Source: Aliamphritea spongicola (GTDB taxonomy: Bacteria; Pseudomonadota; Gammaproteobacteria; Pseudomonadales; Balneatricaceae). Taken from it: DNA of 64,000 nucleotides. The stretch spans positions 2,232,001 through 2,296,000 of the forward strand of contig AP025283.1 in NCBI GenBank assembly GCA_024347235.1, written 5' to 3'. Below, piece after piece: positions 1 through 64,000 of this stretch. The stretch's first letter is position 1; each line of letters begins with the position of its first letter. The notes under the pieces are model-generated. The model saw only the letters and a program-made list of their open reading frames with translations. It did not search any database and was not told where the DNA came from. A program made the position numbers and the translations under genes.

Positions 1-2
1 AC

Positions 3-770
3 CAGATCGTGTTTACCGGTTCAGTAGCCACCGGGCAGGCTATTCTGCGCTGCGCCGCAGACCGCGCGCTGCCATGCGTAATGGAGCTGGGCGGTAAGTC
101 TGCCGCCGTGGTGTTTAATGATGCGGATATGGATCAGCTGTTAAGCAGCGTGAAGTGGGGCATCTTCTTCAATGCCGGGCAAGTATGTTCTGCTATGTCG
201 CGCATGCTGGTGCAGCGGGCTATTTATGATCAGGTGGTTGCAGCGGTTAAAGATCTGTCCGAAAGTTTGCAAATGGGCGCTGGTATGGACAATGCCGACC
301 TGACGCCACTGGCCTCTGCGGATCAGCAAAACCGGGTTGCCAGTATTGTTAACCGCGCTAAAGAAGAAGGGGCGCGTCTGGTGACGGGCGGCGATGTACC
401 ACAACGGGCCGGTTACTTCTTTGAAGCCACCGTGTTTGCTGATGTGACCCCTGACATGAGCATCTTCCGGGACGAAGTGTTTGGCCCGGTACTGGCTATC
501 ACACCGTTTGATACCGAAGAAGAAGCCTGGGAACTGGCGAACGGCACCGAGTTTGGTTTGGTTGCCGGTGTATTCACCCACGACCTTACCCGTGCCATGC
601 GGGCAAGCCGCAAGCTGCAGGCCGGTCAGGTGTTCGTTAACGAGTGGTATGCCGGTGGGATCGAAACGCCGTTTGGTGGCATTAAGTTATCCGGTTATGG
701 CCGTGAAAAAGGCCAGGAAGCACTGTACAGCTACGTACATACCAAGAACGTGGCAATCCGTGTGACCTGA
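3..770 (+). CDS. NAD(P)-dependent aldehyde dehydrogenase, 5'-truncated by window edge
   Basis: This is the C-terminal half (255 residues) of an ALDH-superfamily enzyme that oxidises an aldehyde to a carboxylate with NAD(P)+. The frame is open to base 3, so the N-terminal cofactor domain lies outside the window. Visible family marks are the FTGS turn, the ELGGKS block with its general-base glutamate, and the catalytic cysteine in FNAGQVCSA. The FGPV block and the C-terminal YTHTKN-like end are also present. The frame is intact. A terminator hairpin follows directly. The substrate cannot be told from this half. Confidence 0.95.
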   Translation, partial: QIVFTGSVATGQAILRCAADRALPCVMELGGKSAAVVFNDADMDQLLSSVKWGIFFNAGQVCSAMSRMLVQRAIYDQVVAAVKDLSESLQMGAGMDNADLTPLASADQQNRVASIVNRAKEEGARLVTGGDVPQRAGYFFEATVFADVTPDMSIFRDEVFGPVLAITPFDTEEEAWELANGTEFGLVAGVFTHDLTRAMRASRKLQAGQVFVNEWYAGGIETPFGGIKLSGYGREKGQEALYSYVHTKNVAIRVT

Positions 771-776
771 TGTGAC

Positions 777-808
777 AGCCCGGCGGTTTTACCCGCGCCG
801 GGCTTTTG
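777..808 (+). terminator. Rho-independent terminator after the aldehyde dehydrogenase
   Basis: A 9-bp perfect stem (agcccggcg at 777-785, cgccgggct at 796-804) with a 10-nt loop is followed by a short T run, seven bases after the ALDH stop codon. Confidence 0.85.
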
Positions 809-913
809 TGTATTAACGCCATGTTTTGAACAGTTGATTGTTTTAACTGGCGAAAAGGGCAATTGTTAGTTTTAATCAGAGGAAACAGGGGTTTCCGGGG
901 AGAGGAGTAGCGC

Positions 914-2286
914 GTGAGAAAATGGCTCTGTGTGGTGTGTGGTTTGATTTACGACGAGGCCACAGGCTGGCCGGATGATGGCATTATGGCGGGTACCCGC
1001 TGGGAAGACGTCCCCGATGACTGGCTGTGCCCGGATTGTGGCGTCGGTAAAGCCGACTTCGAAATGATTGAAATCACTGAGTCACCGGTAGCTGCTGCCG
1101 CTGCGCCTGCTGAATCTGTTTCTGAATCCCCAATGGCTGCTGTGCTGAACGATGAGCCGCCGGTTGTGATCGTTGGCAGTGGTTTTGCCGGTTATACACT
1201 GGCAGAAACCCTGCGCGAAAAAGCCCCGCAGAAACCAATTATTGTTTTCACCTCTGATGACGGTGCTAACTATTCCAAGCCGGGCCTTTCTAACGCCCTG
1301 ACCCGCGGTAAAACTGCACCCGAGCTGGTGACGGAAACCGCGCTGCAAATCGAGCAGCGGCTCAACATTCGCGTTTACACCCGTGTTCAGGCTGAACGCA
1401 TCGATGCTGATGCCCATGTGCTGCACACGGATATTGGCGAACAGGTCTACAGCAAGCTGATTCTGACCACCGGCGCGGCACCAATACGTTTACCGCTGGC
1501 AGGCACTGGCGCGTCAGATGTGCTGAGTGTTAACGACCTGACGGACTACCGGGTGATGCGTGCCCGCCTGGAAGGAGCCAAAAGGTATGCATTATCGGTA
1601 ATGGCCTGATTGGCTGTGAGTTTGCCAATGACCTGAGTAATCAGGGGCTGGATGTCACCGTAGTCGGCCTGGGTGATTGGGCCATGCAGGGCCTGATTCC
1701 CCAGCAGGTGGGTGAAGCATTGCAGGCGAAGCTTTCGGCTCAGGGTGTCAGCTGGCAGCTGCAAACCAGTGTTGAGATTGTTGACCAGGCAGCATCCGGT
1801 TACCGCCTGACCCTGACCAGCGGCGAAATTGTTGAGGCCGATCTGGTTATTTCCGCAGTAGGCCTTAAACCGCGTACTGAACTGGCACAAACCGCCGGTG
1901 TCGACTGTGGCCGGGGCATTAAGGTGAACGGTGGTCTGCGCACAAATGTTGCCGATATCTATGCACTGGGTGATTGTGCTGAACTGCAGGGTAAAGTGCT
2001 GCCGTATATCGCACCGATCAACTTTGGCGTACGTGCGCTGGCCGATTGTCTGCTGGGCCGGCCAACCATGGCGCAATACCCGCATATGCCGGTTGTGGTG
2101 AAGACGCCAGCGCTGCTGTTAACCATTCAGTCTCCGGAAGTAGGTTTAGAAGGTGAATGGCAAACAGAAGCCACCGATGACGGCCTTCGCAGCCTGTTCC
2201 GTGACTCTGCCGGCATGCTGAAAGGTTTTGTGCTGGCAGGCAGCTGTACTGCGGAGAGGCAGCAGTGGCTAGATCAGCTGATCTGA
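914..2286 (+). CDS. Rubredoxin fused to FAD-dependent rubredoxin-NAD(+) reductase (frameshifted)
   Basis: A two-domain electron carrier. Residues 1-50 are a rubredoxin with both iron-binding pairs (CVVC and CPDC) and the WEDVPDDW core. After an Ala/Glu-rich linker, a pyridine-nucleotide-disulfide oxidoreductase fold starts at about residue 77 with the FAD motif VIVGSGFAG and later carries the second FAD contact YALGDCAEL. Such fusions pass electrons from NAD(P)H through FAD to rubredoxin, for alkane hydroxylation or for O2/NO detoxification. The GTG start at 914 is chosen for the purine-rich site ggggagagg upstream. The frame breaks near 1584 at aaaagg; one extra G restores VCIIGNGLIG, giving about 457 residues. 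The partner oxidase is not nearby. Confidence 0.9.
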
Positions 2287-2383
2287 TCAGGCCTTAGTTA
2301 CCCAGAGTGGTGGCGTAACACATAGTCTTGATATTCCCGGATTGTTAGTATGGACAACAGTCTTTGAATGAAAGGATGCATGT

Positions 2384-3720
2384 GTGAGATTGCAGTATTT
2401 TTCCAGTCACAGGGGCATCTTAAGGCCCTTACTTGCGGGGAGCCTTCTAACCGCAGCAAGCCTGTTCAGCAGTGTTTGCTCGGCTTCACTTGAAGAGCTC
2501 TCCCAGTTCGTCGACGCTGGCCAGTTCGGAAAGGCGTATCAGTTGGCGAATACTATGCTCGCTGAGCATGAAGGCGATCCCGCGTTTGATATTCAGTATG
2601 CCGTTGCTGCCATTGAAACCTTTCATCTTGAGGAAGGGGTCTTTGCGCTGGAGCGGGTTTTGCTGGTGGACCCAAATAATCAGTTAGCCAGGCTTGAACT
2701 GGCCCGTGCCTATTATCAGCAGCGTAAGTTTGATCAGGCCACCGCTATGTTCAATGCGGTTAAAGCCAAAAATCCTCCGCCACGGGTTGTTACCCGTATA
2801 GACCGTTATCTTGCTTTGATAGAACAGCGCAGGGTGAACCGCTTCACCCGGGTGCAGGGGTTTGTCGAGCTGTACGCCGGTTACGACTCCAACGTGAATT
2901 CGGCGCCAGGTAGCCAGCTAACCCGCGTTGTGCTCAGTGATGATGCCCTTGGCAGAGGGATTCTTTCATGGCCCTCAAAGCCGGGGCGGATGTTGAGCAT
3001 CGCTACGCGGAAGACCGCTCGCTGATTTTCGAAACCCGTCTGGATATCCGCTATTACGACACCGAAGAAGAGCAGGACAATTCCAACTTAACCCTGAAAG
3101 CGGGCCATCGCTGGTATGAAGGTAAGAACCAGTATCAGTTTAATGTGGTACGTCAGGATTACCGGCTGGATGAAGAAGGTTACAGGGATTTAATGGGCAT
3201 CAGTTTTGATTGGAACCGGCAACTGAGTAAGCGCAGCCTGTTGCGTTCCTATCTGGCGGTGAATGATCTGAAATATGTATCCAGCGAGTGGAGAGATTCC
3301 CGGCAATACAGCTTGGGCAGTAATTACCTGTATGCCGGTGATGGAAACTGGAAGCCGGTCTATGTGCTGGGCGGATTCATTGGTAATGAAAAGCCGGATG
3401 AGCCGGGCACTCTCGCCGACGGTGACGTTGACCGTAATTTCTATGGTGTCAGCCTGGGGGTGCAGATGACGCCTCTTCAGGATCTGACGTTCATGCCCAG
3501 TCTGGTGTATCAGGTCAGTGAATATGCCGGTGAGCACTGGATTTATAACCTAAAACGTAAAGATAAGTACGCGGCGCTGAATCTGAATGTGAACTGGCGC
3601 TTTAAACCTGACTGGTCGTTGCTGGCTACTTATAGCTATGCCGATGCAGACTCCAATATCGAACTGAATGAATTCCGGCGTGAGCAGATTAATTTCGGCC
3701 TGCGCCGTGACTTTAAATGA
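2384..3720 (+). CDS. TPR-containing outer-membrane beta-barrel protein (frameshifted)
   Basis: The predicted 445-residue protein has a signal peptide (residues 1-34, ending near SVCSAS) and a TPR-like helical section (about 35-155: ALERVLLVDPNN, LARLELARAYYQQRKF). A C-terminal half rich in alternating aromatic strands ends LRRDFK. This resembles the TPR-plus-barrel layout of surface-lipoprotein-assembly or DUF560-type proteins. The frame breaks near 2960; one G in the ggg run gives GRGDSFMALKAG. The start is GTG 2384 with aaagga upstream. It lies nine bases before the FecR-domain gene, so the two are probably co-transcribed. The functional partner is unproven. Confidence 0.75.
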
Positions 3721-3729
3721 GGTGGCGAC

Positions 3730-5729
3730 ATGTTATATGCACGTGCAATAACGCAAGCGCCTTTTGGCCGACCTGAGTTTATTTCTGTTTTATTCCTGCT
3801 GGCGCTATTGCTGGCACCGTTTCCTGCCGTTGCGGCTGATGCCGTCGGTAAGGTGATTCTGAGTATTGGTCAGAATCAGGCGGTCGGGCCTGACGGTCAG
3901 GTACGCAAACTGGCCCGTAAGGCTGAAGTGTATGCTGATGACTTACTGGCTACCGGGAACAAAGGGCGCTTACAGGTGCGCTTTACCGATGGCTCCCGGC
4001 TGTCGCTGCGTTCCGGTACCGAGTTTAAGATTACTGAATACCGGTTTGATGCTGCAGAGCCCAAAGAAGGTAAGGCCATCTATAAGCTGCTGAAAGGGGG
4101 CATGCGTACTTTATCCGGTCAGATCGGTAAGGAAGATAAAGAGGACTACCGGCTGGATACAGCAGTGGCCACCATTGGTATTCGCGGCACCGATTTTGTC
4201 ATCATCAGCGAAGGTGATTCAGTGACCGGTTCCGTGAACAGCGGTGAAATTAATGTTGCTGGTAATGAAGGATCACGCAGCGAGAACATTACTGCAGGTA
4301 ATTCCTTCGTGATTCAGACACAGGGTGCGATACAGGTTTTGAAACGCCGCCTTCTTCTGAAACCGGTGAAGGTTCGTCTGAAGATGGCTCATCTGAGGAG
4401 TCCGAAGAATCTGAAGAATCTGAAGAAAGCGAGAGCTCTGAAGAAACTGAGAATTCTGAAGAAAGCAGTGACAGTGAAGAAGCCGGTGACTCCGAAGGCG
4501 CTTCTGAATCAGAATCAGAAGGTACATCTAGTGAAGAAAGTACTGGCGGTGATGACAGCGCCTCAACTGACGGCAGTGGTTCCGGTGAAACCACCCAGGA
4601 AGGCACTGATACAACTGCAGATACCGGCTCTGCCGGCACCGGTGATTCATCCACCGGTGACAGCTCTGTAAGTGTTGGCGGTGACGATACCGGAACGGTA
4701 ACGCTGAGTATTGAAACAGCAGACGCAACCGTTGGTGATACTACCTTACCTGCTACAGACCCTCAGGAAACGACAACCACCACCTCGGATACGGTTACTG
4801 AGACAGGCGGCAGAATACCTCAGGCACCGAACCCAACTGGTAATGCGGTGCTGGCGCCGGAAGGAAGTGTTGTGGCGGTTGCGTTTACCAGTACGGATGC
4901 CGGGATCTACAGCAATGCGAATGATAATGTCCGGATTGAAAAACGCTCTGCCGCGATGGTGGACTCAAACATTGTGACCGGTGTCCGGTTTGTTCATACA
5001 GACGGGATTTCTAACAGTGAATGTTCGCCCTGTTTATTTACCGGCTCCGATTCTCTGAGTGATGTTAAAGACTCAGGTTTCACTACTATCGGTTCCTCAA
5101 CTGTATCCTGGGGCCGCTGGGATTCAGGGTTTTCAGTGGTTGCCAATGACGTAACGGTTGAAACAAGTGGTGGCTTCAGCTTCATGTATGCCAGCAGCTT
5201 CACAACTGACTCACAGATTGCTGACGTAGCCGCGGCGAAATCAGGCTCATATGTGTACGCGTTTGGCCAGGGATCCGCCCTGATGACGCCTCCACAGATA
5301 GAAACCGGCCAGACCGGGACGCTGATTGGCTATGGCGACGGTAACGTGGCCCGGGATGAAACTCAGCTGTATCACGGCACGTATATGGTCATTGACTGGG
5401 ATTCTCAGAAAATCACCGAAACCTCGGTGGTCGCTCAGGTGAATGACAGTACCGGATTACGAACGTATAACCTCAAAGATACCGGTGCGGCTTATCTGAG
5501 TGATGTACTGGATGGCGGTCAGTTGGGCATGGTCGGTTATTGTGAAGGAGGTGCCTGCACCGTGGGTGGAAATGATACCAGTATGAACGGTCAGATGACG
5601 GTGGATCTGATTGGGGATGCTGCTGAAGGAGCAGTCACATCTTATGGTGCGAAAGGAACAGCGCCGGATGGTACCGGTGTGACCATCTCAGGTACAGCGG
5701 TACTGCAGGATAATGGTTTAGCACCCTAA
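3730..5729 (+). CDS. FecR-domain secreted protein with Ser/Glu-rich linker (frameshifted)
   Basis: The repaired protein is about 666 residues. It starts with a signal peptide (LLLAPFPAVAADA) and a FecR domain at about residues 40-190: DDLLATGNKGRLQVRF, DGSRLSLRSGTEF and VATIGIRGTDF. A very acidic, low-complexity Ser/Glu/Gly/Thr stretch follows (about 205-350, bases 4345-4800). The last 290 residues look like a globular glycine- and threonine-rich export domain with a C-x2-C pair. The frame breaks at 4331-4340, and one base in the gg/tttt run joins both parts. FecR domains of this sort sit in the periplasm or on the surface. Placement next to a CHASE2 cyclase suggests a ligand or partner role in sensing; that is inference. 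Confidence 0.85.
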
Positions 5730-5742
5730 AGATTGTTTATCT

Positions 5743-6507
5743 TTAACGAAGTGGAAGTTGCAGGCTGCCATGGACCAGCCTGCGAATATTCCGGTTGGGT
5801 AGCAGGGTCTGGCAGCGTTCCATGATTTCTGATTCAAAGCCCGGTTTCAGATGGGTAATCATGATTGGGCAGTCATGGCTGAAGTGGCTGAGCTCTTCAG
5901 CCAGATGGGAAGGTGTCAGGTGGCCGCTGAGGCGGGCCAGTTCGTCGACATCATCGGTGAAAGACACATCGATAATCAGCAGATCTGGCCGGCGGTCACT
6001 GAGAATCGGCCAGAGTTGTTCATTAATGCCATTGTCGCCGCTGAAGGCAAAGCTGGTGGTGGCGTTGCTCAGCAGATAGCCCACAGTGGGAGTCGGGTGT
6101 TCTGCCGGTAATACTTCAACGGATTTGTTTTCCAGCTGAAGAGTATCGCCCACGCTCAGGGTGTGCAGCCGCAGAATAGGATTTGCTTCCGGCAGGCAGG
6201 TATAGTCCGGCCAGATGACCCAGTTAAAAATATGGGTTTGCAGGGCATCAATGACTTCTGGCAGGGCATAGACATCAATCGGTGCCTGATGCTGATCGAA
6301 AATGGTTGCCAGCATCAGAGGGAGACCAGTGATATGGTCAACATGGGCATGGGTGATCAGGACCGTACGGATTTGCAGCATCTGCTCGAGGGTCAGGGAT
6401 TCAACACCGGTACCGGCATCCAGTAACAGGGTATCGTCGACCAGAAAGGTGGTTGTTTTGAGTCCTTTTCCGATGCCACCGCTGCAACCGAGGATATCGA
6501 GCTTCAT
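5743..6507 (-). CDS. Class II 3',5'-cyclic-nucleotide phosphodiesterase-like MBL-fold hydrolase
   Basis: An intact 254-residue metallo-beta-lactamase-fold enzyme. The motif THAHVDHITGLPLML fits the class II cAMP phosphodiesterase signature (HxHxDH-hydrophobic-x-G), and later metal ligands are visible in FSGDNG, VDVSFTDD-like and MITHLKPG. No signal peptide is obvious, so it is probably cytoplasmic; characterised CpdP-type relatives are exported. It is divergent from the adenylate cyclase gene (164-bp gap) and convergent with the FecR gene (13-bp gap). The context supports cAMP hydrolysis opposing the cyclase next door. A non-cyclic-nucleotide MBL hydrolase is the alternative. Confidence 0.8.
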   Translation of the reverse strand: MKLDILGCSGGIGKGLKTTTFLVDDTLLLDAGTGVESLTLEQMLQIRTVLITHAHVDHITGLPLMLATIFDQHQAPIDVYALPEVIDALQTHIFNWVIWPDYTCLPEANPILRLHTLSVGDTLQLENKSVEVLPAEHPTPTVGYLLSNATTSFAFSGDNGINEQLWPILSDRRPDLLIIDVSFTDDVDELARLSGHLTPSHLAEELSHFSHDCPIMITHLKPGFESEIMERCQTLLPNRNIRRLVHGSLQLPLR

Positions 6508-6671
6508 CTGATCACCTGTTCCTTACTGACCGGCCTGAAAGTATCTGCCGAACACAAACAGCCGACAGATGATTGAATCTAACGATACAAAATATTGAGT
6601 CACAATACTATGCAACAGAAGCCCGGAAATACCCGCTATGACAATACCTGTTTGACAGGGGAGAATTCTCT

Positions 6672-8877
6672 GTGATGAAAGGCTTCAGTTTTGGCCAGCG
6701 GATGGTGCGAAGCGGCTTGGGTTTGCTACTTACCCTGCTGATGCTGGTGCCGCTGATTCAGGATAACCGCCCGGTATTGCTGGAGCGCTTTGAGTCGGAT
6801 CTGTATGACCTCAGATTACGGCAGTTTCTGGCAGATGATCAGGACCCGCGCATCGTGATTGTGGACATTGATGAAGCCAGCCTGGCGGAACAGGGCCGCT
6901 GGCCCTGGGGCCGGGCGACGTTGGCAAACATGCTGAATAATCTGTTTGATGAATACGGCGTGGCGATTGTTGGTTTCGATATGTTGTTCGCCGAAGCTGA
7001 TCGCAATGTCCCCATGGAAGCATTGCAACAGTGGCTGGACAGCCGCCCGGCAACAGCAGGCAGTGAACTCAGTGAGCAACTGGACAGCCTGAATCCGGAT
7101 CGTTTATTTGCGGCAGCACTGGAAGAGCGGCCGGTGGTACTGGGCTATGTCTTTGATCGCAGTGCCCAGCAACTGAAAGTGGGTGATCCCGGCAGCCCTG
7201 TTGCCGGTGCCGAAGAGTTAGCCGGTATTCCTGTGCCACGTGCCAGCGGTGTGGTAGCAAGTCTCGACGCGCTGCAGACCGAAGGTACACGCAACGGTTT
7301 TATTGATAATCCGCGGGTAGATGCAGACGGGGTATACCGCCGGGTGCCGTTGTTACAGGAATATCAGTCACAGTATTACCCGTCCTCGCACTGGCCATGA
7401 TACTGGCCCTGTTTGAAGAAGATCAGGTAACGCCGCTCACGGAAAGTGACGGTGATAGCGCCGTGCTGGTGGCAGTAGACGCTGCAGGCATCAGCATTCC
7501 GGTCGATAACGGTGGTTCAGTGTTGGTGCCATACCGGGGCCGGCAGGGCAGCTTTCCTTATGTTTCCGCGACGGATGTCATTAATGGCCGTGCCAGTGCC
7601 GATGTGCTGGAAGGCGCCATCGTGCTGGTGGGAACCAGCGCAGCGGGATTGCTGGATTTACGGGTAACACCGGTTGGCAGCCGGTATGCCGGTGTTGAGG
7701 TGCATGCCAATATCATCGCCGGTATTCTGGATGAGCAGATCAACCACCGTCCGGATTACACCTTAGGGGTTGAACTGTTGCAGGTATTGCTCAGCGGCTT
7801 GCTGCTTTCATTGCTGATTCCCCGTACCTCAGTACTGGTATCGGGGCTGTTGACCCTGCTTTGGGTGGGTATGTTAACCGGTTTTAACCTGTATGCCTGG
7901 CAGTCGTTACAGTGGGTAATCCCTCTGGGCTACAGCCTGTTTCTGGTGGTGTTGCTGTATCTGTTTTTACAGATTACCGGCTACTTCTTTGAGACCCGTA
8001 ATATCCGTAAGCTGGAAGGTCAGTTCGGCCAGTATATTCCACCGGAAGTGGTGGCAGAGCTGAGTGAGCAGGGAGATGCGGTGCAGTTATCCGGTGAAAG
8101 CCGGGAGATGACCGTGTTTTTCTCGGATATCCGGGATTTTACCAGCCTCTCGGAACAGCTCACCCCGCAGCAGCTGACCCGGATGATGAACATATATCTG
8201 ACCGCCATGACCGCTGAAATTCACCAGCGGCGGGGTACCGTTGATAAATACATTGGTGATGCGGTAATGGCGTTCTGGGGGCTCCTCTTGAAGATGCCGC
8301 CCATGCCCGGCACAGCTTGCAGGCAGCAATGGATATGCTGGATGTACTGCCGGAGCTGAATCGGCAATTAGTGGCAGAAGGCTTGCCAGAAGTGTCTGTA
8401 GGGATGGGCATAAATACCGGACAAATGAACGTCGGTAACATGGGGTCCAGCTTCCGGATGGCCTATACCGTTATGGGCGATGCTGTGAATCTGGCGTCCC
8501 GGCTGGAAGGGCTGACTAAGTTCTATAACTGTCCGTTGTTGGTCAGTGATGAAACAGCAGCCAGCGTACCGGAGTATGGTTTTCGCTATATCGACCGGGT
8601 AAGGGTAAAAGGCCGTTTTGAGCCGGTGGATTTGTACCAGCCGATTGGAAAACGTTCAGAACTGACGACGGAGCAACTGAGCAGTATCGATGAATTCTGT
8701 GAAGGGGTACGGGCGTATCAGCAACAGCGCTGGGACGAGGCTGACGCAGCTTTCCGTCGTTATCTGCAAACCGACAGCGAAGATTACTGCGCACAGATGT
8801 ATTTACTGCGCATTGCCGAAAGCCGGGAAGCCGGACAACACCCGTGGGACGGTATTTACAGCCACCAGCAAAAATAG
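6672..8877 (+). CDS. CHASE2-domain class III adenylate cyclase (frameshifted)
   Basis: About 735 residues in three parts. An N-terminal membrane segment and extracytoplasmic CHASE2 sensor (about 20-340; RIVIVDIDEASL, GRWPWGR) come first, then three membrane helices (about 350-430), then a cytoplasmic cyclase domain (about 470-640). The cyclase has the metal aspartates in FFSDIRDFT, the adenine-selecting lysine in DKYIGDAVMAFWG and aspartate in TVMGDAVNLASR, and the transition-state Asn and Arg in the same block. It should therefore make cAMP. Two frame breaks are repaired at ccgtcc (7388, one C) and ttctggggg (8277, one G). GTG 6672 or ATG 6675 are both possible starts. Confidence 0.92.
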
Positions 8878-8921
8878 ACTGGTGGGCTGTTTACCTGAGC
8901 GGCTAAGCTTAACTATTCAGA

Positions 8922-10514
8922 CTAGCTATTCAGACCTGGCAACGTGGTGTCATCGAATGTATCGATCTGCCGCGGTGACATATGCCTTTCGGCATAGGTT
9001 CTGTAAGTGCCGCTTTCTACAAAGAGCCTGAACAGTTGCGGGTCCAGATGGCCGTCCTCAACCATACGGCCGAGAATGTTCATGGCTTTAGAAAGTAACA
9101 TGCCTTTCTTATATGGGCGGTCCGGAGAGGTGAGGGCCTCAAACACGTCGGCAATGCACATGATCCGAGCCCTTAATGACAACTGATCGCCCGTCAGGCC
9201 ACGGGGATAACCGCCACCGTTCATGTGTTCATGATGGTTGCAGGCGATTTCCGGTACTTCAGCCAGCTGACGTGGGTATTTGAGGGACTCCAGCATGTCG
9301 ATGGAAACTTTGATATGGTCGCGCATGATCTGGCGTTCATCTTCAGTCAGTGTTCCGCGGCTGATACACAGGTTTTTGATCTCGTCTTTCGTGAGCAAAC
9401 AGTGGATGCCGTCTTCATCTTCCCAGCGAAGTTCGCCGATGGCATTAATCCGTTGCTGATCTTCTTCAGAGGTGAATTCTTTACCAGTATTGGTAGTGCG
9501 CAAAAATGCCAGATCATCATTCAGTTGCTTAAACTGCTGATCCAACGCTTGCTGCTGAAGGGCGGTTTCCTGTGCTGACCATTCAGACATTTGCTGCAGA
9601 AAGTTGAGCTGCAAATGTTGCCGGTAGATTTTAAAGCGATTGCTGATCAGTTCGATTCTGTCGAACATGGTATGCAGCTTGGTGGCTTTATCGATGATGT
9701 ATTCCGGAGTGGTGATTTTGCCGCAGTCATGCAGCCAGGCAGCAATCCGTAACTCGTAGAGTTCCTGTTCGTTAAATTCTGTATTGGCAAATGCACCCTG
9801 GGCGGCGTTGTTAATCGCATCCGCCATCAGCATGGCGATTTCCGGTACCTGTTCACAGTGTTTACCGGTCACCGGGGACTTATGGTCAATGGCCCGGCCG
9901 ATCAGTTTAATGAAGGATTCGAACAGTTCCCGCTGGGCATCAATCAGGCGCCGTTTGGTCAGCACGGTAGCGGCCAGCGAGGCAAGGGACTGCACCAGCT
10001 CAAGATGGGTCTGGTCAAACTCAATAATGTTATCGTCTTCATCCAGCGCGTTGATCAGCTGTAACACACCGATGGTGACATTCTCATGGTCATTCAGGGG
10101 CACGCACAGAAAAGACTTTGAGTGATAGCTCAGCTGCTTATCAAAGTTACGGGTGCCGGAGAAATCATAATCTGTGCAGCTGTAAGCGTCCGGGATATTG
10201 ATCGTTTGTTTAGACACGAACGTCTGTACCGCCACCAGCTTCGACGCCTGTTGGCGGGAATTATAAATCTCGATGGTCGGGAAGTTACTCGGTTTGCCGT
10301 GAATACCCAGAGAACGGTTATGCAGAATGGCAATGTTCAGATCGTTATCACTGTTCTCGTCAAGGGTGTAGAGGGTGCCACCATCAGCATTGGTGAGGCT
10401 CATGCAACCCAGAATAATCCGGTCCAACAGCCGTACATGGTCGGTTTCTGAAGTCAGGGCACCGGTCAGATCTGCTAAGTGTCCGATGATTTCCTGGGTT
10501 GATAAATGGCTCAT
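8922..10514 (-). CDS. GAF-HD-GYP cyclic-di-GMP phosphodiesterase
   Basis: An intact 530-residue cytoplasmic protein. A GAF sensor domain spans about residues 15-180 (NADGGTLYTL). The HD-GYP domain follows with the catalytic HD in WLHDCGKIT and the family signature HHEHMNGGGYPRGL, then IADVFEALTSPDRPYK. HD-GYP enzymes hydrolyse c-di-GMP to pGpG or GMP. About 120 residues of charged helix separate the HD and GYP halves, longer than in minimal HD-GYP domains. I start at ATG 10514 (MSHLSTQ); an in-frame alternative 63 bases upstream would overlap the upstream gene's end region. It lies 19 bases after a GGDEF-EAL gene on the same strand. Confidence 0.93.
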   Translation of the reverse strand: MSHLSTQEIIGHLADLTGALTSETDHVRLLDRIILGCMSLTNADGGTLYTLDENSDNDLNIAILHNRSLGIHGKPSNFPTIEIYNSRQQASKLVAVQTFVSKQTINIPDAYSCTDYDFSGTRNFDKQLSYHSKSFLCVPLNDHENVTIGVLQLINALDEDDNIIEFDQTHLELVQSLASLAATVLTKRRLIDAQRELFESFIKLIGRAIDHKSPVTGKHCEQVPEIAMLMADAINNAAQGAFANTEFNEQELYELRIAAWLHDCGKITTPEYIIDKATKLHTMFDRIELISNRFKIYRQHLQLNFLQQMSEWSAQETALQQQALDQQFKQLNDDLAFLRTTNTGKEFTSEEDQQRINAIGELRWEDEDGIHCLLTKDEIKNLCISRGTLTEDERQIMRDHIKVSIDMLESLKYPRQLAEVPEIACNHHEHMNGGGYPRGLTGDQLSLRARIMCIADVFEALTSPDRPYKKGMLLSKAMNILGRMVEDGHLDPQLFRLFVESGTYRTYAERHMSPRQIDTFDDTTLPGLNS

Positions 10515-10533
10515 AAGTAGGTGTCCGGGCTGG

Positions 10534-12508
10534 CTAACCAGCAGCTTTGTTATTGGTCGGGCTGTTCTGTATGGCACAGACTTTCACAGCCTTCTGCTTT
10601 GTATGATTGTTTTTAAGATAACGGATAGCAAATACGTCGCCGGGTACCGGTTTGCCGTAATAGTATCCCTGGCCGAAGTCACAACCTTCCTGGCTGATGA
10701 AACTGTCCTGTTCGGTGGTTTCAATTCCCTCGGCAACCACCTGCAGGTCCAGGCTGCGGGCGATGGATATAATGCTCCGGACCAGCTTCTGATCCTGGAT
10801 ATTATCGACGGTATTGGCGATGAAACTGCGGTCAATCTTTAGTGTGTCAAAAGTATATTTTTCAGATAACTCAGTGATGAGTATCCGGTACCAAAATCAT
10901 CCAGTGAGGTACGAACCCCCAGTTCCTGAATAGTACGGATGGTCTTAATGGCCCGGTGTTCATCTTCGATCAGTACACCTTCGGTGATTTCAATCTCCAG
11001 GTACCGGGCGGGCAACTGATAGCAATCGAGCAATTCAGCGATGTAATCGGCAAACTGATCATCTTTGAACTGTATCGGTGAAATGTTAACGGCGATGCGG
11101 AAATCAGCCGGATACTGTTTATGCCAGCGGCTGGCCTGCCGGATGGCACTGCGCAGGACAAAATTACCGATCTGAATAATCTGACCGGTTTGTTCGGCTA
11201 CATGGATAAACTGATCAGGCCGGACATTACCAAGTACCGGGCTGAACCAGCGGAGCAGGGCTTCAGCCCCCACAGTAGCGCCGGTTTTGGTACAGATCAG
11301 CGGCTGGTAATGGAGCATCAGTTCATCGTTTTCCAGTGCGTCCGCCAGATGAGTCTCCAGCAGGTAGCGCTGATTAATGAGGGCTTCTGTGGCCTCGCTG
11401 AAGAAACCGTAATTCAGTTCTGCTTCTTTGCTGGCGGCCATTGCTGCCCCGGCTTTCTGGATCAGTGCAGAGGCTTCAAGGCCGTCATGGGGGCCATTGC
11501 AATGCCGATATTGGCAATCACGGTGATTGAGTGGCCGTTAATATGAAATGCTTTCTGACAGAGTTTGCTGATCTGCTGAGCCAGATCCAGAGTTTGTTCT
11601 TTGAAATCCTGACATGTGGTTTGTTCAGGTTTTGATGGCTGCGTAATGATGACAAACTCGTCGCCGATAATACGTGCTGCAAACTGGTGGTGATCAAGGT
11701 TGTTCTGAATCCGCCGGGCCAGTTCCCGCAGTACGGTATCGCCAATGACATGGCCGTAACTGTTATTAATGGACTTAAAATTAGTCAGGCTCAGATACAG
11801 GACAGCAATGCCTGAGCGAACAGGGTTGAGCTGTTCGAGCTGGGCTTCAAGGCTGTGCATCAGCGAGCTACGGTTTGCCAGGCCGGTGAGGGCGTCATAT
11901 TGCTGGTTATACTGCAGGGTGTGTTCACTGGCGTTACGGCGGTCAATCTCTTTGCTGAGCTTACGGTTCAGATCTTCCAGTTCCTGCGTGCGTTCAGCAA
12001 TGCGCGCTTCAAGTTGCAGGTTCGCCTGTTCAAAGCTGTGCTTCTCAAAGATGATCCGTAAATCGGTCTCAATGGTTTCCCGGAAACGGTCCAGCAGTTT
12101 GAGGGCTTGCGGTGTATAACAGTTCTCTTTGCTGTCCAGCATACAGATGGTGCCAAACGGCTTGCCGTCAGGCCAGTTAAGAGGCAGACCACAATAGGAA
12201 ATCATACCCAGAGCAATATCCGGATTTTGATTCCAGTCGTTATTGATGAGGGCGTTAGGCACCAGAAGTTGCGATTGCTCAGCCACAACCGTTTCGCAAT
12301 AAAGGCCCTGACCAAGGGGCTCTGTCATCCCGCGGTCATAAGGGTTATTTTCGGATTCGCTGGTGGCAAAGACCTGAATACTGTCGTGGCTGATGCGCAT
12401 GATCAGCGCGGCCGGAATGCTCGCCAGTTCGGCGATTAGATTAACGGTTTGTTGCCATCCCTGAAATATCCCGTCAGATACCTTCAGTTCTTCACTGTTT
12501 GCTTGCAT
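10534..12508 (-). CDS. GAF-GGDEF-EAL protein, degenerate GGDEF and intact EAL (frameshifted)
   Basis: About 658 residues: a GAF domain (1-160; GLPLNWPDGKPFGTICMLD), a coiled segment, a GGDEF-like domain (about 205-370) and an EAL domain (about 395-650). The diguanylate cyclase half is poor: the signature reads RIIGDEF instead of GGDEF, and the first metal site is LSLTNFKSINN without the usual aspartate, so it is probably inactive or regulatory. The EAL half keeps GAEALLRW, NISPIQF, EITEG and LDDFGTGYSS, and should hydrolyse c-di-GMP. Frame breaks lie at 11485 (ggggg, one base) and 10857 (aaaaa-type run, one base). It is probably co-transcribed with the HD-GYP gene. Confidence 0.9.
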
Positions 12509-12693
12509 TGATACAGTCCAACTCCTTCAGACATCACCCAGTATCTGCATTAGTAGCAGACTCTTGGGGGCTGGAGAAGTAAAGACGATACCCGAATATC
12601 TCATATTGGTTATATGCAGTGAAAACGGAACTGTTGTTTGAAAATAATGAGGCCGATGTGCAGAAAAGTATGTGTTTCGGATACGTTTAGGGC

Positions 12694-12725
12694 GAAAAAA
12701 ACGCAGCGTATAAGCTGCGTTTTTG
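12694..12725 (-). terminator. Rho-independent terminator of the ABC-2 exporter operon
   Basis: The arms aaaaacgcagc (12697-12707) and gctgcgttttt (12714-12724) form an 11-bp stem with a 6-nt loop. On the minus strand a long T run follows. It lies 17 bases past the permease stop. Confidence 0.85.
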
Positions 12726-12741
12726 GAGTAATTTCTGCTGC

Positions 12742-13501
12742 TCAGGTCTTGATCCGGTAACCGGTTTTGAAGATCCACCAGACACCGCCCAGGCACAGCA
12801 GCAGGAAGCCGAACGTCATGCTCAGGCTTACTGCAACGTTAACGTCGGATACCCCATAAAACGCCCAGCGGAAGCCGCTGATCAGGTAGACTACCGGGTT
12901 AAACAGGGTCAGGGTCTGCCATGGTTCCGGCAACATTTTGATGGAATAAAACGCACCGCCCAGGAAGGTTAGTGGGGTAATCACCATCAGCGGGATGATC
13001 TGCAGTTTTTGGAAGTCATCCGCCCAGATACCGATCATAAAGCCGAACAGGCTGAAGGTAACGGCGGTTAGCACCAGAAAGGCGACCATCCATACCGGGT
13101 GAGCAATCTCATAATCCACGAATATTCTCGCGGTAGTGAGAATCAGCAGACCCAGCAAAATAGACTTGGTGGCCGCGGCCCCACATAGCCGGTGACGATT
13201 TCAAACGGCGACACCGGTGCCGAGAGCACTTCATATATGGTGCCGGAGAATTTGGGGAAGAATATCCCGAAGGCCGCATTGGAAATACTCTCACTTAACA
13301 GGGAAAGCATCACCAGGCCAGGGATGATGTAGGCTCCGTAGCTGACGCCGTCGATTTCACCCATCCGTGAACCGATCGCGGTACCAAACACCACAAAGTA
13401 CAGGGTGGTGGAGAGTACCGGGAGGCGATGCTCTGCATCAGGGTACGCCAGGCACGGGCCATCTCGAATTTATAAATTGCTTTTACGCCATAGAAGTTCA
13501 T
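12742..13501 (-). CDS. ABC-2 type exporter permease, YadH-like (frameshifted)
   Basis: About 253 residues with six predicted membrane helices and the family's central segment [31 protein letters not shown]. It forms the channel of a two-component ABC exporter with the ATPase encoded just upstream, whose stop overlaps this start (13498-13501). Two frame breaks are repaired by single bases: near 13422 (ggg run; restores [20 protein letters not shown]) and near 13181 (cccc run; restores [13 protein letters not shown]). The substrate is unknown. A strong terminator follows. Confidence 0.88.
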
Positions 13502-14475
13502 GCCTGCTCTCCCTGCCGGTGTACCAGATTCACGAATATTTCTTCCAGCGAACTCTCACTGGAGTGCAGGTCTTTTACATCGACGCCGGCTTTGCTCAGC
13601 GCCCGCAGTAATTCAGCGATGCCGGTATGTTCTTCAGAGACATCAAAGCGGTAATCAATGGAATAACCGCCATCATTAATATCCAGCTGGAACTCATCCA
13701 GTTCAGCAGGAATTTCACTGAGCGGCGTCTGCAACTGAATGCGCAGGTGTTTCTGGCCTAACTGACGCATCAGCTTCTCTTTCTCTTCCACCAGCATCAG
13801 GGTGCCCTGACGGATAACGCCAATACGGTCAGCCATTTCTTCGGCTTCTTCGATGTAGTGGGTGGTCAGCAGAATCGTCACGCCCCGTTCACGCAGCTCG
13901 CGAACCATCTCCCACATATCCCGGCGCAGTTCCACGTCAACACCGGCGGTGGGTTCGTCGAGAAACAGAATGTCCGGTTCATGGGACAGGGCCTTGGCGA
14001 TCATTACCCGGCGTTTCATACCGCCGGACAATTCACGGATACGGGCATTCTTCTTGTCCCACAGGGAAAGCTGGCGTAGCAGCTTTTCGATGTATGCCGG
14101 GTCCGGGGCTTTACCGAACAGCCCTCGGCTGAAGTTAACCGTGGCCCAGACGCTTTCAAAGGCGTCGGTGCTCAGTTCCTGCGGCACCAGGCCGATCTTG
14201 CTGCGGGCTTCACGGTAGTCTTTAACGACGTTGTAGCCATCCGCTAGTACTGTGCCCTGGGTCGGGTTGACGATGCCACAGATGATGCTGATCAGGGTGG
14301 TTTTACCGGCGCCGTTTGGGCCGAGCAGGGCGAAGATTTCGCCGCGCTGTATTTCAAGGTTTACATCTTTGAGGGCGCTGAAGCCCGAATCATAGGTTTT
14401 ATGCAGCGCCTGCACGCTGATAATCGGTTGTTGCTCAGGGAGTTTTGCACTTGTGCTCCTTATGCAAATGGCCAT
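13498..14475 (-). CDS. ABC exporter ATP-binding protein, YadG-like
   Basis: An intact 325-residue nucleotide-binding subunit. Walker A is GPNGAGKT, the signature is ELSGGMKRR, Walker B is [12 protein letters not shown] and the switch histidine lies in [12 protein letters not shown]. The last 80 residues (from about 240) form the accessory domain common in ABC-2 drug or polysaccharide exporters. It overlaps the permease start by four bases, so translation is coupled. The start is uncertain: ATG 14475 leaves an 18-residue tail before the conserved [11 protein letters not shown]. Confidence 0.93.
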
Positions 14476-14613
14476 ATATGGTAATGGAGGCCGGAAAACA
14501 GGTAATTGTCAGCAGGGAAGAGTTCTGCCAGATGACCCGACGAAGGTCGCAGAATGCTGAAGTAAAACACTAGTTTAGCGGTAAATTTTAAGAAGTCAGC
14601 ATCTTAATGCGAA

Positions 14614-14650
14614 CATACCCGTCAGAATATACGAACAATCGACGGGTATG
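14614..14650. repeat. 10-bp inverted repeat in the ABC/GST intergenic gap
   Basis: Arms cataccccgtc-like (14614-14623) and gacgggtatg (14641-14650) are perfect complements around a 17-nt spacer, 28 bases past the GST stop. There is no T run on either strand, so it may be a weak terminator or a protein-binding site. Confidence 0.4.
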
Positions 14651-14677
14651 GGGGAATTGTTGGCAATATGAGTATCT

Positions 14678-15325
14678 TTAGGAGCGGGAAATCAGCACCT
14701 GCTTGCCCGAATCCCGGGCCTGCATGCGCTCAGTCCAGGCTTTTAATTCAGGGGTTGCTGCCAGTAGCTCATCAGCATGGGGCAGACCGGAGAGATAATC
14801 CAGCATCGGGGTGAGAATGGTATCTGCCATGCTGTACTGTTCGCCACAAATAAACGGTTTACCCGCCAGCTGATGTTCCAGTAACCCCAGCATGTCGATC
14901 ACTGCCGGCTGATGCTCTGCGACTTTATCCATTCTGATGCTGCCGTCCTCGCCTTTGGGAAACGCAAACTCCAGCAGGTAGTTGCGCACCAGCGCCTGAT
15001 CCACGTAGCAGCTCAGAGCCGCCGACCACTCATCTACATAGGCCCGTTCAACAGGATCTTCCGGCTGCAGGGCTGGCCCCGGAAAGGCGGCGTCCAGATA
15101 CCGGCAGATAGCTGTGGTTTCAAAAATAACGTGCTCATCATGCAGCAAGGCAGGGATTTTACCGAATGGGTGCAGTGCCAGATGGGAAGGCCCTTTGAAC
15201 TCGATTTCCTCACCGCCGGGCTTTAACCCGTAGCGATAGCTGATGCCTTTTTCCTCACAGGCCAGACAGACACTGCGTACAAAGGTGCTGAACTGGGGGC
15301 CAAGAATATGAACCTGAGCAGACAT
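14678..15325 (-). CDS. Glutathione S-transferase family protein
   Basis: An intact 215-residue two-domain GST. The thioredoxin-like half (1-85) has the SVCLACEEKG helix, the cis-proline block GKIPALLHD and the glutathione gamma-glutamyl contact ETTAICRYLD. The helical half ends with the N-capping YSMADTILTPML. GSTs conjugate or transfer glutathione to electrophiles, or isomerise them, in the cytoplasm. It is divergent from a TetR regulator (120-bp gap), which is likely to control it. The substrate is not predictable. Confidence 0.93.
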   Translation of the reverse strand: MSAQVHILGPQFSTFVRSVCLACEEKGISYRYGLKPGGEEIEFKGPSHLALHPFGKIPALLHDEHVIFETTAICRYLDAAFPGPALQPEDPVERAYVDEWSAALSCYVDQALVRNYLLEFAFPKGEDGSIRMDKVAEHQPAVIDMLGLLEHQLAGKPFICGEQYSMADTILTPMLDYLSGLPHADELLAATPELKAWTERMQARDSGKQVLISRS

Positions 15326-15445
15326 GGTATTTCTCCGTTAACCGTTGCTGGGTGATGCTGTCAGATTAGAAGTTATGACAATATGATCAAGAACATATTT
15401 TAGAAATATAATAAGCTAGCGGGCAGACGTTAGCGGAGACACATC

Positions 15446-16037
15446 ATGGCCTGGCAGAAAGACCACAAACAGAAAACCCGACTCAAAATCTTAAAAGTGG
15501 CGCTAAGCTGTTCACTCTAAAAGGGTTTGATAAGGTCGGCATTAACGACGTGATGGCCGATGCCGGCCTCACCAGAGGGGCGTTCTACAGCCATTTTTCA
15601 TCCAAGGCCGAACTGTATGCGGAATCCATGCGCACGGCCGGTTCACGGCGGGCCAAAAACATACTCAACAGATCGCCAGAAGAAAGCACCGCTGCCTTGC
15701 AGGCACTGGTGAATGGGTACCTGAGCCAGGGTCACCGTAAGAGTGAAGAGGGCGGCTGCCCGCTGGCATTTCTGGTGACGGATATCACCCAGCAGGATGA
15801 ACAGGTACGCGACGTTTACACCGAAGTGTTCCGGGGCTTTATGGATATGCTCGGCTCAAGGCTGGGTATGTCTGAAGCGGCAGATGCGGATGCGCAGAAA
15901 AGTCAGGTGCTGCAAAAACCGTGATGATGGTGGGCGGCATGGCCATTGCCCGGGCTCTGAACGACGATGACCTGGCAGAAGAACTGCTGCAGGCCTGCAG
16001 GCAGGGGATGTTAGAAGATATACCGGCAACAGCCTGA
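15446..16037 (+). CDS. TetR/AcrR family transcriptional regulator (frameshifted)
   Basis: About 197 residues. The N-terminal helix-turn-helix is clear (GINDVMADAGLTRGAFYSHF) and the rest is the variable ligand-binding domain. Two frame breaks: cttaaaagtgg near 15494 (one A restores ILKSGAKLFTLKGFDKV) and gcaaaaaccg near 15918 (one A restores LQKTVMMVGGMAIARAL). The ATG at 15446 has agcggag upstream. It is transcribed away from the GST gene, so it is a candidate local repressor of it. It is convergent with the TRAP operon. Confidence 0.85.
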
Positions 16038-16062
16038 TCTGTTTAAAGCAGCTCAGGCTGTT
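16028..16062. terminator. Long hairpin between convergent tetR and TRAP operons
   Basis: Arms aacagcctga (16028-16037) and tcaggctgtt (16053-16062) pair perfectly, with extra inner pairs (ctg/cag). The left arm overlaps the tetR stop. Only weak T runs are present, so termination is likely but not certain. Confidence 0.55.
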
Positions 16063-16074
16063 GCTGAATTTATA

Positions 16075-17374
16075 TTACTGAATATCCATCAGCAGGCGCG
16101 GCAGGAACAGCGCCAGATCCGGTATGAAGGTTACCGCCAGTACCACTGGCAGATGGCCCAGCAGAATGAACATCAGCGTAGGTTTGAGATACTCATTAAA
16201 CTGCGCTTTACCCACTGAGCCGGCCATATAGAGGAGCGGCGCACAGGGGGCGTGATGTTGCCCAATCCCAGATTGGTACCGACAATGGCCGCAAAGTGAA
16301 TCGGGTGAACCCCGAGATTCACCGCCACCGGCATCAGAATGATCGAAGCCAGAATGCTGCCGGACACATCATCCACCAGCATGCCAATGCCCAGCAGAAT
16401 CACGTTAATCAGCAACAGGATGATGATCTTATTATCTGACAGGGCGATCATGAAATCAGACAACTGCTGCGGCACCTGCTCCATGATCATCACCCGGCTC
16501 ATGACGAACAGGAAAAAGATCATCGCGATAATCGATCCGGTGCTGATTGCCCCGTGCAGAATGGCCTTGCCGGCGGTCTGCATGGTCAGGCCTTTGTAAA
16601 TAAAAAGCCAACCGGCAGGGTGTAAACCAGTGCGACCGCTGCGGCTTCGGTTGGCGTAAAAATGCCGCCGTAAATCCCGCCGAGCATGATCACGGGCATC
16701 AGGATTGCCCAGCTGGCTTCTTTACTGGCGAGGGTAATCACCTTGGTGCGTTCCGGGAAGCTGACCTTCTTCTCCACCTTAATGTTCTTACGCTTCAGAT
16801 ATACGTAGTTGATCAGGCAGTAAATCAGGCCGATAACAATGCCGGGAATAATGGTGGACAGAAATGCCGCCGCCACTGACAGTCCGCCGGTCAGTGCGAA
16901 GATGATCATCGGCACGCTGGGAGGAATCAGCAGGGCAAGTACGGAAGAACAACCTACCAGTGCGGTGGCATAGCCCCGCGGATAGCCCTGTTCGGTCATC
17001 TTCGGAATCATAATCGAACCGATGGCTGCAATGGCGGAAGCCCCGGAGCCGGCAATGGCGCCGAACAGCGCGCAGGTGGCAATGGTTACTGCGCCAAGGC
17101 CACCACGGATCGGCCCGACAAAGGCGTTCACGAAGCGGACTAAGCGGTCTGAAATACCACTGGCCCCCATCAGCGCACCGGCAATGATAAACAGCGGCAG
17201 AGACAACAGCGCAAAGCTGCCTAACTGCCAGAATGCATGGGGCACCAGGTAACTCATACTTTTGCCGGTCAGCAGTACAAAGCTGATGGCGCCCACGCCA
17301 AATACGTAGGCCACCGGCATGCCGATTAGCAGCAGGGCAACAATTAGTAACAGGGAAATACTTAAGGTAGCCAT
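16075..17374 (-). CDS. TRAP transporter large permease, DctM type (frameshifted)
   Basis: About 433 residues, twelve or so membrane helices. It is the channel of a tripartite ATP-independent periplasmic transporter, driven by an ion gradient. The family blocks GASGISDRLVRF, IAGSGASAIAAIGSIMIP and GTNLGLGNITPP are visible. Two frame breaks: the ttttt-type run at 16600 (one base; restores GFFIYKGLTMQT) and ggggg at 16248 (one base; restores ITPPCAPLLYMAG). It overlaps dctQ by one base. The stop at 16075 is found only after the second repair. Confidence 0.92.
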
Positions 17375-17916
17375 TATTGACTCTCCTTCAGGACTGCGTC
17401 CCGGGCGTGCAGGGATTTATTATCGTACTGGCTGTAGGTGTTGGAATGGCTGAACAGGTCCCGCAGTTTGTAGAGGGCCATCAGGGTAAATCCTGCCACA
17501 GCAGCGCTGACCCACAGCGCCGTTGGCCAGCCGAGATTGGTGCTGGCACGGTTAATTTTCATGATGAATAACAAGTACTTGGTGGCATAAAAGCCAAAGA
17601 AGCAGATAACCGTCAGGCCCACGAGATCATTAAAGGCTTTGATCAGGGTACGTTGTTTTGGGGTGAGGTTGAGCAGTTCCATAATGCCGCCGGTCAGGTG
17701 GCTGCGTTCCCGGGTAACCAGCACCATGGCAATGAAGTACAACCATAACCCGGTGAGAATGCTGATCTCTTCAATGGCGGGGAAGGCCTGATCAAGCCCG
17801 TAACGGAGAAACACCGCGGTGGCCATCAGGCCGGTGAGGAACAAACACAGAAAAATAAGAAGTAGCCGCGACAGCCGGGCAAAACCCGCGTCCAGGCGAC
17901 TGAGTAAACTAAGCAT
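17374..17916 (-). CDS. TRAP transporter small permease, DctQ type
   Basis: An intact 180-residue, four-helix membrane subunit that stabilises the DctM channel. The conserved block EEISILTGLWLYFIAMVLV with its membrane-embedded glutamates is present, followed by RERSHLTGG. It sits between dctP and dctM in the usual P-Q-M order on the minus strand. Confidence 0.93.
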   Translation of the reverse strand: MLSLLSRLDAGFARLSRLLLIFLCLFLTGLMATAVFLRYGLDQAFPAIEEISILTGLWLYFIAMVLVTRERSHLTGGIMELLNLTPKQRTLIKAFNDLVGLTVICFFGFYATKYLLFIMKINRASTNLGWPTALWVSAAVAGFTLMALYKLRDLFSHSNTYSQYDNKSLHARDAVLKESQ

Positions 17917-17978
17917 GGGATATCTCCCGAAAACAGGCAGGGGCCGGTGCAGAGTGCACCGGCCGGTTGCAGAGGGAA

Positions 17979-19022
17979 TTACAGATTAGCGGTAGCGGCG
18001 CGGACCTGATCCACCAGGTGCTTGCCAACGGTTTCTTCCATCCACGGCCATTCATTGTCCTGAATGATGCTGCGTAGTTTGGCCTGTTGCGGGCCGTCCA
18101 GCTCAACCACGTTGATGCCGTAAGCTTTGATGTCGGTGATCAGCTTTTCACTGATGGTTTCCGCTTCTTTCCATGCCCAGCGGCCAGCATCATCAGCGGC
18201 TGCCTGCAAGGCTTGCTGCTGTTCAGCGTTCAGGTCATTCCACCAGTCCATGTTGACCAGGAAAGCGCCTTGCTCGAAGTAGTCGCGGGAGAACACGTAG
18301 GTTTCCAGCACGTCACGCATCTGCCAGATTTCAGACGGTGGTCCGAAGGTACGGCCATCAACACTGCCCAGTTGCAGGGCGGTATACAGCTCAGAGAATG
18401 GCAGCGGAACCGGGTTAAAACCCAGGAACTCAAAGCGCTTAATGGCGGTTTGCATTGGCGGTACGCGGACTTTCAGGCCTTCGCCGTCTGCCGGGTAGTT
18501 TACCGGCACCTTGCCGATGCCCTTACGGATGGCGATGCCGCCAAAGTCCACCGGCAGAATCGCCAGCAGCTTCATGTTCAGGCCCGCGTAAATCTCGCTG
18601 TAGGTGTCCACCATTGAACCGCCGGGGCCATAGATCTTGCTGGCTTCGTCCCAGTTACCGGCAACCATACCCATGATGGAAATATTCAGGCGCGGGTCGA
18701 AGTCCGTCGCCGGGAAGGTCATGGTCATGCCGATCTCACCGGCAATGGTCTGTTCAAACTGAGACGTCCAGTCGCCCAGGTCACCGCCGGGATGGTAGCG
18801 GATGTTAAATTCGTTAGGCGCCTGTGCTTCAAGGGCAGACATAAAGCGGTCGGCAATCGGGTTAAAAATATGTTCCTGAGACATGGCATGGGCAAGGATC
18901 ACATCTTCCTCAGCCTGGACCGCTGAACCAAAGGTTGCCAGCGCCACTGCACTGGCCAGTGCCAGCGACTTCAGTGGCTTGCAGCCTTTCAGGGATTTCT
19001 TCAGGGTAAAGTTATGCAGCAT
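17979..19022 (-). CDS. TRAP transporter substrate-binding protein, DctP type
   Basis: An intact 347-residue periplasmic binding protein. The signal peptide is residues 1-35 (KSLALASAVALATFGSAVQA). The family blocks GGDLGDWTSQFEQTIAGEIGM, VRVPPMQ, GFNPVPLPFSELYTAL, LGSVDGRTFGPPSEIW and the ETYVFSRDYF loop are all present. I start at ATG 19022, behind cggagcg, rather than at the upstream in-frame codon. It is first in the operon. The ligand, typically a carboxylate, cannot be told from sequence alone. Confidence 0.94.
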   Translation of the reverse strand: MLHNFTLKKSLKGCKPLKSLALASAVALATFGSAVQAEEDVILAHAMSQEHIFNPIADRFMSALEAQAPNEFNIRYHPGGDLGDWTSQFEQTIAGEIGMTMTFPATDFDPRLNISIMGMVAGNWDEASKIYGPGGSMVDTYSEIYAGLNMKLLAILPVDFGGIAIRKGIGKVPVNYPADGEGLKVRVPPMQTAIKRFEFLGFNPVPLPFSELYTALQLGSVDGRTFGPPSEIWQMRDVLETYVFSRDYFEQGAFLVNMDWWNDLNAEQQQALQAAADDAGRWAWKEAETISEKLITDIKAYGINVVELDGPQQAKLRSIIQDNEWPWMEETVGKHLVDQVRAATANL

Positions 19023-19245
19023 GGTTAACGCTCCGTAATTATTATTGTGTGGAATGTTTGAAGAGCAATGAATCACTCTGAAACCGAGCATAACCAGTTC
19101 TGCGTTGTTAGAATTTTTTGATTGTTGTCATTTCGGCAACGGCTGACAGCCGCCCACAGCTGTGTTTATATGCATTAAGCACAGGCTTTATGTGCCGGAT
19201 TGCGGGCAACCGCTCAGGTACGAAACAGGTTAAGGAATGGCGGTG

Positions 19246-19808
19246 ATGAAAGTAGCGGTGGTGTATTTTTCCCAGACAGGCGTAACAGCCAAACTGGCAG
19301 GCGCGGTGATGGAAGGGCTTGGCAGCCATGACAATATTCACGTAACAGAGCACCGGATTAACGGCACTGAAATCTTCGAAGGCCGCTTCAGAAATCAGCC
19401 ATTACTGGACGAACTGAACGGCTGTGACGGCATCATCTTTGGCTCACCCACCTACATGGGCAGCGTAGCGGCACAGTTTAAGGCTTTTGCGGACGCCACC
19501 AGTGACCAGTGGTGCGAACAGCTCTGGGCCGGCAAACTGGCGGCCGGATTTACCTGCGGCAGCGGCCTGAACGGTGATCAGGCAGCCACACTGCAATATA
19601 TGGCGACGCTGGCCAATCAGCAGGGCATGCTCTGGATGGGGCTGGACCTGCCGAAGAATGATCCCGGGAAATTAACCGGCTGGGCTGTCAGGCAGGGGCC
19701 GTTGCTCACTCAGCGCACGGGGAAGCAGACCCCCGTGATCTGGATACCGCCCGCTATCTCGGCGAGCGGTTTGCAAAGCAGGTGTCCCGGCTGAAGGGGA
19801 ATTCATAA
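19246..19808 (+). CDS. Flavodoxin/WrbA-like NAD(P)H-dependent oxidoreductase (frameshifted)
   Basis: About 187 residues. The FMN phosphate loop YFSQTGVTAKLA and the second FMN loop FGSPTYMGSVAAQ mark a flavodoxin-like fold related to WrbA-type quinone reductases. One G in gggg near 19697 (expected QGAVAHSAHGEADP) restores a normal C-terminus, DLDTARYLGERFA, ending at 19808. ATG 19246 is preferred to the ATG at 19237 because aagga lies nine bases before it. The stop overlaps the start of the next gene. Confidence 0.85.
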
Positions 19809-20074
19809 TGCGCTACATGTTAGGTGTGGTTCTGCCGGTAATTCTGCAATGCCTGTTTGTGCTGGTGGTCGTGGAAATGAACACTGGTAATGGCTCCTGG
19901 GTGGGGCTGGGCGTGTTCTTACTGGCGATATTTGCCATTCCCGGCACGGCCATTATCAATGCGCTGTATATCCGCAGCCATCCGGATTTACATACCTTAT
20001 CCGTCATTAATCGCTGCTTCCTGCTGGCGCTGGCGGTACCGTTACTGACGCCGCTATTTCTGTTTGCCCTGTAA
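19808..20074 (+). CDS. Small membrane protein of unknown function
   Basis: 88 residues with three hydrophobic stretches (about 4-23, 29-52 and 67-88), so probably three membrane helices. Its ATG overlaps the flavodoxin stop (taatg), indicating translational coupling. I do not recognise a family. Confidence 0.75.
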   Translation: MRYMLGVVLPVILQCLFVLVVVEMNTGNGSWVGLGVFLLAIFAIPGTAIINALYIRSHPDLHTLSVINRCFLLALAVPLLTPLFLFAL

Positions 20075-20098
20075 CCCACAGCAGAGGATGCTGACCTG

Positions 20099-20785
20099 AT
20101 GACCAAACTCAGTGATAAAACCATTCTTAAATCCTGGCAAAGAATGCAGCCCCTGGGCGGATGCAATCGCCGGGCAAACGATCCCCAGCCGGGTAATGGT
20201 TACCGACCGGGCGATCACCGACACCATTACCGAACTGGCCCCCAAAACCGTGCTGGATATCGGCTGCGGTGAAGGCTGGTTAGTTCGGGCGCTTGCCGGT
20301 GCCGGCATGCAGGTCACCGGGACTGATGCGGTGGCAGAGCTGATCGACAAGGCTCGCGCCGCCGGTGGCGGGACCTTTGAACAAATTGCCTATGAACAGC
20401 TCGCCTATGAAGAGCTCTCCGCAAGCAGATTCAGCAAACGGTTTGATCTGGCGGTGTGTAATTTCTCATTGCTGGGCAAAGAGTCCGTCGAACAGGTATT
20501 TACAGCCGTGCCTGATTTATTAAACCCCGGCGGCCACTTCGTGGTGCAAACTCTACATCCGGTAACCAGCAATATTGACAGAGTCTATGAAGATGGCTGG
20601 CGGGAAGGTTCCTGGGCGGGCTTCAGTGATGATTTTACTGACCCCGCCCCTGGTATTTCCGTACCGTAGACTCCTGGCAGGCACTGTTTACCAGCAACGG
20701 TATGCGGATAGAGAAGGTGCAGGAGCCACTCCACCCGGAAACAGACCAGCCGGCATCCCTGATCATTACCGGCACTGTAAAATGA
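20099..20785 (+). CDS. Class I SAM-dependent methyltransferase (frameshifted)
   Basis: About 229 residues. The SAM-binding glycine loop VLDIGCGEGWLVRAL and the acidic end of beta-2 (TGTDAV) are clear, followed by DLAVCNFSLLG and LNPGGHFVVQTLHP. Three single-base contractions break the frame: caaag and gcccc near 20143-20153 (expected SWQKNAAPWADAI) and gcccct near 20648 (expected DPAPWYFRTVDSW). The stop overlaps the following ATG at 20782 (atga). The methyl acceptor is unknown. Confidence 0.85.
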
Positions 20786-21186
20786 ATCCGGAAGTAGCAG
20801 CAAAATTTGCCACGTACCCTGAAGACGTTCGCAATACCTTGCTGGCCATTCGCACGCTTATTTTCAATATCGCCTCAGAGCATGAACTGGGCAGGGTAGA
20901 AGAATCCCTGAAATGGGGCGAGCCCAGTTATGCAGTAAAGGGCGGCAGCCCGGTAAGAATTAACTGGCAGGCTAAAGCGCCGGATCAGCTAGGTGTGTAT
21001 TTCAACTGCAGCACCTCGCTGGTAGCGACATTTCGGGAAGTATATGGCGATGAACTGCAGTTTGCCGGTAACCGGGAACTGACCCTCAGCAGGGCAGAGC
21101 CATTACCGTTAAAACTTTTGCAACACTGTTTGGAAGTGGCCCTGCGGTATCACAACTTGAAAAATCTGCCGTTACTGGGCATGTGA
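20782..21186 (+). CDS. DUF1801-domain protein
   Basis: An intact 134-residue protein with the DUF1801 pattern: a helix near the start (YPEDVRNTLLAIRTLIF), EESLKWGEPSYAVKGG, and a C-terminal helical end. The fold resembles the YdhG/CyaY-like group and the biochemical role is not established. It is translationally coupled to the methyltransferase. Confidence 0.85.
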   Translation: MNPEVAAKFATYPEDVRNTLLAIRTLIFNIASEHELGRVEESLKWGEPSYAVKGGSPVRINWQAKAPDQLGVYFNCSTSLVATFREVYGDELQFAGNRELTLSRAEPLPLKLLQHCLEVALRYHNLKNLPLLGM

Positions 21187-21612
21187 ATGTATGGCTGGTA
21201 AGAAACCTTCAGTTTTTAAAGGCATCAAAAAACCGTACTTTCTGATCGGTGTAACTGAGGATGTCAGGTTTGTGCCAGAAGCAGACAAAAATGGCGGCTT
21301 TCTTCGTGGGTAGACAGCGGCCTATTTATGAATATTCGTACAGTATGCTTGGTGGCTTTCAAAATTATAGCTCGATTTGACAGGCAGATAAGCTCAAAAA
21401 CCTGTTGGAAATGCATGCAAAATGTTGCATTATCAATGACTTAGAAAGTTTTTGCTTGGGGTGCTGTGCCAAGCATTCCTGAAATATACGCTGGCTCGTT
21501 TTATGAAAGAAAATGAAAGACGCTTTCTTATTTTTCCTTACTCTTCATACGCTTATCTATCTTTGATAGATATATCTAAAACAGTAAACCAAGCCAGCTC
21601 AGTATTAAAAAT
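21187..21612. other. Non-coding AT-rich stretch left of the cassette cluster
   Basis: I see no convincing gene in these 426 bases. A 67-codon open frame starting at 21452 runs across the cassette boundary and lacks a ribosome-binding site. The stretch does hold one copy of a short repeat (21269-21294) that recurs on the other side of the cassettes. Confidence 0.6.
21269..21294 (+). repeat. Short interspersed repeat, left copy
   Basis: The sequence tttgtgccagaagcagacaa and six more bases matches, with few changes, the reverse complement of 24730-24756 and the top strand of 24793-24817. Confidence 0.6.
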
Positions 21613-21635
21613 GTTAGGCATTCACAAGGAAAAAT

Positions 21636-22519
21636 ATGAGCTGGGAAAGAAGTGACGTAATAGCTCTTGCAGCATTGGGTATAGCAATACTGTCTAGTGT
21701 ATTTTCATTTTTTACTTACTGGGATCAAACTGCAGAGCGGATTGGAATTTCAATTGAGGATTCTGGTTTCGAGTACCTGCATGCTTATACGATCAGAAAA
21801 GATAAAGTTCATGACTCATATGTAAGCCATGTTGGTCGGTGGTACAAGTTAACTTTATCAAATAATTCAAAAGACAGTATCAGTCACAAAACTAAAATTT
21901 AGTGGTGATAACAAGGGTGTATTAGATAGGCCTATTTTCAAAAAATTAAGCATAAGTAAAAGACAGTGAAAATTGGTGGGCCAATTAGCTTTCCAATTAA
22001 ACTAGATTCTGGTGAAGTGGTTTCTGGTTATGTATTACTTCCTGTTAGAGTAATACCTGAATATGGAAAAATTATCCTCAAAGAATTTAGGGTTCCTGGA
22101 AACCCAATTGACACTAGTATTGAGAAAATAATATATGATCCAGGTTTTTGGAAAAATATGAGAATGATATAACGAGAGAAATGAACAATAGTTCAATTGC
22201 TAAAGTGGGTATCGAAACCAAGGTAGAATTTCCTGGAATGAATCTTAACAGACCTATATTTCAGGAGCTTTCAGAGGGAGTCTTTCAGTTTAGTGATAAT
22301 ACTGACAAGTACGACTTTGGTTTTACGCATAGTGCTGATTCTACAGTTATGAGTAATGCAATTGATGTAATTCTATCCGAGCAAAATTTAAGTATCGACA
22401 TTACATCCCCGATGAATCGTATATATGTTGTATCAGTGATTACTGGTAGCTTGCAAGAGCATCAAATAAAGCTAAAAAGCGGAGCAAACTCTCTTGATAC
22501 TCTTACAGAGATAAATTAA
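21636..22519 (+). CDS. Cassette 1: membrane-anchored protein of unknown function (frameshifted)
   Basis: About 295 residues after repair. One N-terminal membrane helix (ALAALGIAILSSVFSFFTYW) is followed by a soluble region of mixed strand character. The frame changes near 21885-21900, near 21965 and at ggaaaaat (22152), where one A restores FWKKYENDITREMNN. The first shift is equivalent to two missing bases, so that joint is least certain. The ATG 21636 follows aagga by six bases and lies 17 bases after the cassette core. No family is recognised. Confidence 0.7.
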
Positions 22520-22525
22520 TGATAT

Positions 22526-22641
22526 GCCTAAGAAACGAGTGAAAGATGACCAGTTACTCAAAGGACGCAAAACGCTTGGCTTGTGCTCCTTTGTCGCTAT
22601 TATAGCCAAGCATTTTTACGCCCATAAATAAGGCGTTAGCC
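22526..22641 (+). repeat. attC-like site of cassette 1
   Basis: The 116-bp element runs from a core-complement gcctaag (22526) to gttagcc (22635-22641). It has internal pairs caaagga/tcctttg and gcttggct/agccaagc, giving an imperfect cruciform as in attC sites. Both terminal boxes deviate from consensus by one base. Confidence 0.65.
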
Positions 22642-22665
22642 CTCAAACTGTAATATGGAGTAATT

Positions 22666-23255
22666 GTGAGAATTTTAGCTTTACTTACTATTTTTCAGCC
22701 CTATGTGGTTGTGTTGGATTAGAAACCAATAATAAAACGTCACCAGTTGATGAAGCGTTAAAGTTCTGTGGTTTTGGTTACAATTCAGAGCTAGGAGGTA
22801 TGCTTGAAGCGTCATATAACTATGCTGACAAAAGTGATAGTAGTGCCGAATTTGGGGCTAAATTGGAAAAGGGTTTAGAAACTCAGTTATCCGCCATGGT
22901 GAAAAATGAGACATTTACAGAAAAGTTGGGTGAAGGAGAAATGCTTCAATTGTTAAGAGAGCAACAGCAATGTGCTAAAGACTACTTAATTAATAGTCGG
23001 CCGAATACAAGAAAAGATCTCCTAAAAGTGTGCATGGAGGATCTACAAAACAGACTTGCTGGCAATGGTAGCCGTAGAAAAGTTGTAAGTATAAGAAACT
23101 ATCTTGTATATGCTGGCCATAGTATGCACAGCGAAGAAAGCCCTGTAGTAGCTCTCACTATTGATGACGTTGTTTCAGAAAGAAATATTATGGTTCGTTG
23201 TATTTCCAATAATAATGTATATCAAGATCTCGAGGTTGTTAAAAATGAAGGTTAA
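22666..23255 (+). CDS. Cassette 2: predicted lipoprotein of unknown function (frameshifted)
   Basis: About 196 residues after one repair. GTG 22666 lies five bases after ggag. Adding one T to the ttttt run near 22697 gives a lipoprotein signal peptide, MRILALLTIFSALCGC, with a lipobox-type LCGC. The mature part is hydrophilic and helical, with CAKDYLINSRPNTRKDLLKVC in two pieces, then a strand-rich end (VVALTIDDVVSERNIMVRCI). The family is not recognised. The stop codon lies inside the attC core-complement box. Confidence 0.75.
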
Positions 23256-23324
23256 CAAATAAATCAAATTCGTGTCATTGGCGCTGGACGCAGCAAAGCT
23301 GCGTCTGTTATCGAGGCGTTAGGC
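23250..23324 (+). repeat. attC-like site of cassette 2
   Basis: This 75-bp element starts at ggttaac (23250) and ends at gttaggc (23318-23324). Its centre is a perfect 8-bp inverted repeat, gacgcagc/gctgcgtc (23287-23305, 3-nt loop). Confidence 0.7.
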
Positions 23325-23391
23325 ATACTCTGGCTTGCCGAATAAGTGACTACCAGAACTATATTTTTAAAACTCCATAAAAGGAAATGAA

Positions 23392-24642
23392 GTGACTGAA
23401 AACTTACCAGCTATATTAGGCGAGCCATCAAAAGATAATTTTCCGGCCACAGTTGATGCAGAAATAGGATATTTGTCTCAAGCAAGAAAGTTGCTAGATG
23501 CCGGATTTCCAGATCACTCTCTTTTAGACATTTGGAATGCAGCTGTTCATAACCTGCGACGCAGGATGGAAGCTTATGGAATTGAGCTATTCACATCAGC
23601 TGTTAAAGAAGAGGCCGGAAGGAAGAAGTTCGATAAAGATGGCGAAACTCTAGGTGAGCGCTGGTCTGGTGTTGATGATTTAACACTGATAAATGGCGCC
23701 ACTAAACTTGGTGTTCTGAACAAGAAAGCTGGCAAATCGTTAGAAATGATAAATTGGATGCGAAACCATGCATCCCCAGCTCACGGAAGTGATGATTCAG
23801 TAGAAGCAGAAGAGGTATTTGGACTAGCCTTAATGCTTCAAAAAATCTATTTGAAGCTGAGATGCCAGATCCAGGCCATTCTCCTTCAGGGTTATTTGAA
23901 CCAATTAAGAGTTCTGAGCTTTCGGAAGAAAACCTGGACGTGTTAAAGGATCAAATTAGGGCATTTAAGCCTGGTGACATTCGTCTCACGTTTGGCTTTC
24001 TCATGGATATGATTTGTAAAGGGAAACACCCTCTCATGAGAATGCAATTAAGCTGTTTCCAGAGGCCTGGGGTAAAGCTAATGAAGATCTCATGAAGTCT
24101 GCAGGTCAAAGATATCATTCATATTTAATCGACCCCGACTCCGATACCAGTGATGATAAAGGTGCAAAGATTAGGGTACTAGAAACGCTTGTTAAGGTGG
24201 AAGGAATAAAGTTTATTCCTGATGCAGCTAGAGCGAGCTTGTATAGGCACACCATTAAACAACTTGCTAAAGCAAAAGACACGTCTTACGGATGGACGGA
24301 TGAGGATAAAGCAGCGAAGGCTCTTGCTCAGTTTGGCCCGCATGTTCCTTCAATTGCATTTGAGGATGTCTATCAAGAAATTTTAGCTGTCTGGTGTGGA
24401 AACTACTGGGGAGATCGGATGCATATCTAACCCTTAAACCTTTTGTTGATGCCCTGAATAGCACGCAGTTAATGAATCTGGCAAGAATGTTTAAAGACAA
24501 CGAACGAGCTAATGGTGAGCTCTTTCAAGCCAAGCCTAGTGCAAAAGCAAAAGCTCTTCTTGATTACATTAAGGACAAGCTAACAATTCAGGCTAGTATC
24601 GATGAAATCGATGAAATAAAAGGTTTAATTGATGACATGTAA
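23392..24642 (+). CDS. Cassette 3: unknown protein with HEPN-like RNx6H motif (frameshifted)
   Basis: About 417 residues after three single-base repairs: A in cttcaaaaaatc (23842), C in caccctc (24032) and G in tggggag (24412). The N-terminal 165 residues are helical and include INWMRNHASPAHGSDD, which resembles the RN-x4-6-H motif with HG of HEPN and Abi_C-type RNase domains. The C-terminal half is helical with no motif I recognise. The start is GTG 23392 after aaggaaatga. The HEPN link is a motif-level inference only; the protein could equally be a structural or hypothetical cassette product. Confidence 0.7.
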
Positions 24643-24644
24643 GA

Positions 24645-24704
24645 GCCTAACAAGTCAAAGCACCCGGACGCAGCAGGGCTGCTCCGGTGTTTGACGCGTT
24701 AATA
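24645..24704 (+). repeat. attC-like site of cassette 3, with hybrid 3' core
   Basis: A compact 60-bp element starts with a perfect core-complement gcctaac (24645-24651). It has internal arms gtcaaagcacc and ggtgtttgac around a ccgga/tccgg stem. The 3' core reads gttaata instead of gttaggc, as expected when the last six bases come from the insertion site. Confidence 0.75.
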
Positions 24705-24729
24705 CCTGCTCGGGATGGTAAAAAACACT

Positions 24730-24756
24730 CCATATATTGTCAGCTGCTGGCACAAA
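24730..24756 (-). repeat. Short interspersed repeat, right inverted copy
   Basis: The reverse complement reads tttgtgccagcagctgacaa and onward, matching the left copy at 21269 in most positions but in opposite orientation. Confidence 0.55.
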
Positions 24757-24792
24757 GTTGTCATTCGGTTCACACAGCAACCAGTACCAGAC

Positions 24793-24817
24793 TTGTGCCG
24801 AAAGCAGGCATTGTCTG
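24793..24817 (+). repeat. Short interspersed repeat, right direct copy
   Basis: ttgtgccgaaagcaggcatt and five more bases is a weaker third copy, in the same orientation as the left copy. Confidence 0.45.
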
Positions 24818-24875
24818 TCAGATTAAGTCCTGACTTTTACACTTAATACGATGAGTTAACGAATCATTCGATCAA

Positions 24876-24913
24876 TTATCAGCCTGACCATTTTTGTCTG
24901 CCCAGGCTGATAA
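24876..24913. repeat. 11-bp inverted repeat downstream of the PhoD-like gene
   Basis: ttatcagcctg (24876-24886) and caggctgataa (24903-24913) are perfect complements around a 16-nt loop. It starts 9 bases past the phosphatase stop on the minus strand, so it may act as a terminator, though no T run follows. Confidence 0.5.
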
Positions 24914-24921
24914 ATATCGTA

Positions 24922-26581
24922 TTACTCCCCGGTCAGTTTGATGCGTTTCTGCGTCAGCTCACCGTCGTCACCGGCGGGCCAGTAGAGGTCTACGCTGACA
25001 CTGGCGCTATCATCTTCGAGATTCGTATTCACCATCAGGAAGTTATGCTGGCCCGAGAGGGCATATAACCGGGTGGCGTAACCGCCTTCATAGCCGGTAA
25101 TTTTGCCGGTGCTGCGGATCAGCATCTCTGCTTTGGCCGGAGCGGGCTTTCTGGAGATGGCGCTGGAGGTAGCGTTGAACACTTGAGCGTTAGGGAATTT
25201 ATCCCGGTTCTCCAAATGATAGACACTGGCGCTGTGCACATCACCACTGAGTACCGTCACCGGGCAGCCCTGTTCATGGGAGCATTTCAGCATGGCATCC
25301 AGCAGAATATTCCGTTCCTTATGGTTGGTTTCGTGCTCCCATTCGTCCCGCAGGTCGTCTTTAACCGAGCCGATATCCATCATGGACACCAGCGCCCCCA
25401 GTGCACCACCGGTACCGGCGAGACAATGAACAGGCTCTTGCAGCGCTGGCTGGCAGACTCCAGCCACTCCAGCACCCGTTGCATCTGCTTAGCGCCCAGC
25501 AGGGCGGTGCCGTCTTCATGGCGTTCATAATCGTGATGGCCGCGCATGTCCAGCACATAGAACCCGTGATCCCCATGCGGAAGCTGTAATCCCCTGGCAG
25601 TCTTCATTGTCTTCAGGCTTCAGGGAAACTGGTGTCTTCGGGTTATGGCTGTGCTGATACTCGAAGTAGACCTGCTTGGCTGCTTCAAACATCAGCTGGA
25701 TTAACTGGTCGTTGGTGGCTTCATCGTCGTCCTGAAAGAAGCGGTTCAGCAGCTTGCTGCGTTCCTCCTGGTATAGGAGCCCCAGCCATCCATGATTTCA
25801 TGGTCATCCCAGATCATATAAGTAGGGAAGCGCTGGAAGGTTTTCTTCAGATTCGGGAAATTCCAGTACAGGCGGTAATAGGTCCGGTAAACCTCAGCGA
25901 AGTACTTAATCAGCGCCTGCTTTTTCAGTGCGCCGTTTTCAGAATATTCTTTGATGATGGCGTTCTTGTAATCCCCAGCCAGTCCCACACGGAGTACATG
26001 TCTTCTTTATCGTTGGTATCGATATACACCTGATCACCGCCGCCGATGGAAAACAGGCCGTTACGGTTCACCATGGTCTGGTAATACAACGGCCAGGCGC
26101 CTTCGCTGTGGCTCACGGAACTGAACGGATCGTGGCAGCTGAAGTAGCCGAATGTCAGGTTATTAAGATCAGCGGGCAAGGCATGGAAGAACTTCTTCCC
26201 CTGGTGGCCAATCTCAGTGCGGCGGGGAATACGTTCAGCATCCGCCAGATCAGCAATGACCGCGTAATAGTATTTGCGGCCGGCCTGTAAACCGGTGACG
26301 TTAAACACCGCTGTGTTATCGGTGGATGCGTCGATTTGCTTCGCCTGAGAGAACACGGGGTTCGCCGCTTGTTTTACCAGAAACTCATCAACATTCAGGC
26401 CGTCCAGCGTATCCAGATCTCCCTGTAATGGCTTTTCTGTGACGATCAGCCACCATTTAGCTGCACAGTACATACGCACCCAGAGGCGGCAGGTTTTGGC
26501 AGTCATATGGCCGATAATGGCTAGCGAGCCGAGTTTAGGGTGATCCTGTTCAACATTGGCGGGATTCCGTGGGAAGTACAT
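24922..26581 (-). CDS. PhoD-like metallophosphatase/phosphodiesterase (frameshifted)
   Basis: About 554 residues. An N-terminal beta-sandwich (about 15-150) precedes a metallophosphoesterase-like core with FGYFSCHDPF, IGGGDQVYIDT, IWDDHEIMDGWG, the YVLDMRGHHD block and LSGDVHSASVYH. These are the metal and substrate contacts of PhoD-type enzymes. No signal peptide or Tat motif precedes them, unlike secreted PhoD. At least four frame breaks (near 25990, 25780, 25590 and 25415) interrupt one continuous family alignment; one of them may be a two-base loss. The start is ATG 26581 behind a strong taaggaga site. Confidence 0.85.
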
Positions 26582-26856
26582 ATCTATCTCCTTATAGTTA
26601 TATACCTGCTGCACTGAATGACACGGGCAGCAGAGGCTGAATCTTGTCAGTGTGCCCGGGCGGGCAAGGCCTATAAGGATAGCTGTTAATGCATGGAAAA
26701 GGGTAGCCTGAACCGGAAGCTGTTTGTGCTGCTGATCAGGCATTTCCAACGGATCTGCTGAATATCCGTTACTTCAATGCTGAATCCGTTATAATGCGCG
26801 CCCCTATGCTGTGCGCCTGCGACGCACGGCAGGTTATGAAGTAGCAGGAGCGAGCA

Positions 26857-27187
26857 GTGTCTAAGTTTTTCTTTAAAGGTACCCCGGACATCATGGGGAA
26901 CTACGGTAAAAGCGGTTACAACCCAAAGCCAAACGTAAAAGCGGGCAGCGAAGCCCATCCGCTGGCGATATCCGTGCAGACTGAAGCCCGCAAAGAAGAG
27001 GTTGCAGCACTGCTGGTGGAACATGATCTGGTGGGCAACATAGACGTGAACCCGGAAGCGCCGGAGAACCTTGCTGAACTGGAAGCCATGATCAACACCC
27101 GGAAACCCAGCGCTTCGCCCCTAAACCGGCCCGTAACGAACCTTGCTCATGCGGCAGCGGTAAAAATACAAGAAGTGCTGCGGCTGA
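26857..27187 (+). CDS. SEC-C metal-binding protein, PBPRA1643 family (frameshifted)
   Basis: About 110 residues after two repairs: C in gaaaccc (27106) and A in gtaaaaat (27165). The N-terminus MSKFFFKGTPDIMGNYGKSG and the middle LLVEHDLVGNIDVNPE match the small PBPRA1643 family. The repaired tail gives a complete SEC-C zinc motif, NEPCSCGSGKKYKKCCG, ending at 27187. SEC-C motifs bind zinc and often mediate protein binding, as in SecA. The specific role is unknown. A methyltransferase gene follows within a few bases. Confidence 0.87.
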
Positions 27188-27192
27188 ACACC

Positions 27193-27731
27193 TTGTCAGT
27201 CTTTGAAATAGCACTGCTGCTGATCACGCTGATTATTTGTTTATCCGTGGTCTGGAGTACGGTGTGGCTGGGGATCTCCCCGATGCCCAGCTCAAAAAAG
27301 CCCGGCAGGCAGTGCTACAACTGTCGGCCGACACCGGCACCGGCCCGGTGTATGAACTGGGCAGCGGCTGGGGCAATTTACTCATCCCACTGGCACGGCA
27401 ATATCCTGAGCGAAAGATCGTCGGCTATGAGCTCTCGCTAGTGCCCTGGCTAACAACACTGATACTGATAAAGCTGCTGCGGCTGAAAAACGTAGAGCTG
27501 CACCGGCAGAATTTCCTTAAGGCAGACCTTTCTGAAGCCTCCGTACTGTTGTGCTACTTATTCCCGGAAGGGATGCAGGCCATTGCCGACCGGCTGGCAG
27601 CAGGGCATATGACGCCCCAGTATCTGATCAGTAATAATTTCTCACTGCCGTCACACCACCCCGTAAATGTGCTGCACCTGACGGACTTTTATAAATCCCC
27701 GGTTTACCTATATAAGGTTTCCAGTTTGTGA
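27193..27731 (+). CDS. Membrane-anchored class I SAM-dependent methyltransferase (frameshifted)
   Basis: About 179 residues. An N-terminal membrane helix (FEIALLLITLIICLSVVW) is followed by a short linker and a SAM-binding fold: PVYELGSGWGNLLIPLA, KIVGYELS and ASVLLCYLFPEGM. One A in tcaaaaaagc (27299) joins the helix to the enzyme. The start is uncertain, and TTG 27193 is the best in-frame candidate. The layout recalls the small bacterial membrane-linked methyltransferases related to lysine or lipid methylation, but the substrate is unknown. Confidence 0.75.
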
Positions 27732-27820
27732 AGCTTGGACGGCCTGATATCCATCTGGTTTAAGTCAGACCTGAATTGATAATGATGCTTGTGGATGTTG
27801 GCTTAGCTGATGCTGAGTAT

Positions 27821-28419
27821 TTAATCCCACCACAGATAAACTGAGTTCGCTTGCCTAAGGTAATTGCCAATATCGTTAATATCACCTGATCCCTGGTCGA
27901 TGATATCCGGGCAGAATGCGTAGATCTCTTCCTGAAAGGCCGCTATGTCGTCAGGTAAGGTTTTAAAAGTAAGTTGTATGGTGTCACTTTCTGCCTGCCA
28001 TATATCAATCCCGTACGCTTTATCCCACGATTCGAGCCGGCTTACGATTAAGTCGTTTGTTAAATCATGATTAATGCCGTCAGTCTGAGCGACTTTTAAG
28101 ATATCGAGTTGGTTGTCAGAGGCGAAAACGACTAATTCAGCTTCCCTGGTCCTTCCGGTAGAATTCGTGTGGTTCCTATAAATGCGATAGCACCCTCAGG
28201 AAGTACTTTGCGTACACGTTCAAGAGTTTGCTCTACATCGTTTGTCGGAATCAGAGCAGATACTGCTTTTAAGTATTGTTCTCTTCCAAAGTTCTGAGTA
28301 GAAAATTGCCGTACAGGGGATGTCACTTGAGTGGAAAGGGATGCAGACAGCTCTTGTAACGTGGGGGCGGCAATACAGATTTGGCTAATCAGAGCCAGAA
28401 TAAACGCAGAGAACTTCAT
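27821..28419 (-). CDS. DUF4253-domain protein with signal peptide (frameshifted)
   Basis: About 199 residues. It begins with a signal peptide (MKFSAFILALISQICIAA). One G in the ggg run near 28146 joins the first part (AIAFIGTTRILPEGPG) to a C-terminal half that ends YAFCPDIIDQGSG and SVYLWWD. The FCPDI/LWWD ending is typical of DUF4253, whose members are often linked to SMI1/immunity-like folds. An exported form is unusual in my view. Function unknown. Confidence 0.8.
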
Positions 28420-28700
28420 TGGTACATCCTTTTAAATAGCGGTGATGTTTTAATCCGTTAAAACGGGCATGGGGTGTTCAGCGATAACTCATTGTCCGAA
28501 GTTTCGCATTGCATACTTTTAATTTGAACATGTAACTGAACAATAGAAAAACAGTTCTTGCTCTAATCCTAAAAGTCTCCTGATTCATTTCTCTGTAAGC
28601 CCCGTCATACCTACCTGTAACACGAAAACACCCAAGTTGACCGCTCAGTTGAATCAGCTTTATAGTCCTTAGTGAGGCGTCGAAACCTCATTTACAAGCG

Positions 28701-28869
28701 GACAGCCAACACCGTTATGTTGGTTTTTGTGCCACAAATGTGGTACAAACTCCCGTATGTCGGGAGGGCGGTGAATATAATACCCTTATGGGGAAATAAG
28801 CCCGCGGTCTCTTGTAACCGTTTCGAACCTCCCGGCACCCCACGGATTGGGGCGTATTTCGAAAAATAC
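28701..28869 (+). promoter_or_regulatory. Hairpin-rich leader/operator region upstream of the 131-residue ORF
   Basis: Five inverted repeats are stacked in 170 bases: ccaaca/tgttgg (28706-28723), tttgtgccaca/tgtggtacaaa (28726-28749, one G-T pair), ctcccg/cgggag (28750-28766), cccc/gggg (28838-28852) and gtattt/aaatac (28854-28869). The last ends just before aaggagg. A tataat hexamer lies between the third and fourth. The first three could be operators and the last two part of a structured 5' leader. The rest of the gap from 28420 to 28700 shows no gene. Confidence 0.55.
28776..28781 (+). promoter_or_regulatory. Perfect -10 hexamer (tataat)
   Basis: The hexamer is at a plausible distance (about 100 bases) from the downstream start codon. 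No recognisable -35 box is present at 17 bp spacing, where a palindrome stands instead, suggesting activation or repression by a bound protein. Confidence 0.45.
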
Positions 28870-28882
28870 AAGGAGGCCAGGT

Positions 28883-29278
28883 ATGGCTAACCATCAAATC
28901 GATAACGTGGTGTACACACTGCGTTCCTGCTTCAACGACTCTCAAGACACAACACCGCTCACCACACTGGATGCCCGCATCAACCTGACACGGCTGTACG
29001 ACTACCGCGTGCTGGATATCGGCACCATGGGCATGTTCGGCAGCGTACAGGGCGAGCTGATTCACATGCTTAACGATTGGGATGCCGGAACCATCCCCAA
29101 CCCGGAAGAACTCCGCAACCTCATGTGGCGATACGCCAGCGTACTGCGCTGCATCGACTTCGCCGACCGCTTTATGCTGGTTCACAGTGAACCGCTGGAG
29201 CCGAATAAAGAAGTAGAGGAGCTGCGTAAGCGGCTGAGTTCACAGCTGCATAACCGAACGCAGGTGGTGATGTCGTAG
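28883..29278 (+). CDS. Hypothetical protein, 131 residues
   Basis: An intact frame with a strong aaggagg site seven bases before ATG 28883. The protein is soluble, helical and acidic (GELIHMLNDWDAGTIPNPEEL) with no signal peptide or membrane segment. GC content is like the host and unlike the AT-rich NTPase gene that follows. I recognise no family. The elaborate upstream hairpins suggest tight control. Confidence 0.75.
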   Translation: MANHQIDNVVYTLRSCFNDSQDTTPLTTLDARINLTRLYDYRVLDIGTMGMFGSVQGELIHMLNDWDAGTIPNPEELRNLMWRYASVLRCIDFADRFMLVHSEPLEPNKEVEELRKRLSSQLHNRTQVVMS

Positions 29279-29696
29279 GGGCTGGTCTGTTTCAGATAAT
29301 TTCCTGAAGCTTGAGAAGGTTGAAGTATGTAAATAAGCTGCTGTAAATCTTAGGAGTCTGGGTCAGGAACTAATTTGGTTCTGGTTCTGACTCCAAATAT
29401 CTTGGGATTAAAGTGGGATTTTATCGTTTGCTTTATCCCAAAGTAGAAAAACGTTTCAGATTAATTGTGTCTTGTATTTCTTTTATGCAAACTGGGCTAG
29501 ATGGACATGTACAGTATATCTCTGTACTCATTGATCAATGAGTTACTCAAAGATCATGGATGAGAATGCAGTAGCTATCTTTAGCTTTTCTCTTATAAAA
29601 ATGAAATTTGGAAATTAGAGGGCTGTAAATTTTTGCAGTCGCTTTAAAGGTTTCATGTCATTTCGTTTCCTGAAGGTAACATTAAGTTAATATCGT
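29279..29696. other. Non-coding gap with an imperfect inverted repeat
   Basis: No gene is visible in 418 bases. An imperfect inverted repeat at 29353-29394 (outer arms ggagtc/gactcc, inner caggaac/ggttctg) may be a terminator for the upstream gene. The right half becomes AT-rich and presumably holds the promoter of the NTPase gene. Confidence 0.55.
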
Positions 29697-32600
29697 ATGA
29701 TTAAGACTATCATCTCCCTAATACGCTGGTCTGCCAACAGTCTCAATCGCATTGTGTTTTGGCTGGAAAGCAAAGACTATTCTGTCGATATACAATCTAA
29801 GTACGTAGATCTAGCTCCAACAGATGAGGCGGATAAAGCTGGCGTATATTCTGAAGCGATTCTGTATGCGATGAATAATGCGAAGGTTTCTAATATTGCC
29901 TTAACCGGTCCCTATGGATCTGGAAAAGCAGCATCATCCAATCTTTCTTGAAGAATTATCGGCATCCTGCACTTCATATTTCTCTGGCTGCATTTGTTCC
30001 AGAGGCGGATCCTGGTGAGGAGAAGGTGAGTCGTCAAGAAATTGAGAGAAGTATTCTGCAGCAGATGCTGTATGGTGCTGACGCAAACAAGCTTCCGCTA
30101 TCAAGGTTCAAAAGAATTCGGTCTCCCGGTGTTTGGTCGGTATTTAAATCTTTTACATGATGGTTGGAATTGCCGCGCTTTGGTATGTTTTTGATCAGAG
30201 TGAGGATATCTTCAGCGGTACTTTCTTCCTTCCGCTCGAGCTTAGTAATTGGCTCAATCTAGGAGCTTCGCACTCGCAGCAATTTTTCTCTGGATGACCT
30301 TGCATCACTTTTATGTTGCTAGCTTTGGTCTGTCACTCAAGAGCATTTCTTTGAAAGATATTGAGATAAAGCCAGCTCGTGATGATCAAGAGTCAATACT
30401 AAATCGTCATTTAGACGAAATAATCTATTTTTTCAATCTACCGATTATGACCTTGTAATTATTGAGGATTTGGATCGTTTTAACGATGCTGAAATCTTCG
30501 TAACCCTACGAGAAATTAATAGTCTTGTTAACGAAAATTCAAGTGTAAAGCGTAATATTAGGTTTCTCTATGCTCTGCGTGATGACATGTTTGTTAACAC
30601 AGATCGAACCAAGTTCTTCGAGTTCATTATTCCTGTGATACCGATCATCAATACATCGAATTCTATTGATATGATACTGCATCAGGGAGGAGACTCGAGC
30701 TCGATGATCGCTTAGATCGGCAGTTTCTGCGAGAGGTTTCACGATATCTGAATGACCTGAGATTAATTCAGAACATATTTAATGAATTCGCTATTTATGT
30801 GACCAATTTAGAAACTGATGGAGAGAACTTGCTTGATGCTAACAAGCTTCTTGCGATTTTGATTTATAAAAACGTTTACCCAAGGGATTTTGAGCGACTG
30901 CATCGTGGTACGGGTATTCTTGCTGAAATATTGAATCTTCAGGAGGAACTCATTGAAACGGGTGAAACCACGTATAGAAGAGAAATTGCGAAACTTGAAA
31001 AACAGTTGGAAATCGCAGAACAACAGGTTCCTTCGGATCTGAGAGAGTTGAGACAAATTTATGCTATGGCTCTGATTGAGAAACTGCCAGCAAATCATGA
31101 CAGCGTTAGTGTTGATAGACGCAATTGGATCAAGCTTTCCAAGTTGAGCAGCCACGATGAACTAGAGCTATTTATTAGTGCTACACGTCTGTCTAGCCGT
31201 AATGACTATTATAATAATGAGAGTCAGATTGACGTTTCTACATTGCAGAATGAGGTGGATTCTCAAAGAACTTATCATCAACGCATGACTGAGATTGAAA
31301 ATGGCGCTACTGATAATAAGAATAAAAGTTTGCGTGAAATACATGAGTTAAGATCTAAGCTTGCAGTTATTCGTACGACTAAGCTAGATGAGTTGTTGCG
31401 TTTGAACACTAATCATGCGCATGGACTTTTGAAAAGTTTGGGGAAAATGGTGAGCTGGCCCGTTTTTTGGTTTTAGAGGGTTATCTCGATGATACTTACT
31501 ATCAATATACATCACTCTTTCACTCAGGCCGCTTGTCGCCTAATGATAATAAGTTTTTAATCCAGATAAGAGCATTCGTAACCCCTGAACCTCTTTTTCC
31601 AATCGATAATCCAAAAGAAGTTATTGCAGCGATGCGAGATGAGGACTTCCGGCAAAGTTATGTCTTGAACATTAAACTTGTTGATAGTCTTTTGAGTGGC
31701 GAAAGCAATTACACCGACCAAACGAAGAAACTGTTTGAGTTTCTTTCGAATGAATTTGAGACCTGTGAAGAGTTTTTTGATGTCTATTATACCAGTGGGC
31801 GAAATATTTTAGCTCTGCTTTCGGGTTTGTTAGATTATTGGAAAGGTTTTATTCCCGCTGTTATTTCTAGCCCCAATAATATCGTCCATGTTTCCCAACT
31901 AGTTGCAAGCCTACAAGAATCTAAGCTCAAAATGTTAGCAAAGGACTTTGATGGGGTTCCTAAGTTTGTTTCGGAGAAACTTCCGGAGATATTGGTAAAC
32001 GTACCTGAGTTAGAACCGGAACGCCTTCTATGCCTCAATTTTGAGGTCAAAGATCTAAATTCCATCAAAGAACATTCAGAAATTGCACGTTTCATGTTTG
32101 AGCAAGGGCTCTTTGAGCTTACGATTGCGAACATAGAATACGTTTTTGAAGTAATTTTAGGAGAAAAGAATTTAGAGTCATTACGTACCAGAAATTACAC
32201 TACTATTCGTTCGGCGAGTAACGCTGTTTTGAAGACACGTGTAGAACGCGATTTTGACAGTTACTTGCGTGATATCCTTTGTGCCTTCAAGATAATTTAG
32301 AGGAAGACGCTTCTGCAATTCTTGCTGTCATACGTCACGATAATCTTGATCAGGTTGATCTTCAAGGGTTTCTCGAACGGCAAATAACTAAGTTGCCAAC
32401 ATTAGAGAGTGTGCCTGAGAGGTTGTATGCATTGTTGTTTCAACTGTATAAAATTGAACCAGCTTGGGATAGTTGTCTTACTTTTATGGAGATTGATGAG
32501 TTCGATGCAGAGATTTTTATAGGCTATCTCGATCGAGATGATGTACGTCATAAAATCTTGGAATGTCCTATTCCAAGCGAGCCAGACTTCTTTCAATTGC

Positions 32601-33319
32601 GCAAATTTCTTTTGAAGCGGGTGCTCTTTCTGATGAAGCCTATAGAGGATATGTGTGCGCATTACCAAACCAGTTCGAGATGCCATCAATAGGAATTGAG
32701 TCAACTAAGCTCAGGATTCTTATCGAGGAAAGAAAAATCATATTTACTCCTGAGAGTCTTGCTGAAATTGATGATGAAAGAGAGTTGCAAGTACTTTTCG
32801 TAGCAATGAACATTGATATATTTCTTGATAGTCCAGATGAGTTTGAATTGGACGATGATCTTTTAGCAGATCTACTTAAGTTTGAAATTAAGCCTTCGGC
32901 TAAGCTCAAGATAATTGAAATGATGGACTTAGAAGCGATTATAGATCTTCCTGAACGGGCTGCTCTTATTGGTCCGATTCTTAATGGCATTGACGCGACC
33001 ATCTCCAACTTGAACGGAGATGTGGTGCATTCCTTAATATTGAATACTATGCCTTTAGCTTCGCAGATCTCACTTTTAATAAGTACCACTCATTTATGAC
33101 CGATGAAGAAGTACGTCAAGTCTTGGCTAACCTTCCGGGGCCATATTGTGACATTAAGACCGGTTACTTTTCACCTAGACTAAAAACAACGATGAGAATA
33201 TGAATTTAGTAAAATGGCTCGATTCAAGAAAAATAATTTCATCATGGAGTGAGAGTGGTTTATTCTCTAATGATATAAAGGTGAACCTTTATAGACGCTT
33301 ATCAGAGAACGTTATATAA
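29697..33319 (+). CDS. YobI-family membrane P-loop NTPase, about 1210 residues (frameshifted)
   Basis: Ten single-base repairs, each inside or next to a short run, yield 1211 codons. The N-terminus has the YobI hallmarks YVDLAPTDEADKAGVYSEAI and NIALTGPYGSGKSS (Walker A). Two membrane helices follow (about 155-215: MMVGIAALWYVF and FALAAIFLWMTLHHFY), then Walker B DYDLVIIEDLDRFND and a sensor-like FLYALRDDMF. The arrangement RYLNDLRLIQNIFNEF and GYLDDTYYQYTSLFHSGRLS recurs in the family. The last 600 residues are helical repeats without a recognised domain. AT-rich composition suggests horizontal transfer. The family has been linked to bacterial conflict systems, but its mechanism is unproven. 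Confidence 0.88.
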
Positions 33320-33442
33320 CTTCAGGTCTAATTCACTAAACTTAAAAGAAAAATTCAGGTCTTCCGATATTTTTGCATGATAATCAGAATAAATCATCCA
33401 ATTTGATAATGTTAGTTTTTAAGGAGCTTTGTATCAAAATAT

Positions 33443-33802
33443 TTGGAGGATGAGAAAGAGCGAGCTAAGGCGTTCGCTATAGCTCCGGTAATTCCTATTG
33501 CTATTATGAGCCTGACAGGGGTTCCAGCGACCTTACTTATCTTTCTCATTGGGGCGCCTGTTGCCTATGCTTGTGCGGTAATCATTGGTATTCCCCTTTA
33601 TTTATTCTTTAGTAAATTTAGAATTTACGGCTGGCCGTATTTTGCTTTGGGCGGTGCTTTATGTGCTATTCCGGTGGTGTTTGTTTTTACGAAAGACAAC
33701 GTACCAATTGTTTATAACCTTCAGTCGTTCAGCAGCCTGGCGCTTATTGGTGCCGTCGGTGGCTTTGCCTTTGGTGGCTTTATCCCCGAAAAAGTTCAGT
33801 GA
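33443..33802 (+). CDS. Multi-pass membrane protein of unknown function
   Basis: About 119 residues with four hydrophobic segments (13-34, 38-55, 65-82 and 92-113), ending FGGFIPEKVQ. The start is uncertain: TTG 33443 is the first in-frame codon, while the only good ribosome site (aaggag at 33421) lies 17 bases further upstream, so a frameshift near the start is possible. It follows the YobI-type NTPase on the same strand with a 124-bp gap. Not recognised. Confidence 0.6.
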   Translation: MEDEKERAKAFAIAPVIPIAIMSLTGVPATLLIFLIGAPVAYACAVIIGIPLYLFFSKFRIYGWPYFALGGALCAIPVVFVFTKDNVPIVYNLQSFSSLALIGAVGGFAFGGFIPEKVQ

Positions 33803-33809
33803 AAACCGC

Positions 33810-34166
33810 GTGACCAATCTGCCCGGATTAATTCTTGTGATCCTGATCGGAGGAGTGCTGTCTTATGTACATGTCCTTGGTGAGGTCAAATATATCGATG
33901 GGAGAACCCTGTCGGTTACACACCCATTTGTGAGCGAACATGACACGGTGGTTACCATTGAGGCGGAAGGGGAAACAGTAGAGGCGTGGGTACCGAAGGG
34001 GGTACCTTATCGCACTGATTGCAGAATACTTGTGGTTGTCTGGCGTGAGTTGTTTAGCCACAGAAAAGTCTATTCAATCAGCCTCTACCCGGACTCTCCG
34101 TTGGCGCATCAGTATGAGTGGTTAACGATAGAAGCTCAGAACGCCATCAGTAAGGCATGCAGCTAA
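33810..34166 (+). CDS. Small membrane-anchored protein of unknown function
   Basis: About 118 residues from GTG 33810, eight bases after the preceding stop, suggesting coupling. One N-terminal helix (LPGLILVILIGGVLSYV) precedes a strand-rich soluble domain (HDTVVTIEAEGETVEAWVPKG) containing one cysteine and a C-terminal helix. No Shine-Dalgarno is seen, so a fusion with the preceding frame through a missed base is an alternative. Not recognised. Confidence 0.55.
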   Translation: MTNLPGLILVILIGGVLSYVHVLGEVKYIDGRTLSVTHPFVSEHDTVVTIEAEGETVEAWVPKGVPYRTDCRILVVVWRELFSHRKVYSISLYPDSPLAHQYEWLTIEAQNAISKACS

Positions 34167-34394
34167 TCTAATCGGGCAGGGCTACCTGAATCTTTATTCT
34201 TACTCTATACCTATCCCACTAAATACTTACCAACGAACAAGTTCCACATTTAAATTTTCCAACTCCCAATCTTCTCCTACACTCTTTGTGTTGCCTTAAT
34301 CAGAACAATAAACCAAATCTAATCTCCTTATTCGTAACAGGTTGTTGGGCCAGAATGGGGAAATGTGATTCTCAATTATAAGAAAAGGTAAATC

Positions 34395-35272
34395 ATGGCG
34401 AAGACGATGGTAGGTGTAATCGGCCTGGGTGCAATGGGTTATGGCATGGCTAAAACCCTGTTGCGGGAAGGGTTTCAGGTGGCTGGTACGGACCTGAGTG
34501 AAGCGCAGCGTACAGCGGCGGCAGAGTTGGGGGTGCAGGTAGTCGACAGTATCGCTGCACTCTGTGAACTGACGGATACCTTTGTGTTGTCGTTGCCTAT
34601 GGCGAAGCACGTGCAGGCGGTGATTCAGGGTGAGGGCGGTCTGCTGGAGCATGCACCGGCGGGCAGTCTGATGATTGATACCTCTACTTCTGAACCGGAA
34701 ATTACCCGTGATCTGGCTGGTTGTCTGGCCAGCAAGGGCCACCAGATGCTGGATGCGCCTGTAAGTGGCGGGCCAGCAGGCGCAGCTGCCGGCACCATGG
34801 TGATGGTGGTGGGTGGTGAAACCGCCGCGCTGGACCGGGCCATGCCAGTACTGAACGCCCTGAGCAGCAAGGTTGTGCATCTGGGTGACAGCGGCAGTGG
34901 CCACGTGGCCAAGCTGATCAATAACCTGTTGTGTGCGGCTCATCTGATCACGACGGCTGAAGCGGTAGCGCTGGGTAAGCGTGCCGGACTTGATCCTGCG
35001 TTGTTGATTGAAGGTCTGAATGCCGGTTCCGGCCGCAGTGCCATCAGTGAAGTGAACTTCCCCGCTGGATTCTCAATGAAGGCTTTGATTCCGGCTTCAC
35101 CATGCAGCTGATGCGTAAAGATGTCCGTCTGGCGAAGAAACTGATGGCTGATATGCAGCTGGATTTGCCAGTTGCCGATCAGATCGCGCAGATCTGGGCA
35201 GCCAGTGAAGACTGCATTGCAGACGCTGACGATTTTAACTGCATTATCAAGAACGCCGGGCTGGGAGAATAA
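34395..35272 (+). CDS. 3-hydroxyisobutyrate dehydrogenase-family NAD(P) oxidoreductase (frameshifted)
   Basis: About 292 residues. The dinucleotide loop GVIGLGAMGYGMA, the substrate loop DAPVSGGPAGA and the catalytic lysine in GHVAKLINN define a beta-hydroxyacid dehydrogenase (tartronate semialdehyde reductase, 3-hydroxyisobutyrate dehydrogenase and relatives). One C in ttcccc (35063) restores NFPRWILNEGFDSGF and the normal C-terminus ending at 35272. The next ATG lies two bases further. Coupled with the following aldehyde dehydrogenase, it probably serves oxidation of a hydroxyacid or its semialdehyde. Confidence 0.88.
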
Positions 35273-35274
35273 TC

Positions 35275-36840
35275 ATGACCGTATTAGCCAAAGAATTTAC
35301 CGTTGAACAGAACGGTGCCGCTCAGGTGGCTGAGCTACTGAACAGTTTATTTGATGACAACCGGGCCGCAGCTACCTTTGGTAGCTGGGTCAACGGTGCA
35401 ATGCGTACCGGTAATGGTGAGGCTATCAGCCTGATTAACCCGGCCACTGGTGCAGAGTTTATGAGCTATGCCGACGCCGGTGAAGCGGTGGTTGAAGATG
35501 CCGCCGCTGCTGCCAGTGCCGCGCAGAAGCAGTGGTGGGCATTACCTGCCAGTGCCCGAGCCCGTGCGATGTGGGCCTGCAGCACCAAGGTACGTGAGCA
35601 TGCAGAAGCGCTGGCCCGTCTTGAATCTGTGTCTGCCGGTAAGCCGGTTCGGGATTGCCGGGTAGAGGTGGCTAAAGTCGCTGAGATGTTTGAGTACTAT
35701 GCCGGCTGGTGCGACAAGATGACCGGCCAGGTGATTCCGGTGCCAACGTCACACCTGAACTATACCCGCCATGAACCGTACGGTGTAGTGACTCAGATTA
35801 CCCCGTGGAATGCGCCGGTATTTACCTGTGGCTGGCAGATTGCGCCGGCGATCTGTGCCGGTAACGGTGTGCTGCTGAAACCGTCTGAACTTACCCCTTT
35901 AAGTTCGACGGCACTGGTGAAATTGATTGAAGATGCGGGAATTCCGAAAGGGTTGGTCAACGTGATTAACGGTCTGGGCCACAGCACCGGTGCGGCGGCC
36001 ATCAGCAACCCTGTGACCAAGAAGGTTGTGTTTGTTGGTTCTCCGAAGACCGGTGGGGTGATCGCCGCGGCTGCTGCACAGCGGGTGATTCCATGCGTAC
36101 TGGAGCTGGGCGGCAAGTCTGCCAATATCGTCTTTGATGATGCGGATCTGGACCGTGCGGTTGTAGGCGCACAGGCGGCAGTGTTTGCTGCTGCAGGGCA
36201 GAGCTGTGTATCCGGTTCCCGCTTGCTGGTGCAACGCGGGGTGTATGACGAAGTGGTAGAACGCCTGGCGTCTGCCACCAATAAGATTCCGGTGGGCCTG
36301 CCGTGGCAGGACGACACCATGGTGGGGCCGATTAATAACCTGGCTCAGTTCAGTCATGTGTCTGCACTGGTGGAGCAGGGTAAGGCTGCCGGTGCCCGGG
36401 TTGCTGCCGGTGGTTGCGGTGCGGATATCGCCGGAGGAGAGGCCGGTTATTTCTTCCGCCCAACGGTGCTGGCGGATGTCGATAACAGCATGGCAGTGGC
36501 TCAGGAAGAAATCTTTGGCCCGGTGGTTTCAGTGATTCCGTTTGACGATGAAGAAGATGCCATCGCGATTGCCAACGATAGCCGCTTTGGCCTGGCCGGT
36601 GCGGTCTGGACGGCGGATGTCGGTCGTGCCCATCGCATGGCCGCAGCCGTGAACGCCGGTACCTTCTGGGTGAACAGCTATAAGGCTATCAACGTGATGT
36701 CGCCGTTCGGTGGTTTCGGTGAGAGTGGTTACGGCCGTTCAAGCGGCTATGAAGGCTTGCTGGAATACACCCAGACTAAGAGTGTCTGGGTAGAAACCGC
36801 GAAGGATGCAGCCATTCAGTTTGGCTATTCCATCGAATAA
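35275..36840 (+). CDS. NAD(P)-dependent aldehyde dehydrogenase
   Basis: An intact 521-residue ALDH. It has the Rossmann contact FVGSPKTGG, ELGGKSANIVF with the general base, catalytic cysteine in AAAGQSCVSGSR, and EEIFGPVVSVIPF. It starts two bases after the hydroxyacid dehydrogenase stop, so the pair is one transcription unit. A 25-residue N-terminal extension precedes the usual ALDH beginning. The substrate may be the semialdehyde from the upstream enzyme; this is inferred from context. Confidence 0.95.
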   Translation: MTVLAKEFTVEQNGAAQVAELLNSLFDDNRAAATFGSWVNGAMRTGNGEAISLINPATGAEFMSYADAGEAVVEDAAAAASAAQKQWWALPASARARAMWACSTKVREHAEALARLESVSAGKPVRDCRVEVAKVAEMFEYYAGWCDKMTGQVIPVPTSHLNYTRHEPYGVVTQITPWNAPVFTCGWQIAPAICAGNGVLLKPSELTPLSSTALVKLIEDAGIPKGLVNVINGLGHSTGAAAISNPVTKKVVFVGSPKTGGVIAAAAAQRVIPCVLELGGKSANIVFDDADLDRAVVGAQAAVFAAAGQSCVSGSRLLVQRGVYDEVVERLASATNKIPVGLPWQDDTMVGPINNLAQFSHVSALVEQGKAAGARVAAGGCGADIAGGEAGYFFRPTVLADVDNSMAVAQEEIFGPVVSVIPFDDEEDAIAIANDSRFGLAGAVWTADVGRAHRMAAAVNAGTFWVNSYKAINVMSPFGGFGESGYGRSSGYEGLLEYTQTKSVWVETAKDAAIQFGYSIE

Positions 36841-36917
36841 TCGCGAAAGCGCAGTGCCGGCCTGTTCAGATGTAAAACCTGAGCAGGCCGGGCAGGCGTG
36901 AAGAAGAGGTATATCTT

Positions 36918-37700
36918 ATGACCGATTATAAACGCGAGATAGATCTGGCAACCCTGTGGCCAACAGTGGTGGCGGAAGCTGAAGCAGCAGCCCGTGCCTT
37001 TCCGATGCTGGCAGACTTTTACCGCCGCAACATTATTCAGCACGATGGTTTTGCCGGGGCACTGGCGTTTGTGCTGGCCGAAAAGCTGCTGGACCGTGAT
37101 GCCGGTGGGGCTGCTGAGCAGGCAGAACAACTCAAGCAGTGGCGTAAGTATTTAGCAGCACAAATGGCCCTTGATCCGGCAATTGAAGCCGCAGCTATGC
37201 GGGATCTGCTGTGCCAGCTGCAGAGCAACGCCAGTATCAAAGACCATTACACGCCGCTGTTACACTTTGCCAGTTATCAGGCGTTGCAGTGCCACCGTAT
37301 TGCGCATCATTGCTGGCACAGTGGTCAGCGGGCGATGGCCAGCTATATTCAGGGAAGGGTGGTTTCCCTGTTCGGGGTGGACATTCATCCCGGTGCGAAG
37401 GTAGGCAGCGGCATTTTCATTGATCATGCCGTGGGCGTGGTGGTGGGTGAAACCGCTGTGATCGAAGACAACGTTACCCTGTTCCAGAATGTCACCCTGG
37501 GTGGCACCGGTAAGGGCAGTGGCGACCGCCATCCGAAATTGCGCGAGGGCAGCTTTGTCGGTTCCGGGGCGGTGATCTTCGGCAATATTGAAATTGGGGC
37601 CGGTGCCAAAGTGGCCGGCGGCGCAGTTGTGATTAATGACATTCCTGCCGGCACAACCGTAGTTGGGCCAAAAGGCCGGGTGCTGAACAACAGAGACTGA
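36918..37700 (+). CDS. Serine O-acetyltransferase-like hexapeptide transferase
   Basis: An intact 260-residue protein with an N-terminal helical SAT domain (about 1-125) and a left-handed beta-helix (about 130-260). The family block GVDIHPGAKVGSGIFIDH contains the catalytic-type histidines, followed by LGGTGKGSGDRHPKLR. It should acetylate L-serine with acetyl-CoA, the first step of cysteine synthesis. It sits inside a catabolic cluster rather than with cysK, so another acceptor is conceivable. RBS aagaggt precedes ATG 36918. Confidence 0.87.
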   Translation: MTDYKREIDLATLWPTVVAEAEAAARAFPMLADFYRRNIIQHDGFAGALAFVLAEKLLDRDAGGAAEQAEQLKQWRKYLAAQMALDPAIEAAAMRDLLCQLQSNASIKDHYTPLLHFASYQALQCHRIAHHCWHSGQRAMASYIQGRVVSLFGVDIHPGAKVGSGIFIDHAVGVVVGETAVIEDNVTLFQNVTLGGTGKGSGDRHPKLREGSFVGSGAVIFGNIEIGAGAKVAGGAVVINDIPAGTTVVGPKGRVLNNRD

Positions 37701-37704
37701 AACA

Positions 37705-38604
37705 ATGAATAATAAAAATGCTGAGAATCATCTGGGAATCGACCATCCGCTGGTGGCGGTGCGTGATATGGATAAGGCCTGTGAAGATTTTGCCCGGTTA
37801 GGTTTTTTATTAACCCCCGGCACCATCATCCGTGGGGACTGACAACCATTTGTTGATGTTCCCGGAAAACTTCATTGAGGTGATCAGCATCTATGATCAC
37901 AGTAAGCTGGACCTGACCAACGAGAAGGGTTTTGCCTTTGGCCGCTTTATCAGTAACTCCATTGAGCGCAAAGAAGGCATTTCACTGGTAGCGCTGCACA
38001 GTAAAGATGCCCGGGCGGATCATGCCCTGATGGAAGCCCGTGGGGTGGAGAATATGGGCATTGTGGATTTCCGTCGGGTGGCTCACCGGCCGGATGGCAG
38101 TGAAGAAGAAGCTGTGGTTTCGCTGGTGATGCTGATAAACTCCGATGCCCCGTCGGTGTCACATTTTTCTGCCATCAGCATAAACCCCATCTGGTATGGG
38201 TAGAGGACTGGATGACCCACCCGAACGGCGCGAATGGCATTACCTGTGTCAGTTACGTAGCCCGGGAGTCGGCGTCTCTGGCGGCCCGTTTCAGCGGCAT
38301 TTACGGCTCGCAGGCGGTGAGCCAGGAAGACGGTTATCTGAAGGTTCAGACGGACCGGGGCATATTCGAAGTGCTGACACCCGAGCAGGCGGCGATTCGC
38401 TTCCGTGGTGTGGACGTACCCGTCAGCGATGATCAGCTGCCTGGCGGCGTGGCCATTCGGGTAAGTACAGCATCACTGCAGCAGGCGAGCGACCATCTTG
38501 ATGCCGGAGGCGTTGAGTATATCCGCACCGACGATGGCGGCCTGCGCATTCCGGCACACTATGCCGGTAACACCATTATTGAGATTTATCCGGACTGCGG
38601 TTGA
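37705..38604 (+). CDS. Glyoxalase_3/VOC-like protein (frameshifted)
   Basis: About 300 residues. The opening IDHPLVAVRDMDKACEDFARLGF and the restored HPWGTDNHLLMF, IEVISIYD are typical of Glyoxalase_3-type VOC proteins, which bind a metal and rearrange small metabolites. Three bases are missing: C and G in ttaaccccc and gtgggg near 37818-37835, and one near 38175 (expected CHQHKPHLVWVEDW). The second VOC repeat ends EIYPDCG. It starts four bases after the acetyltransferase stop. Substrate unknown. Confidence 0.8.
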
Positions 38605-38631
38605 ACAACCGCAGCCCACAGGAGAAGACAG

Positions 38632-39797
38632 ATGTCACTGATTGAACAGGAAGGCCAATTACATCAGCAAATGCGTGACTGGCGGCGGGATTTACACCGC
38701 CATCCGGAAACTGCGTTTGAAGAACACCGTACCGCGAAAATTGTGGCCAGCCTGTTAACGGAGTTTGGACTGGAAGTGCATACCGGCATTGCAACTACCG
38801 GTGTGGTGGCCACCCTTAAAGGCAATCTGCCGGGGAAGATGCCATTGCCCTGCGAGCGGATATGGATGCCCTGAATCTGCAGGAGCTGAATACCTTTGAT
38901 CACTGTTCGGTGAATCCGGGCAAGATGCACGGCTGCGGCCATGATGGCCATACCTGCATGCTGCTGGGGGCGGCAAAGCACCTGGCGGAACACCGGGATT
39001 TTGCCGGTACCGTGGTGTTTATTTTCCAGCCCGCCGAAGAAGGCGAAGCCGGTGCCCGGGCCATGTGTGAGCAGGGGCTGTTTGAACGTTTCCCGGTGAA
39101 GGCCGTTTATGGCATGCATAACTGGCCGGGGCTGGAAAGCGGCGAGTTTGCCGTACATTCCGGGCCGGTGATGGCCTCTATGGATGTATTCGATATCACC
39201 ATTACCGGTAAGGGCTGCCACGGCGGTATGCCGCATCTTGGGGTAGACCCGGTGGCGATTGCCGGTCAGCTGATTACCAGCCTGCAGAGCGTGGTCAGCC
39301 GGACCATGAACCCGCTGCAGTCCGGGGTAATCAGTATCACCCGGATGAAAGGTGGTGAAGCTTATAACGTGGTGCCGGACAGCGCGACCCTTTCCGGTAC
39401 CTGCCGGGCATTTTCTAAAGAGACTCAGGATCTGATTGAATCCCGCATGCGCCGCCTGGTGGAAAGTATCTGTCAGGCCTACGGTGCTACAGGTGCGCTG
39501 GATTACCGCCGGGTGTATCCGAGTACGGTGAATGATCCGGAGCATGCGGATATCTGTGCAAACGTTGCTAAAGGGTTGGTAGGGGAAGAGAAAGTAAACC
39601 TGACCCCGGACCCGAGTATGGGGGCTGAGGATTTTGCCTTTATGCTGCAGGAACGCCCGGGCGCGTATGTCTGGGTAGGTAACGGCTCCAGTGAAGGCGG
39701 TAAGGGCCTGCATAACCCGTATTACGACTTTAACGATGACATCCTGCCACGGGGTGCGAACTACTGGGTTGAGCTGGCCCGGGCTCAGCTGGCCTGA
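38632..39797 (+). CDS. M20D-family amidohydrolase (frameshifted)
   Basis: About 388 residues. The metal-binding blocks HGCGHDGHTCMLL and FQPAEEGEAGA, and the catalytic-domain end MGAEDFAF, identify an M20 carboxypeptidase Ss1/hippurate hydrolase-type enzyme. These remove acyl groups from N-acyl amino acids or related amides. One G in ccgggg (38832) restores LPGEDAIALRADMDAL. It lies in the same unit as the glyoxalase-like gene, with aggaga before ATG 38632, and is followed by a LysR regulator on the same strand. Confidence 0.92.
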
Positions 39798-39824
39798 ACC
39801 GGGTTAGCCGGGTAGTCATTCAGC

Positions 39825-40747
39825 ATGAAGGCGATTAACGAAAAACGGGTAGCCTATCTCTATGAGGCGGTTACCCTGGGCACAGTCAGGGCGGCGGCAG
39901 ATAAGCTGAATGTCGCACCCTCGGCGGTGAGCCGGCAAATCGCCTTACTTGAAGACGAACTGGCTATGACCCTCATCGAACGGCACCGTAAAGGCGTTAC
40001 CGTGACGGAAGCCGGTGAGCTGGTGTTACGTTACTACCGTGAAAGCCTGGCCAATGAAGAAGACTGTGTGGCCAAGCTGCAGGCCCTTAAGGGGTTGCAG
40101 CGGGGGCATATTCAGTTAGCGGTTGGCGAAGGCTTTGTCGGTGACTTAATGGCTGGCCCGTTGCCGGAGTTTCATCGCCATTATCCGCAGATTACCGTGG
40201 GCATCACCACTGCCGGCAGTAATGAGGTAGTGCGCATGGTGGAAAGTGACGAAGCCCATATCGGGTTGCTGTTCCAGCCGGGTAATCATCCCGGTATCCG
40301 TTCCCAGGCGATCAGTCGTCAGCCTACCTGTGTCATCGTGCATCCCGAACATGAACTGGTGGCTCTGGCCGGGCAGGGGCTGTTAGTCTGGCGCAGTTGC
40401 TGGAATATCCGGTGGCGTTACCGGAAAGTCATTTCGGTGTTCGTCAGTTACTGGCTATGGTGGAGTTCCGGGAGCAGTTCCGCTTTACACCGGTAATGAC
40501 GAGTAATTCCATCGCTGTGCTTAAGCATTTTGTCCGGGCTGATATGGGCATTACCCTGTTGCCGGAGTTTGTGGTTGCGGCGGAGATTGCTGATCAGCAG
40601 TTGGTGGCCATCCCGGTGGATCACAGTCTGCTGGCCAGCGGCGAAGCCCACATGATTACCCGTCTGGGACGGCATCTCTCAGCCGGCCCGCATAAATTAC
40701 TGCAACATCTAACCGCATGGATGCGGGCATTCAGGCCTGCCGGATAA
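39825..40747 (+). CDS. LysR family transcriptional regulator (frameshifted)
   Basis: About 307 residues. The winged helix-turn-helix reads GTVRAAADKLNVAPSAVSRQI, then the effector domain follows from about residue 90. One base near 40383 (ctgtta) restores LFSLAQLLEYPVALPES. It is 27 bases downstream of the amidohydrolase on the same strand, so it may be read from the cluster's own transcript; it probably controls the catabolic genes upstream. Confidence 0.88.
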
Positions 40748-40807
40748 AAGGTTTATTTTCCCTAATTCCTGACGTACATTGGCTGTCTGATTTTCGGAGA
40801 TTTTCTG

Positions 40808-41450
40808 ATGGCACTTGATACCTGGCTGATCTATTTACTGGCGGTTGCCGGCCTTACCCTGACCCCGGCCCGAACAGCCTGCTGGCGCTGACCCATGGCG
40901 CACTTTACGGGCACCGCCGTACCTGCCTGACTATTGCCGGCAGCTGTACGGGGTTCATGCTGATTGTGGCACTGTCTCTGCTGGGTATCGGTGCGTTGTT
41001 GCAAACCAGCGGCAGTATTCTGCTGATTATGAAGTGGCTTGGGGCTGCTTACCTGATCTATCTGGGCATTCAGGTGTGGCGCAGCCCGGTGATGTCCATG
41101 AATCAGCCTGCAGAACCAAAGCGGCGGAGTAATCTGGCGCTGTTCCGTGCTGGGTTCACGACGTCGGTTTCTAATCCTAAGGTTATTCTGTTTTTGCGGC
41201 GTTCTTTCCGCAGTTCATCGACCCTGAACGCTCACTGCTCACCCAGTTTGTGGTGATGGCCCTGACCATCGGCATGATTGAAGTAATTATAGAGTTCACC
41301 CTTGCCCGGGCAGCGTTCCAGCTGCGGCCAGTGCTGGAGCGTTCCGGCAAGATCTTCAACCGCTGCTGCGGCGGCATGTTCGCGGGGATTGGATTGGCCT
41401 TACCTTTAGTAACTAAGAGCCGTTTAGTAATTAAAATCAGGTGTGGTTAG
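40808..41450 (+). CDS. LysE/RhtB family amino-acid exporter (frameshifted)
   Basis: About 214 residues with six membrane helices. The family hallmark LTPGPNSLLALTHG appears after adding one C at accccgg (40862), and SVSNPKVILFFAAFFPQF after adding one T at tgttttt (41190). Proteins of this family export amino acids or homoserine lactone-like compounds. An acid-limiting exporter next to an N-acyl amino acid hydrolase would make sense as overflow relief; that is inference. Confidence 0.87.
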
Positions 41451-41609
41451 GGGATCAGACTGATCCCGGAAGCCGTGGCGGTTCTTCTAAACAACTTAAC
41501 TCTCTATTGTTTTAAGCTGACCCTGCGCTGTCTGGTTGTCTCGCTGATATATTTGGGCGTTTTGTGGTCACCTGATGATTAACGACAGTTTGTAGTATTC
41601 CGTTTATGA

Positions 41610-41649
41610 GTACATAATTATGTACATTACTGTGCATAAAATTATGTGC
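41610..41649 (+). promoter_or_regulatory. Operator of the yafN/yafO-like operon
   Basis: A perfect 16-bp palindrome, gtacataattatgtac (41610-41625), is followed 6 bases later by an imperfect one with the same cataa/ttatg core (41632-41649), just before the antitoxin start. Paired palindromes here are the usual site for autorepression by antitoxin and toxin-antitoxin complex. Confidence 0.7.
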
Positions 41650-41671
41650 GCGGGATTTACGGAGAAAGCAA

Positions 41672-41971
41672 ATGAGTACTCAGGCAATCTACGCTGAGCA
41701 AACTGTCAGTATTACTGAAGTGCGTAAGAATCCTTCTAAATATTTCACTGAGCAGCCAGTAGCGGTGTTGTCGAACAATAAGACTGCCGGTTACATGGTC
41801 AGTGCTGAAACATTTGAAATGCTGATTAAAGCGGTTGAGGCACAACAGGTACCGGCAGAGTTCAGAGCCAGCTTTCGTCCAAGCGCTGCCCGGCTTGAAG
41901 CGATTGCAGCGACAGGCAGGGAAGTATTGGAAACTGTCTCAGATGATGAATTGGGTGAATTCACTGAATAA
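41672..41971 (+). CDS. yafN: Phd/YefM-type antitoxin, YafN-like
   Basis: An intact 99-residue protein. The Phd/YefM N-terminus reads VSITEVRKNPSKYFTEQPVAVLSNNKTAGYMVSA in pieces, a DNA-binding fold that dimerises, and the C-terminal acidic tail would wrap the toxin. RBS cggagaa precedes ATG 41672. Its stop shares one base with the toxin start (41971). The partner identity as YafO supports the YafN assignment. Confidence 0.87.
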   Translation: MSTQAIYAEQTVSITEVRKNPSKYFTEQPVAVLSNNKTAGYMVSAETFEMLIKAVEAQQVPAEFRASFRPSAARLEAIAATGREVLETVSDDELGEFTE

Positions 41972-42365
41972 TGCGTATATTCAAAGGAAGAGTGCTTCAG
42001 GCACAGCTCACGGAACAAGAGCAAAACGCGTTAACCAATGACTTCAGACGCTATAAAATGACTGGCGAGCTGCCTGATACGTTTGGCAGAGACGCAGCAT
42101 ACGACCATCCGCATACACCACCGCTGATTCAAGCCGAACAGGTTCAGCATATACACCTGTTGGATAAATCCTGTCAGTGGGCCGTACATACCATCCAGTT
42201 CTACCGAACCAGTGACAAACATCTGGTGTATTGCCCGGGCGCTTTACATGACGATTGCTTTTACTGATGGCTATCCTGTCACCGGACGCCCATGCTCAGG
42301 CAAAAGATGCCAATGTCATGAGAAAACTGGGACTGATGGCTGAGAAGTTCCGAAATATCTATTAA
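41971..42365 (+). CDS. yafO: YafO-type ribosome-dependent mRNA interferase toxin (frameshifted)
   Basis: About 131 residues after adding one T to ttttac (42258). The sequence tracks E. coli YafO closely in layout: an LTEQEQNALTNDFRRYK helix, LPDTFGRDAAYDHP, the QVQHIHLLD strand, SDKHLVYCPGALHDD, and an end RKLGLMAEKFRNIY. YafO cleaves translated mRNA on the ribosome and stops protein synthesis. It is coupled to the antitoxin by a one-base overlap. The frame break, if real, would leave an inactive toxin; the homopolymer position argues for a sequence error. Confidence 0.87.
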
Positions 42366-42584
42366 AGATGCCGTTTATTTTGTTTGCTTCCACAGAGGCT
42401 GGCTACTGCTGGAGAGTTGTTTTGCGATGTTTTGCGATGATTTATCGCAGACTGCCCGTGAGCCAAAAGCCTGCCTTTCCGGGCAAAAGTTAAGATACAG
42501 GCGATAGCGATTCGCGATGCGAAGTAATAGGATAAGCCTCTGGCCATTCACTGCCAGATATTCGTATGTAGAAGGAAGTCAGTT

Positions 42585-43264
42585 ATGAACCATACAGTAC
42601 CAGGGAAAGTTGAAGTCGTATTAACCGGTAAGGCTGCCCTTACAGCCGGCCGGGCAAATCCAGCGCCATTCACAAAATCCCGGTGACCGGTGCGGTTGAA
42701 GTGATGGAGCTTGGGCTTGCTGGCGATGAACAGGCAGATTTACGGGTGCATGGTGGGCCTCACAAAGCGGTGCATATTTACCCGCGGGAGCATTACAGCG
42801 ATTGGCAGGAAGCGCTTGGATATCGTGCGGTGCTAGAAGAGGCAGGTGCCTTTGGTGAAAACCTCAGTAGCCGTGGCCTGACGGAAGAAACCGTGTGTAT
42901 GGGAGATCAGTACAGAATCGGCTCGGTACTGTTCGAAGTGTCTCAGGGGCGTCAGCCGTGCTGGAAACTGAATGACAGGTTTGACTGCAAAACCATGGCG
43001 AAGCAGGTGCAGGATACACGGCGTACCGGCTGGTATTTCCGGGTACTGGAGCCGGGCACCTTGCAGGCGGGTGATGATATCGTGCTGGTTTCGCGGCCGT
43101 GGCCACAATGGTCATTGGCCCGGTTTATGGGGCTGATCTATGACGGTGTGCTCGATGCTCCACAGTTACGGGAAGCGCTGCAGCTGCCACTGGTTGAGTC
43201 GTGGGAGAAGCTGCTGAAAAACGTCTGGAAAAAGCCGAAGTGGAAGACTGGTCTCCCCGGATAG
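42585..43264 (+). CDS. MOSC-domain protein, YiiM-like (frameshifted)
   Basis: About 226 residues. DLRVHGGPHKAVHIYPREHY and the cysteine block GRQPCWKLNDRF are the MOSC molybdenum-cofactor-binding core; YiiM-type relatives reduce N-hydroxylated compounds. One C in gctgccc (42637) restores PYSRPGKSSAIHKIPVTG. RBS gaagga lies before ATG 42585. A LysR regulator follows in the same direction. Confidence 0.88.
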
Positions 43265-43298
43265 ACGGGCCGGCTAAAGACTAACAGGCAGGTAAAAC

Positions 43299-44187
43299 AT
43301 GTCACTGAAAACACTGCGCACACTGACAGCCATCGCCCAGCAGGGCAGTTTTGCCGCTGCCGGAGAGAAGCTGGGCCTGACCCAGGCGGCGGTCAGTATT
43401 CAGGTTCGCCAGTTGGAAGACGAACTGGGGGCGCGGCTGTTTGATCGTATTGGCCGTAATCAGGTGCTGAATCCTGACGGTCGCAAGGTGCTGGAACGGG
43501 CGGAAAAATCCTCGGGCTGTACGATCAGTTAGGCGAGGGCATTGGCAGTGAAAGCCAGTACCGGGGCGAGCTGTTACTGGGGGCGGTATTCAGTATCCAG
43601 ACCGGCGGGCTGGGTTTGGTCCTGGCGCGGCTGCGGGAGCGCTTTCCCCATCTGAAAATTAAGATTCTGCGGGGCATGTCTATTGATCTGGCAGCCCGGG
43701 TGGAAAACGGCGAACTGGATGCCGTGCTCATCACCGAGCCGCAACAGGCAATACGTCCGGAGTTTTGCTGGCAGACGCTGGAGTCGGAGCCGTTTTACGT
43801 GGTTGGCCATAAAGATGTGCCCGCGCTGTCAGACAGTGAGATCCTGAGTCAGTATCCGTTTGTCCGGCTCGATCCGAGAGCCTGGGCGGGCAGCATGATC
43901 GACAATGAGTTGCGCCGCCGCCAAGTTCAGACCAACGAAATGATGGAGCTGGATTCGTTGCAGGGGCGCTGAACATGGTTAAGCAGAATCTCGGTGTCAC
44001 GGTGATGGCGCTGGGTAAATACCGCAGTGAGCAACTGAGCAGTGAATTCCGGCTGGTGCCTTTCGGTGATCCGGTCATCTATCGGAATATCGGCATTTAT
44101 CAGCGCCGTGATCATGCCCGGCAGGGGCTGATTCAAGTGTTGATCGATGAATTCACCGAAGCCTTTATTGAAAGCTCAGACGTTTGA
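43299..44187 (+). CDS. LysR family transcriptional regulator (frameshifted)
   Basis: About 296 residues. The helix-turn-helix is GSFAAAGEKLGLTQAAVSIQV; the effector-binding domain begins near residue 90. Two breaks: gaaaaatcc (43503, one A; restores AEKILGLYDQLGEG) and caggggcgc (43962, one G; restores SLQGALNMVKQN). It lies between a MOSC gene and an AEC-type transporter and may regulate the latter, which starts 119 bases downstream. Confidence 0.88.
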
Positions 44188-44306
44188 GTTAATTCATAAA
44201 ATAATTTTAACAATTAAGCTAAAAAGTATAATTTTTATTATTTGTTAAGCAGGCGTAAGCTAGGCGGAAATTACTTCTTCTGCTATGTGTTTAGTCGGAG
44301 CCTGCC

Positions 44307-45231
44307 ATGCCTCTTGCCATCGAAGCCCTTATTCCCGTTACTCTGACCGTGTTCATCGGTTTTTGGCCCGCCACCATTTTAATGTGGGTGAAGTGTCTGG
44401 GCGGGCATTGAAAAGCTGACTTACTATCTGTTCGCGCCTTCGTTGCTGGTGGTGTCACTGGCGAATAAATCCCTGCAGGATCTGGCCTGGTTTGAAGTGT
44501 TTGCCACCCTGGTGATGGCGCTGTTGCTGTGTAGCGCGGTGATCGTGTTGTGGCAGAGCCTGATCCGGCCGGTGGATATGCCGTCTTTCACTTCGGTGTT
44601 TCAGGGGAGTCCGGTTTAACAGTTTTGTGGCGCTGGCACTGGCGGATAACCTGTTTGGCGCTCAGGGGCTGATGGTCGGTGCGCTGGCAACAGTGGTAAT
44701 CGTCATATCCGTGAACATTCTTAGTGTGTCTGTTTTCTCGGTGGCGAACCGTCGTCAGGGAACTGGCTGCAGTTGCCGTATCAGTTAATTACTAATCCGC
44801 TGATTATCGGTTGCCTGATTGGTCTGACCCTGAACCTCACCGGTATCGGTCTGACAACCTCGCTGGACAATCTGTTGCTGATGCTGGGTAAAACCGCACT
44901 GCCCATGGCGTTGCTGGCGGTGGGGGCGGCGTTACGGCTGGGCAACATTGGTAGCAGCATTGAAATGATCGCTTTTACCTCGGTGATGCAGTTTCTGTTT
45001 AAACCGGTGGCGGCGTTGCTGATTGGCCAGTGGCTGGGCCTTGAAGGGCTGACGGTGATCATCGTGGTGATTTTTATGGCGGTTCCTACAGCACCCTCAG
45101 CGTATGTACTGGCCCGGCAGCTTGGCGGAAATGCCCCCGCGATGGCGTCGATCATTACCGTTCAGACCCTGATTGCCTTCGTGACCTTACCCATTACCCT
45201 GAGCTTATTGTTACCCATGCTTAACGCCTGA
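44307..45231 (+). CDS. AEC family transporter (frameshifted)
   Basis: About 309 residues with ten membrane helices, related to auxin efflux carriers and malonate/malate permeases. The family blocks YYLFAPSLLVVSLANK, VRFNSFVALALADNLFG and TAPSAYVLARQLGGN appear in order. Five bases are missing: ttttt (44355), aaaa (44411), two in gggg (44604) and ggg (44758). The gggg site needs two added bases to keep the family's QGxVRFN spacing. The substrate is unknown. Confidence 0.85.
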
Positions 45232-45363
45232 GTGGCCGAAACAGAATTCGCTGGGAATTTGCGCAATTATTAAGCTGTTTTGTCGTATTCAGTAAGCGTT
45301 GGGATTCACCTTTGCTATACTCCCGCGCCTTCACGGCCCGGCCGTATCTGCTTAAGGTTAACA

Positions 45364-46050
45364 ATGATCACTCACGATTTTTATACAATGCCGTCGGCAT
45401 GCTCAGTTCGCTGATGTTTCTTGGTTGTCTGTTCGGGTTGGTTAAACAGTACCGCCGTATTAACAGCCGTAAAAGAGGTTCAGGCAGGGGAAGCGGGTTA
45501 CGCGACCCGTTCTCTGTCGGTGAACAGTTTCTTTTCAAGCTTTATCGCTTTCTATGCGTTCTTCCTGTATTCCATCATGCTGCAGGAGATTGATTACTAT
45601 CTGTTTGTGACCCGCTTACTGGCGGCGTCCATGACCCTGGTGGTGCTGTTTGAGATCTTCCGCGACCGTAAACCGCTCTCACAGCGTTTGCCGTTTTTAT
45701 CCGGTGTGCTGTTAATGGCGGTTGCTGTGCTGTGTATCGGTGTCCGAGAGGATATGCTGTTTATCGGCCGTTCGGCCTCTATCTTCCTGGCGGTGGGTGC
45801 GACGCTGATTATGCTGCAGGGCGGGATTCAGCAGATCCGTAAGATCCGGCAGGAACAGTCTGTCGGTGCATTGTCACTGTCGATGAATGTGATTTTTGCG
45901 CTGAAAGATGTGTCTAATATCGCCTTTGGCCTGGTAATCGGTTTTGCTGATGGCTGGCCGCTGATCATGACCGGCACCGTGAGTGCGCTGACCAAAGCGG
46001 CGGTGATCATGCAGTTTTATTTCTTCAGGGAAAAGCCGGTCGCGGCTTGA
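45364..46050 (+). CDS. Multi-pass membrane protein with PQ-loop/SWEET-like tail (frameshifted)
   Basis: About 229 residues with seven hydrophobic stretches. The C-terminal segment SLSMNVIFALKDVSNIAFGLVIG then LTKAAVIMQFYF resembles a PQ-loop/SemiSWEET-like repeat, but the motif is weak. ATG 45364 is used; the first break is at gattttt (45383, one T) and a second joint near 45445 needs two bases (expected LVKTVPAVLTAVKEVQ). The gene is followed by a terminator. Function not established. Confidence 0.65.
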
Positions 46051-47014
46051 TCCCGGCAAATAATAACAGGGGCCCAGCTCTTAGCTGAGCTCCTGTTTTT
46101 ATTGTGCTGACGCACGACCCATTCTGCCAGGCCGATCCCGGCCAGCACCATGACCAGTCCTATCATGTGATAGATCTTAAAGGCTTCACCCAGCACTACC
46201 ACTGCCATCAGAGCACCGAAGATCGGCACCAGATTAATGAAAATCCCACCCCGGTTAGCGCCAATGCGCGCCACCCCTTTGGCATAAAACAGCTGCGCCA
46301 GGAAGGACGGGAAAATAGCCACATAAATAATCAGCAGAAAGTTATCTGCGGTGATTTCCGGTAAGCCCCGGCTCTGGGTATTCCAGGCAATCAGTGGCAT
46401 CAGCACAGCCAGCGAGACTACCGCAAGAGAGAATATAAAGCTCAGGTCGTGAATTTGTGGCCGCCAGCGCAGGCTGACGCTGTACACAGAGTAAAAGACG
46501 ATGGCGATGATCATGATGGCATCACCCCGGTTCAGGCCCTCATTGAGCAAGATGGCCGGGTTGCCCTGGGTGACGGTGATCACAACACCGATGGTGGCAA
46601 TTACCACGCCGAGAATCTGCAGGCCAAATACCTGCTGGCTGAATAAAATACGGTTCAGCACCATGATGAAGACCGGAATCGCTGCCTGCTCGATGGAGAC
46701 ATTAATGGCACTGGTGTAGTGCAGGGCACCATACAAACAAAGGTTAAAGCCGACAAAGCCGAAACCGCCCATCAGGCACAGTTTCCACCAGTTCTCCCGG
46801 ATGACTGGCCAGTCTTTTTCAGATGGCTACGGGCAATAAAGCCGATCAGGGCGACCGCAAATACCCAACGCAGGAAAGTAAATTCAATGGCGTTCCACTC
46901 AGTAGCGGCCAGTTTACCTACCACCGCATTACCGCCCCAGAACAGCGGGGCCAGTGTCAGCAGCAGGTAAGGAGACGATAAAGCGGTATTACGTGAATCT
47001 GACACTTGGTTCAT
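46017..47014 (-). CDS. EamA/DMT-family transporter (frameshifted)
   Basis: About 332 residues with ten membrane helices in two EamA repeats. The opening LTLAPLFWGGNAVVGKL and second-repeat ANRGGIFINLVPIFGALMAV are typical of metabolite exporters. One base near 46800 joins the repeats (expected WPVIRENWWKLCLMGG). I start at ATG 47014; TTG 47041 is upstream in frame. The last 25 codons run through a strong terminator and overlap the convergent gene, so the true stop may be earlier if another base is missing. Confidence 0.85.
46065..46100 (+). terminator. Rho-independent terminator after the PQ-loop-like gene
   Basis: Arms aacagg/cctgtt (46065-46070, 46092-46097) with an inner cagct/agctg stem form a long hairpin followed by a T run. 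It sits inside the annotated 3' end of the opposing EamA frame. Confidence 0.8.
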
Positions 47015-47159
47015 CCGTGGGGCCAATTGAGAAACCGACAATACTGAAGTAAAAATACATACTTGTCAGCACAAAGTTTGCGGGTATGCTTTTGGCAGGA
47101 ACCAGAGTTTCAGGTCTGGATGAACGGAAGCAACTGAACAGATGTTCAGGGAGTCTCAA

Positions 47160-47376
47160 ATGGATTACTTAATCGCCGCTATTATTGCACTGCTGGTGTT
47201 TTTATTGCTCAGACATTTGCTGTTAAGGCCTGGCTCTGAGAAGCCGGTACGCTATACCGCCCGTGAGTAGCAGCGCTGACCGTAGAAGAGATAATAGGCA
47301 CGATACAGGTGGCAGTATTGAAGCCAGCCGTACAGATTACAGCGATTCTGGCGGTGATGGTGGCGGCGGAGACTGA
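47160..47376 (+). CDS. Small single-pass membrane protein with Gly/Asp-rich tail (frameshifted)
   Basis: ATG 47160, behind gggag, opens a 36-codon frame with one membrane helix (LIAAIIALLVFLLLRHLLL). Immediately after its stop another frame continues SSADRRRDNRHDTGG and ends SDSGGDGGGGD at 47376, an ending seen in small gammaproteobacterial membrane proteins. Joining them needs two added bases or one removed near 47268, and no obvious run is there, so this joint differs from the others. Total about 72 residues. Function unknown. Confidence 0.55.
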
Positions 47377-47416
47377 ATAAATAGCAGACTGAATAGCAGA
47401 CGGATCAGGAGGCAGC

Positions 47417-47814
47417 ATGTTAAAAGGGTTGAACCATATAACGCTGGCGGTCAGGGATGTGGATGTATCCCTGGCTTTCTATGTTGATCTGCTGGGTTTT
47501 ACCGGCCATGTGAAGTGGGACCGGGGCGCGTATCTTTCCGTGGGGAACTGTGGCTGTGCCTGTCACTGGATGAGCCTGATGTAAGGCAGGATTATAGCCA
47601 TATTGCCTTTGATGCCAGTGAAGCAGACTTTCCCCGGATTACACAGTGTTTACAGAATGCCGGTGTGACCTGCTGGAAAACCAATCAGAGTGAAGGGGAT
47701 TCCCTGTATGTGCTTGACCCGGACGGGCATAAACTTGAGATCCACTGTGGTAATCTTCGCTCACGTCTGGAAGCGCTGGAGAAGGAGCCCTATACGGGGC
47801 TTGTCTGGCTTTAA
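47417..47814 (+). CDS. fosA: FosA-type fosfomycin glutathione/thiol transferase (frameshifted)
   Basis: About 132 residues, a VOC-fold Mn(II) enzyme. One G in gtgggg (47541) gives the whole family alignment: [71 protein letters not shown] and PYTGLVWL, taken in pieces. The metal ligands are the His of LNHITL, the His of YSHIAF and the Glu of KLEIH. It should open the epoxide of fosfomycin with a thiol. RBS aggagg precedes ATG 47417. A chromosomal, non-mobile setting suggests intrinsic rather than acquired resistance. Confidence 0.9.
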
Positions 47815-47834
47815 AATTAAAAATTACTAATATT

Positions 47835-47858
47835 ATATTTCAATAAATATTGAAATAT
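47835..47858. promoter_or_regulatory. ArsR-type operator upstream of the arsR gene
   Basis: The palindrome atatttcaata-aa-tattgaaatat has perfect 11-bp arms and lies about 100 bases before the regulator start. A related site precedes the permease gene. Confidence 0.7.
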
Positions 47859-47956
47859 GGTTTCTGCTGAACTATTCTTGCCACAGCTGAACAGTTGCTG
47901 TGGTTGGTTGCTGGCTCACAGAAGTCGGTTCAGCTCAGCAATACAACGCGTATGGA

Positions 47957-48259
47957 ATGACAATGGAACATGAACTGGCCGCACAGCGGCTTGCGGAATT
48001 AGGCCATACCACCCGTCTGGCGGTATTCAGATTGTTGGTAAGAGCTGGCCGTGATGGTTTGCCGGTTGGGGATATTCAGAAGCATCTGGATGTCGCCGGG
48101 CCGACTCTGTCTCATCACATCAACCGGCTCAAAGGCGTAGGGCTACTGACCCAGCGACGGGAAGGGCGCACGTTGTACTGTGTGCCACAGATGGATGCGC
48201 TGCGGGAGCTGACCGGATTCCTGGAGTCAGAGTGCTGTACCCTGAATGTATCTGAGTAA
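47957..48259 (+). CDS. ArsR/SmtB family repressor with C-terminal ECC motif
   Basis: An intact 100-residue winged-helix protein. The recognition region is HLDVAGPTLSHHINRLKGVGLL, and the wing reads REGRTLYCV. A cysteine pair in ESECCTLNV at the C-terminus, with the wing cysteine, could form a thiol site for As(III) or a related soft metalloid. It has palindromic operators both in front of itself and in front of the permease downstream, which suggests autoregulation. ATG 47957 and ATG 47963 are both possible starts. Confidence 0.9.
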   Translation: MTMEHELAAQRLAELGHTTRLAVFRLLVRAGRDGLPVGDIQKHLDVAGPTLSHHINRLKGVGLLTQRREGRTLYCVPQMDALRELTGFLESECCTLNVSE

Positions 48260-48330
48260 GCCATTGCCGTTAGCAGACTGTTAAGCGCGACATAACGCAG
48301 CCATCGCCGGCTGCATTTTTTAGCTATATA

Positions 48331-48350
48331 TTTTGATATTTATTGAATTG
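48331..48350. promoter_or_regulatory. Second ArsR-type operator, upstream of the permease
   Basis: ttttgatatttattgaattg carries the right half tattgaa of the operator at 47835 and a degenerate left half, 26 bases before the permease start. Confidence 0.5.
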
Positions 48351-48375
48351 TAAAATTAAAGTAGAGGATACTGAT

Positions 48376-49346
48376 ATGTCTGCCGATCGCTTTCTGACAC
48401 CAGACATGCAGGCAATGCTTGCAGAAAGCAGCCTGATGTTTCTGCAGTTGTTTACTGAGCTGACTGTTCTGTTTCTGGCGATCAGCTTTGTAGTAGGGCT
48501 GATTAATCAGAAACTGCCTGCAGAAAAATACAGCGGTTACTAGGCGCCCGCAGTGGCAGGGGCTACCTCACAGCGGCGGGGCTGGGGGCGGTGACGCCGT
48601 TTTGCAGCTGCTCGACCATCCCTATGCTGGTTGGGTTGTTGAAAGCCCGGGCGGGATTTGGGCCGACAATGACCTTTCTCTTTACCTCACCGTTGCTCAA
48701 CCCGATTGTGATTGCGTTGTTCATTCCGGTACTCGGGCTGAAAGTTACCCTCTGGTACGCGGGGCTGGCGCTGACAGCATCGCTGCTGGCTGGGTATCTG
48801 CTACAGCTTTTCCGTTTTGATCGCTTTATTAAGGCTGAGATGCTGGAATCACAACCGTCTGGCTGTGGTTCCAAGTCATCCGGCAGCAGCTGTTCATCTG
48901 ACGGTGGCGGCTGCAGTACGCCGGCACCGGTATCTGTCTGGCAGAAGGCATGGGCAGACAGTTGGAGCCTGTTTAAGAGCATGTTTCCGTATATGGTCAT
49001 CGCCATGCTGATTGGTGCGTTTGTACACGGCTTTGTACCGGCGGACTTCTTTGCAGAAGTGGCCAGTGCAGATAACCCGGCAGCGGTGCCGGTGGCGGCA
49101 CTGATTGGCATTCCGCTGTATATGCGGGTCACAGCGATCATGCCACTGGTGGGCTCTTTTCTGGCCAAAGGTGTGAGCATGGGGGCGATTATCGCACTGG
49201 TGATTGGCAGTGGCGGTGCCAGCCTGCCGGAAGTTATTTTGTTGCGGCGGTTATTTTACTGGCCATTACTGGCCGCGTTTCTGGCGGTGATTTTCAGTAT
49301 GGCGGTGATCGGCGGTTTTGCTTTTGACCATATCATTGTGGTTTAG
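48376..49346 (+). CDS. ArsP/YraQ-family permease with cysteine-rich loop (frameshifted)
   Basis: About 323 residues and eight or more membrane helices. The PF03773-type core VTPFCSCSTIPMLVGLLKA and TSPLLNPIVIALF are clear, and a central cytoplasmic loop is rich in Cys, Ser and Gly (SGCGSKSSGSSCSSDGGGC). Relatives export trivalent organoarsenicals. One A in gaaaaatac (48526) joins the two frames (EKIQRLLGARSG). Control by the upstream ArsR protein is likely. The exact substrate is inferred from family and neighbour. Confidence 0.88.
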
Positions 49347-49372
49347 GAGGTGGTTCATCTTTAGGGGAATGG

Positions 49373-49402
49373 AAAACGCCGCAGCACTGGCTGCGGCGTT
49401 TT
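49373..49402. terminator. Bidirectional terminator between the permease and hmp
   Basis: Perfect 12-bp arms aaaacgccgcag (49373-49384) and ctgcggcgtttt (49391-49402) with a 6-nt loop lie between convergent genes, with A and T ends serving both strands. Confidence 0.9.
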
Positions 49403-49417
49403 GTGATTCAGCGGTTA

Positions 49418-50605
49418 TCAGAAGTCCTGATGGGGGCCGAATACTTCGTAGTGGATCTGGTCTTCAGCAGCGCCCAGGTTGAGCAACTGCTGCTTGATAA
49501 AGCGCATGAAAGGCGTTGGACCACACAGGTAGAAGTCGCCATCGTTTAGCGGCAACTCTTCTTTGATCAGGCTCAGGTCCATCAGGCCGTGATGGGTGTT
49601 TGCTGCGTCGCTGTGATCCTGGTTGTACCAGGTGTGCGCGGTCAGCGGCAGTACCTCTGCAAGCTGGTTTACCCGTTTACGGAAAGAGTGTTGCTCAACG
49701 TTTTCACAGGCGTGCAGGTAATGAATCGGCTGGCTGTAGCCCTGTTTGGCCAGGGTCTCCAGAATGCTGATCATGGGTGTCAGGCCGACACCGGCTGAAA
49801 TCGCTACGACCGGGCGCTGACGGTCGGTAAACAGGAAGTCACCGGCCGGTGCCAGCAGTTCCACTTCCTGATTCAGCCGCAGGCCGTCGTGCAGGTAGTT
49901 AGACACCTGACCGGGTACCCCCATGGCTTCACGTTTGACGGAGATCCGGTAGGTTTCACCGTTGGGGGTGTCTGACAGGGAGTACTGGCGGATTTCAATA
50001 TGCTCGCTGGTGGTCGGTTTTACTTTCACGCCCAGGTACTGTCCTGGCTGATAACCGATGACCGGCTGGCCATCGACCGGTTCAAATACCAGGCTTTTAA
50101 CCAGTTCTGATTCAATGCGTTTTTCGATCAGGCGGAAACGGCGGGGGCCGCTCCAGCCGCCGTCTGCTGCTGCACGCTCAGTGTACAGTTCGCTTTCACG
50201 GCCAATGAATACAGAGGCCAGCAGGCCATAGGCGGCGACCCAGGCTTCTTCGATTTCCGGTGTGAAGGCATCCGCAGCCAGTTCACGCAGGGTTTCGATC
50301 AGGTGGTGGCCGACAATGTCATAGTGCTCCGGCCGAATATTGAAGCTGGTATGTTTCTGGGCAATGCGTTCGACAGCGGCCGTTAATACCGGCAGATTAT
50401 CAATATGGGTGGCATAGGCGGCCAGTGCGTTGAACAGCGCCACTGACTGACCACCGCTGTGCTGGTGGCTCATGTTAAAGATGTCTTTCAGCTCTGGGTT
50501 ATGCGTAAACATCCGTACATAAAAATGATCGGTAATCTGACTGCCAACACTCTCCAGCAGGGGGATAGTGCTTTTAACGGTGTCGATGTGTTGCTGGGAT
50601 AGCAT
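49418..50605 (-). CDS. hmp: Flavohemoprotein, nitric oxide dioxygenase
   Basis: An intact 395-residue Hmp. The globin domain (1-137) has the heme-side histidines in the regions RPEHYDIVGHHL and AQKHTSF. The FAD domain (about 150-255) carries RQYSLSDTPNG, and the NAD domain (about 260-395) has SAGVGLTPMISIL, FYLCGPTPFM and the C-terminal EVFGPH. Hmp converts NO and O2 to nitrate with NAD(P)H. RBS aagga lies seven bases before ATG 50605. It is the second gene of a unit with a sigma-54-type promoter and NorR-type sites, divergent from norR. Confidence 0.97.
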   Translation of the reverse strand: MLSQQHIDTVKSTIPLLESVGSQITDHFYVRMFTHNPELKDIFNMSHQHSGGQSVALFNALAAYATHIDNLPVLTAAVERIAQKHTSFNIRPEHYDIVGHHLIETLRELAADAFTPEIEEAWVAAYGLLASVFIGRESELYTERAAADGGWSGPRRFRLIEKRIESELVKSLVFEPVDGQPVIGYQPGQYLGVKVKPTTSEHIEIRQYSLSDTPNGETYRISVKREAMGVPGQVSNYLHDGLRLNQEVELLAPAGDFLFTDRQRPVVAISAGVGLTPMISILETLAKQGYSQPIHYLHACENVEQHSFRKRVNQLAEVLPLTAHTWYNQDHSDAANTHHGLMDLSLIKEELPLNDGDFYLCGPTPFMRFIKQQLLNLGAAEDQIHYEVFGPHQDF

Positions 50606-50655
50606 AGAATTTCCTTCTTAGGTATTGCTTGTTATAGGTCGGCTCTGCTGGCGCG

Positions 50656-51014
50656 TTATGCGTTGCACAGGCCGTATTGGTTTTCTTTTTACGCTGGTTT
50701 GCGGTTGCTTCTGTATGCATATGAATCTTGCGGATCCGGTGCTGGCCAGTCAGTCGCAGGATGTAGCCGAACTTCAGGCCGGTGGCGAAAATCAGCATGC
50801 CGATGTGGCTGAGAATCTGGATCTGTAATGTCACCTTTTCAGGAATAATATAGGCAATGAAAATGGTGGCTAACAACATAAAGACCGAGCAGAAAAGCAA
50901 ACTGTTACCGGCGCTGATCAGTGTGTTGGCGCGCTGTAATTCCAGGCCTGCAAGTGCAGCTGCCGGTATGGCAGAGGAAGGGGCTTCGAACGGTTTTGTA
51001 GTGTGTTTTGACAT
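50656..51014 (-). CDS. Small two-helix membrane protein upstream of hmp (frameshifted)
   Basis: About 119 residues from ATG 51014, with hydrophobic segments at about 38-60 and 68-90 (SLLFCSVFMLLATIFIAYI; ILSHIGMLIFATGLKFGYI) and a basic C-terminal tail. Without repair the frame would overlap the hmp start; one A in the ttttt-type run at 50690 gives a stop at 50656 and a normal gap. It is first behind the NO-responsive promoter, so a role in NO stress, perhaps as a membrane sensor or heme protein partner, is inferred. Not recognised as a family. Confidence 0.72.
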
Positions 51015-51107
51015 AATAGTTACTTCCCTATTCAGCCGTGTCAGAAACACTGGCTTACATTGCATAGACTGTTTTACACCTGTGCCGATGCTTTATGTCT
51101 GAGTAAT

Positions 51108-51123
51108 TACAGTATTCGTGCCA
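51108..51123 (-). promoter_or_regulatory. Sigma-54 (RpoN) promoter of the hmp operon
   Basis: On the minus strand tggcacgaatactgta matches the consensus TGGCACGNNNNTTGCA with exact -24 and near-exact -12 elements (GT in place of GC). It lies about 95 bases before the first gene's start codon. Confidence 0.78.
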
Positions 51124-51189
51124 GTATTTGGAGATTATTTAAAATCAGTATCTTATGTGTGTTTATTAGTGTTAATTATATTTAGAGGT

Positions 51190-51224
51190 GTCAATTTGAC
51201 TTCCAAATAAAAGAGTCTTTTGAC
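51190..51224. promoter_or_regulatory. NorR-type enhancer sites
   Basis: gtcaatttgac (51190-51200) fits the GT-N7-AC dyad of NorR sites. gtcttttgac (51215-51224) is one base short, consistent with one lost T in its tttt run. Both lie 70-115 bases upstream of the sigma-54 promoter, a typical enhancer distance. Confidence 0.7.
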
Positions 51225-51333
51225 TTGTTGGTGTGTTTTTGATTTATATCCGTTTATACTTCACTACGTATTAAAACTGCCTCAGAAAATGGTTAAGACG
51301 GCAGTGATTCTGATCTCTGAATTGAGGGTTTTT

Positions 51334-52938
51334 ATGAGTCCGCTATCACACAGTGCGTTGTTACAGCTGGCCGTTGATATGGCGAACAGTGTCACCGCCA
51401 GCGACCGTTTTGAGCGCTTGCTGAATACCGTGCGCAGCCATATTCAGTGCGACGCGGTAGTGCTGCTCCGGTTACAGGGTGGGGTACTTAAACCACTGGC
51501 GCAGAAAGGGTTACACCGGGAGATTCTGGGGCGGCGCTTTGTGCTGGCAGAACATCCCCGGCTGGATACCATCTACAGTTCTACTGTGCCGGTGAGATTC
51601 TCTGCTGACTGTGATTTGCCTGATCCTTACGACGGTATGCTGCCTGAGCATGAGGGTGACCTGCCGATACATGCGTGCATGGGGCTGCCGCTGCTGGCGG
51701 ATGACCGGATCATCGGCGTACTGACCATGGACAGTATGCTGCCGGGGCTTTTGACGATATCCCCGGCCGCTCGCTTGAATTGATCGCGGCGATGTCCGCC
51801 GCCACACTTAAGACGGCGGTATTGCTTGAGCGGCTGGAGCATCATTCCCAGCATGTGGAGAGTGTGGTGGCAGAGCTGACTCAGGAAGCGCTGAATAAAG
51901 ATGGCGGCGAGCTGATCGGTGACAGCCCTGTGATGCAAAAGCTGCAGCGGGAGATTTCACTGGTGGCCCCATCAGATTATGCCATCCTCATTGAAGGTGA
52001 AACCGGGGTGGGTAAAGAGCTGATTGCCCGCACCCTGCACAGCCGGTCTAATCGAAGTCAGGGGCCGCTGGTGTATGTGAACTGCGCGGCCATTCCGGAA
52101 AACCTGGTCGAAAGTGAATTGTTTGGTCACGTAAAGGGGCGTTTACCGGCGCGGACCGTAACCGGGTGGGTAAATTCAGTCTGGCGGACGGCGGCACGCT
52201 GTTTCTTGATGAAATCGGCGAGTTGCCGCTGGCAGCCCAGAGCAAGTTGTTGCGGGCGTTGCAAAGTCAGGAGATTCAGCCAGTGGGGCAGGACAGTGTT
52301 GCCCATGTGGATGTTCGGGTGCTGGCCGCGACGAACCGGGTGCTGGAGGAAGAGGTGGCTGAACAGCGCTTCCGGGCGGATCTGTATCACCGGCTGAACG
52401 TCTACCCGGTGAAGGTGCCGCCGTTGCGCGACCGGCAGGGGATGTGGCGTTGCTGGCCGGCTATTTCTGTGAGGCAACCCGGCGCAAGCTGGGGATGCGT
52501 CAGCTGTTACTGGCGGAAGATGCTGTGCAGAGGCTGGATGCCTACAGCTGGCCGGGGAATGTCCGGGAGCTTGAGCATGTGATCAGCCGGGCGGCGCTGA
52601 CGGCCCGAGCAGGCACTTCGGCGACCATTGTTCAGGTGCGGGCTGAACATCTGGGTCTGCTGGTGCCGGCCGTGACAGAGCCTGTTACAGAGCTTGCGGC
52701 GGAACTGGCCGAAGACGATTCTGTCCGCGATGATTCAACGGTCAGGCTGCCGGATACCGGTGCCGGGCTGAAAGCGGCGACGGAAGCGTTCCAGAAGCAG
52801 CTCATTGTCACAGCTTTACAGGCGAATGACGGTAACTGGGCGGCTGCCGCCCGGGAGCTGAAAACGGACCGGGCGAATCTGGTACGGCTGGCCAAGCGGC
52901 TGGAGGTTGAGGTGGTCAGGGAAATTGTCAGTCGCTAG
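51334..52938 (+). CDS. norR: NorR, nitric-oxide-responsive sigma-54 activator (frameshifted)
   Basis: About 535 residues: a GAF domain (about 20-170) with the non-heme iron site region, a central AAA+ domain (about 200-430) and a C-terminal helix-turn-helix. Walker A is GETGVGKE, and the sigma-54 contact loop [19 protein letters not shown] is complete after adding one G at 52140. Walker B is [12 protein letters not shown], with [10 protein letters not shown] later. Other breaks are at ggggctttt (51749) and caggggatg (52439). It is divergent from the hmp operon, whose promoter it should activate when NO binds the GAF iron. Confidence 0.95.
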
Positions 52939-52970
52939 CAGACATTTTTTTCACATTTTCATCGGTATGA

Positions 52971-52998
52971 TTGCCGCCGGCACGGCTGATGGCGGCAA
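52971..52998. terminator. Possible hairpin terminator after norR
   Basis: Arms ttgccgcc (52971-52978) and ggcggcaa (52991-52998) with a 12-nt loop, 33 bases past the norR stop. T run is absent on the plus strand, so this is tentative. Confidence 0.45.
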
Positions 52999-53153
52999 AA
53001 TGACAGCAATAAACAGTTTGCTGACATGTCTCTGTCATCTTTCCCCGTAGTATTGCCGCTTTTGTTGGTAGCTGTTTTTACAGTATTTTTCTGAGCGTTG
53101 AAGGTATTCGCTCTACAGGTATTCTTTCAGGTTAAAGTTTTACAGGTTTTAGT

Positions 53154-54374
53154 ATGCAATCTCCCCATTCCATGTCCGGTACGGACGCTGCAGGCAAGTC
53201 TTCAGGCTCAGCTTGGCAGGTATTCCTGACCTTTCTGAAACTGGGTTTTACGTCTTTTGGTGGGCCGGTAGCCCATATCGGCTATTTTCGTACCGAGTTG
53301 GTTGAGAAGCAGCGCTGGTTGTCGGACAGCCAGTTTGCTCAGTTGCTGGCGATTTGTCAGTTTTTGCCGGGGCCGGCGAGCAGTCAGATGGGCTTTAGCC
53401 TGGGGTTAATGCGGGCCGGTTGGCGCGGTGCCTTTGCGGCTTTCCTGGCCTTTACTGCACCCTCTGTGGTGCTGATGATGTTATTCGCCCTCTGTTTGCC
53501 GTATTTTTCCGGCGAGACAGGTGCGGCGGTAATTCACGGGCTGAAGATTGTCGCGCTGGCGGTGGTTGCGCAGGGCGTGCTTGGGATGTCACGTCAGCTG
53601 TGTCCGGATAATACCCGGGCGGGTATGGCGTTGCTGGCCGCCGCGGTGGTGCTGATAGTCGGTACGGCCTGGGTGCAGCTGTTACTGGTTTTACTGGGCG
53701 CAGTTGCAGGTATCTGGCTGTGCCGCGAGGTTAAGCCTGAGCCGGCAGCGGCTCTGCAGGTGCCGTATGGCAGCCGGTTTGGTATTGCCTGCCTGGCAGT
53801 GTTTGCCCTGTTGTTTGTTGGTTTACCGTTGATGAGCGGTGGTGAAGGGATTGTTGCTGCCATGCAGGGCTTCTATCAGGCGGGCGCGCTGGTATTTGGC
53901 GGCGGGCATGTTGTACTGCCGATGCTGGAGGATGCGGTGGTTGCCCCGGGCTGGGTCAGTGCCGAGGATTTCCTCGCCGGTTACGGTGCCGCGCAGGCAT
54001 TGCCTGGCCCGATGTTTTCATTTGCGGCCTATCTGGGAGTGTGCTGCCTGACGGCATGGGCGGCATCAGCGGTGCCTTGTTGGCGGTGCTGAGTATTTTC
54101 CTGCCGGGCTTTCTGTTGCTGGCCGGTTGTCTGCCGTTATGGCAGAAAGTATCCCAGGGGCTTCTGCTGCCCGCGGGATCGCCGGTGTGAATGCAGTGGT
54201 TGTAGGCTTGCTGGGGGCCGCGCTGTTCGACCCTATTTTTATCAGTGCTGTGACTGAGCCGGCGGATCTGGCAATTGGCATTGTTGGCTTTTAATGCTGG
54301 TAATCTGGCGTCTGTCACCTTTGTGGGTTGTGTTCTGGTGTGTGGTGGCGAGCCTGACGCTGGCACTGGCCTGA
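53154..54374 (+). CDS. chrA: Chromate transporter family protein, ChrA (frameshifted)
   Basis: About 407 residues with two related CHR halves. The first has FLKLGFTSFGGPVAHIGYF and the LPGPASSQMGFSLG turn, the second GALVFGGGHVVLPMLED and LPGPMFSFAAYLG. Such proteins export chromate, and many relatives have uncharacterised anion substrates. Three single-base losses occur: near 54042 (LGVLLPDGMGGISG expected), gggg (54158) and cttttaat (54293). RBS is poor; ATG 53154 is the first in-frame codon. Convergent with the porin gene behind a shared hairpin. Confidence 0.88.
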
Positions 54375-54399
54375 TCGCCTTTATCCGGCCCTGAACGAA

Positions 54400-54447
54400 A
54401 AAGCGGTGCTGGCTTTCCGGCTTAAAGCCTTCCTGCCAGACCGCTTT
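54400..54447 (-). terminator. Terminator of the porin gene (minus strand)
   Basis: Arms aaagcggt (54400-54407) and accgcttt (54440-54447) flank a 32-nt loop; the minus strand reads into a T run (ctttttcg). Confidence 0.55.
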
Positions 54448-54479
54448 GGGGACGTTTGCTGAATTGCTTAAAAGTCTGA

Positions 54480-55170
54480 TCAGAAGCTGTAACGCAGGCC
54501 CAGACTGAAAGCGTCAAAATCAAGATCGCCATTCTGGCTGGTGGTCTGAATGCCCCCGGACCTCCACCAAAACGGTCCAGGTCGATGTCATCGATTGCAA
54601 CATAGCGATATTCTGCAAAACCGGTCAGCTGTTCTGTGAACTTCACGTCCAGCCCGGCCTGAATCTGGTAGGCGAATGCGCTGTCACTGTCATCAATGTT
54701 AGCCACCGGGCCATAGCTGATGCTGCTGTCCACATCCGCATAGCCGATACCAACACCCAGATAGGGGTGAAGGTGTCAGAAGGGGTGTTAAATTCCTGGG
54801 TGACGTTAAGGAACAGGGCGCGGGTTTCCAGGCTGCCGCCGACCGTCTGGCCATTGGCCGGGAAGTTGTTGCCATTGAAGTTAACGCTATCGGTGTCGTT
54901 ATCGGTTGCCAGATATTCCGCTTCAATGCGGATATTCCCCAGGCTGTTAGCTTCATAGCTGTAGCCGCCAGCAATGCTGAAGGCGGTGTCTTTATCAAAT
55001 TCCGCGGTGACATTACGCCCGGTGCTGTTTAATGATGTGTCATCAACATCGGTGCTGAGAATACTGATCTCGCCGTACCAGCCCTCATCGGCCTGAGCCA
55101 TAGGGGCTACGGTTGCAGCTGCCAGAATCATGGTTGAAATAATACTGCCTTTCATAAATGTCTTTTGCAT
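54480..55170 (-). CDS. Outer-membrane beta-barrel protein, OmpA/porin-like (frameshifted)
   Basis: About 230 residues with a signal peptide (MKGSIISTMILAAATVAPMAQA) and eight predicted amphipathic strands, ending LGLRYSF with a terminal phenylalanine as in outer-membrane proteins. Two breaks are repaired near 54760 and 54555, giving GIGYADVDSSISYGP and GGGPGGIQTTSQNGDLDFDAF. The start ATG 55170 has aggaag upstream. Ligand unknown; the fold resembles small 8-stranded barrels. Confidence 0.82.
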
Positions 55171-55183
55171 TTGATCTTCCTGT

Positions 55184-55206
55184 CAGGTGCCGGTTTGTGG
55201 CACCTG
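55184..55206 (-). promoter_or_regulatory. Hairpin in the leader of the porin mRNA
   Basis: caggtgcc (55184-55191) and ggcacctg (55199-55206) pair perfectly, 7-nt loop, next to the ribosome-binding region of the porin gene. It may stabilise the mRNA or control translation. Confidence 0.45.
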
Positions 55207-55247
55207 CTTAATAGTGCTCGTAGGGTGGATCAGGTTCACTTCGCATT

Positions 55248-55271
55248 AATTTAATTGCGCGCAATTAAATT
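55248..55271. promoter_or_regulatory. Perfect 24-bp palindrome in the porin/TRAP gap
   Basis: aatttaattgcg-cgcaattaaatt has no mismatch and no spacer. It lies 78 bases upstream of the porin start and about 320 upstream of dctP. It looks like an operator for a dimeric regulator such as a LacI-type protein. Confidence 0.6.
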
Positions 55272-55385
55272 GTGAATAATATGAGTGACGCTTTTGAACA
55301 AAGTTCACAGAAGTTACAAAAATTTTTGCCCGGGCGGGGCGGAGGTAAATATACGCTCTAAGTAGAACTACGCAGAAAACCAGAA

Positions 55386-55410
55386 AACTACGTAGTGGGT
55401 ATACGTAGTT
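55386..55410. promoter_or_regulatory. 9-bp-arm inverted repeat upstream of the TRAP operon
   Basis: aactacgta (55386-55394) and tacgtagtt (55402-55410) are perfect arms with a 7-nt spacer; a further half-site aactacgcag lies 19 bases to the left. A good candidate site for the NarL-type regulator encoded downstream. The rest of the 419-bp gap from 55171 shows no gene. Confidence 0.6.
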
Positions 55411-55589
55411 GTTCGTGGGTAGTTTCAGTTGGCTGGCTGCGAAGTATTGCGAATATTTAGCTTGTGCGGGCTTTGTCAGACTTGAGTCATGGGGGTTGCG
55501 TCTGTTTTCAGTAAGAAGCAGATGCAGCTGTTCTTTGATGATCAGCGGCAATCAGGTGAGACCGGTTTGCTGTGAGGATGATAATAACA

Positions 55590-56684
55590 ATGCTAAACCT
55601 TAAAACTCTGAAGATTAAAGCAGCTAAAAAGCTGGCACTGGTTGCGACCTGTGCAGCGGTGCTGGCAAGCCCGGCAATGGCAGCGGATAAAGTATATCGC
55701 CTGAAACTGGCAGAAACCTGGCCAACTAACTTTCCGATTTTCGGCGATGCCACTAAGAACATGGCAGCGCTGGCGGAGAAAATGTCTGATGGCCGTCTGA
55801 AGATCACCATCGATTCCAAGAACAAGCACAAGGCACCTTTCGGCGTGTTTGATATGGTGCGTTCCGGTCAGTATGACATGGGCCACTCGGCGTCTTATTA
55901 CTGGAAGGGCAAGGTACCTAACACCCTGTATTTCACCACCATGCCTTTCGGTATGACGGCACCTGAACAGTACGGCTGGTTCTACTATGGCGGCGGTCAG
56001 GAGCTGATGGATGAGGTGTACGGTAAGTACAACCTGATGTCTTTCCCGGGCGGTAACACCGGTAACCAGATGGGCGGCTGGTTCCAGAAAGAGATTAACT
56101 CTCTGGAAGACCTGCAGGGCCTGAAGATGCGTATTCCGGGCTTTGCTGGTGAGGTACTGGCTAAGCTGGGTGCCAAGCCGACAAACATTCCTGCCGGTGA
56201 ACTGTATACCGCACTGGAGCGCCGCACCATCGATGCACTGGAGTGGGTAGGTCCGTCTCTGGATTTACGGATGGGTTTCCACAAGATCGCGCCTTACTAC
56301 TACACCGGCTGGCATGAGCCTGCGACTGAGTTGCAGTTCCTGATCAACAAGAAGAAGTTTGAGCGTCTGCCTGCTGATCTGCAGCAGATTCTGAAAACGG
56401 CTATGCGTACCGCGGCTTACGATATGTACATCCAGTCTTACCATGCATCTGCAGAAAACTGGGAAAACATGAAGAAAGAATTCCCGAACATCGAAGTGAA
56501 GTCTTTCCCGGAAGATGTGGTAACGGCTATGCGTAACGCCAACGATGAGCTGCTGGCTGAGAAAGCTGCTGCTGATCCGCTGGCGAAGAAGATTCTGGAT
56601 TCTCAGGCTGAGTACATGGGTAAAGCCCGTGCCTGGACTGATATTTCTGATAAGGCCTATCTGGACAGCGCCGCTGCGCAATAA
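55590..56684 (+). CDS. TRAP transporter substrate-binding protein, DctP/TakP-like
   Basis: An intact 364-residue periplasmic protein with a signal peptide (about 1-31, ending LASPAMAA). The family blocks LAETWPTNFPIFGDATKNMA, KHKAPFGVFDMVRSGQYDMG, FPGGNTGNQMGGWFQKE, LKMRIPGFAGEVLAKLG and ALEWVGPSLDLRMGF are all present, in pieces. The last is the pattern of alpha-keto acid or related ligands in TakP-type proteins. ATG 55590 is used. It starts the second TRAP operon, downstream of strong palindromes. Confidence 0.94.
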   Translation: MLNLKTLKIKAAKKLALVATCAAVLASPAMAADKVYRLKLAETWPTNFPIFGDATKNMAALAEKMSDGRLKITIDSKNKHKAPFGVFDMVRSGQYDMGHSASYYWKGKVPNTLYFTTMPFGMTAPEQYGWFYYGGGQELMDEVYGKYNLMSFPGGNTGNQMGGWFQKEINSLEDLQGLKMRIPGFAGEVLAKLGAKPTNIPAGELYTALERRTIDALEWVGPSLDLRMGFHKIAPYYYTGWHEPATELQFLINKKKFERLPADLQQILKTAMRTAAYDMYIQSYHASAENWENMKKEFPNIEVKSFPEDVVTAMRNANDELLAEKAAADPLAKKILDSQAEYMGKARAWTDISDKAYLDSAAAQ

Positions 56685-56746
56685 GCATTTTCAGTTAACT
56701 GGCCTGCGGACCCGGTCCGCAGGCTGTCAGAAAGTCAGGAGCAGTT

Positions 56747-57282
56747 ATGCTGTTAGTCCGTCTTGAGCAGATCATCAACGGGTTTTCCGACCTGTTGGGT
56801 AAGGTATCTGCAGTCCTCTTCGTCGCCATGCTGTTTAACGTCTTTTACGACGTCGTCATGCGCTATCTGTTTAATGATGTTTCCATTGGTATGCAGGAGC
56901 TGGAGTGGCATCTGTATGCAGCTGTATTCCTGCTGGCGGTGCCTTATACCCTGAAGGCCGGTGGCCATGTACGGGTTGATCTGATTTATGAGCGCCGCAG
57001 CCCGGCAACCAAAGCACTGATCGATATGTTCGGCACATTGATTCTGCTGGTGCCTTTTTGTGCACTGGTTGGCTGGTACGGCATCGGTTTCGCCTATGAA
57101 GCCTGGGAGCTGGGTGAGACCTCCGGAGATCCGGGTGGCTTGCCTTATCGCTGGGTCATTAAAGCGGTTATTCCGTTTGCGTTTTTGCCATGCTGATCAG
57201 CGGCATTGGCCTGTTTCTCAAATCACTTAACGTTCTGCTGGGCAACAGCCAGCCGGACGAATACCAGCCACCGCAGCATTAA
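56747..57282 (+). CDS. TRAP transporter small permease, DctQ type (frameshifted)
   Basis: About 178 residues with four helices. The motif MQELEWHLYAAVFLLAVPYTL with its conserved glutamates and GGHVRVDLIYER marks DctQ. One T in cgttttt (57183) restores FAFFAMLISGIGLFLKSLN and the stop at 57282, twelve bases before the large permease. It lies 62 bases after dctP. Confidence 0.92.
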
Positions 57283-57294
57283 GGAAGCATTATT

Positions 57295-58582
57295 ATGATT
57301 GGTATAGTCATGTTTATTGTCGCCCTGCTGATGCTGTTAGTGGGCTTCCCTGTGGCGTTCACCTTTGGGGGATCGCACTGATTTTCGGGGTCTTTGCTGA
57401 AGGACCTGAAATGTTCGCCTTCATGCCGTTCCGTATTCAGAGCATTATGGAAAATACGGTACTGATGGCCGTTCCGCTGTTTATTTTCATGGGCATTGTG
57501 CTGCAGAAGACCCGCCTGGCGGAGCAGTTGCTGGAGTCCATGGGTAAGCTGTTTGGCGGTGTCCGTGGTGGTCTGGCGATCTCAACCGTGCTGGTTGGCG
57601 CGTTACTGGCGGCTTCTACCGGTGTGGTAGGGGCGTCTGTAGTAGCGATGGGGCTTATTTCCCTGCCGGTGATGCTGAAGTACAAATACGATAAGTCGCT
57701 GGCCTGCGGCACTATTTGTGCGTCCGGTACCCTGGGGCAGATTATTCCGCCATCGATCATTCTGATTATTCTCGGTGACGTGCTGGGAATTCCGGTGGGG
57801 ATCTGTTCAAGGCCGCCGTAGGGCCGGGCCTGATTCTGATTGGCGTATACGTGGTGTATATCCTGATCTACACCTGGGTTAAGCCAGAAGCTGCGCCGGC
57901 ACTGCCGCTGGATGAAGATGTGGCCAGTAAGGGTGAACAGTACCGTAAAGCGCTGAAGGCGATTGTGCCGCCGCTGGCACTGATTCTGGTGGTACTGGGT
58001 TCGATCTTTGCGGGCATTGCTACGCCGACAGAATCGTCTGCACTGGGTGGCGTGGGGGCCATTGTGCTGGCGGCCCTGTACCGTCAGTTCAGCTGGAAGA
58101 TGGTGTACGACTCTGCGCTGGAAACCGTGAAGGTAACGGCGATGGTATTTGCCATCCTGCTGGGGGCGACTGCTTTCTCAATGGCGTTTACCTACACCGG
58201 TGGTGATTACATTGTTGAGGAAATACTGACTGGTTTGCCAGGCGGTGCTACAGGCTTCCTGATTCTGTCGATGATTGCCATTCTAATTCTGGGCTTCTTT
58301 ATCGACTTTGTGGAAATCAGCTTTATTATCGTGCCGATTCTGGCGCCAGTGGCGGATGCGCTGGGCATTGCGCCGGTCTGGTTCGCGATACTGATCGCCA
58401 TGAACCTGCAGACGAGCTTCCTGACGCCGCCGTTTGGCTTCAGTCTCTTTTATCTTAAAGGGGTGTCGCCACCGTCGGTGCGGACGGTTGATATTTATAA
58501 AGGGGTGATGCCGTTTATCCTGATGCAGGTGGCAGTGGTGATATCCATACTGTTGTTCCCTGAGTTTTACGGACTGACCTGA
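57295..58582 (+). CDS. TRAP transporter large permease, DctM type (frameshifted)
   Basis: About 429 residues, the channel subunit of the second TRAP system. PLFIFMGIVLQKTRLAEQLL, GVVGASVVAMGLISLPVM and CASGTLGQIIPPSIILI mark DctM. Two breaks: ggggg at 57367 (one G; restores FTFGGIALIFGVF) and gtgggg at 57797 (one G; restores PVGDLFKAAVGPG). A strong terminator follows. Confidence 0.93.
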
Positions 58583-58595
58583 TGGTTTGTCATTT

Positions 58596-58628
58596 GCCCG
58601 GTGTACGTAAAGTGCACCGGGCTTTTTC
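58596..58628 (+). terminator. Rho-independent terminator of the second TRAP operon
   Basis: gcccggtg (58596-58603) pairs with caccgggc (58615-58622) and is followed by a T run. Confidence 0.85.
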
Positions 58629-58709
58629 ATTTTACGGTATACTGCAGCTCATTAATGACATGCAGTTTTGTCACCGGAAACTGCCCATAAGGGTAATGTA
58701 AGGCGTTCC

Positions 58710-60072
58710 ATGAAACGTGTGATCAAGTCTTTAAAAACTAAAATCCTGTTGCTTTCCATTATCCCGCTGGTACTGGTAACAGCGGCGATTACGGTTATCA
58801 GCCTGAGCCAGGCGAAGAAGTTATCGGAACAGGAAATTCAGACCTTTGAGGAAAACCTGCTGCGCTCCAAGCGGCAGGAGCTGCAGCATTATGTGGGTCT
58901 GGCGATGACCTCCATTTCCCATATTCTGGCGGACGCCGACACCATTGATAAGTTCTCTGAAGCCCGGGTGAAGGCAATCCTTCACAGCCTGACCTACGGG
59001 GATGACGGTTACTTTTTGTGTATGACATGCAGGGCCGCAACCTGGTGCATCCGATACAGCCTGAGCTGGTGGGGCAGAACCTGTATGACCTGCGGGATAC
59101 CTACGGCAATTTTGTGATCCGGGATTTGCTGAAGCTGGCGGAAGAAGGGGGCGGCTTTTACCGTTACGTCTGGCGTAAGCCTTCCAAGGGCGGCCTGGAA
59201 GACAAGCTCAGTTATGTGGTACAGATTCCTAAGGTTAACTGGATGCTGGGCACCGGTCTGTACATTGATGATATTGCCAAGGAAGTGGCGGCTACCCGGG
59301 ATAAGGTGACGGCGAATATCCGTAATACCTTTGTGACTGTGGTGATTATTCTGGCGGGGACGGTGGTGATTATTGCCCTGCTGGGGTTGGCATTAATGTG
59401 CATGCTTCTCAGCTGGCGGATACCCGGCTGCGGGAAGTGGCTCACAGCTATGTGCAGTCACAGGTGAGCCAGCGACGTAACTTTGCCCGTGAGCTGCATG
59501 ACGGCATCAATCAGTTAATGGTGTCGGTAAAGTTTCGCATTGAGCTGGCAAGGGATAAGCTTGAGCAGCCGGAACAGCGGGCACTTGCGGAGCTGGAAAA
59601 GGGCAGTGATGTGCTGAATCAGGCGATTCAGGAAGTGCGGCGGATCTCTCACGATCTCCGGCCGATTCTGCTGGATGATCTGGGACTGGAGTCAGCGCTG
59701 CACAGTATGACCGATGATTTTGCAGAGCGCACCGGTATTACCGTGGATGTTAGCCTGGACTTGCCGGTTCAGCGGCTGACGGACGATATAGAGATTACCC
59801 TGTACCGGGTAACCCAGGAGGCGCTGACCAATGTGGAGCGCCATGCGAATGCCCGTCAGGTATGGCTGACGGTGTGGCAGAAAGACAGCATGATCTGGGT
59901 TGAAGTAAAAGATGATGGCAAAGGCTTCAGTTGTTCTGCGCAGGGCAGTGATGACTGTGGCATAGGTCTGATGAATATGCGGGAACGGACCGAGATTCTC
60001 AGCGGTGACTTCAGTGTGCGCAGTAAGCCGGGGATGGGAACCCGGGTACGGGCCGGGCTGGCACTGGTATAG
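58710..60072 (+). CDS. Cache-domain NarL-family sensor histidine kinase (frameshifted)
   Basis: About 454 residues. Two membrane helices (about 10-30 and 215-238) flank a periplasmic single Cache domain (DGYFFVYDMQGRNLVHP, WMLGTGLYIDDI). The cytoplasmic part is a HisKA_3 kinase with the phospho-histidine in RNFARELHDGINQLM, then an ATPase domain with RVTQEALTNVERHANA and VKDDGKGF. Breaks: tttttg at 59017 (one T) and attaatg at 59396 (one A). Cache domains usually bind small carboxylates or amino acids; sitting next to a TRAP operon, it may sense the same substrate. Confidence 0.9.
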
Positions 60073-60095
60073 ATTCGGGCTTGGAAGGATAAGAC

Positions 60096-60745
60096 ATGAG
60101 CGACAGTAAAATCAGGGTGGTACTGGTGGATGATCATCCGCTGGTGCAGGAAGGCATTATTGCCCGGCTGGAAAATGAAGATTCACTTGAAGTGGTGGGG
60201 GCGGCCAATGACGGACAGCAGGCGCTGGCGCTGATTGCTGAAACTAAACCGGATGTAGTGCTGATGGATATTTCCATGCCGGTGATGACTGGCTTTGAAG
60301 CCACCGAGCGTTTACGCGCTGAACAGCCGGATGTGCGGGTGCTGATCCTCAGTATGCATGAAAACCGTGAGTATATTCTTAAGCTTATTCAGTGCGGGGC
60401 TGCGGGTTATGTGCTGAAGGATGTTTCCTCCGGTGAGCTGGTTACTGCGATTCAGACCGTGCACCGTGGCGGTACCTATTTTAGCGCAGGTGCTTCTCAG
60501 TCGTTGTTTGGGCAGGGAGACGCAGCAATGTCTGCCAGCTCGGGTGAAACAGAAATGCTCACTGGCCGGGAGCAGGAGGTCCTGAAGTTGCTGGCGGAAG
60601 GCGCCAGTAACAAAGAGGTGGCCCGGAGTTGGATATTTCCGTCCGGACCGCAGAAACCCACCGGCAGAATATTAAAAATAAGCTGAAAATTCAGACATCG
60701 GCGGGTCTGGTACGTTACGCAATAGACAATAAGCTGATAGATTAG
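60096..60745 (+). CDS. NarL/LuxR-family response regulator (frameshifted)
   Basis: About 216 residues: receiver domain with VDDHPLVQEG, phosphoacceptor Asp in DVVLMDISMP and the switch lysine in YVLKDVSSGE; C-terminal LuxR-type helix-turn-helix LTGREQEVLKLLAEGASNKE. One G in cccggagtt (60627) restores the rest, VARELDISVRTAETHRQNI, to a stop at 60745. It starts 24 bases after the kinase, so they form one pair. Its likely target is the TRAP operon upstream. Confidence 0.92.
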
Positions 60746-60782
60746 CGGACCGGCTCTGAGTAATAGACAGGTTGAGTGTTAC

Positions 60783-61067
60783 ATGGAAAACAACAAGAAA
60801 CATCAGGCATATGCTGTTCTGGAAGACGGCCGTAAGGTCGCCATTGATGCAAAATCACTGGTTATTGAGATGGCGTGCGGTGAAGCGGTAGAGATTGACT
60901 TAGACGTCGCGCCGTATCCCGGTGCCGGCCTTGCAGTTGCCACGCCACCCTATGCCGACAGGGATCAGCGCCCTCCACTGGGTTGGCCAAGAATCGTGGT
61001 GCGCCCCGGTGCCGCCAATTTACTGGAACTCTGTATTGAGTCCGCAACAGAAAAAGCCGAAGACTGA
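60783..61067 (+). CDS. Hypothetical protein, 94 residues
   Basis: An intact frame with a mixed strand-helix pattern; no membrane segment, motif or known domain. It contains GRKVAIDAKSLVIEMACGEAVEIDLD. A putative terminator overlaps its last codons. I do not recognise it. Confidence 0.65.
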   Translation: MENNKKHQAYAVLEDGRKVAIDAKSLVIEMACGEAVEIDLDVAPYPGAGLAVATPPYADRDQRPPLGWPRIVVRPGAANLLELCIESATEKAED

Positions 61068-61082
61068 TTCTTCGGCTTTTTG
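61051..61082 (+). terminator. Rho-independent terminator overlapping the 94-residue ORF end
   Basis: aaaaagccgaag (61051-61062) and cttcggcttttt (61070-61081) form a perfect 12-bp stem with a 7-nt loop and T-rich end. Confidence 0.88.
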
Positions 61083-61104
61083 TCTCCGCTTTTCGGACTT
61101 ATCG

Positions 61105-61536
61105 CTACGATGCTTTACCTGCTTCCAGATAAATTGCCGGCTTAATGTCCAGCAGGCGGGTGTTGTTCAGACAATCCAGCCCGCGCACAGTAATTTCCCC
61201 GTCGCTTATCTGCTGGATAGGCAGTACCGCCGCACCGACAGGATTGGGCCGAAGAGGCGTCCTGAGGGCAAAGGTGCCAGAGCGCTTCGAATCGGTGTCA
61301 TCACATCCTCCGGTACCTGTGTAACGGTAGGGCTGATTGACGGACTCATCCGGGTTCTGCAGCCAGTAGAGAATCAGAATATTCTGACCTTCATTCAGCC
61401 CGCTGAGCTCACGGCGGTATTCAGGTTTCAGTTTTAGCTGGCATGCGGGGCCCTCAAAGGAAATGTTGTTAGGGCAGGCATCCAGTGTGTTGTATGGGGT
61501 AGATATGTGGCCAATGAAAGTAAGTTGTCGGTTCAT
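61105..61536 (-). CDS. TrmO/TsaA-like SAM-dependent methyltransferase
   Basis: An intact 143-residue protein with the TsaA-like features IGHISTPYNTLDAC, ALRTPLRPNPVGAAVLPI and GLDCLNNTRLLDIKP. TrmO methylates the N6-threonylcarbamoyladenosine at tRNA position 37. The protein is shorter than E. coli TrmO, which has an extra C-terminal domain, so the acceptor may differ. It is followed downstream by the EamA gene on the same strand, upstream in order. Confidence 0.82.
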   Translation of the reverse strand: MNRQLTFIGHISTPYNTLDACPNNISFEGPACQLKLKPEYRRELSGLNEGQNILILYWLQNPDESVNQPYRYTGTGGCDDTDSKRSGTFALRTPLRPNPVGAAVLPIQQISDGEITVRGLDCLNNTRLLDIKPAIYLEAGKAS

Positions 61537-61559
61537 TTATGCTTCCTCGTTTCTTGTCT

Positions 61560-62445
61560 TTAGCGGCCTTCTTTTGCAGCTGACATGGCGTAAACCAGGA
61601 TGGTGATCAGGATGACTGAGCCACCGATGATGCTGGTAACCGGCGGAACTTCACCAAAAAGCCAAATGCCCATAGCGGGGCAAACACCGCTTCTATCATC
61701 AGGATCATGCCGACTTCCGGTGCCGTGATGTAGCGGGTGGCAACCTGAGACAGCACCCGGCCAAACGGTGCGGTGAATAATCCCATTACACCCATGATGA
61801 TCCAGGTGCTCATGCTGAAAGACCCGGGTGAGGCCAGGAAGAACATCACGATTGCCAGGAAAAATCCGCCAAGGCCAACGCTGGCCATACGGCTGACGCC
61901 TTGATACTTGCGCAGTAGCGTCTGGTTCAGTGACAGGCAGGTGACTGCGAACAATGCCAGCGCATCCCCAGTAAATTACCGGATTCGAATGAGCCGGAGA
62001 CCACGATTGCGATACCGATCATCACGGAAACAATGGCGATCCAGGTAGAACGACGGGTAACTTCACCGAGGAATATCCGGCTGAAAACCGCCGCCAGTGC
62101 CGGTGCTGCGCTTAGAATTACAAAGGTATTGGCGATCGAGGTGTTCTTAATACTCAGCACCAGCGCTGAGGCGCTGCCGAGCATCAGAATGCCGGATAGC
62201 ACGACTGGCCAGCCGCTTTCCCGAACGGCTTTAACCACACCACGTTCATCCCGCAGCTGGATGAATACTGGCATAGATATGGCTGTGAACAGGCCGAACA
62301 GAAAGGCTGTATCAAAACCGCTTACCCCTGAAAAACGGATAAAGATCGGATCGAAACTCATCAGTAGTGCGCCGGCAAGGGCAATTAATATACCGCTGGC
62401 GCGGGTGTTTCCTGCGGTAAGTTTTTGGGTGAGGGAATAGTTCAT
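61560..62445 (-). CDS. EamA/DMT-family transporter (frameshifted)
   Basis: About 295 residues with ten membrane helices in two EamA repeats (LIALAGALLMSFDPIFIRFSG; ITAPEVGMILMIEAVFAPLWA). Two breaks near 61970 and 61660 are repaired to give GNLLGDALALFAVTCLS and FGEVPPVTSIIGGSVILI, ending YAMSAAKEGR at 61560. It is divergent from a TetR gene, with two identical-core palindromes in between, so a regulated exporter is likely. Confidence 0.87.
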
Positions 62446-62457
62446 TGTTGTATCCTT

Positions 62458-62487
62458 AATAAATCATACTGGCTGGTATGATTTATT
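62458..62487. promoter_or_regulatory. TetR-family operator 1
   Basis: aataaatcatac and gtatgatttatt are perfect 12-bp arms around tggctg. The site covers the likely promoter of the exporter gene. Confidence 0.78.
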
Positions 62488-62508
62488 AAGTTTGCAGGCT
62501 TGTCAAGA

Positions 62509-62532
62509 AAATCATACTATTAGGTATGATTT
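62509..62532. promoter_or_regulatory. TetR-family operator 2
   Basis: aaatcatac and gtatgattt, 9-bp arms around tattag, repeat the aatcatac core of operator 1. The two centres are 48 bp apart, close to the tetR start codon. Confidence 0.78.
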
Positions 62533-62549
62533 TTGGTTGAGGCGGAATA

Positions 62550-63149
62550 ATGGGCAAAATCGAGCAGAATAAAGAGAAAAACGCCGGGCAATTTTGCAGG
62601 CAGCGCAGGAGGTATTTCTGTCAGAGGGCTTTGTGCAGGCGGGGATGGATAAGATTGCCGCGCAGGCACAGGTGACCAAGCAGACGGTGTATCGCTATTT
62701 CCCATCGAAAACCGAACTCTTTAAGGCGACACTGCAGTACATGGGGAAAGCTCTGAGCCGGATGTAATGGCCCATCTTACTGATCCGGATACTGAGCAGG
62801 CGCTGCATAATTTTGCCCTAGGGTTCCTGCGTTTTCATATGACCGATGTTCACCTGGCGACTTTCAGGCTGCTGGTGGCAGAAGGTGGCAAAGCCCCGGA
62901 AATGACCGCAACTTTCCGTGAAGTGGGCCCGGATGATACATCCGCAAGGCTGGAGGCGTTCTTCCGTGAGCGTATGGGGCTCAGCAACGCCGGGAGGGTT
63001 GTCCGGCTATGGACCGGTATGCTGTTGTCATTAAGAGGGGCGTGCTGATGGGGATGGCGCGCCCGGATGATGCTGAGATTGAGCAGCATGCCCGAAGCGC
63101 GACGGAATTTATGCTGGCAGCGGTGGCTGCTGAGCGTGCCGGAAATTGA
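62550..63149 (+). CDS. TetR/AcrR family repressor (frameshifted)
   Basis: About 200 residues. The helix-turn-helix is AGMDKIAAQAQVTKQTVYRYF, followed by a ligand domain. Three breaks: gaaaaacg (62577, one A; restores KEKRRAILQAA), gagccgg (62759, one C; restores ALSPDVMAHL) and gaggggcg (63036, one G; restores LRGGVLMGMARP). The two palindromes upstream, shared with the exporter promoter, are its probable operators. Confidence 0.88.
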
Positions 63150-63160
63150 CCGGTTTTGGC

Positions 63161-63190
63161 TAAAAAGCCTGCTGACGGTTGTCAGCAGGC
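63161..63190 (-). terminator. Rho-independent terminator of the ABC exporter
   Basis: gcctgctgac (63167-63176) and gtcagcaggc (63181-63190) form a 10-bp stem with a 4-nt loop; on the minus strand it is followed by ttttt. Confidence 0.88.
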
Positions 63191-63203
63191 CTGCAGCAAG
63201 AGA

Positions 63204-64000
63204 TCAGTCTTCGCCGAGAAAGTCGCCGCTCTGGTGTGCCCATAGCTGGGCGTAGATGCCGCCTTTATCAAGTAGTTCCTGATGGCTGCCTTCTTCAACG
63301 ATGCGGCCTTTATCCAGCACGATGAGCCGGTCCATTGCCGCGATGGTTGAGAGGCGGTGGGCAATGGCGATTACCGTTTTGTTCTCCATCAGACGGGTAA
63401 GGTTCTGCTGAATGGCCGCTTCTACTTCTGAGTCCAGCGCGGAAGTGGCTTCATCCAGCAGCAGAATAGGCGCATCTTTCAGCAGTACCCGGGCAATGGC
63501 GATCCGCTGGCGCTGACCACCGGAGAGTTTTACGCCCCGTTCACCTACCTGAGCATCGTAGCCGGTACCGCCCTTCGGATCGCTCAGGCTGTCGATGAAC
63601 TGGTCAGCCTGGGCTTGCGCGGTAGCGGCACGCATATCTTCTTCACTGGCGTCCGGGCGGCCATACATGATGTTTTCCCGGATGCTGCGATGTAGCAGGG
63701 AGGTATCCTGTGTAACCATGCCCAGATGACTGCGCAGACTTTCCTGACTGACGTCGGTAATGTCGGTACCGTCGATGGTGATTTTACCGGCATCCAGATC
63801 GTAAAAACGCATCAGTAGGTTAACCAGGGTGGACTTGCCTGCACCGGAGCGGCCCACTAAGCCGACCTTTTCGCCCGGGCGGATGCGCAGGTTCATGGCT
63901 TCGATTAAGGGGATGTCCTCGCCGTAATTAAAGCTGATGTTGTTAAAGTGGATTTCACCACTGCTAACCTGCAGTGCCGGGGCATTGGGTTTGTCCTGTA
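63204..64000 (-). CDS. ABC exporter with C-terminal ATPase, MsbA/LmrA type, cut at window end
   Basis: The C-terminal part (about 265 residues visible) of a fused membrane-ATPase ABC exporter; the frame is open to the window edge, so the membrane domain lies outside. Walker A is GRSGAGKST, the signature GVKLSGGQRQRIAIARVLL, Walker B ILLLDEATSALD and the switch histidine IAHRLSTI. A strong terminator follows the stop. The substrate, lipid or drug, cannot be told from this part. Confidence 0.93.
   Translation of the reverse strand, partial: QDKPNAPALQVSSGEIHFNNISFNYGEDIPLIEAMNLRIRPGEKVGLVGRSGAGKSTLVNLLMRFYDLDAGKITIDGTDITDVSQESLRSHLGMVTQDTSLLHRSIRENIMYGRPDASEEDMRAATAQAQADQFIDSLSDPKGGTGYDAQVGERGVKLSGGQRQRIAIARVLLKDAPILLLDEATSALDSEVEAAIQQNLTRLMENKTVIAIAHRLSTIAAMDRLIVLDKGRIVEEGSHQELLDKGGIYAQLWAHQSGDFLGED

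Follow-up and report, generated by a model that had tools for sequence, protein, structure and literature searches.

The leader of an open reading frame (ORF) for a 131-aa protein raises the question of whether its dense hairpins form a promoter with an operator or a functional RNA and, in the latter case, on what that RNA acts. In the window (the whole 64,000-nucleotide stretch of Aliamphritea spongicola DNA that was analyzed), the initial annotation had counted five inverted repeats between positions 28690 and 28882, three before and two after a tataat sequence. The repeats are present, but we counted six of them, three before and three after tataat; the last hairpin directly adjoins AAGGAGG, as that annotation had stated, and overlaps the ribosome-binding region. 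The fold of 28690-28890 had a predicted energy of -77.8 kcal/mol, compared with -59.3 kcal/mol (sd 4.8) in 200 dinucleotide shuffles (z = -3.87), none of which was equally stable (0/200).

A search with Infernal cmscan showed that positions 28759-28844 of the forward strand match the Rfam family RF02221 (sRNA-Xcc1) over model positions 1-87 of 87. The score was 65.1 bits against a cut-off of 53, and the E-values were 1.7e-9 in a scan of the whole window and 2.7e-11 in a 1-kb scan; no other Rfam match was found in the whole window at the gathering threshold. The earlier remark that the leader resembles no known riboswitch thus overlooked a known RNA family. We consider it probable that this is a C4-like antisense RNA, cut from a transcript, which represses translation of the neighboring gene. 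The elements of the locus are as follows.

28637-28666, forward strand: predicted sigma-70-type promoter, TTGACC - 18 nt - TATAGT, 10 of 12 matches, upstream of all hairpins
28706-28723, forward strand: inverted repeat CCAACA/TGTTGG, then TTTTTGTG
28706-28731, forward strand: terminator-like hairpin, formed by CCAACA/TGTTGG and TTTTTGTG
28726-28749, forward strand: 11-bp inverted repeat tttgtgccaca/tgtggtacaaa, between the terminator-like hairpin and the RNA
28750-28766: inverted repeat CTCCCG/CGGGAG
28759-28844, forward strand: RF02221 RNA, read as a C4-like antisense RNA; P1, 28759-28767 with 28828-28836; P3, 28805-28820
28776-28781: TATAAT
28805-28820: inverted repeat CGGT/ACCG
28838-28852: inverted repeat CCCC/GGGG
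28854-28869: inverted repeat GTATTT/AAATAC, abutting AAGGAGG (28870-28876)
28883-29278, forward strand: ORF of the putative target gene, 131-aa protein

Guide boxes and their two complementary sites

Two segments of the window RNA are complementary to sequences on either side of it. The third stem has the loop CUCUUGUA, which is the complement of the bases around the Shine-Dalgarno (SD) sequence (UACAAGG), and J3/1, the segment GUUUCGAA between stem 3 and stem 1, is the complement of UUUCGAA just before the SD region. The boxes and sites are located as follows.

28674-28701, forward strand: upstream target, the hairpin GAGGCGTCGAAACCTC followed by TTTACAAGCGG, complementary to both boxes; window duplex, -26.0 kcal/mol
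28809-28816, forward strand: Box 1, the P3 loop CTCTTGTA, complementary to the SD region UACAAGG
28820-28827, forward strand: Box 2, J3/1 GTTTCGAA, complementary to TTTCGAA before the SD region and to TCGAAAC upstream
28857-28876, forward strand: downstream target TTTCGAAAAATACAAGGAGG, which holds the SD sequence AAGGAGG; window duplex, -23.6 kcal/mol

In relatives, we oriented 81 bacterial RNA places and defined a qualifying start codon as one with an SD match of at least 4 bases located 20-60 nt after the RNA. From the order and class samples, we used the RNA places for which a locus sequence was obtained. The viral matches numbered 131 (88 + 43), of which 9 were left out by hand because of low scores, truncation or unusual length, leaving 122. 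An SD-preceded start at this distance was present at 65/81 bacterial places and in 89/122 viral rows, and was missing at 16/81 and 33/122 places, respectively. We merged loci with a similarity of roughly 80% or higher, which gave non-redundant sets of 41 bacterial and 39 viral loci; the window itself is absent from the 41 because near-alike loci were collapsed. Alignment A1 left out a further 7 of the 41 bacterial loci by hand.

The ribosome-binding regions are predicted to pair better with their own RNAs than with swapped ones. The mean duplex energy was -21.27 kcal/mol for own and -14.55 kcal/mol for swapped combinations in the 41 bacterial loci, and -20.70 versus -13.17 in the 39 viral loci; in both sets 0/20000 permutations reached the observed value. 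For 15 of the 41 bacterial guides the own target ranked first, and for 4 it ranked 24 or worse. An ungapped count that takes no account of energies gave the same picture: at least five of the six nucleotides before the SD sequence were paired in 30/41 bacterial loci (26.8% when swapped) and in 28/39 viral loci (27.8% when swapped). Four of the six corresponding bases of the window were paired in this ungapped count, and its gapped duplex reached -23.6 kcal/mol. Within genomes carrying several copies, the RNAs paired with their own ribosome-binding sites at -24.0 (n = 29) and with those of the other copies at -18.1 (n = 38); the window RNA was predicted to bind the ribosome-binding region of the other copy in its genome at -23.5, compared with -23.6 for its own.

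The upstream site, which we regard as the analog of C4 a1b1 and P4 seqA, behaved in the same way. Own combinations averaged -28.28 kcal/mol and swapped ones -21.86 in 40 bacterial loci, and -29.65 versus -21.51 in 39 viral loci (0/20000 permutations each). Among the bacterial controls, a far-upstream segment was weakly shifted (257/5000, 36 loci) and a segment inside the ORF showed no shift (2171/5000, 40 loci); the two viral controls gave 8955/20000 (37 loci) and 1834/20000 (39 loci). Within multi-copy genomes the upstream values were -28.3 for own sites and -22.4 for those of other copies. In the second copy in the genome of the window, loop and upstream site have changed together, to CUUUAUG and CAUAAAG, respectively. 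As a comparison with an established system, the own-versus-swapped test was applied to C4, in which 14 of 20 loci had a qualifying start codon and 12 were left after collapsing; it gave 0/20000 at both sites in these 12 loci. The initial annotation had proposed a structured RNA and translational control, and had named covarying stems in relatives as the check. The pairing is indeed kept and co-varies in relatives, the stems were not found to be lost, and translational control is very likely.

A switch in which upstream bases compete with P1 was also considered because of the CTCCCG/CGGGAG repeat. Own combinations were not better than swapped ones in the 41 bacterial loci (3298/20000) and slightly better in the 39 viral loci (-7.70 versus -6.74, 11/20000); such a switch is not supported as a general feature.

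Likeness to C4 and competing explanations

The locus can be described as a unit of approximately 0.65 kb that would comprise a promoter, the upstream target, a terminator-like hairpin, the RF02221 RNA, the downstream target with its ribosome-binding site and the 131-aa gene. The most likely start of transcription is near 28673; part of the transcripts probably end at 28723-28731, and others would read through. The three-stem RNA of 28759-28844 would then be excised from the read-through transcript, with RNase P as the probable maker of its 5' end. Its P3 loop and the J3/1 segment would pair with the SD region and the preceding bases and thereby block translation, and the same two boxes could pair with the upstream site. 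Such an action would be that by which the P1/P7 C4 RNA silences an antirepressor gene. Here the membership in RF02221, the position of the RNA before genes, the two targets that co-vary with the guides and the downstream families were obtained by computation; promoter, termination, processing, action in trans and repression are inferred.

The base before the RNA was T at 61/80 places, and the two bases located one position after P1 were C at 73/81 and 77/81 places. A T at -1 and CC after the stem fit RNase P substrates, and this enzyme probably makes the 5' end of the RNA.

C4 is described as having three stems and a length of about 77 nt and as being cut by RNase P from a larger transcript, with one loop partly over the ribosome-binding site of the target and another binding upstream (PMC5320573). 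C4 and RF02221 each have a model of 87 positions in which P1 encloses two stems, and they share one box on the ribosome-binding site and one just before it, as well as a further target site on the upstream side of the RNA; in some RF02221 loci an antirepressor-type gene lies downstream as well. They differ in P1, which has 9 pairs in RF02221 and 17 in C4 according to the Rfam models, and in P2, which has a conserved internal loop only in RF02221. In Rfam, C4 (RF01695) belongs to clan CL00128 and RF02221 to no clan, and the c4-a1b1 target is RF03163. No C4 match was found in 28400-29400 at E-values up to 10, in 15 RF02221 loci at E-values up to 5 or in the genome of the window (E 0.001, strict filters). 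Conversely, a 3'-half model of RF02221 found nothing in 20 C4 loci, and the full model reached at best E 0.11 in them, in register in one locus. This homology test was weak because model R1 had 7 base pairs and R2 had none. The c4-2 family (RF02944; named in PMC11701678) had no match in 28400-29400 or in the 15 RF02221 loci scanned. By analogy, the RF02221 RNA most likely works like C4, and the sequence homology is not significant.

Complementary sites flanking an RNA are also found in P4 CI and Gifsy-1. P4 CI is described as a processed RNA that is flanked by the complementary sites seqA and seqC, and at Gifsy-1 IsrK/STnc1160 the short IsrK RNA stops at a terminator ahead of the processed RNA (PMC4825925). 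P4 CI is described there as acting by transcription termination, whereas a simple folding model gave no such support for RF02221. In that model, predicted terminator formation averaged 0.38 when free and 0.36 when the upstream site was occupied (65 of 76 loci, with a T-run). Occupancy thus brought no rise (16 up, 16 down, Wilcoxon p 0.56), and we make no claim of attenuation. With a control segment occupied instead, the mean was 0.49 (21 up, 7 down).

The strongest competitor is a purely cis-acting leader, in which the P3 loop and J3/1 would pair with their own ribosome-binding site and a ligand, temperature or a protein would open the structure, with no separate RNA. The distance of 20-60 nt from RNA to start codon at 65/81 places is in accord with it, and so is the predicted centroid fold of the window, which pairs the target intramolecularly; moreover, the strongly conserved AAUACAA-ACC...GGGAAUA of P2 is needless for an antisense RNA. 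However, a discrete 88-nt RNA with ends mapped by RACE is documented in Xanthomonas (PMC2996969, in part), there is another target on the upstream side of the RNA, the parts are arranged as in C4, and the recognized downstream families are regulatory or toxin genes rather than metabolic ones. We judge a cis-acting leader to be improbable.

A free trans-acting small RNA, with host or virulence genes as its real targets and the neighboring gene as an incidental one, would agree with the published HrpG/HrpX control (Chen 2011, as cited in later work) and with the host and plant targets predicted in Xylella (PMC12189769, in part). The guide boxes, however, co-vary with the adjacent ribosome-binding site across many unrelated genes, which makes this explanation very unlikely.

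Predicted promoter, terminator-like hairpin and the 11-bp repeat

A promoter scan of 28420-29400 yielded no promoter-like site other than 28637-28666. This site is weak when taken alone because shuffled sequences average 0.8 sites; its TTGA and ATAGT are, however, invariant across 8 aligned units, that of the window included (alignment A6). From the sole scan site and its invariance in the 8 units, the transcript probably begins ahead of the entire set of hairpins; the scan does not suggest a start beyond the last of them, the outcome that would have spoken against a structured leader.

The "perfect -10" of the initial annotation finds another explanation, in that tataat is a variant of a conserved part of the RNA. 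The second stem (P2) of relatives carries the block AAUACAA-ACC...GGGAAUA, of which the AATATAATACC of the window, containing tataat, is a variant; equally, the supposed -10 is a variant of the conserved AAUACAAUACC motif of the RF02221 RNA. Of the 8 paralogous units, 7 carry the 11-bp repeat unchanged, and the remaining one (L024) has another sequence that still forms a GCGCC/GGTGC hairpin; comparison of the 8 units revealed nothing in favor of an operator role. That the tataat at 28776-28781 is the -10 of the gene's own promoter and the 11-bp repeat its operator has hardly any chance of being right, since a TATAAT is present there but coincides with the AAUACAA-ACC block, the scan gave the upstream site alone, and another hairpin replaces the repeat in L024.

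The hairpin of 28706-28731 was absent from the output of a terminator scan. A T-run of at least 5 upstream of the RNA was present in 59/76 RF02221 loci and in 16/76 control stretches. By eye, the upstream terminator in many loci (e.g., L072, L129 and L178) reads approximately CCGC(A/G)CCCGNCAG...GCGGTTTTTTTG(T/C)G. These upstream terminators are more alike than termination requires, and the terminator loop may have a further role.

Downstream genes and distribution of the RNA

The window unit has relatives at other sites: its similarity to L002 and L021, which have other flanks, spans approximately 28621-29273, and we regard it as a stand-alone unit of about 0.65 kb because the similarity ends where the flanks differ. 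A second RF02221 copy in the same genome, at 3495653-3495739, also precedes a relative of the 131-aa gene. Members of this gene's family occurred in 3 of the 116 genomes that represent the taxonomic family, and these three belong to a single genus; the RNA lies upstream at 8/8 places, with a broken frame in L024. Third codon positions changed most in all five paralog pairs compared (e.g., 11/7/30), and since such changes prevail, the gene probably encodes a real protein under selection.

The 131-aa protein had no match in Pfam, PHROGs, NCBIfam or PADLOC and none among PDB sequences up to E 1. Pfam recognized no antirepressor or toxin domain in it, SymE_toxin included, and no relative was encoded in the plasmid records searched (E 0.001). 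Its AlphaFold model had a mean pLDDT of 51.6, too poor to search. None of the scanned ORFs near the window unit was a phage gene.

Among 65 bacterial downstream proteins (Pfam, E 0.001), we found Rha in 9, SymE in 8, Bro-N in 6, KilA-N and ORF6N in 2 each, and AntA, ORF6C, a LuxR-type domain (GerE) and Sigma70_r4_2 in 1 each; these families can co-occur in one protein. The 39 viral downstream proteins contained Rha (9), Bro-N (7), KilA-N (6), P22_AR_C (5), P22_AR_N (3), ORF6C (3), AntA (1), ORF6N (1) and five other families (1 each). Rha, Bro-N, KilA-N, AntA and P22_AR are families of the phage antirepressor type, and SymE is a toxin. The remaining downstream proteins, more than half of the 65 bacterial ones, were without a Pfam match. 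In the three phage records examined, a gene annotated as ant, antirepressor or kilA-N directly follows the RNA.

At E 0.001, and with the genome of the window counted, RF02221 occurred in 13/116 genomes of the family (11 of them with scores above the cut-off), in 24/293 genomes of an order sample (16 over the cut-off) and in 26/369 genomes of a class sample (12 over the cut-off). In viral contigs, at least 120 stretches fit the pattern of the conserved block; 28 phage records (25 from Vibrio and 3 from Escherichia) and 11 plasmid records matched the window's leader.

The window RNA agrees with RF02221 as published in that its sequence and structure score along the whole model exceeds the curated cut-off and in that it precedes a gene, as the RNA does symE in Xanthomonas integron cassettes (PMC12444791, in part). 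The published family has been described as a trans-acting Xanthomonas small RNA that is possibly related to virulence; the passages found contain neither the two co-varying sites nor the link to antirepressors. In those from a 2025 integron study of Xanthomonas, the most widespread cassette has sRNA-Xcc1 upstream of symE, and a divergent mechanism is supposed (PMC12444791). The excerpts of a 2025 Xylella study report seven sRNA-Xcc1 copies, including a cluster of five, four members of which were found in vesicles; they also predict bacterial and plant targets and list C4 separately (PMC12189769). A literature search found no paper naming both sRNA-Xcc1 and an antirepressor.

It is possible, and we propose it tentatively, that RF02221 is a portable antisense module of the C4 type coupled to many unrelated genes, which in this genus silences, as a stand-alone unit at several sites, a 131-aa family of undescribed antirepressors, toxins or defense effectors. 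If so, the supposed virulence RNA of Xanthomonas and Xylella would be an immunity RNA of the phage type. Should the target be the adjacent ribosome-binding site, the host and plant target predictions found in the Xylella excerpts (PMC12189769) would need redoing; RF02221 annotations would in that case often mark a gene that is kept silent, be it a phage antirepressor, a toxin or an uncharacterized effector, and the numerous orphan genes that follow the RNA would form a list of candidates. The antisense reading is simple to test because guide and target are both readable from the sequence.

Several minor observations concern individual loci. At 29697-31476 of the window, a YobI-like P-loop NTPase domain (Pfam PF20693) has its start in one ORF and its end in another, in a different frame; this points to a broken gene or to frameshifts introduced by sequencing. 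On the reverse strand at 24922-26749, parts of a PhoD-like phosphatase (a weak PhoD_N and a PhoD_2 match) also lie in separate ORFs; a split by assembly frameshifts is possible, the genome completeness being 78%. One contig of genome G036 has three weak RF02221 matches (L026, L027 and L028), 221 and 283 nt apart; L027 and L028 are without a well-placed SD-preceded gene, and the tandem array is somewhat like the one reported in the Xylella excerpts. Two copies of the unit, at L002:846-919 and L004:3547-3620, lie near a tRNA gene; tRNA genes are common integration sites.
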